From IMG/VR virus record IMGVR_UViG_3300025118_000169, positions 1-22,610 of that record: a stretch of 22,610 nucleotides of DNA, one strand, 5' to 3'. Below the pieces are notes generated by a model. It made no database searches. It saw nothing but the letters and a program-made list of their open reading frames with translations, and was not told the origin of the DNA. Shown here piece by piece: positions 1-22,610 of this stretch. The DNA comes from a virus. Position numbers and translations under genes: made by a program. The first letter of the stretch is position 1, and each line of letters starts with the position of its first letter.

Positions 1-27
1 GAATGGGAAGCATTGGAAGCAGCATGA
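1..27 (+). CDS. C-terminal tail of an upstream gene (partial)
   Basis: Frame 1 reads EWEALEAA and then a TGA stop at 25-27. The stop overlaps the ATG of the next gene in an ATGA junction, the type of coupling seen throughout this genome, which is the main reason to think the frame is a real gene end. Only eight residues are visible, so nothing can be said about function. Confidence 0.45.
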   Translation, partial: EWEALEAA

Positions 28-179
28 ACTGTTGGCATTGTAAGACAGAGCTAATCTGGGGTGGTGATCATGATATAGGAGAAGAAGATGATACCTATAG
101 CATAGTCACTAACCTCAGTTGCCCTCACTGTGATAGTATAGTAGATGTTTATTATCCAAAGGAGAAAGAGAATGAATAA
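24..179 (+). CDS. Mini zinc-ribbon protein, 51 aa
   Basis: This short acidic protein carries two CxxC knuckles, CWHC at residues 3-6 and CPHC at 33-36, about 27 residues apart. That spacing fits one zinc ribbon. The start overlaps the previous stop (ATGA), and the stop at 177-179 lies inside the first codons of the next gene. An in-frame ATG at position 3 would add seven residues but lies inside the upstream coding tail. Zinc ribbons of this size in phages may bind nucleic acid or a host protein; the exact role is not known. The CxxC pairs are seen directly; zinc binding is inferred from them. Confidence 0.65.
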   Translation: MNCWHCKTELIWGGDHDIGEEDDTYSIVTNLSCPHCDSIVDVYYPKEKENE

Positions 180-384
180 CTTAGTAGTGTTTAACGACAG
201 CCATCAGAGTGATGGTCTTGTAGATGGTGTTAATCTTATTAATAAATTATTAGAGAAGCATGAACTAAGAGTTAAGTTACAATTCATAGAGGACTATGAG
301 AGTGATGAAGGGGAGTATGCATGGGTTGTAAACGTAGTCCCTGATGATCTACCTATATCTAGGAGGGAAGAAGATGGAGTATAG
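172..384 (+). CDS. Hypothetical acidic protein, 70 aa
   Basis: I do not recognise this family. The start at 172 was chosen over an upstream ATG at 145 because an AAGGAG-type ribosome site lies just before it (about 160-166) and it overlaps the previous stop in the usual way. The protein begins MNNLVVFNDSHQ and ends in the charged stretch SRREEDGV. It has no Cys motif and no membrane segment. Its 3' end overlaps the next gene by 11 bases, and the sequence AGGAGGGAAG near 361-370 inside it serves as that gene's ribosome site. Confidence 0.65.
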   Translation: MNNLVVFNDSHQSDGLVDGVNLINKLLEKHELRVKLQFIEDYESDEGEYAWVVNVVPDDLPISRREEDGV

Positions 385-523
385 AATATTACCACGTTCT
401 GAAGTAAAGGAGATGGTTAGAAACTTTGTCATGGATAATAATATCTATGCACAGTATGGCAAGGATAGTGAAGGTTTGTTTCAAGTAAACTTTGTAGTAG
501 AAGAGGAGACAGAAGATGAATAA
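374..523 (+). CDS. Hypothetical protein, 49 aa
   Basis: This small protein starts MEYRILPRSEV and ends in an acidic tail (VEEETEDE). The strong AGGAGG site at 361-366 sits upstream at good spacing, and both ends overlap neighbouring genes, which supports translation as part of the mini-gene operon. No known domain is recognisable. Small acidic early proteins of phages often act on host enzymes, but nothing in the sequence shows that here. Confidence 0.6.
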   Translation: MEYRILPRSEVKEMVRNFVMDNNIYAQYGKDSEGLFQVNFVVEEETEDE

Positions 524-662
524 GGAACTACTAATAGACAGACTGCAACATGACATCCAAACTTTAAAAGAAAAGGTAGACTACCTACAAAAAGAAATGA
601 AAGAAGTAAAAAGAAAAGAGTTTGAAGATTTTATTAAACATGAAGAGTGTAATAAAATATAG
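516..662 (+). CDS. Small coiled-coil protein, 48 aa
   Basis: The sequence is almost entirely charged and helical. Leucines and hydrophobic residues repeat at heptad-like spacing through residues 5-35 (LLIDRLQHDI, LKEKVDYLQKEM), which suggests one short coiled coil. It starts inside the end of the previous gene behind an AGGAGACAGAAG ribosome site. Together with the proteins at 943 and 2353 it is one of three small coiled-coil proteins in the left arm. The partner and function are unknown. Confidence 0.6.
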   Translation: MNKELLIDRLQHDIQTLKEKVDYLQKEMKEVKRKEFEDFIKHEECNKI

Positions 663-672
663 GAGACAGGAG

Positions 673-801
673 ATGATTAAACATAAATATGTTTGTAGTG
701 AGTGTGGGTATATACATAAGGAAGATCTGCCTGAAGGCTTTGAGTGTCCTATCTGTGGATGTGAGGAGTTTGAAGACCTAACGGACTACGATGATGAGTA
801 G
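673..801 (+). CDS. Rubredoxin-like mini-protein, 42 aa
   Basis: The protein has two cysteine knuckles, CSEC at residues 8-11 and CPIC at 25-28, with the first followed by GY and the second by G and an acidic tail. This resembles the rubredoxin domain found alone or at the end of rubrerythrins, where four Cys bind one iron for electron transfer. At 42 residues it is slightly shorter than free rubredoxins (about 52). A zinc ribbon is the alternative, since many phage CxxC mini-proteins bind zinc. An AGGAGACAGGAG site precedes the ATG. The four Cys are seen; iron binding is inference. Confidence 0.6.
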   Translation: MIKHKYVCSECGYIHKEDLPEGFECPICGCEEFEDLTDYDDE

Positions 802-943
802 TGCAAAGCATAGATGTTCTGAGTGTGGCTCAGATAATATTGAGTGGACAGTAGACCTTGATGATCCTATACCTTGGGATTATTATACCTGTCTTGAATG
901 TGATTATATCGATCAGAAAAATTATTTTAAAGGGAGACAATAA
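791..943 (+). CDS. Mini zinc-ribbon protein, 50 aa
   Basis: The protein carries CSEC and CLEC knuckles about 21 residues apart, with the aromatic and acidic segment WTVDLDDPIPWDYY between them. This fits one small zinc ribbon. Two in-frame ATG codons lie side by side (791 and 794), so the start is uncertain by one residue. No strong ribosome site is seen, and translation is probably coupled to the overlapping gene before it. The stop forms a TAATG junction with the next gene. Its exact role is unknown. Confidence 0.6.
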   Translation: MMSSAKHRCSECGSDNIEWTVDLDDPIPWDYYTCLECDYIDQKNYFKGRQ

Positions 944-1128
944 TGGCTGATGAAGAAATAGAAGTACAAGAACCCGATGAAAAAGATTTAAAAATTCAAG
1001 CTCTTGAAAAGGAACTTGAACAACATAAGAAACTATTTAATATACACCGAGCAGGACTACAACCCTACCTTGATGGGATAATTAAAGAGGTAGTTTCTAA
1101 ATTACAAATTACTTATAAGGAGAAATAG
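943..1128 (+). CDS. Small acidic coiled-coil protein, 61 aa
   Basis: The first half is acidic (MADEEIEVQEPDEKD) and leads into a predicted helix with heptad-spaced Leu and Ile (LKIQALEKELEQHKKL). A more hydrophobic second half ends in lysines. The start overlaps the previous stop in a TAATG junction, and a GGGAGAC site lies upstream. A dimeric coiled coil is likely, but the family is not recognised. Confidence 0.6.
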   Translation: MADEEIEVQEPDEKDLKIQALEKELEQHKKLFNIHRAGLQPYLDGIIKEVVSKLQITYKEK

Positions 1129-1129
1129 A

Positions 1130-1336
1130 ATGATATTTGCATTGTTATTTATGTCTAAAGTTATATTCTATGCAGAGAACGAAGAGTTCTTTGATGAAGT
1201 TCAAAGACAAATGGAGAATGATCCTGATTTAACATGGAATTATGTGGGAAAACAAGACCCTAATCCAAATGTTAAAGCTATTACTTTAACAGATGAGGAT
1301 GGTACACCTTACATCATGTGGAGATTAACTAAATGA
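1130..1336 (+). CDS. Hypothetical protein, 68 aa
   Basis: An AAGGAG site at about 1117-1122 places the start at 1130. A second in-frame ATG at 1151 would drop the hydrophobic residues MIFALLF. The rest (FYAENEEFFDEVQRQMEND, then TWNYVGK and YIMWRLTK) looks like a small soluble alpha/beta fold. The first seven residues are too few for a membrane span. The stop overlaps the cupin start by four bases, so the two are probably translated together. Function unknown. Confidence 0.6.
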   Translation: MIFALLFMSKVIFYAENEEFFDEVQRQMENDPDLTWNYVGKQDPNPNVKAITLTDEDGTPYIMWRLTK

Positions 1337-1683
1337 GCATCAAGGAAGGTAAGGTATGGGGTAGCACTGAACCTATACTTCAATCACCAGCAGTAGAGAT
1401 ACACAGAATTAAAGTAAACAAAGATGGGTATTGTTCTCAGCATAAGCATCAGTCTAAGATCAATGCTTTCTATGTAGTATCAGGTGAACTAAAAATAGAA
1501 AGATGGAAAGACTATGGGTTGTGTGACAGTACCTTACTAAAAGCTGGTGACTTATCTATTGTACCAGCAGGAGAACAGCACAGATTTAAAGCAATAAAAA
1601 ATACTGAAGCTTTAGAGATTTACTGGGTTGAGTTAAACCATAATGATATACAACGTGAGAGTGTAGGAGGAATAAAAGAATGA
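1333..1683 (+). CDS. Cupin-domain protein, 116 aa
   Basis: This is a single-domain cupin, a small beta-barrel that usually holds one metal ion. Cupin motif 1 is at residues 32-51, with His37 and His39 and then the FYVVSGEL strand. The usual Glu position appears to be Asn44. Motif 2 is at about 72-83, with GDLSIVPAGEQH giving His83. The layout resembles the C-terminal cupin of type II mannose-6-phosphate isomerases and small sugar-binding cupins, so a carbohydrate or small-molecule ligand is possible. With a glycosyltransferase cassette elsewhere in the window, a sugar link is attractive but unproven. It overlaps both neighbours by four bases. Confidence 0.8.
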   Translation: MSIKEGKVWGSTEPILQSPAVEIHRIKVNKDGYCSQHKHQSKINAFYVVSGELKIERWKDYGLCDSTLLKAGDLSIVPAGEQHRFKAIKNTEALEIYWVELNHNDIQRESVGGIKE

Positions 1684-1760
1684 TGTTACTATTATTTGTA
1701 GTTTTAACAGTTCCAACACTACTAGATATAGTAGATATTGCACTATATATAGGAGGATAA
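1680..1760 (+). CDS. Small hydrophobic peptide, 26 aa
   Basis: An AGGAGG site at 1665-1670 precedes two adjacent ATG codons at 1680 and 1683. The peptide (MMLLLFVVLTVP then TLLDIVDIALYIGG) is nearly all hydrophobic and could span the membrane once. It overlaps the cupin stop and stands two genes before a secreted cell-wall hydrolase, so a role in lysis control or as a leader peptide is possible. The strong ribosome site is the main support, as the peptide is too short for family recognition. Confidence 0.5.
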   Translation: MMLLLFVVLTVPTLLDIVDIALYIGG

Positions 1761-1761
1761 A

Positions 1762-1803
1762 ATGGATTTAATATTATTACTATTAGTTATATTAGGATTT
1801 TAA
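1762..1803 (+). CDS. Very short hydrophobic ORF, 13 aa, ahead of the hydrolase gene
   Basis: A near-perfect AGGAGG site at 1751-1756 lies five bases before this ATG. The peptide is MDLILLLLVILGF. Its last codons contain the AGGA (about 1794-1797) that appears to serve the hydrolase gene at 1807, whose ATG is three bases past this stop. The arrangement looks like translational coupling: ribosomes ending here could restart on the hydrolase. The product itself may be of no consequence. Confidence 0.35.
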   Translation: MDLILLLLVILGF

Positions 1804-1806
1804 ATA

Positions 1807-2286
1807 ATGAAAAAATTATTACTTAGTTTTATTATGTTTGTTACTTTAATATCCTCAGTTAAGGCTGAAGAAAATGAGTTTGAATGTCTGGTTGAAGCTA
1901 TCTATCATGAGGCCAGAGGTGAAGAACTTATTGGTATGTTAGCTGTGGCTGGTGTAATCCTAACAAGAAAAGAAAATAGTAACTATCCTAATACAATCTG
2001 TGGGGTAGTACATCAAGCTAAAAGATTTATGGGTAGGATTATAAGGAACAAATGTCAATTCAGTTACTATTGTGATGGTAAGAGGGAGGAGTATCATGAC
2101 CTTGCTTCAGCATTATTATCTTCTGATGTTGCAGAAATGTCACTGATGGGTATACAACTCAAGCAGACTGTGGGTTGTACACACTATCATGCCAGCCATG
2201 TTACACCCAGATGGGCATCTAATCCTCACTTTAAAGCTATGGGACAGATAGGTAATCATGTATTTTATATTGACATGACCCCATAA
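1807..2286 (+). CDS. Secreted SleB-type cell-wall hydrolase (Hydrolase_2)
   Basis: This 159-residue protein starts with a Sec-type signal sequence: KK, a hydrophobic core at residues 4-16 and a likely cut after VKA at 20. The mature part matches the SleB/CwlJ family of peptidoglycan lytic enzymes (Hydrolase_2). YHEARGEE at 33-40 holds the probable catalytic Glu35, followed by a VAGVILTRK helix, the CQFSYYCDGK segment at 83-92, GCTHYHASHVTPRWA near 123-137 and a terminal HVFY. Phage members act as endolysins or tail-associated enzymes. With a signal sequence it could reach the periplasm without the holin. A second lytic enzyme (M15 peptidase) sits on the other strand at the right end. The cysteines are spaced as if for disulfides, in keeping with export. 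Confidence 0.85.
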   Translation: MKKLLLSFIMFVTLISSVKAEENEFECLVEAIYHEARGEELIGMLAVAGVILTRKENSNYPNTICGVVHQAKRFMGRIIRNKCQFSYYCDGKREEYHDLASALLSSDVAEMSLMGIQLKQTVGCTHYHASHVTPRWASNPHFKAMGQIGNHVFYIDMTP

Positions 2287-2298
2287 ACATGATAATAT
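2270..2298 (+). promoter_or_regulatory. Sigma-70-type promoter candidate ahead of the replication operon
   Basis: A perfect TTGACA at 2270-2275 lies in the last codons of the hydrolase gene. Possible -10 boxes are TAATAT at 2293-2298 (17-base spacer) or GATAAT at 2291-2296 (15-base spacer). It sits in the only sizeable gap of the left arm (2287-2352) and would start an RNA near 2305 that reads into the primase-helicase operon. Because the region is very AT-rich, the -10 assignment is uncertain. Confidence 0.5.
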
Positions 2299-2313
2299 AT
2301 ATGTATATATTAT
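2292..2313. repeat. Perfect 10-bp AT inverted repeat
   Basis: ATAATATATA at 2292-2301 and its exact reverse complement at 2304-2313 are separated by TG. The surrounding gap (2287-2340) is nearly all A and T. The palindrome overlaps the candidate -10 region, so it could be an operator, an easily melted replication start, or simple AT-rich sequence. No protein-binding consensus is recognised. Confidence 0.5.
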
Positions 2314-2352
2314 ATTATATATTATAGTACTACTTTATTAAAGGAATAGATA

Positions 2353-2514
2353 ATGAAAACTAAAGATAATATAGTATCTAGACTTCATATAGCAGTAGAT
2401 CAATTAAATAAACAAGTAAAAGAACTACAAGAAAATAATAAAAAATTACTAGAAGAAAATGCTGTGCTTAAACAAATAGAAGCTAACAAGAAATGGATCG
2501 AGCTTGATGATTAA
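2353..2514 (+). CDS. Small coiled-coil protein, 53 aa
   Basis: This is a lysine- and asparagine-rich helical protein. Leucines and hydrophobic residues recur in heptads from about residue 11 to 42 (LHIAVDQLNKQVKEL, then LLEENAVLKQIEA), which gives a good two-stranded coiled coil. An AAGGAATAG site at 2341-2349 precedes the ATG. It is the first gene after the candidate promoter and overlaps the next gene. Function unknown; a role as a small oligomeric replication accessory is only a guess. Confidence 0.6.
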   Translation: MKTKDNIVSRLHIAVDQLNKQVKELQENNKKLLEENAVLKQIEANKKWIELDD

Positions 2515-2692
2515 AAATCTATGGGAACAGGAACGAAGGCAACTGTTTAGAGAGCTTGTCAAACAGTATGCCGATGAAGGTTACGATCAGAAAGAATCAA
2601 AACGCTTGGCAAAGATGGAGATAAATGATATTATGGAAGATAAAGAAAATTTTGTAAATAATTTATGGAGGGAAACTTTTAGGGATGTCTAG
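2507..2692 (+). CDS. Hypothetical charged helical protein, 61 aa
   Basis: The start at ATG 2507 overlaps the previous stop; a TTG three bases upstream is less likely. The protein is rich in Arg, Lys, Glu and Asp (EQERRQLFRELVKQYADEG, KESKRLAKMEINDIMED) and looks all-helical. The motif YDQKESKRLAKMEINDI suggests a small helical bundle. No family is recognised. The stop overlaps the next gene by eight bases. Confidence 0.6.
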   Translation: MIKNLWEQERRQLFRELVKQYADEGYDQKESKRLAKMEINDIMEDKENFVNNLWRETFRDV

Positions 2693-2861
2693 ATGGAGAC
2701 TCATATTAAACAAGGAAATGGGAAAGGTAGGTCTGGAAACCTTTCGTACAAAGAAGGAGGCAGAGAAAGCTATTGAATATCGTAATACTTTAACAAGACA
2801 TTTAGGATATAATCCTGATCTAACCTATGAGATTGAAGAAGTAAAAAGGAAAGAGAGGTAA
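2685..2861 (+). CDS. Hypothetical basic protein, 58 aa
   Basis: This small basic protein begins MSRWRLILNKEMGKVGLETF and continues through FRTKKEAEKAIEYRN, a strand-helix pattern that resembles small domains in which a short beta hairpin precedes a helix. It is preceded by TTAGGGATG with weak ribosome site support and overlaps the gene before it. One base separates its stop from the primase-helicase ATG, and its last codons (AAAGAGAGG) carry that gene's ribosome site. Its exact role is unknown. Confidence 0.55.
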   Translation: MSRWRLILNKEMGKVGLETFRTKKEAEKAIEYRNTLTRHLGYNPDLTYEIEEVKRKER

Positions 2862-2862
2862 C

Positions 2863-4500
2863 ATGAAAGAGTGGGGAGATAGAAATGCTTGCCCTGATTG
2901 CGGAGCAAGTAGAGCTAATGTTCAACACATGGATGGACATTCATACTGTTTCAGTTGTAAAACAAGATTTGGAGAAGGTGTTATGCAAGATGTTAAGATT
3001 GTTGAAACAAACTCAGTGCTTAAAACAACAGGATTACTAGGAGATATACCCGATAGAAAAATTAGTAGAGAGACAGCTAAGAAATATAATGTTCAAATAA
3101 AAAAGAAAGGTGACACTGTTACTCATCATATCTATCAGTACTTTGATGAGGGTGGTAATCACATAGCTAATAAGGTAAGGGAAGTACAAGGGAAAAAGTT
3201 TTGGTCTGAAGGCAATATAGGTAGAGCCGAACTCTTTGGACAAAACCTCTTCAATCAGAGAGGGAAGTTTATTACTGTGTGTGAGGGAGAGATAGATGCT
3301 ATGTCTGCCTATGAGCTAATGGGCAGTAAGTGGCCTGTTGTCTCAATCAAGAATGGTGCTGCATCTGCCTTGGAGAATTGTAAGCAAGCCTTTAATTATT
3401 TAAATCAATTCGATAATGTAGTCTTATGTTTTGATAATGATAAAGCGGGGAAAGAGTCTGCCCAAAAGGTAGCCCAGCTCTTTGAGCCTAACAAATGTAA
3501 GGTTGTCTCCCTAGATCTGAAAGATCCTAATGAGTACCTGTTAACAGGACAAAGGGAAAAGTTTACCCAAGCATGGTGGAATGCTAAAGTTTATACACCA
3601 GCAGGTATTATAAACCTAGCCTCTCTTGGAGAAAGCCTGTATGATGAGAAGGATTGTCAGGTATGTAAGTATCCTTGGGTGGGTCTGAATGAGAAGACAT
3701 ATGGTATGAGAAGTGGTGAGTTAGTTTGCTTTACCTCTGGTGCTGGTATGGGTAAGTCTAGTATTGTACGTGAACTTATGCATCATATCCTTACTGTCAC
3801 AGAAGATACCATAGGAGTCTTAGCAATGGAGGAGAGCATACGTAATACAGCATTTAATATCATGTCTGTAGAAGCGAATGCCAGATTGTACATCAGAGAA
3901 ATACGAGATCAGTTTACCAGAGAACAGCTTAGAGAGTGGCAGAATGCTACCATAGATAGCGAAAGGTTCTTTGCGTTTGACCACTTTGGTTCTATATCCA
4001 ATGATGAGATACTGGATCGTGTCAGGTATATGGCGAAGGCACTGGACTGTAAGTGGATAGTCTTGGATCATCTATCAATACTTGTATCGGGTAATGAAGA
4101 GTTTGGAGATGAGAGGAAATCTATTGATGTGCTGATGACTAAGCTGAGATCATTAGTAGAAGAAACAAATGTAGGATTACTTTTAGTATCTCATTTGAAA
4201 AGACCAACAGGAGATAAGGGACATGAGGACGGGAGAGAAGTATCTCTCTCGCACCTTAGAGGATCGGCTAGTATTGCTCATCTAAGTGATAGTGTCATAG
4301 CCTTGGAAAGAAATCAACAGGCAGAGGATGCAGCAGAAGCTAATACTACAACCCTGCGTATCCTGAAGAACAGGTATACAGGAGATACAGGTATAGCATG
4401 TAGATTATTTTATGATAAAGAAACTGGAAGGATGTCTGAAACTGAGAACCCATATGTTGAAAATGATAATGAGTTTATGGAGAATGATGATGCCATATAA
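2863..4500 (+). CDS. T7 gp4-like bifunctional primase-helicase
   Basis: At 545 residues this is close to the length of T7 gp4 (566) and has all its parts. The N-terminal zinc finger (Cys10, Cys13, Cys29, Cys32) reads the primase start signal. The TOPRIM primase centre holds EGEID at 141-145 and DND at 191-193. The C-terminal RecA-like helicase holds Walker A GAGMGKSS at 293-300, Walker B WIVLD ending at Asp402, the sensor-like LLVSH at 440-444 and the SHLRGSASIAHLSDSVIALE segment at 463-482. It should form a ring on the lagging strand, unwind DNA and make primers for the polymerase at 5311. The tail is acidic (ENDNEFMENDDAI), as in T7 gp4, where it contacts the polymerase. All key residues appear intact. 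Confidence 0.96.
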   Translation: MKEWGDRNACPDCGASRANVQHMDGHSYCFSCKTRFGEGVMQDVKIVETNSVLKTTGLLGDIPDRKISRETAKKYNVQIKKKGDTVTHHIYQYFDEGGNHIANKVREVQGKKFWSEGNIGRAELFGQNLFNQRGKFITVCEGEIDAMSAYELMGSKWPVVSIKNGAASALENCKQAFNYLNQFDNVVLCFDNDKAGKESAQKVAQLFEPNKCKVVSLDLKDPNEYLLTGQREKFTQAWWNAKVYTPAGIINLASLGESLYDEKDCQVCKYPWVGLNEKTYGMRSGELVCFTSGAGMGKSSIVRELMHHILTVTEDTIGVLAMEESIRNTAFNIMSVEANARLYIREIRDQFTREQLREWQNATIDSERFFAFDHFGSISNDEILDRVRYMAKALDCKWIVLDHLSILVSGNEEFGDERKSIDVLMTKLRSLVEETNVGLLLVSHLKRPTGDKGHEDGREVSLSHLRGSASIAHLSDSVIALERNQQAEDAAEANTTTLRILKNRYTGDTGIACRLFYDKETGRMSETENPYVENDNEFMENDDAI

Positions 4501-4939
4501 AGATCCAGTAGTTAGAAAGGAATATTTTAAAAAATATAATAAAAAATACCGTCAAGAAAATAGAGACTCCATAAGAGAATATGAAAGAAAATATTATCAC
4601 ACATTTATAAAAGAAAATCCTTGGATAGAAATGATAAAAAGAGCAAAGAGAAGAAAAATTCTTCCTTTCAATATTACGAATGAATATGTTAAAAGTATAT
4701 GGCCTGAAGATAACAAATGTCCGGCACTAGGTATTGAATTTAAACGAGGAACTAAGGGAAGCCCTGTTGATAGTTCACCATCCCTTGATAGAATTAATAA
4801 TAGTAAAGGATACACAAAAGGTAATGTACAAATAGTTTGTCAGTTAGCTAACAAGATAATGACTAATGCTACACCAGAGCAGGTTATGGCAGTAGCCAAA
4901 CATTATAAAAAAATAACGGAGAAAAAGAATGCAGCCTAG
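4490..4939 (+). CDS. HNH-type endonuclease, free-standing, 149 aa
   Basis: The first 60 residues are basic and helical. The second half has the motif of a phage HNH/His-Me nuclease family: CPALG at 77-81, SLDRINNSKGY at 98-108, GNVQIVC at 111-117, and NKIMTNATPEQV near 121-132, with Asp100 and Asn residues at metal-site positions. Three ATG codons in a row (4484, 4487, 4490) open the gene inside the helicase end. 4490 was chosen because GGAG at 4479-4482 is seven bases upstream. It lies between helicase and polymerase, a common place for homing-type endonucleases, but it could instead be a structure-specific nuclease acting in recombination. It looks more AT-rich and lysine-rich than its neighbours. 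Confidence 0.75.
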   Translation: MPYKDPVVRKEYFKKYNKKYRQENRDSIREYERKYYHTFIKENPWIEMIKRAKRRKILPFNITNEYVKSIWPEDNKCPALGIEFKRGTKGSPVDSSPSLDRINNSKGYTKGNVQIVCQLANKIMTNATPEQVMAVAKHYKKITEKKNAA

Positions 4940-5318
4940 AGATGTTATGATCCAGTGGCTATATAAAAATATACCAGATTTAATAATACAACCTGAAGAT
5001 CGTAGTGAGTTTGATATAGTAGGAGAAGTGAATGGTAATGGTTCTAAATCTATCTATAGTGTAGATGTACATGAAGGATGGGTAGAAGAGTGGCCTGAGA
5101 ACTGGAGATACATATACATTCCATTGAAAAATAAAAAATTAATTGATGATTGGAAAAATTTTAATAGATATGATCTTTACACGTTTATTATCTTTAGAAA
5201 AGATTTAAAGAAAGCTTGGCATATATCCTCAGATATAGTAAATGATTCTAAAATTTTAGGACAAAATTATTTAATAGATATACGTGATGCATATCAAGTG
5301 GAGATGATCAATGACTAA
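4929..5318 (+). CDS. PD-(D/E)XK-like fold protein with a degraded active site (paralog of 7657-8121)
   Basis: This 129-residue protein aligns with the one at 7657 over about 90 residues. Both share the pattern of an acidic strand (FDIV at 28-31), a second strand, a Trp-Pro segment (EEWPENW at 53-59), IPLKNKKLIDDW (64-75), FIIF and a KAWHIS..DIV strand. In the other copy the second strand is EVEIK, the ExK of PD-(D/E)XK nucleases. Here the same place reads VDVH, so catalytic residues seem lost. It may be a binding subunit or regulator made from a nuclease. It overlaps both the HNH gene and the polymerase gene, so it is probably made together with the replisome. Confidence 0.6.
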   Translation: MQPRDVMIQWLYKNIPDLIIQPEDRSEFDIVGEVNGNGSKSIYSVDVHEGWVEEWPENWRYIYIPLKNKKLIDDWKNFNRYDLYTFIIFRKDLKKAWHISSDIVNDSKILGQNYLIDIRDAYQVEMIND

Positions 5319-6951
5319 AGCTATTATTGACATAGAAACAGATGCTATTAATGCTACAAAAATACATTGCATTGTTGCAAGATCTCTTACCTCAAACAAA
5401 GAGAAGGTATGGATTGAAGATGAGTGTCAACAGTTTGCAGAATGGTCTAAACAAATAGATGAGTTTATTATGCATAATGGCGTGAGCTTTGATGCACCCA
5501 TATTAAATAGATTAACTGGTTCAAGTATAAAGCTCTCTCAGGTTAGAGATACTCTGATTGAATCACAATTATATAATCCTATCAGAGAGGGAGGACATTC
5601 TCTGGGAGCATGGGGAGAAAGATTAAACTTTCCGAAAGGAGAATGTAATGATTTTAAATTTTATACAGAAGATATGCTCTCTTATTGTAAGAGGGATACA
5701 GAAATTACTGGACGATTGGCTAATACTTTATCAGTTGAAGGCAAGAACTTTTCACAAAGATCCTACGAACTCGAAAGAAAAGTCAGAGCAATAGTAGATC
5801 AGCAGGAGATAAATGGATTTGCTTTTAATATTAAAGAAGCTATGATGTTTCTATCTAAACTAGAGGATGAACAACATCAACTGGAACGTGAAGCAGAAGA
5901 TATGTTTGAACCTATTATAACTTACTCTCCTGTAAAGAAAATACCAAAGAGTACTCCTTTTAATATTGCCAGTAGGAAACAAATAGCAGAACGGCTGATT
6001 GAGAGAGGGTGGAAGCCTACTCATAAGACTGAAAAAGGTAATGTAATTGTATCAGAAGAAATACTTTCCAAGTTAAAGATGCCAGAAGCACAGATGTTTA
6101 GTCGATACTTTCTATTACAAAAACGTACTGGTCTACTCAAGTCTTGGATACAAGAGTGTGAGGAGGATGGTCGAGTACGAGGCAGAGTCATGACCCTACG
6201 TACTGTTACTGGTAGGATGGCACACAACAGTCCTAACATGGCTCAAGTACCAGCTACCTATAGTCCTTATGGTAAGGAGTGTCGAGAGCTATGGACAGTA
6301 TCTAATCCCGATACTCATGTGCTTGTAGGAACTGATGCCAGTGGTCTGGAGCTACGTTGTCTGGCTCATTATATGGATTGGCCTGACTACACTAATGAAG
6401 TTGTTAATGGTGATATACATACAGCTAACATGAAGGCTGCTGGATTAACCAACAGAGATCAAGCAAAAACTTTCATCTATGCCTTTCTTTATGGGGCCGG
6501 ACCTGCTAAAATAGGTAAGGTAGTAGGAGGTAATGCCAGAGTAGGGCAACTACTAACCAGTAAGTTCCTATCTAATATGCCAAAGCTTAAAATATTAAGA
6601 GATAATGTTACCGAAGCTGCTGAGACAGGAACAATCAAAGCTCTGGATGGAAGGAGACTACACATCAGATCACCTCATGCCAGCCTTAACACCCTTCTTC
6701 AAGGAGCAGGAGCTATCGTATGTAAACAATGGCTGGTTCATATGGACGAACACATTAGAAAGGCAGGAGTAGATGTTAAACTTGTAGCCTCAGTCCATGA
6801 TGAGTATCAATTTGAAGTAGCCAAGCAAGATGTAGAAACATTTGGAAGTATAACCAAGAAATCCATAAAAGAAGCTCAAGAAACTTTAGGTATGAAGTGT
6901 TCTCTAGATTGTGAATATAAGGTAGGAAATACATGGTCAGATACACACTAA
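5311..6951 (+). CDS. T7-like family A DNA polymerase with 3'-5' exonuclease
   Basis: This 546-residue polymerase copies the phage genome. Exonuclease motifs are Exo I (Asp7, Glu9), Exo II (HNGVSFD, Asn56 and Asp61) and Exo III (YCKRD, Asp129). Polymerase motifs are TGRMAHNSPNMAQVP near 300-314, motif A TDASGLELR with Asp342, the O-helix RDQAKTFIYAFLYG at 382-395, and motif C VHDE at 495-498. The residue matching E. coli Phe762 is Tyr390, as in T7. It is about 160 residues shorter than T7 gp5 (704), with a brief segment between the exonuclease and palm, so the thioredoxin-binding loop is probably missing. The start at 5311 has GGAG at the right distance. All catalytic residues appear present. 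Confidence 0.96.
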   Translation: MTKAIIDIETDAINATKIHCIVARSLTSNKEKVWIEDECQQFAEWSKQIDEFIMHNGVSFDAPILNRLTGSSIKLSQVRDTLIESQLYNPIREGGHSLGAWGERLNFPKGECNDFKFYTEDMLSYCKRDTEITGRLANTLSVEGKNFSQRSYELERKVRAIVDQQEINGFAFNIKEAMMFLSKLEDEQHQLEREAEDMFEPIITYSPVKKIPKSTPFNIASRKQIAERLIERGWKPTHKTEKGNVIVSEEILSKLKMPEAQMFSRYFLLQKRTGLLKSWIQECEEDGRVRGRVMTLRTVTGRMAHNSPNMAQVPATYSPYGKECRELWTVSNPDTHVLVGTDASGLELRCLAHYMDWPDYTNEVVNGDIHTANMKAAGLTNRDQAKTFIYAFLYGAGPAKIGKVVGGNARVGQLLTSKFLSNMPKLKILRDNVTEAAETGTIKALDGRRLHIRSPHASLNTLLQGAGAIVCKQWLVHMDEHIRKAGVDVKLVASVHDEYQFEVAKQDVETFGSITKKSIKEAQETLGMKCSLDCEYKVGNTWSDTH

Positions 6952-7643
6952 TATTCTTTCTAATACTTTTATCTTTTCTAGTATTCTTTGTAATACTTTT
7001 ATCTTTTCCCTTACATGCTAATGAAAAAGCAGGTATGGTACTAGATAGAGAAGGGAATGTTACTCTTGTTAGACAACAAAGATCTATACAACTTTCTGAA
7101 AAAGATTGGTTATATAAAGATGATCGAATCCTAACAGGAAGAAGTTCTTCTGTTGAAATTAAATTAATAGATGGCTCTCTTGTTAATGTAGGAGAGCTAG
7201 GAGATGTTTATCTTTTAGATCTTGTATATGATCCTATAAAGAAAGATGGTTTTATAGATCTTAAAATAGCTACTGGTGCATTTAGAATGGTGAGTGGTAG
7301 TATAGCAAAGCTAGGGCCAGACCTTATGATACTTCAAATACCTACAGCTACAGTCGGCATTCGAGGAACAGGTATTATAGGTAAAGCCAGTAAGGTCGGG
7401 ATCGAAAACTTTGTGATCTTAGTTCCTGATCCTGATGGACACATTGGAGAACTGGTAGTGAAGAATACTGAAGGTATTGTTATCTTACGTAAGGCTAATG
7501 AAGGTGTAACCATGATATATCCTGATAGAAAATTAGCTAAGAAAAAATATACAAAGAAGTTTATTCAAAATCTTATTAAGCAGGTTCCTAAATTTAATTC
7601 TTTACATACTAAACAATTTAAATCTTTATTCTGGTTAAATTAA
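6933..7643 (+). CDS. Secreted FecR-domain protein, 236 aa
   Basis: A long hydrophobic signal sequence (residues 6-25) ends in LHANE, with a likely cut near 29. The mature part resembles the FecR domain: GMVLDREGNVTLVRQQ at 34-49, DDRILTGRSSSVEIKLIDGS at 63-82, then IPTATVGIRGTG at 136-147, a signature often seen in stand-alone FecR proteins. FecR is a periplasmic regulator of an iron-uptake sigma factor, but the domain also occurs in many surface proteins of unknown role. No anti-sigma region is present here. The gene overlaps the polymerase end by 19 bases, an odd site for an exported protein. Envelope remodelling or superinfection exclusion are possible. Domain call is fairly sure; role is unknown. 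Confidence 0.75.
   Translation: MVRYTLIFFLILLSFLVFFVILLSFPLHANEKAGMVLDREGNVTLVRQQRSIQLSEKDWLYKDDRILTGRSSSVEIKLIDGSLVNVGELGDVYLLDLVYDPIKKDGFIDLKIATGAFRMVSGSIAKLGPDLMILQIPTATVGIRGTGIIGKASKVGIENFVILVPDPDGHIGELVVKNTEGIVILRKANEGVTMIYPDRKLAKKKYTKKFIQNLIKQVPKFNSLHTKQFKSLFWLN
6952..7008 (+). repeat. 30-bp tandem duplication in the FecR-protein signal sequence
   Basis: Bases 6952-6978 and 6982-7008 match at 26 of 27 positions with a 30-base period. In the protein this doubles a ten-residue hydrophobic block (LIFFLILLSF then LVFFVILLSF). The period is a multiple of three, so the frame is kept, and the single difference is C to G. It looks like a slippage duplication kept by the gene. Confidence 0.85.
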
Positions 7644-7656
7644 ACGGAGATAAAAT

Positions 7657-8121
7657 ATGAGACACAACAATAGACAATTTGATAAATCATCCTATGATTC
7701 TAATGATCAACGTGCCAAGGATGCTATAGTAGGGTATCTAAATAAAAATGGTTATGAAGATATAGTACCAAGAGAAGATTATTTTTTTGATGTAGCTGCT
7801 AAAAAAGATAAAAACTATTTCTTTGAAGTTGAGATTAAGAATCAATGGGGAGATAGTTGGCCTCCATTCTGGAAGGAAGTTAGGATACCAGATAGAAAGA
7901 AAAGACTAATCAAAAAGTGGAAGGAAGAATATAAAGATCATGATTTAATATTTGTTGTCTTCAATACTGATTGTTCTCAAGCTTGGTTTATAGATGGAGA
8001 TATTGTAAGTTCTTCTCCTATAGGAACAATTCAAAACTCAAGTAGGATTGGTTCACCACATTTAAAAGAACCATTCTTTCATGTACCAAAAGAAAAAGCT
8101 AACTTAATTCAAATAAATTAA
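7657..8121 (+). CDS. Putative PD-(D/E)XK nuclease-fold protein, 154 aa
   Basis: The core looks like a small PD-(D/E)XK nuclease: a helix at about 17-31, strand FFDVAAK (Asp45) and strand FFEVEIK (Glu59, Lys61), followed by the Trp-rich segment QWGDSWPPFW. Then come IPDRKKRLIKKW (78-89), FVVFN (99-103) and AWFIDGDIV (109-117), all shared with the copy at 4929. The carboxy-terminal FHVPKEKANLI is absent there. The D-ExK triad seems intact, so it may cut DNA, for instance host DNA or recombination intermediates. A GGAGAT site lies nine bases before the start. The family is not firmly recognised; nuclease function is inference. Confidence 0.6.
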   Translation: MRHNNRQFDKSSYDSNDQRAKDAIVGYLNKNGYEDIVPREDYFFDVAAKKDKNYFFEVEIKNQWGDSWPPFWKEVRIPDRKKRLIKKWKEEYKDHDLIFVVFNTDCSQAWFIDGDIVSSSPIGTIQNSSRIGSPHLKEPFFHVPKEKANLIQIN

Positions 8122-8130
8122 AAAAAGTAC

Positions 8131-8159
8131 TTGACACTTATTTATATCCATGATATAAT
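8131..8159 (+). promoter_or_regulatory. Perfect sigma-70 promoter for the SSB gene
   Basis: TTGACA at 8131-8136 and TATAAT at 8154-8159 match the consensus at all 12 positions, with the ideal 17-base spacer. TGA before the -10 adds an extended -10 element (TGN). Transcription should begin near 8166. The site lies just after the stop at 8121 and points at the single-strand binding protein. Confidence 0.93.
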
Positions 8160-8265
8160 AGATGTATTAATAATTAAAGGAGGTTATTTTCAAAGAAAAA
8201 TATATACCAATTTAAATTACTATGTTATTATCTTAATGTTATTATCTAATGAAAGGAATTTAATT
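8160..8265 (+). promoter_or_regulatory. Long AT-rich leader of the SSB mRNA
   Basis: About 100 bases separate the promoter from the SSB start. AAAGGAGG at 8176-8183 is a near-perfect ribosome site with no ATG, GTG or TTG at usable distance. ATGTTATTATCT occurs twice (8222-8233 and 8236-8247). The first copy opens a four-codon ORF (MLLS, stop 8234-8236) that ends in a TAATG junction with the second, which is in frame with SSB. The SSB's own GAAAGGAA site follows. The leader may hold ribosomes in waiting or tune SSB output. Confidence 0.5.
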
Positions 8266-8724
8266 ATGAGTGTTATTTCAGGTGAAGCTTATTGGGCGCA
8301 TATCATTACTCCAAATACAAAATTCAATCCCGATGGTGAATGGAGTATAGAAATCTGTAATCTTAATGCCAAGAATAAAAAGATTGCAGAGGGTGATGGC
8401 CTTACAATTAAAAATAAGGGCGATGAAAGGGGAGACTTCGTTACCCTGAAACAGTATGCCCGAACAAGAGATGGTTCTAATCGTTCTATATCTGTAAAAG
8501 ATTCTGAACGTAATCCTTTTCCAACTAGTAAACGTGTGGGAAATGGCTCAAAGGTTAATGCGAGTTATAATCCTGTAGCCTACACGCAGTATGGAGGAGG
8601 AGTTAAAGGCTATCTCAATGCTGTACAAATAGTAGACTTAGTAGAATATAATGTTGATGAATTTGATGTGGTCAAAGGAGGCTACATTAATGAAGAAGCA
8701 AATGACTTAGCTTTTGCGTCTTAA
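8266..8724 (+). CDS. T7 gp2.5-like single-stranded DNA-binding protein
   Basis: This 152-residue protein matches the OB-fold ssDNA-binding proteins of T7-like phages: SGEAYWAHIITPNTKFNP near the start, SIEICNL at residues 23-29, DFVTLKQYARTRDG in the middle, VNASYNPVAYTQYGGGVKGY, then AVQIVDLVEY. The tail (NEEANDLAFAS) is acidic with an aromatic near the end, as in gp2.5, where it contacts the polymerase and helicase. The protein coats single strands and organises the replication fork. The start at 8266 was chosen because GAAAGGAA lies just upstream and translation from 8236 would add an unconserved MLLSNERNLI. It has its own promoter and terminator, which fits the large amount of protein needed. 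Confidence 0.88.
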   Translation: MSVISGEAYWAHIITPNTKFNPDGEWSIEICNLNAKNKKIAEGDGLTIKNKGDERGDFVTLKQYARTRDGSNRSISVKDSERNPFPTSKRVGNGSKVNASYNPVAYTQYGGGVKGYLNAVQIVDLVEYNVDEFDVVKGGYINEEANDLAFAS

Positions 8725-8740
8725 ACCCTAAAGGAGACTT

Positions 8741-8782
8741 GGGGGTGAGTAACAAAAGTTGTTATTCATCCCCATTTTTTTT
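8741..8782 (+). terminator. Strong intrinsic terminator after SSB
   Basis: GGGGGTGAGTAAC at 8741-8753 pairs with GTTATTCATCCCC at 8761-8773 through 13 base pairs (two G-U) around a seven-base loop. After one A come eight T (8775-8782). The stop of SSB is 16 bases upstream, and the next gene starts directly at the end of the T run. Confidence 0.95.
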
Positions 8783-9646
8783 ATGATGAAAAAAATAAAT
8801 ACACTAGTTGAAGATATTTATAGTTTATTTTCTCTTGATCCTATTAAGATGAAGGAAGAAGAAGTAGATAAACATATAGATAATTTTGGAAACATGCTGA
8901 AGGTTCACATAAAAGAATTTCTTTATGAGAAACCAAGAGACTATGGCAATCTAAGATTGTCTGCTATTGGTAAACCTGACAGGCAGTTATGGTATGATGT
9001 TAATACTAAGAAGGATGCCATTCCTCTCAAGCCAAGTACAAGAATTAAATTTTTATATGGATATATTCTTGAAGAATTGTTATTGTTATGTGCCTCGATA
9101 GCTGGTCATAAAGTAACTGATCAGCAGAAAGAAGTAGAGGTTGAAGGTGTAGTAGGTCATCAGGATTCCATGATAGATGATGTTCTTGTTGATTGTAAGA
9201 GTGCTTCAACTGCCAGCTTTCAAAAGTTTAAAAATAATAATTTATTGGAGGATGATCCCTTCGGATACATAGCTCAAATCTCAGCTTATGCTGAAGCTAA
9301 TGGAGTTGATGAAGCAGCTTTCCTAGCTATAGATAAATCTACTGGAGAGATATGCTTAACTCCAGTTCATTCAATGGAGATGATTAATGCTGGTGCAAGG
9401 GTTAAATTTCTTAAAGGAATGGTTACTAATGGTAGTATCCCTGATAGGTGCTATACTCCTCTACCTGATGGCAAGTCTGGTAATCTTAAGCTTCCCTTTG
9501 GCTGTGTTTATTGTGGTCACAAAAAGGAATGTTGGTCGGATGTTAACCAAGGAAGGGGAATACGTGTCTTTGAATATGCAAAAGGTAAAAGATACTTGGT
9601 ACAAGTTGGCAAAGAACCTGATGTCCCGGAAGTAGTTAATTGGTAA
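8783..9646 (+). CDS. Cas4/RecB-like PD-(D/E)XK exonuclease
   Basis: This 287-residue protein has the motifs of phage exonucleases in the Cas4/RecB group. Counting from 8783, RLSAIGKPDRQLWYD lies at 58-72, GHQD at 125-128 (His126, Asp128), DCK at 137-139 and Q-x3-Y at Gln165-Tyr169, then a Cys cluster CVYCGHKKEC (Cys241, Cys244, Cys250). Cas4-type enzymes hold a 4Fe-4S cluster with one more Cys before the Arg of the first motif, but here that place reads Pro-Asp-Arg. It likely degrades host DNA or processes ends for recombination. ATG 8783 and 8786 both follow the terminator T run with no ribosome site; an in-frame TTG at 8759 lies in the hairpin. ATG near 8849 is a further option. Confidence 0.83.
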   Translation: MMKKINTLVEDIYSLFSLDPIKMKEEEVDKHIDNFGNMLKVHIKEFLYEKPRDYGNLRLSAIGKPDRQLWYDVNTKKDAIPLKPSTRIKFLYGYILEELLLLCASIAGHKVTDQQKEVEVEGVVGHQDSMIDDVLVDCKSASTASFQKFKNNNLLEDDPFGYIAQISAYAEANGVDEAAFLAIDKSTGEICLTPVHSMEMINAGARVKFLKGMVTNGSIPDRCYTPLPDGKSGNLKLPFGCVYCGHKKECWSDVNQGRGIRVFEYAKGKRYLVQVGKEPDVPEVVNW

Positions 9647-10041
9647 TGCATTGGGAATGTAAAAGCAAACCAGACCTAACTCAATTTGGATTTGTATATT
9701 GTATTACAAATAATAAAACAGGTAAAGCTTACATAGGATGTAAGCAATACTTTAATTATAAAAAAGGTAAAAAGAAATCTCAATCTAATTGGGAAACTTA
9801 CATGGGATCTTCTAAACATTTACTTGAAGATATAAAAAAGATTGGTAAAAATAATTTTAAATTTGAAATTTTAGCTGAGTTTAAAAATAAACGAAGTCTT
9901 AGATACTATGAATGCTATTATCAAATGAAATATAATGTACTAACTTCTACACTTGAAGAGACAGATAAAGCAGCTTTCTATAATAATTATGTAGGAGGTA
10001 AATTTTATAGACCAGTTCAAGAATATGTCGATCCCTACTAA
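9646..10041 (+). CDS. GIY-YIG endonuclease, free-standing, 131 aa
   Basis: The GIY-YIG core is at the start: FVYC at residues 16-19 (the GIY strand), YIG at 29-31, YMGSSK at 52-57 and a helix with RYYECYYQ, where Glu89 fits the catalytic metal ligand. Free-standing GIY-YIG genes in phages are often homing endonucleases that cut genomes lacking them; others process branched DNA. No separate DNA-binding domain is seen, only a tail of about 40 residues. The start at 9646 makes a TAATG junction with the exonuclease. The gene is richer in A and in lysine than its neighbours, consistent with later arrival. Family call is good; role is open. Confidence 0.8.
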   Translation: MHWECKSKPDLTQFGFVYCITNNKTGKAYIGCKQYFNYKKGKKKSQSNWETYMGSSKHLLEDIKKIGKNNFKFEILAEFKNKRSLRYYECYYQMKYNVLTSTLEETDKAAFYNNYVGGKFYRPVQEYVDPY

Positions 10042-10342
10042 TGTTTCTATAGAATCTCTTTACGATCTTAGTGAAAAAGATGGAGAGAAAAGTTTATATA
10101 TTGCTGTTATTATACAAGCATTATTGGATGTAACAAAACCAAAACAACAAAATGAGAGTAACGAAATAGGATTACAAAGAGATCAAGCACATGCTTGGTT
10201 CTTTACATCTACAAAAGATTTTGAAACTATTTGTCATTATGCAGGAGTAGAGCCTAAAAAAGTTAGAACCTTTGCATATGAAGTTATTCAATTAGGAGAT
10301 ACAGAAAATGTCAGAAGAAGATTTAGTTCACTTATCTATTGA
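10025..10342 (+). CDS. Conserved-looking phage protein, 105 aa
   Basis: The first third is variable. The middle, AHAWFFTSTKDFETICHYAG at residues 55-74, followed by VEPKKVRTFAYEVI, resembles a short segment common in hypothetical proteins of alphaproteobacterial phages and prophages, in which a Trp and an 'F..IC..AG..P..VR' pattern recur. The pattern looks like a helix-turn-helix, so nucleic-acid binding is possible. It starts inside the GIY-YIG gene by 17 bases and ends inside the next gene by 35. No known function. Confidence 0.6.
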   Translation: MSIPTNVSIESLYDLSEKDGEKSLYIAVIIQALLDVTKPKQQNESNEIGLQRDQAHAWFFTSTKDFETICHYAGVEPKKVRTFAYEVIQLGDTENVRRRFSSLIY

Positions 10343-10622
10343 CCAAGACCCTTTACATAATCAGATAGGTGGTAATCATTATAAAGAATGTAGTATTCAA
10401 CCCGTAGAATATATTCATGCAAATAATCTTGATTATCTAGAAGGCAATGTAATAAAATATATTACCAGACACAGAACTAAAGGAGATGGAAAGAAAGATG
10501 TAGAGAAAGCTATACATTATGCTCAGTTAATAATTAAACTTCATTATCCTGATGAGGAAAAACAAGCAGATCTATTTAATGATTTAATAGAGAGGGGCAA
10601 ACATGTTCAAGTCAAATCGTAA
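10308..10622 (+). CDS. DUF3310 protein (T7 gp1.7-like nucleotide kinase family)
   Basis: The central pattern IGGNHYKECSIQPVEYI at residues 20-36, followed by GNVIKYITRHRTKGDGKKD and KAIHYAQLIIK, is the hallmark of DUF3310. T7 gp1.7, reported to phosphorylate dTMP and dGMP, belongs to this family as I recall. It would therefore feed dNTP synthesis, which fits its position: the gene overlaps the ribonucleotide reductase by 20 bases. The length (104 aa) is close to a bare family domain and shorter than T7 gp1.7 (196). AGGAG is placed about ten bases before the ATG. The domain is clear; kinase activity is inferred from the family. Confidence 0.82.
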   Translation: MSEEDLVHLSIDQDPLHNQIGGNHYKECSIQPVEYIHANNLDYLEGNVIKYITRHRTKGDGKKDVEKAIHYAQLIIKLHYPDEEKQADLFNDLIERGKHVQVKS

Positions 10623-12279
10623 TCCACAATTCAGATCGAAGTTTAGTGAAGATATATTTTATACTAAGTATTCTCATGAAGGTGCAGAAACATTTCATGA
10701 ATTGGCTTGCACATTGGTAGAGGATGTCTGCCAAGATAAGATAACCAAGGATGAAAAAGAATCTTTAATAGATCATATATCTAATCTAAGGTTTATTCCC
10801 GGTGGCCGTTATCTTTATTATGCAGGAAGGGAAAAGAAGTTCTTTAATAATTGTTACCTTCTTAAAGCAGAGGAAGATACCAGAGAAGATTGGGCTAACC
10901 TATCTTGGAAGTCTGAGTCCTGTCTTATGACAGGTGGTGGTATTGGTATAGATTATTCTACTTATAGATCTGAAGGACAAACTCTGAAAGGAACAGGAGG
11001 TATAGCTTCTGGCCCGATACCTAAGATGCAGATGATTAACTCCATAGGTCAGAAGGTAATGCAAGGAGGCTCAAGAAGATCTGCTATTTATGCTTCTCTT
11101 AATTGGAAACATGAAGATATAGATAAATTTTTGGTAACAAAGAACTGGTTTGATATGCCAGTAGGAAATACAGGTAAGACTTTGTTTGATATTAAACAAG
11201 ATGATTTTAATTTTCCTGCACCCCTAGACATGACTAATATCAGTGTAAACTATGATACCGAATGGTTACTTAATTATTGGGAGAAAGGAGAAATAGGAGA
11301 TGTCTTTAGGACTAATGTACGTCAAGCTCTTAGAACAGGTGAACCGGGCTTCTCGTTTAACTTCTTTGAGAAGGAAAATGAAACACTCAGGAATGCTTGT
11401 ACCGAAGTTACGAGTGAAGATGATAGTGATGTTTGTAATCTTGGTAGCCTTAACTTTGCTCGTATTGATGACCTTAACCAGTTGCAAGAGGTCGTTGAAC
11501 TTGCCACTAAATTTCTATTGTGTGGAACACTCAGAGCGCAGCTTCCCTACGAAAAGGTGTATCAGGTTCGAGATTCCAATAGACGTTTAGGACTTGGCCT
11601 GATGGGGCTACATGAATGGCTTATTCAACGAGGACATAGGTATGAGACTACACCAGAATTACATAGATGGTTTAAAGTCTATGAAGCAGAGAGTGATAAG
11701 GTTGCTCGTAGTTTTTCCAAGAAACTAAATATCTCTGAACCTATTGCTGTCAGGGCTGTAGCTCCTACTGGTACGATAGGAATACTGGGTGGTACATCTA
11801 CTGGAGTAGAGCCTATCTTTGCTGTAGCTTATAAACGTAGGTATTTAAAGAATAAAAGGTGGCATTACCAATACGTTGTTGATAGTGCTGCTCAAGAAAT
11901 GATAGAACTTTATGGAGTTAAACCTGACAGTATTGACTCTGCCCTTGATCTGGTTACTGATTATGAGAGAAGGTTAAACTTTCAAGCTAATGTACAGGAG
12001 TATGTGGATATGTCTATCTCCAGTACAATTAATTTACCAGCATGGGATACTGAAGATAATAATGAAGGTAAGATAGAAGACTTTGCTCAGACCTTGGCTA
12101 AGTATTCTCATAGACTTAGAGGATTTACTTGTTATCCCGATGGATGTCGAGGTGGACAGCCTCTTACCAGAGTTCCTTATGCTGAAGCTATGGATAAATT
12201 AGGTGAAGAATTTGAAGATAACATACAAGCTCATGACATCTGTGAAATCAGTAATGCAGGTGGAACTTGTGGAGTTTAA
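10603..12279 (+). CDS. Class II (adenosylcobalamin-dependent) ribonucleotide reductase
   Basis: This 558-residue enzyme turns ribonucleotides into deoxyribonucleotides. The conserved parts are NNCYLL with Cys84, GGGIGIDYS at 111-119, the active-site loop NACTE (Asn264, Cys266, Glu268), DVCNLGS with Cys278, and the P-TGT-stretch VAPTGTIGILGGTSTGVEP at 386-404. The C-terminal Cys pair (Cys547, Cys556) fits the thiol shuttle. No separate small subunit gene is seen and there is no N-terminal ATP cone. These point to a B12-dependent class II enzyme, like those of many marine podoviruses, rather than a class I large subunit, though a class I relationship cannot be fully excluded by eye. The host must supply or import cobalamin. 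Confidence 0.9.
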   Translation: MFKSNRNPQFRSKFSEDIFYTKYSHEGAETFHELACTLVEDVCQDKITKDEKESLIDHISNLRFIPGGRYLYYAGREKKFFNNCYLLKAEEDTREDWANLSWKSESCLMTGGGIGIDYSTYRSEGQTLKGTGGIASGPIPKMQMINSIGQKVMQGGSRRSAIYASLNWKHEDIDKFLVTKNWFDMPVGNTGKTLFDIKQDDFNFPAPLDMTNISVNYDTEWLLNYWEKGEIGDVFRTNVRQALRTGEPGFSFNFFEKENETLRNACTEVTSEDDSDVCNLGSLNFARIDDLNQLQEVVELATKFLLCGTLRAQLPYEKVYQVRDSNRRLGLGLMGLHEWLIQRGHRYETTPELHRWFKVYEAESDKVARSFSKKLNISEPIAVRAVAPTGTIGILGGTSTGVEPIFAVAYKRRYLKNKRWHYQYVVDSAAQEMIELYGVKPDSIDSALDLVTDYERRLNFQANVQEYVDMSISSTINLPAWDTEDNNEGKIEDFAQTLAKYSHRLRGFTCYPDGCRGGQPLTRVPYAEAMDKLGEEFEDNIQAHDICEISNAGGTCGV

Positions 12280-12280
12280 T

Positions 12281-12397
12281 ATGGCAAAGCAAAAAAATCA
12301 TAATGGAAAGATGTCACATTGTACAAATAAAAAACCAAGAGATCCTGAAGCTATTAAAATATGGAAAAAAAGACTTGACAAAAACCATAAAATGTAG
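12281..12397 (+). CDS. Small basic protein, 38 aa
   Basis: GGAG at 12271-12274, inside the reductase end, is six bases before this ATG. The 38 residues are rich in Lys and His (MAKQKNHNGKMSHCTNKK, then RLDKNHKM) and have a net positive charge. They could bind nucleic acid, but no family is recognised. The 3' end contains the whole -35 box and spacer of the Hsp20 promoter, so the gene may be kept partly as a promoter carrier. Confidence 0.5.
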   Translation: MAKQKNHNGKMSHCTNKKPRDPEAIKIWKKRLDKNHKM

Positions 12398-12403
12398 TAT
12401 AAT
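12375..12403 (+). promoter_or_regulatory. Perfect sigma-70 promoter for the Hsp20 gene
   Basis: TTGACA at 12375-12380 and TATAAT at 12398-12403 match the consensus at all 12 positions with a 17-base spacer. The -35 and spacer lie within the end of the 38-aa gene. Transcription should start near 12410, at the base of a hairpin, and read into the Hsp20 gene. It is the second perfect promoter in the window with the same geometry. Confidence 0.92.
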
Positions 12404-12409
12404 ATAGTA

Positions 12410-12461
12410 TATGGAATGCCAATAGTGGGTTCCATAAACTCTTGCTGAAAAGGAGAATGCT
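12410..12461 (+). promoter_or_regulatory. Structured Hsp20 leader; possible RNA thermometer
   Basis: TATGGAA at 12410-12416 pairs perfectly with TTCCATA at 12430-12436 (seven bp), and CCA/TGG can pair inside the loop. This would be a hairpin at the very 5' end of the mRNA. Further on, CTCTT at 12439-12443 can pair with AGGAG at 12451-12455, the ribosome site, around a seven-base loop with one G-U. That weak stem would cover the ribosome site at low temperature and melt easily. Pairings are seen; regulation is inference. Confidence 0.5.
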
Positions 12462-12908
12462 ATGAATGTAAGACTAGAAGGTAATTGGAAATTCCTTAAT
12501 ATGCCCTCTCTTGTAAATTTTGAGAGAAGAGCTATAGGTTATGATAGGTTATTTCAACAACTGATGGAGATGCCTGAAAAAGATAATCAAAGTTATCCAC
12601 CTCATAACCTGATTAAGGAATCAGACACAGAGTTCAAGATTGAATTAGCTTTAGCTGGCTTTACAAAGGAAGAAGTTAAAGTGGTTCAGGAAGAACAGAC
12701 ATTAACCATAAGTGGAAACAACTCTGAGAAGGAGGGCAACGAAAACATTCTACATAAAGGCATAGCAAGTAGAGCTTTTACAAAGACATTTGATCTTGCT
12801 GATAATATTGAAGTCACAGAAGCATCGTTTGAAAATGGGATGGTTATCATCAAGCTCAGACAGGATATTCCAGAAGATAAAATGCCAAAGCTCATTGAAT
12901 TTAAATAA
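12462..12908 (+). CDS. Hsp20 / alpha-crystallin small heat-shock protein
   Basis: This 148-residue protein looks like the IbpA type of small heat-shock protein. After an N-terminal arm of about 45 residues (with RLFQQLMEMP), the alpha-crystallin domain runs from YPPHNLIKESDTEFKIELAL through FTKEEVKVV, LTISG and RAFTKTFDLADNIEV to ASFENGMVIIKL. A short tail (KLIEF) may hold an I-x-I/V-like anchor. Such proteins hold unfolding proteins in solution and are found in cyanophages and some other marine phages, perhaps to aid capsid assembly or protect the host cell. It has its own perfect promoter, leader hairpins and terminator, so it is expected to be made at a high level and apart from its neighbours. 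Confidence 0.93.
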   Translation: MNVRLEGNWKFLNMPSLVNFERRAIGYDRLFQQLMEMPEKDNQSYPPHNLIKESDTEFKIELALAGFTKEEVKVVQEEQTLTISGNNSEKEGNENILHKGIASRAFTKTFDLADNIEVTEASFENGMVIIKLRQDIPEDKMPKLIEFK

Positions 12909-12914
12909 GAAGAT

Positions 12915-12975
12915 GGGAAGGTGAACAACAGGTTTAAGGAAGAATCAGATACCTGTATGGTTGCCTTCCCTTTTT
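12915..12975 (+). terminator. Intrinsic terminator after Hsp20
   Basis: GGGAAGG at 12915-12921 pairs with CCTTCCC at 12964-12970, followed by five T (12971-12975). An inner ACAGGT/ACCTGT stem (near 12928-12933 and 12950-12956) closes a large loop. The stem is interrupted and the T run short, so it may be leaky or act as an attenuator for the glycosyltransferase gene that starts 14 bases later. Confidence 0.75.
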
Positions 12976-12988
12976 ATAGGAGACTATT

Positions 12989-13750
12989 TTGAGAAAAGAT
13001 GAAAAAATAAATACAGTTTTTATAGGCTATGATCCCAAGGAAAAGTCTGCTTCTACTGTATTGAAATATATTATTGAGGCTAACTCTCCCAAACCTATTC
13101 ATGTTAAATTTCTTAGAAAAGATATTCTTGAATTGATGGGAATGCACTATAGACCTTATGAAATTGTCAATGAGCAGTACATAGATAAGATAGATCAACG
13201 TCCTTTCTCTACTGAATTTAGTTTTAGCAGATTTCTTATACCTGCTCTGATGATGTATGAAGGATGGGCTTTGTATATGGATTGTGATATGTACCCTCGA
13301 ATAGATATTAATGAAGTATTTGAAGAATATAATGATGACTTCTTTCCCCTCTATTGTGTTAAGCATAAGTATGAACCTCTCGATCAGTACAAGATGGATG
13401 GCAGAGAACAGACAACCTATCCTAGAAAGAACTGGTCAAGCTTTGTTCTTTGGAATTGTGGTCATAAATTAAATAGAAAGATAACTCCAATGGAAGTTAA
13501 CAATAAATCAGGATCTTATCTGCATCAGTTTAAGTGGTTGCCTGATAAGGATAGTGCTATAGGAACTATGCATGAGGAATGGAATTGGCTGGATGGTCAC
13601 TCTTCTGAAAAGATAGAACCAAAGAATGTACACTTTACAACAGGTGGGCCTTGGTTTAAAGAATGGAGTGTTAAGCGTCCTATTGATGGACAGTATGCAG
13701 CCGAATGGAATGTAGATTATTCTTACTTATTACTGAGAGATAAAATATGA
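12989..13750 (+). CDS. GT-A fold glycosyltransferase, GT8-like
   Basis: The fold is clear in outline: VFIGYDPKEKSAS at residues 10-22 is the nucleotide-binding start, and the metal site is YMDCDMYP with Asp98 and Asp100 (DxD). A later RKNWSSFVLWNC segment is common in GT8-like enzymes, and HFTTGGPW near the C-terminus fits the late conserved His. It probably moves a sugar from a nucleotide-sugar donor to a glycan, protein or modified base. The start is TTG at 12989, six bases after AGGAG; no other start lies near the conserved N-terminus. It overlaps the fused protein after it by four bases, so the two should act together. Acceptor unknown. Confidence 0.8.
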   Translation: MRKDEKINTVFIGYDPKEKSASTVLKYIIEANSPKPIHVKFLRKDILELMGMHYRPYEIVNEQYIDKIDQRPFSTEFSFSRFLIPALMMYEGWALYMDCDMYPRIDINEVFEEYNDDFFPLYCVKHKYEPLDQYKMDGREQTTYPRKNWSSFVLWNCGHKLNRKITPMEVNNKSGSYLHQFKWLPDKDSAIGTMHEEWNWLDGHSSEKIEPKNVHFTTGGPWFKEWSVKRPIDGQYAAEWNVDYSYLLLRDKI

Positions 13751-16128
13751 AGTATAAAATTGTTACAGCCTTTGATGAAAACTTTTTACAACACAGCACC
13801 ATTAATCTTCTTAATGAATTTAAGAATAATTGGGATAGTGCTTTAGAGTTTCATTGTTATTATCATGATCTGGATTTAAGTAATTACTCATTACCTAAGT
13901 CACCTAACATACACTATCATAATCTTATGGAGATAGAAGATTATTCAAAGTTTCTTAAAGCTTTTGCCAAGCATGATGGGACTGAAGGTAAAACAATTCA
14001 GTATAATGAAGCCCTTAATCCTATTAAGTTTATTCCCAAGGTTATGGCTTTAACCGAATGTGCTTTCGATCATAGTGGATGCTGGTTATTCTGGTTAGAT
14101 CCTAGTACTATTAATATTAAAACAATTAAAGAAAAAGATATTGATTCTTTATTTCCTGAAAGCTCAGAGAATGTAGATCTTATAACCATAAAAGATCAAA
14201 CATATATTATGGCTTTTAATTTAAGCAGACAAACTCCTGTTGATTTACTGGGAGATTTACGAGGAGCTTACACTTCAGGAGAATTTTCAAACTATCGAGA
14301 GTGGCATGATGTCTTTATTACAAATAGATTAAGAACTATCTATGAAGCTCATGGTATGAAAACACATGAAATAGATCTTGATAAATCTCCCCTCTCTGAA
14401 ATGATTGTCAGTCTGACTGATCGAAAGAACTTAGGAGTTAGAGATAAGGATGGTAATCGAGTTATTAAATTGTCGGATACTGAAACATCTCCTGACATAC
14501 TTCCTAATAGATACAAGCAACTGGCAGATATTATAAGGTTCTACAAGCCCAAGTGTATTCTAGAGACAGGTACATGGAATGGGGGCAGAGCTATAGAGAT
14601 GGCTCTTGCTTCTTTTAAACATAATGATTCAGTTCATTATATGGGATATGATCTCTTTGAAGATGCAACTGTAGATACTGACCATGAGGAGTTTAATGTT
14701 AAACCTCATAATACAATGGAAGCAGTTAGAAAAAGACTGAATGAATTTACAGAACATATGAAGGAGAAAGAAAATAAAACATTTACTTTTGAACTAACCA
14801 AGGGAAATGTTAGAGAAACACTCAAGAAATTAATTAAGACAGAGATAATTAGTGATGTTGACTTTGCTTTGATAGGTAGTGGTAATAGTAAGAAAACAGT
14901 AGAAGCAGAATATGATGTACTTAAATATGTTCCTGTTGTTGTAGCTGATCATTACTTTACCAAGGATGAGGATGACGAAGGGATTCCCCCTGAGAAATAT
15001 CAAGGAGTGAAGGATGTCTTTGCAACAGTCAAAACAAAAAAGGTTGATGCCCAAGAAACAACTGATGATGGTTGGACAACATTCGATGAGAAGTCCACTA
15101 CTAGAAAATATTTACTACCATCTGGTGACAAGGTTGCTGGTGGTGGTAATACTCATCTATGTATTTTCCTGCATGACAGTAAGCTAGAGGACATACCAGA
15201 GGATTTAAAGAGAGTACCTATTATCGTACACCCAAGAGATTGTGTACCAAAAGATTATATTAAAAATAATATTAAAGCTAACATGACCCTTATTAATCCT
15301 AAGAAATGGTTGACTAAACATCCCGGTCATAGAGGATCTGCTGCTGTTATTTCTGCTGGCCCTTATCTAGATTATAAAGAACTCAAGAAGTTTACCAAGG
15401 ATAATCCTGAGACTAGATTACTAGCTGTTAAACATGCTTATCCTAGTTTATTAGAACATGATATTAAACCTTGGGGATGTATTATACTTGATCCTCGTCC
15501 TATAACTGGTGTATCTACTCACAATATCGTAAGGAAAGATCTTCTGAAAAACATTGATCCCAATACCAGATTCTTTGTAGCTTCCATGACAGATCCTTCT
15601 GTAACAAACCATCTTATAGAAAACAAAGCTAAGATGTGGGGATGGCATGCCTTTACTGATTCACTCAGACAAGAGACAGAGCAAGGAACACAGATACATA
15701 ATCAACAGGTGAAGGTATCAGAGGATTTAGGCATTCCTCAAGGAGCTACTCTTATTACTGGTGGTACGTGTGCTGCCATGAGAGGCATAGGTGTCTTACA
15801 TACTTTAGGATTTAGGGACATCCATCTGTTTGGTTTTGATTGTTGTCGGGACGAACCTACCAAAGAAGAGAAGACTGAAACAACTGGAGATCTTGAAGGT
15901 GGAGAAGTTCCAAAGCCTAAGTATATGGCAGTTAATGTTGGAGAAAAGTCTTACTGGACTACTGGTGAACTTCTGGCAATGGCACAAGATTGTGAGAAAG
16001 TTTTTGCTGATGAAGGACTTGAAGGAGTTCTAACTTTTCATGGAGAAAATACAATGGTAGCTGATCTATGGGCTATTAATAAAGAGAGACAAACCAGACC
16101 AGATTTTGAAGGATATTATGATGACTAA
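13747..16128 (+). CDS. Three-part fusion: glycosyltransferase-like, methyltransferase-like, DUF115/Maf-like
   Basis: At 793 residues this is the largest complete protein here. Residues 1-215 look like a GT-A-type domain (IVTAFDENFLQHS, WLFWLDPSTI at 113-122), with a single Asp at 118 rather than DxD. Residues 245-430 look like a class I methyltransferase (ILETGTWNGGRA at 271-282, acidic end YDLFED at 301-306). Residues 525-700 match the DUF115/MptE-like group that includes the Maf flagellin glycosyltransferases: GSAAVISAGPY at 530-540, AVKHAYPSLLEH, LDPRP at 581-585 and GATLITGGTCAAMRG at 666-680, then HLFGFDCC. It lies between a glycosyltransferase and a methyltransferase. A role in making a methylated glycan on the virion or host surface is likely. 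Confidence 0.72.
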   Translation: MKYKIVTAFDENFLQHSTINLLNEFKNNWDSALEFHCYYHDLDLSNYSLPKSPNIHYHNLMEIEDYSKFLKAFAKHDGTEGKTIQYNEALNPIKFIPKVMALTECAFDHSGCWLFWLDPSTINIKTIKEKDIDSLFPESSENVDLITIKDQTYIMAFNLSRQTPVDLLGDLRGAYTSGEFSNYREWHDVFITNRLRTIYEAHGMKTHEIDLDKSPLSEMIVSLTDRKNLGVRDKDGNRVIKLSDTETSPDILPNRYKQLADIIRFYKPKCILETGTWNGGRAIEMALASFKHNDSVHYMGYDLFEDATVDTDHEEFNVKPHNTMEAVRKRLNEFTEHMKEKENKTFTFELTKGNVRETLKKLIKTEIISDVDFALIGSGNSKKTVEAEYDVLKYVPVVVADHYFTKDEDDEGIPPEKYQGVKDVFATVKTKKVDAQETTDDGWTTFDEKSTTRKYLLPSGDKVAGGGNTHLCIFLHDSKLEDIPEDLKRVPIIVHPRDCVPKDYIKNNIKANMTLINPKKWLTKHPGHRGSAAVISAGPYLDYKELKKFTKDNPETRLLAVKHAYPSLLEHDIKPWGCIILDPRPITGVSTHNIVRKDLLKNIDPNTRFFVASMTDPSVTNHLIENKAKMWGWHAFTDSLRQETEQGTQIHNQQVKVSEDLGIPQGATLITGGTCAAMRGIGVLHTLGFRDIHLFGFDCCRDEPTKEEKTETTGDLEGGEVPKPKYMAVNVGEKSYWTTGELLAMAQDCEKVFADEGLEGVLTFHGENTMVADLWAINKERQTRPDFEGYYDD

Positions 16129-16924
16129 TATAAAAGTAAAAGATATGCCAGAAGGATCACTTCCTACAGTAACAAGTTCAGGAGATATTGAAATACCAGA
16201 ATCATACCTTAAACCTATGGAACGTAAAGAGATAGGAGTTAACTTTCATTTAAATAGATCTCATCCTTCTGATAGATATAAGAAACTTCTGGAAGAATAT
16301 ATTCTGATGCATAGGGTGTCGGATGGAATGTTTAATGGAAGAAGTCTTGGAAAGTGGACTGACATTATTCATGGGTTTATAGATAAACTTGATTGTAAAA
16401 CTCTGCTTGATTATGGGTCAGGTAAAGGACATCTCTATACAGATAAGTTTAATACTATACTAGATGCTAATGGTTTGATTGTGTTGGATAAACCTCTCCC
16501 TGAGATCTGGACTAATTTGGAAAGTTACAGACTTTTTGATCCAGCTTATGAGGAGTTTCAGGAACTACCTGAAGGAAAGTTTGATGCTGTCATATCAACT
16601 GATGTGATGGAACATATACCAGAGACAGATCTATTATGGGTTATAGATGAGATACTAGGCTATGCTAATAAGATGGTCTTTCTTAATATAGCTTGCTTTC
16701 AAGCTGTTAAAACTTTAGCCGATGGTAGTAATGCTCATGTATCTGTTTTTCACCATCTTGATTGGCTGGAATTAATAGCTGCCAGATTTAATAATCATAA
16801 ACATTTATCTGTCTATGTTTTCTTTGATCTGTTTAATGCTGATGGTAAGATGGCAGAGAAAGGATTTAAAATCTCAATGGGAGAAAAAGATATACGTATA
16901 ATAGAACTACAAGAAATTAAGTAA
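16121..16924 (+). CDS. SAM-dependent methyltransferase, class I
   Basis: LLDYGSGKG at residues 95-103 is motif I of class I methyltransferases, with VLD at 121-123 as the next strand. DVMEHI at 161-166 is the post-motif Asp/His region seen in the type 11/12 sugar and small-molecule group. A 90-residue N-terminal extension precedes the core. The enzyme probably methylates a sugar or small molecule made with the two genes before it. The start was set at 16121 because AAGGA at 16109-16113 is seven bases upstream; 16118 is also in frame. The stop of the fused gene lies inside its first codons. Confidence 0.82.
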   Translation: MTNIKVKDMPEGSLPTVTSSGDIEIPESYLKPMERKEIGVNFHLNRSHPSDRYKKLLEEYILMHRVSDGMFNGRSLGKWTDIIHGFIDKLDCKTLLDYGSGKGHLYTDKFNTILDANGLIVLDKPLPEIWTNLESYRLFDPAYEEFQELPEGKFDAVISTDVMEHIPETDLLWVIDEILGYANKMVFLNIACFQAVKTLADGSNAHVSVFHHLDWLELIAARFNNHKHLSVYVFFDLFNADGKMAEKGFKISMGEKDIRIIELQEIK

Positions 16925-16936
16925 TAGGAGGATATT

Positions 16937-17341
16937 ATGTTAGGAATAGCTGAATCAGTAATCGGAGTAGCAGGAAAAGTCCTTGATAAATTTGTTGAGG
17001 ATAAAGATCTCAAGACAAAACTATCTCATGAGTTAAAGTCACAGATTGTAGCACTGGATCTGGCTCAAGCACGAACTAATCTGGAACAAGCTAAACATTC
17101 CAGTATCTTTGTGGCTGGTGCTAGACCTGCTATCATGTGGATATGTGCCTTTGGTCTGGGATGGCAGTTTGTCTTTCAACCTATAGCAGTATGGGGTATT
17201 GCTGTTAGTGGAGCAGACCTTGTTCTACCTGTCATTCAAACAGAAGGTCTTATGTCTTTAACTCTTGCTTTACTAGGTCTGGGTGGTATGAGAACTGCTG
17301 AGAAATGGAAAGGTGTACAAAGAAATAGTATGAAGAGATGA
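16937..17341 (+). CDS. GTA-type holin (three-TM holin, 134 aa)
   Basis: The order of features matches the GTA_holin_3TM family. An amphipathic helix and coiled-coil-like region (residues 9-55, KLSHELKSQIVALDLAQARTN) comes first. Then come AGARPAIMWICAFGLGWQFVF near 60-80, a second hydrophobic stretch, and LALLGLGGMRTAEKWKG near 110-126. Holins of this kind oligomerise in the inner membrane and make lesions that release the endolysin at a set time. An AGGAGG site at 16926-16931 gives strong initiation. It follows the methyltransferase by 12 bases. The M15 peptidase on the opposite strand is the probable endolysin partner. Confidence 0.85.
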   Translation: MLGIAESVIGVAGKVLDKFVEDKDLKTKLSHELKSQIVALDLAQARTNLEQAKHSSIFVAGARPAIMWICAFGLGWQFVFQPIAVWGIAVSGADLVLPVIQTEGLMSLTLALLGLGGMRTAEKWKGVQRNSMKR

Positions 17342-17454
17342 TTAAGTGGCTCTATAAATTACAGTGGAGGTTTTGTATTTGGTTAAATAAAATACTTAGT
17401 GGTAAAGCAGAACCTAAATATTTATCTGGTAGAAAACATGATAAAGATAACTGA
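17338..17454 (+). CDS. Small basic protein, 38 aa
   Basis: The ATG overlaps the holin stop (ATGA). The peptide has a Trp-, Leu- and Lys-rich first half (MIKWLYKLQWRFCIWLNKIL) that could form an amphipathic helix on the membrane, and a charged second half. It overlaps the HesB-like gene by 17 bases. Its place behind the holin would suit an antiholin or a lysis helper, but there is no direct sign of that. Confidence 0.5.
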   Translation: MIKWLYKLQWRFCIWLNKILSGKAEPKYLSGRKHDKDN

Positions 17455-17776
17455 CAATGCAGATATACATCTCTCTTCTATAGTAGCTGAGAATGAAGTA
17501 GCTGGTGTTAAGCTAGCTGTCAATAGTGGAGGATGTTCAGGTTTTACTTATGATTGGCAGTTAGTAACCGAAGAAGAAATGATAGATATTATTGATGATT
17601 ATATTATAGATCTTGACACAGGTAAACTATTTATAGATAATCTTTCTGTTATGTATATAGCTGGTATGGTTGTCGATTACAAGAAAGATATTTTTGGTCA
17701 AAGATTAATGATTGATAATCCTAATGTCGAGTCCATGTGTGGATGTGGAGAAAGTTTTCAATTTAATGTGGGGTAA
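17438..17776 (+). CDS. HesB/IscA-like A-type iron-sulfur carrier, 112 aa
   Basis: The protein matches A-type carriers of iron-sulfur clusters. GVKLAVNSGGCSGFTYDW at residues 23-40 holds Cys33, and the C-terminal CGCGESF holds Cys101 and Cys103. These are the three Cys that bind the cluster or iron in IscA. The middle (LFIDNLSVMYIAGMVVDY at 64-81) also fits. Length is typical (about 107). Such genes occur in marine cyanophages and related viruses, where they may help load clusters into phage or host enzymes during infection. The start at 17438 was chosen over an upstream in-frame start because the extra residues are not conserved. It sits between the holin and terminase genes, with no other iron-sulfur gene next to it. 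Confidence 0.9.
   Translation: MIKITDNADIHLSSIVAENEVAGVKLAVNSGGCSGFTYDWQLVTEEEMIDIIDDYIIDLDTGKLFIDNLSVMYIAGMVVDYKKDIFGQRLMIDNPNVESMCGCGESFQFNVG
17613..17641 (+). promoter_or_regulatory. Possible internal promoter in the HesB-like gene
   Basis: TTGACA at 17613-17618 and GATAAT at 17636-17641 are 17 bases apart, 11 of 12 matches to the sigma-70 consensus. It lies within coding sequence in the codons for LDTGKLFIDN, so a chance match in AT-rich DNA is possible. If active it would drive the genes from 17781 to the small terminase. Confidence 0.35.
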
Positions 17777-17780
17777 GTCA

Positions 17781-18017
17781 ATGGTAAAACCAACTGATAA
17801 AGAATTAATAAAATTTAATAAAAAATTATGGGAGTTAATTGATGAACATTCTCCCAAAGAAGATAGATCTTCTCATTCTTTAATGATAAGTGGATGTTTA
17901 TTAAATGCCTGTTTAAAATCCTATGTAACTACTCTAGGAAAAGAACCAACAATAGCTATGTTTGAAATGGCTATTGATCAATTAACAATGGGGCCAGATA
18001 CGAGGATACTTCATTGA
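17781..18017 (+). CDS. Hypothetical protein, 78 aa
   Basis: I do not recognise this family. It is mostly helical by eye: MVKPTDKELIKFNKKLWELIDEH, then HSLMISGCLLNACLKSYV and a last helix MFEMAIDQLTMG. An ATG at 17766 would add MWGKS; 17781 was preferred because a GGGGTAAG site lies close before it. Its stop overlaps the TTG start of the membrane protein. Nothing in the sequence shows a role. Confidence 0.55.
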   Translation: MVKPTDKELIKFNKKLWELIDEHSPKEDRSSHSLMISGCLLNACLKSYVTTLGKEPTIAMFEMAIDQLTMGPDTRILH

Positions 18018-18271
18018 CCAATATACTAGATAAACAAACACCTACCTATACCCTTGATTGGTATATTAAATGGATAGCTTCAATCATATTAGTGATAGGA
18101 GTTATTCTAACCAGTAATAATATTTATCCTCTTAATCTAATGGTTCATGCTTTGGGAATGTTTGGATGGTTTATTGTAGCCGTCATTTGGAATGATCGAG
18201 CTTTACTGGTTATCAATGCTGTCTCTCTTGTTCTATTAATTAATGGATTGGTATCTTACTATGTTAAATAA
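18014..18271 (+). CDS. Small membrane protein, 85 aa, three predicted spans
   Basis: Three hydrophobic stretches are seen at about residues 19-35 (WIASIILVIGVILTSN), 42-57 (MVHALGMFGWFIVAV) and 64-82 (LLVINAVSLVLLINGLV). The motifs SNNIYPLNLM, GWFIVAVIW and NDRALLVINAVS resemble small membrane proteins of alphaproteobacterial phages (possibly the DUF6552 group; I am unsure of the number). The gene starts with TTG at 18014, seven bases after AGGA at 18004-18007. Its position near the holin suggests a second membrane component of lysis, but that is unproven. Confidence 0.62.
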   Translation: MTNILDKQTPTYTLDWYIKWIASIILVIGVILTSNNIYPLNLMVHALGMFGWFIVAVIWNDRALLVINAVSLVLLINGLVSYYVK

Positions 18272-18659
18272 AATGTGGTATTTAGACTATCGTAGAATTT
18301 GGCTTCCTTATACAGTAAGACCTTCACATACTAATGATAAAGTATGTTGTATTTTAAATAGAAATTATCAACCTCTTTCTAATATAACTAAATATATTGG
18401 AAGTGATACTGAATATAATAAATCTAGTTCAGAATTATTTGGGTCAGTAGTAAAATTTAAAACTGATCCTAAAAATTTTAAAGATGTTTGGTATAGAGCA
18501 TATGATCCTTATGAAGAACTAATGATAGATCATACTTATTATTTATATAATGATAGTATTAAATCAAAACGAAGTTATTTTAAAAGATTAACTAAACTAT
18601 TTAGTTATCAACATGAGTTACTTTCTAAAGAGGAAATAGAAAAATTTTATGTTAAATGA
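18261..18659 (+). CDS. Hypothetical protein, about 132 aa
   Basis: This protein is rich in Tyr, Lys, Asn and Ser and is not recognised. Visible parts are IWLPYTVRPSHTNDKVCCIL, a central FGSVVKF, and DPYEELMIDHTYYLYND. In-frame starts at 18243, 18261 and 18273 are all possible. 18261 overlaps the end of the membrane protein; no clear ribosome site decides it. The gene is more AT-rich than its neighbours and may be a late arrival. Its end overlaps the small terminase start by 11 bases. Confidence 0.55.
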   Translation: MLNKMWYLDYRRIWLPYTVRPSHTNDKVCCILNRNYQPLSNITKYIGSDTEYNKSSSELFGSVVKFKTDPKNFKDVWYRAYDPYEELMIDHTYYLYNDSIKSKRSYFKRLTKLFSYQHELLSKEEIEKFYVK

Positions 18660-19152
18660 AAAACAAGAAAAGTTTTGCCAAGCTTATGTTCTTCATAGGA
18701 ATGCTACTGAAGCAGCTAGAGCAGCAGGTTATGCAGCAGCATCAGCTAACAATCAAGGATACAGATTACTACAGTCTGATGAAGTAACAGAACGTATCTA
18801 TGAACTAGAACAGGAACTTGAAACTAATGTAGATGTTATTGAAGAAATAGAAAGTCAGTATACATATGCTAAAACAAACGGACATACGAATAGTGCAATC
18901 AAAGCTCTTGAATTACTCTCCAGAATAAGAGGAGCTAACTCTGATATTAATATTAACATGGATGAAGAGACTTTAGAAACTGCTATTGTAGGATGTTTGA
19001 ATGTTTTAGGTGAAGAAAAGGTGTATGACCTACTGTCTAAGTGTGATTTTACAGAAGATGAGGAAAATGGAGGGCCAGAGAACGTCACTGAGGGGTCATC
19101 TCTAGAGTCTCTGGACATACCCCTGCCTGAAGAGGCTGATTCTTCTGTATGA
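18649..19152 (+). CDS. Terminase small subunit (Terminase_2 type)
   Basis: The N-terminal MLNEKQEKFCQAYVLHRNAT followed by EAARAAGYAAASANNQGYRL is the typical small-terminase helix-turn-helix that binds the pac or cos site. A helical oligomerisation region lies at about 50-110 (EVTERIYELEQELETN). The last third is acidic (EDEENGGPENVTEGS, then PLPEEADSSV). At 167 residues its length is normal. The protein directs the packaging motor to the genome. The large subunit is not next to it, and the gene ends 28 bases from a - strand gene, so this is the border between the two arms. Confidence 0.85.
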   Translation: MLNEKQEKFCQAYVLHRNATEAARAAGYAAASANNQGYRLLQSDEVTERIYELEQELETNVDVIEEIESQYTYAKTNGHTNSAIKALELLSRIRGANSDININMDEETLETAIVGCLNVLGEEKVYDLLSKCDFTEDEENGGPENVTEGSSLESLDIPLPEEADSSV

Positions 19153-19180
19153 GCCTTAAAACCCCGTACAGAGCATTTAG

Positions 19181-19558
19181 CTATTTATAGCTCCATATCC
19201 AAGGTCTTGGGTGAGTATCACTGTTTTCCATTGTATCTATGTGGAGAAACCTCCTCTCATGTGGTCCTCTTTGTGATACTCCAATGCCAGTGAAGTCATG
19301 TTGAATAGCTAACTTCATTAATCTGTAGGCAGACTTACCACTAATCAAGACATCAACTGCTTTACCATAGAGGTGAGGAGAATTAGCTGCACCTCCTATG
19401 GTTGTATTATATCCTATGCTTCTATATCCTGAACTTATAATCATTGGTTCATTGAACTCATGACGAAGAGCTTCCAGCTTTTCCATAAACCCTTCATCCA
19501 TTTCACATTCGTCTGTACCTTTACATTTAAGTTCGTTTACAGAAAAGTAATTCCACAT
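19181..19558 (-). CDS. M15 family peptidase, probable endolysin, 125 aa
   Basis: This protein matches the M15 (Peptidase_M15_3) group that cuts peptide bonds in peptidoglycan. SSGYRSIGYN at residues 42-51 is followed by S-P-H-L-Y-G-K-A-V-D at 60-69, which gives zinc ligands His62 and Asp69. HERRFLHID at 100-108 gives His106 (and Asp108), and RPWIWSY closes the fold. No signal sequence is seen, so a holin is needed, and the GTA-type holin at 16937 would suit. The start forms a TAATG junction with the gene before it on this strand. It differs in chemistry from the SleB-type enzyme at 1807. Confidence 0.88.
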   Translation of the reverse strand: MWNYFSVNELKCKGTDECEMDEGFMEKLEALRHEFNEPMIISSGYRSIGYNTTIGGAANSPHLYGKAVDVLISGKSAYRLMKLAIQHDFTGIGVSQRGPHERRFLHIDTMENSDTHPRPWIWSYK

Positions 19559-19923
19559 TATTTTTCCTCTTCTTTTGTTTTAGTTGTATCGGGATGATGA
19601 CCATTATGCATTCGATAAAGTCTATCTATTTCAATCTCTAAATTCTGTATCCTTACTTCGACAGCACCATCTCTTTCAGATCTCTCCTTTAAAATTTGTG
19701 GAGATAATATATCTTTACTCATAGTATCTATAGCCGATAAAGCTACTGCTTGTCTAGCCTCCACTTTATCAATCCTTGTAAAGATTTCAGTGAGATTTTT
19801 TCTGACTTCATCTAATTGCTGTACAATAGAACGTATGGTAGCCTTCAGTACTCCCCATGTAGCAGCAAGTCCTGCCAGTACTGTCCCTAATGTGACAAGT
19901 TCTCTTGGTCCTAACTCCAGCAT
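19558..19923 (-). CDS. Membrane-anchored coiled-coil protein, 121 aa
   Basis: A single hydrophobic stretch at about residues 9-30 (LVTLGTVLAGLAATWGVLK) is followed by a long helical, heptad-rich region (SIVQQLDEVRKNLTEIFTRIDKVEARQ, then EVRIQNLEIEIDRLYRM) and a charged tail (TKTKEEEK). This shape fits an inner-membrane spanin-like or holin-associated protein, or a virion membrane component. It has TAATG junctions on both sides and sits directly before the endolysin, so a lysis role is plausible. No catalytic motif is seen. Confidence 0.68.
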   Translation of the reverse strand: MLELGPRELVTLGTVLAGLAATWGVLKATIRSIVQQLDEVRKNLTEIFTRIDKVEARQAVALSAIDTMSKDILSPQILKERSERDGAVEVRIQNLEIEIDRLYRMHNGHHPDTTKTKEEEK

Positions 19924-22610
19924 TATTCATCCTTAATCTTAGTACTTTCATACAATTTATAAAGTTCTTCTATATCTTGTATAGGAACTACTTTACCTGC
20001 ATTACGTAAAAATCTATGGTCTTGTTCTGTTAGCACATCAGGCATAAATCTATTATCCCATGCATTTTGTATAAGTTGTTGAAGAGCATTATTTATGTCA
20101 TACTTACCATCTTGTGTAATACCTCTAAAATAATCTTGAGAAGTAGTAGTAAGAGGATCACCGTCTGTTAAAATATTAAAAGAATCGGCTGCTCTCTTTA
20201 ATCTTTTATAGTCTCTTATTTTTATATCTTGTGAATCTAGATAAGCATTAAATAAAGCTTCAGGATCATTGATAGTTTGATCTTTATAGGCAGGTGAATC
20301 TTTAAATGCTTGTCTACTTCTTTGAACTTGTCTTGCCAAAGCAGGTAACTTCTTACCTAATGCTGTTGTTAGATCAAGTCTTTGAGTCTGAAGACCAGCC
20401 AGATTAGGCCAGAGTGCTACCTGATCTTCAGTCAATGTATTACCATACTTACCTACTGCTCCTAATCCATACTTCTGTCTTTCCTTCAGACTACTCTCAT
20501 ACTGAAGTCGTTTTCTAAGAAGAGGAACAAATCCCATCTCAAAAGGACCAACACTTTCTAGTAAAGCTTGTTCCCATATACCGGGTTGAAGAGGATCAAA
20601 ATCTTTATTAGCTAATTTTAATGCAGCTTCTGTTATCATGGAAGGTCCGACAAATGGACCCATTGCTTTATCCCATAGACCAACTCCTAATACTCCCCAA
20701 TCAGGTTCCTCTCCTGATAAAGCTGCTTCAGATGTAGCTCTAGCTATATATTTAATATAATCATAAGGATCAATAGGACCAAGATTAATAAAGTCTACAC
20801 CTAATCTATTATTTTTATCTCTATTAATAGGACTTAAATAAATTCTAGGAATATTTTTATTATATGCAGGACCAGCTTCATCAATAGCTTTATCCTGATC
20901 TGGAGTTATTCCAAAAACATTCATTGATTGTCTAACAGCTACATCTCCTCCAAGTCCAGCTACAGTCATTCCCCCTAATCTTTTAAAACCTTCTCTCATT
21001 AAGATAGGATTACCTGATGTAAGATCTCTGTAAGTATACTTACCAAGATTAAGAGATGTTCTAATCATTTCAGCAGGAAAAGACAGAAAGTCTCCTATAG
21101 GTGCTCTTCTTAATTGTTTTAATCTTTTGTTAACCAGATTATAGTTAGGCATTAGATTACGAGTACGTTCAGCAGCCAACTCCATAAGCCGATCCCTACC
21201 CATTGCCCCACTCTTTAATTCATTTTTATAAGCTTTCTCAAGATAATTCTTTGTCTTATTAAAATGAACAAGCTTAAACATATTATCTTCATCTCTATAA
21301 AGTTGCATAGTTTTTTTAGCTATACTTCTTGGAATACCACCTGTAGCCCTGTCCATTATTTTTGTAATTGTATTATCATAGCCATCTTTAACCATATCTC
21401 TTAAACTGGCTCTTACAGTTTCAGCCCTAACATCACTATCAATTACTCCAAGTCTTTGCAGTTCTCCAATTTCTTTAGCAAATTCTCTGTCATTTTTTCC
21501 AAGCATTCTCTTAGCTAGAAATGTAGCTTGTCCTTTACCAAAAGGAATAAAACCATTAGCCGTCATTATAACTACATTGCCCATAGTATTTCTACCATGT
21601 GTGGCAGGAGAAGCAACAGTCTTCATTATCTGAGATAATGCCTTCATTTTAATCCAATTCCTAATCCAAGGCGCACTAGGAGAAGCTAATTCTAAACCAT
21701 TTTTAATAATATCTTCATATGCTTTATCAACAAATAAACCTCTGAGTGGATTATCAAAATTCTTCACGGCTTCTCTACCAGATTGTCCTATTCTATCATC
21801 TATTGCTTTACCTAAATCATATAGTCTATCTGCATCTGGATTTATATAAACAGGATCACCTGCTTCTGTAACTTGTTTAGGATTTAAACCTCCTCTGGTA
21901 GCTATAGGAGCAACTTCTCTACCAGCCCTATCTACTCTTTTTCTTGTTAAAACTCTTTTCATTTCATTAAGATAGTCTTGCTCTGCTTTAAGAACAGAAA
22001 GTTTTTGAAAAGTTTTTCCAAAGTTTTTGTATGGATCTTTATATTCTCCCCATAAAGCTCTTAATTCAGGAGGTTGATACTTTCTTTTTGAAAATGGTTT
22101 AGTGGCTCCTCTGGAAAACTCAGCTAATTTAGTTATAAATTTATCAGGATCTTCTCCCTTCCATCCCTTTCTTGTAACAAGACGAGTTGCTTCCGAAGGT
22201 TTCATTCCTCCTGCTATATATTTTAATACTGGTTCTAGATCTTTATTAGCTATACCTACTTGTTCTTTTAAATAAGTTTCTGCATCTGATTTAATCTTAT
22301 TAAATTTTTCTTCTCCTACCTTTTTTCTAAGACTATCTAATCCTTTCCATGATGGATCATCAAAAGTTCTATAAGATCTATTAATATAAGTTCCAAGATT
22401 TTTATCTATCTTAGCTTTCATTTTACCTGTTCTTAATCGTGATCCTACTATAGTTGATAATTCATCTATTGAATCTCTCATTTCTTTTACAAGTAATCCT
22501 ACTTCTTTAGTATCTGAATTATTAATTAATTCATCCATTATCTTTACATCAGAATTTTCTCTTGTAGCTCCAGCTAAAGCATCATTTACAGTCTCTAATA
22601 CTTTTGGATC
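19923..22610 (-). CDS. Large internal virion / DNA ejection protein (5' end outside the window)
   Basis: At least 895 residues are visible and the frame runs to the right edge without a stop, so the N-terminus is outside. The ATG at 22538 is not a likely start: no ribosome site precedes it and the frame is open for 24 codons upstream (beginning DPKVLETVNDALAGATREN). The protein is mostly helical and charged, with a glycine-rich, partly hydrophobic segment (RLGGMTVAGLGGDVAV, about residue 525-540 from 22538). Such size and composition fit podovirus internal virion proteins that are ejected to form a channel for DNA. No lytic domain is recognised in the visible part. It leads the structural arm, followed by coiled-coil and endolysin genes. 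Confidence 0.68.
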   Translation of the reverse strand, partial: DPKVLETVNDALAGATRENSDVKIMDELINNSDTKEVGLLVKEMRDSIDELSTIVGSRLRTGKMKAKIDKNLGTYINRSYRTFDDPSWKGLDSLRKKVGEEKFNKIKSDAETYLKEQVGIANKDLEPVLKYIAGGMKPSEATRLVTRKGWKGEDPDKFITKLAEFSRGATKPFSKRKYQPPELRALWGEYKDPYKNFGKTFQKLSVLKAEQDYLNEMKRVLTRKRVDRAGREVAPIATRGGLNPKQVTEAGDPVYINPDADRLYDLGKAIDDRIGQSGREAVKNFDNPLRGLFVDKAYEDIIKNGLELASPSAPWIRNWIKMKALSQIMKTVASPATHGRNTMGNVVIMTANGFIPFGKGQATFLAKRMLGKNDREFAKEIGELQRLGVIDSDVRAETVRASLRDMVKDGYDNTITKIMDRATGGIPRSIAKKTMQLYRDEDNMFKLVHFNKTKNYLEKAYKNELKSGAMGRDRLMELAAERTRNLMPNYNLVNKRLKQLRRAPIGDFLSFPAEMIRTSLNLGKYTYRDLTSGNPILMREGFKRLGGMTVAGLGGDVAVRQSMNVFGITPDQDKAIDEAGPAYNKNIPRIYLSPINRDKNNRLGVDFINLGPIDPYDYIKYIARATSEAALSGEEPDWGVLGVGLWDKAMGPFVGPSMITEAALKLANKDFDPLQPGIWEQALLESVGPFEMGFVPLLRKRLQYESSLKERQKYGLGAVGKYGNTLTEDQVALWPNLAGLQTQRLDLTTALGKKLPALARQVQRSRQAFKDSPAYKDQTINDPEALFNAYLDSQDIKIRDYKRLKRAADSFNILTDGDPLTTTSQDYFRGITQDGKYDINNALQQLIQNAWDNRFMPDVLTEQDHRFLRNAGKVVPIQDIEELYKLYESTKIKDE

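Follow-up and report, generated by a model that had tools for sequence, protein, structure and literature searches.

Introduction

Three overlapping genes of an uncultured marine phage raise the question of what a virus might do with sugar-adding and methyl-adding enzymes of its own, and on which molecule these would act. The genes, here called ORFs A, B and C, lie in a stretch of DNA of 22,610 nucleotides (the window; IMG/VR record IMGVR_UViG_3300025118_000169) and form a cassette that is so far unstudied. When phages carry glycosyltransferases, DNA or host LPS is the substrate commonly assumed. Reports of glycosylated structural proteins in phages are rare (PMC5852040), and among open-licence papers nothing relevant was found on DUF115 or MptE in phages. 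As described below, A-B-C probably encodes enzymes that decorate a phage or a host-surface molecule with sugars and methyl groups, and it plausibly corresponds to group IV of PMC8528129. The presence of an apparently fixed, vertically inherited cassette in abundant uncultured marine phages, with parallel sets in cultured Caulobacter and Stenotrophomonas phages, makes its function a question that can be tested in the laboratory.

Organization and Inheritance of the Cassette

All three ORFs are on the plus strand: A at 12989..13750 (253 aa), B at 13747..16128 (793 aa) and C at 16118..16924 (272 aa). The longest stop-free run in random sequence of the same composition was 159 codons. ORF A has a TTG start, with AGGAG (12978–12982) 6 nt 5′ of it, and overlaps B by 4 bp (ATGA). 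The overlap of B with C is 23 bp if C starts at an alternative TTG (16106) and 8–11 bp if it starts at an ATG (16118 or 16121); the ATG, which follows AAGGA, is the likelier start. The arrangement is that given earlier in a sequence-only reading of the window.

There are 439 relatives of ORF B in IMG/VR, of which 80, full-length and 62–80% identical, were retained. Hundreds of contigs from marine phages keep the cassette genes together. Within a large uncultured marine podovirus-like clade the order A-B-C was kept in 143/143 and 135/135 checkable cases, and the cassette was present in every assessable close relative. The earlier expectation that the three genes would be found together in relatives was borne out with one exception, a divergent group (L289–L292) from which ORF C is absent. 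Distances between B proteins track those between replication exonucleases (Mantel r 0.90), which, along with the strict gene order, points to vertical inheritance with a fixed target, unlike the usual turnover of serotype genes.

No homologue of ORF B was found by tblastn among 50,697 phage records, blastn with part of B gave chance matches only, and matches of the B profile to L-asparaginase in a PDB sequence search were likewise due to chance. Judged by DNA polymerase, the closest isolates are pelagiphages of the HTVC103P type (45%), which are without A-B-C. The only hit in a bacterial assembly, a Sneathiella MAG (L094), was considered as a clue to the host; this contig is itself viral, being also in IMG/VR, and so says nothing firm on the host.

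The genome region that contains the cassette runs from replication to lysis genes, with an RNR gene just upstream of the cassette; the structural block is elsewhere, on the opposite strand. Nearly all relatives have a holin gene directly downstream (16937..17341, plus strand; PF11351, E 4e-13), which forms the border between the cassette and the lysis and packaging genes. A sigma-70 promoter of perfect consensus, TTGACA-17-TATAAT (12375..12403, plus strand; 12/12 positions), precedes hsp20 and the cassette. In about 1.55 Mb of related loci there are 49 perfect matches on the plus strand, 32 of which precede an A homologue by no more than 1 kb, with a single one at each locus, some of these loci being near-duplicates; near-perfect matches occur in a further 29 of the 134 loci that could be assessed. 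The first gene after the promoter encodes an Hsp20 small heat-shock protein (12462..12908, plus strand; PF00011, E 1e-15; PHROG 432, E 1e-38). It is found upstream of A in most relatives, not all, and is not clearly a member of the cassette. Between hsp20 and A is a long hairpin with a run of U after it (12913..12975, plus strand; −26.4 kcal/mol, z −3.55) that may attenuate entry into the cassette. It is strong in the window, but no comparable hairpin was seen in the nearest relatives (L006, L007, L009), and therefore no role is claimed for it.

ORFs A and C

ORF A appears to encode a GT8-like retaining glycosyltransferase, in agreement with the sequence-only reading. The protein in the window is itself without a match to Pfam GT8 (Glyco_transf_8), which is matched by 24/36 clade members (best E 1e-4); a homologue in Pelagibacter phage Mosig, 42% identical, scores 30.9 bits, above the cut-off of 24.3. 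A PDB sequence search with the A profile gave a single weak GT8 match (E 0.17). The metal and nucleotide-sugar site, a DXD (DCD; 13280..13288, plus strand), is intact in 59/59 representatives, and a C-terminal motif of the His-x(n)-Gly-Pro-Trp type, HFTTGGPW, is identical in all of these. The AlphaFold2 model of A was poor (pLDDT 48.4) and is not used for claims on its fold.

ORF C is the second methyltransferase that had been proposed, a separate SAM-dependent enzyme by its match to PHROG 24759 (methyltransferase; E 8e-16). It falls just below the cut-off of 27 for Pfam Methyltransf_23 (26.8 bits, E 5e-6), and its motif I, DYG[CSA]GK, is kept in 59/59 representatives. A scan of A, B and C for hydrophobic segments found none of transmembrane strength.

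ORF B is a Three-Domain Fusion

Based on an AlphaFold2 model (mean pLDDT 76.6) and structural comparison, ORF B is a true fusion of a GT-A domain (residues 1–243), a class-I SAM-methyltransferase fold (245–479) and a Maf/MptE-like domain (PF01973; 494–772). Structure and profiles thus agree with the glycosyltransferase-, methyltransferase- and DUF115/Maf-like parts proposed before.

The first domain (13747..14475, plus strand) has a GT-A fold like that of PBCV-1 A064R-D1 and bacterial GT6 enzymes (2p6w, Z 14.0; 4ayl, Z 13.8), and a stand-alone homologue of it adjoins the GT8 gene in phage Mosig. At the former DXD position the window has Asp118-Pro-Ser (DPS; 14098..14106, plus strand). Among 58 representatives this site is DXD in 22, DPx in 27 and NXN in 9; it has undergone at least three changes on the tree, with DXD lost in two lineages.

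The second domain (14479..15183, plus strand) resembles SafC (5lhm, Z 15.5), COMT and TrmR (Z about 14.5) and CalS11 (Z 14.3). It is Methyltransf_24-like: 27/42 members match below the cut-off, which is exceeded by the L144 fusion and by a free-standing paralogue in L292. The SAM-binding motif I (ETGTWNGGR; 14563..14589, plus strand) has residues E273, G275, W277, N278, G280 and R281 invariant across the 58 representatives and is eroded in L289–L292. By sequence alignment only, the Asp of the metal site, which follows strand 4 (xDG motif), is missing and replaced by Gly in the clade. The window has IGSGNS at this site (14872..14889, plus strand) and the clade IG[SG]GNS or IGGGDS, LDGGHS being confined to the free-standing paralogue. 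In L289–L292 the fused domain is degenerate, and a canonical free-standing copy lies upstream. The two losses at metal sites and the free-standing copy were missed by the sequence-only reading, as were the parallel sets in cultured phages described below.

The third domain (15226..16062, plus strand) is the most conserved part of B. PF01973 matches residues 508–701 with an E value of 1e-12 (48.6 bits; curated cut-off 34.6) and is found in 42/42 relatives. The top PDB match over B is Maf (5mu5, Z 18.0, 342 aligned residues), and the Maf-type domain also matches an archaeal MptE/HPPK (8sd5, Z 14.3).

With metal-site residues gone from the glycosyltransferase and methyltransferase domains, it is doubtful that B holds three working enzymes in one chain. 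These two domains could be pseudoenzymes that leave catalysis to the Maf-type domain, A and C, an explanation that would fit either target and that we hold at somewhat under even odds. The repeated loss of DXD, the Asp to Gly replacement and the degenerate domain beside a canonical free copy argue for it, and the N-domain of Maf is likewise a degenerate Rossmann fold whose function is unclear (PMC11339370). However, motif I and the remainder of the GT domain are strongly conserved, and the divergence of the GT domain relative to DUF115 was 1.69 in DPx lineages and 1.52 in DXD lineages, which is no collapse. Bacterial GT6 enzymes are without DXD and active without metal, and A064R-D2 is likewise metal-free and active. 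In the window's lineage the two domains may act in this metal-free manner, or they may now keep both acceptor and partners in place. Given the losses at both metal sites and the degenerate copy in one sub-lineage, catalysis is most readily assigned to the Maf-type domain, A and C.

Relation to Known Systems

Maf of Magnetospirillum (5mu5) has the same C-terminal fold as B and is its best PDB match across residues 247–772, which places the SAM-fold domain of B roughly where Maf has its degenerate N-domain. In contrast to Maf, B has an extra N-terminal GT-A domain, still has a SAM-binding motif in its middle domain and is phage-borne, with no flagellin nearby and no nonulosonic pathway found. 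The overall rmsd is 14 Å because domain placement differs. Degenerate and canonical SAM-fold copies within one viral clade bear on the role of the SAM-fold neighbour of Maf-type transferases.

In chlorovirus PBCV-1, A064R, a capsid-glycan glycosyltransferase with three domains (GT-GT-MT), is paired with a separate methyltransferase, A061L (PMC9614988). B plus C likewise combine a methyltransferase domain with a separate methyltransferase gene, and A064R-D1 shares the GT-A fold of the first domain of B. The order in B is, however, GT-MT-Maf, A064R-D1 has a DXD, A064R comes from a eukaryotic virus, and at about 10% identity the likeness is one of fold only. A further counterpart is A0A6J7X5Q0 of an uncultured Caudovirales phage (714 aa), annotated only as a methyltransferase-domain protein, which likely has the same three-domain architecture (814 alignment columns, TM 0.57/0.62, 27% identity).

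Unrelated cultured phages have a parallel set of GT8 and the same methyltransferase family, often with a sialyltransferase-like gene, and these sets mostly adjoin genes for tail, capsid or lysis. Caulobacter giant phages, ctDrO704 (where the major capsid gene is close by) and DLP6 all have homologues of A and C next to each other. In CcrColossus (gp126–gp131) and its relatives these homologues have tail genes on one side and lysis genes on the other, and a PF01973-like gene is located upstream; unlike in the window, these are separate genes without a fusion, accompanied by additional GT9-like and capsule-type genes. CcrColossus and S20 have DUF115-like genes that are likely homologous to the Maf domain of B, since they match PF01973 on their own (31.8 and 18.3 bits, both under 34.6), although profile-profile comparison with that domain was not significant.

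Function of the Cassette

The explanation that we favor, at a rough probability of 0.45, is that A-B-C builds and methylates a glycan in the host cytoplasm, most likely on a phage virion protein, much as A064R and A061L would serve the chlorovirus capsid. Family and motif point to the following activities, donors and order of transfer. Ser/Thr residues of a phage protein would receive a sugar from the Maf-type domain of B, with CMP-Kdo of the host or a different CMP-ulosonic acid as a conceivable donor. ORF A, as a GT8-type retaining enzyme with its DXD intact, would add one more sugar, drawn from the nucleotide sugars of the host, and C would methylate the glycan. Maf O-glycosylates flagellin with nonulosonic acids (PMC11339370), in line with what the sequence-only reading says of DUF115/Maf domains. 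A search of 13 long clade contigs, which are perhaps incomplete, gave no CMP-sugar synthetase (PF02348); a control search was positive in 11/14 genomes. PF01973 takes in archaeal pterin pyrophosphokinase as well. Given this breadth and the missing synthetase, a nonulosonic donor is only a possibility; the donor might come from the host.

A virion target would be consistent with the closest PDB match being a protein O-glycosyltransferase, the likeness to A064R-D1 and the fixed gene order. We also count for it the three folds identified by structure, the lack of segments of transmembrane strength, the parallel A/C sets and the consensus promoter. Virion glycoproteins have been detected in XacN1, a phage that encodes glycosyltransferases (PMC5852040). 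Counted against it are the replication-to-lysis location, the Kdo and capsule-type neighbours elsewhere and the low identity to A064R.

The main rival, which is possible and somewhat less probable, is modification of the host envelope, in which a methylated sugar or Kdo-like residue on the core or O-chain of LPS or on a capsule precursor would block superinfection or alter the use of receptors. Most GT8 enzymes work on LPS, and the donors would come from the host, all Gram-negatives making CMP-Kdo. An A homologue adjoins kdsB/kdsA in Synechococcus phage S-SCSM2R, a C homologue in DSL-LC06 accompanies heptosyltransferase-like and KpsC-like genes, and pelagimyophage GT8 genes have been read by others as modifying the host envelope (PMC7029224). 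However, neither a membrane glucosyltransferase nor a flippase or lipid-carrier enzyme turned up within or adjoining the cassette, genes that change surfaces usually come and go rather than tracking replication genes in all assessable close relatives, and Maf-type domains are known from protein glycosylation.

It is very unlikely that the PF01973 domain acts as a pyrophosphokinase of the MptE type, with the fusion serving cofactor or nucleotide synthesis; the 8sd5 match and the RNR gene fit this, but Maf covers more of B, and the partners here and in unrelated phages are glycosyl- and methyltransferases, with no pterin genes. Glycosylation or methylation of phage DNA as an escape from host nucleases is the most improbable reading: such enzymes are classically DNA-linked in phages and DNA-metabolism genes are near, but PF00303 (thymidylate-synthase-type hydroxymethylase) was absent from 12 long clade contigs, hence no hydroxymethylated base for a T4-type route, the methyltransferase fold best matches small-molecule and sugar enzymes plus TrmR (tRNA), and we know of no DNA-modifying precedent for the Maf fold. 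The methylated glycan first proposed for virion, host surface or DNA thus keeps the first two as possible targets, with T4-type hydroxymethylcytosine glucosylation unlikely.

A bolder form of the virion-protein reading, which we consider unlikely, is that this is the first Maf-type protein glycosylation on phages, producing a methylated virion glycan, with a SAM domain that is losing catalysis to become a helper domain before the Maf-type transferase. If true, the change from SAM domain to helper would account for the unexplained N-terminal domain of bacterial Maf.

A conserved three-gene cassette

Three overlapping genes are present on the plus strand of the window: ORF A (12989-13750), ORF B (13747-16128), which encodes a protein of 793 amino acids, and ORF C (about 16118-16924). 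All three are real, with the boundaries described in the sequence-only reading. The A/B overlap measures 4 bp, against 11 bp in the majority of relatives; that of B and C measures 8-23 bp, according to the start taken for C. In relatives with a complete B frame, that frame is open throughout. None of the three products was found to contain a strongly hydrophobic segment. The cassette lies between an hsp20 gene (12462-12908) and a holin gene (16937-17341). A perfect consensus promoter is located 87 bp before hsp20, and a hairpin followed by a run of U, specific to the window, separates hsp20 from A. Of the 49 perfect promoter matches in related loci, 32 fall no more than 1 kb upstream of A, a region making up under a tenth of the sequence, and near matches occur in 29 further loci, all of these counts being inflated by near-duplicates.

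In searches from B, every contig reaching far enough had A upstream (143/143) and C downstream (135/135); these are counts of contigs, not of independent events, and many of the loci are near-duplicates. To remove the bias of starting from B, a second search was seeded with the exonuclease gene. Contigs extending far enough downstream had A and then B, and those extending about 7 kb or more had A, B and C in order. This sample consists of close kin (at least 76% identity), and fixation is therefore shown for this clade alone. In pairwise comparisons, B distances track exonuclease distances (Mantel r 0.90) and C distances (0.91). A-B-C is real and kept together, except in the relatives L289-L292, in which the SAM domain of B is degenerate, C is missing and the holin gene directly follows B. 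No description of the cassette as a system turned up in the open literature searched; its enzymes are of known kinds. In one relative (L093:5026-5616) a 2OG-Fe(II) oxygenase gene is inserted between C and the holin gene.

Domain structure

B was modeled with AlphaFold2 from 42 clade sequences (mean pLDDT 76.6). Structural comparison of the model, together with matches to PF01973 in 42/42 relatives, supports the fusion of glycosyltransferase, methyltransferase and DUF115/Maf-like domains proposed earlier. Residues 1-243 resemble GT-A glycosyltransferases such as domain 1 of PBCV-1 A064R (2p6w, Z 14.0), and also a metal-independent bacterial GT6 (4ayl, Z 13.8). For residues 245-479 the matches are SAM methyltransferases: SafC (Z 15.5), COMT, TrmR and CalS11 (Z 14.3), a TDP-rhamnose O-methyltransferase. 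For residues 494-766 the match is archaeal MptE/HPPK (8sd5, Z 14.3). The best single chain across residues 247-772 is the Magnetospirillum Maf (5mu5; Z 18.0, 342 residues), with an rmsd of 14 that results from a different placement of the two domains. The third domain is a member of PF01973 by cut-off and fold. B is not termed a Maf here: the linked pathway was looked for in 13 long clade contigs and not found, and any Maf activity is putative. A protein of probably the same architecture, with 27% identity, is present in BFVD. By family and motif, A is best termed GT8-like; C is a class-I SAM methyltransferase.

Changes in catalytic motifs

At the DXD site of the GT domain of B, 22 of 58 representatives have DXD, 27 (including the window) DPx, and nine NXN. 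A tree built without the GT columns requires at least three changes among these states. The remainder of the domain stays conserved, so that the change may equally reflect a loss of metal use or of activity. Bacterial GT6 lacks DXD and needs no metal for its activity, as the title of 4ayl supports. In the SAM-fold domain, motif I is retained, and IG[SG]GNS or IGGGDS occupies the position at which, by sequence alignment only, the metal-type motif LDGGHS...FDDYF is found in a free-standing paralogue of this domain, L292 (392-1060). This paralogue exceeds the Methyltransf_24 cut-off. Both L291 (3-422) and L292 have such a free methyltransferase copy, with a canonical metal motif, further upstream, where it stands as an insertion between the exonuclease gene and o10025. 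Loss of DXD, loss of the metal motif and the state of L289-L292 together point to the Maf-type domain, A and C as the surest enzymes in the window's lineage, their catalysis being predicted.

Parallel gene sets in unrelated phages

GT8-like genes matched by the A profile occur in Pelagibacter phage Mosig, Synechococcus phage S-SCSM2R, podovirus ctDrO704, Caulobacter giant phages and Stenotrophomonas phage DLP6. A methyltransferase matched by the C profile adjoins the A homologue in Caulobacter phages C1, CcrSC, CcrPW and CcrColossus, in ctDrO704 and in DLP6; the other methyltransferases of these stretches, including two in Mosig, gave no C-profile match. In Mosig the A homologue is preceded by a free-standing gene homologous to B's GT domain (E 2e-15). 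In DLP6 a GT29 sialyltransferase-like gene (L165:6632-7423; 31.8 bits, cut-off 23) adjoins the A homologue; it is annotated as hypothetical. In CcrColossus a PF01973-like gene (31.8 bits, cut-off 34.6) precedes the A homologue by three genes.

Proposed role and target

A-B-C would form a cytoplasmic unit that builds and methylates a glycan, and we put the probability that the cassette is involved in glycan chemistry at about 85%. A search of 13 long clade contigs revealed no CMP-sugar synthetase, so donors must be supplied by the host. CMP-Kdo is a candidate, since a Clostridium Maf is reported to accept Kdo (PMC11339370).

A virion protein is tentatively favored over the host envelope as the target, on grounds none of which is decisive: fixation in the clade, the Maf-type protein transferase, the neighborhood of the parallel sets, which in the Caulobacter phages lie between a large tail protein and lysozyme and in ctDrO704 are separated from the major capsid gene by a few genes, and the precedent of PBCV-1, where a capsid glycan is completed by a GT-GT-MT protein of three domains together with a separate methyltransferase (PMC9614988). 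Envelope chemistry is represented too: the A homologue of S-SCSM2R is near kdsB and kdsA, and the C homologue of DSL-LC06 occurs with heptosyltransferase-like and KpsC-like genes, and the host envelope is a possible, somewhat less likely target. Modification of DNA by a T4-type route is unlikely, as no PF00303 was found in 12 contigs.

Genome and lineage

The window is an entire IMG/VR record (22,610 bases) and represents a fragment of a T7-like phage genome encoding a primase-helicase, family A polymerase, SSB-like protein, exonuclease, RNR, Hsp20, holin and small terminase, with structural genes on the opposite strand. The nearest isolates by DNA polymerase are Pelagibacter phages HTVC103P/104P/115P (45% identity), from which the cassette is absent. 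The window may belong to group IV of a published survey (PMC8528129), which consists of metagenomic phages related to the HTVC103P type; none of that group has been cultured, and their hosts are unknown.

A second perfect sigma-70 consensus promoter, at 8131, coincides with the start of the SSB-like ORF and suggests that the listed TTG start is too early. The product of 6933-7643 has a FecR domain and, at its N terminus, a strong hydrophobic segment; this protein is unusual for a phage and had no counterpart in four long relatives checked. At the place of the RNR gene (10603-12279), many relatives have a non-orthologous RNR (22-26% identity) with the flanking genes unchanged on both sides (L012-L014, L030, L055, L057, L060, L062, L066, L068, L289, L292). 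An A-type Fe-S cluster carrier gene (17399-17776; TIGR00049, E 5e-26) varies in place and strand among relatives: it is upstream of the DNA polymerase gene in L094 (127-450) and follows TerS, on the minus strand, in L290-L292 (L292:8217-8543).
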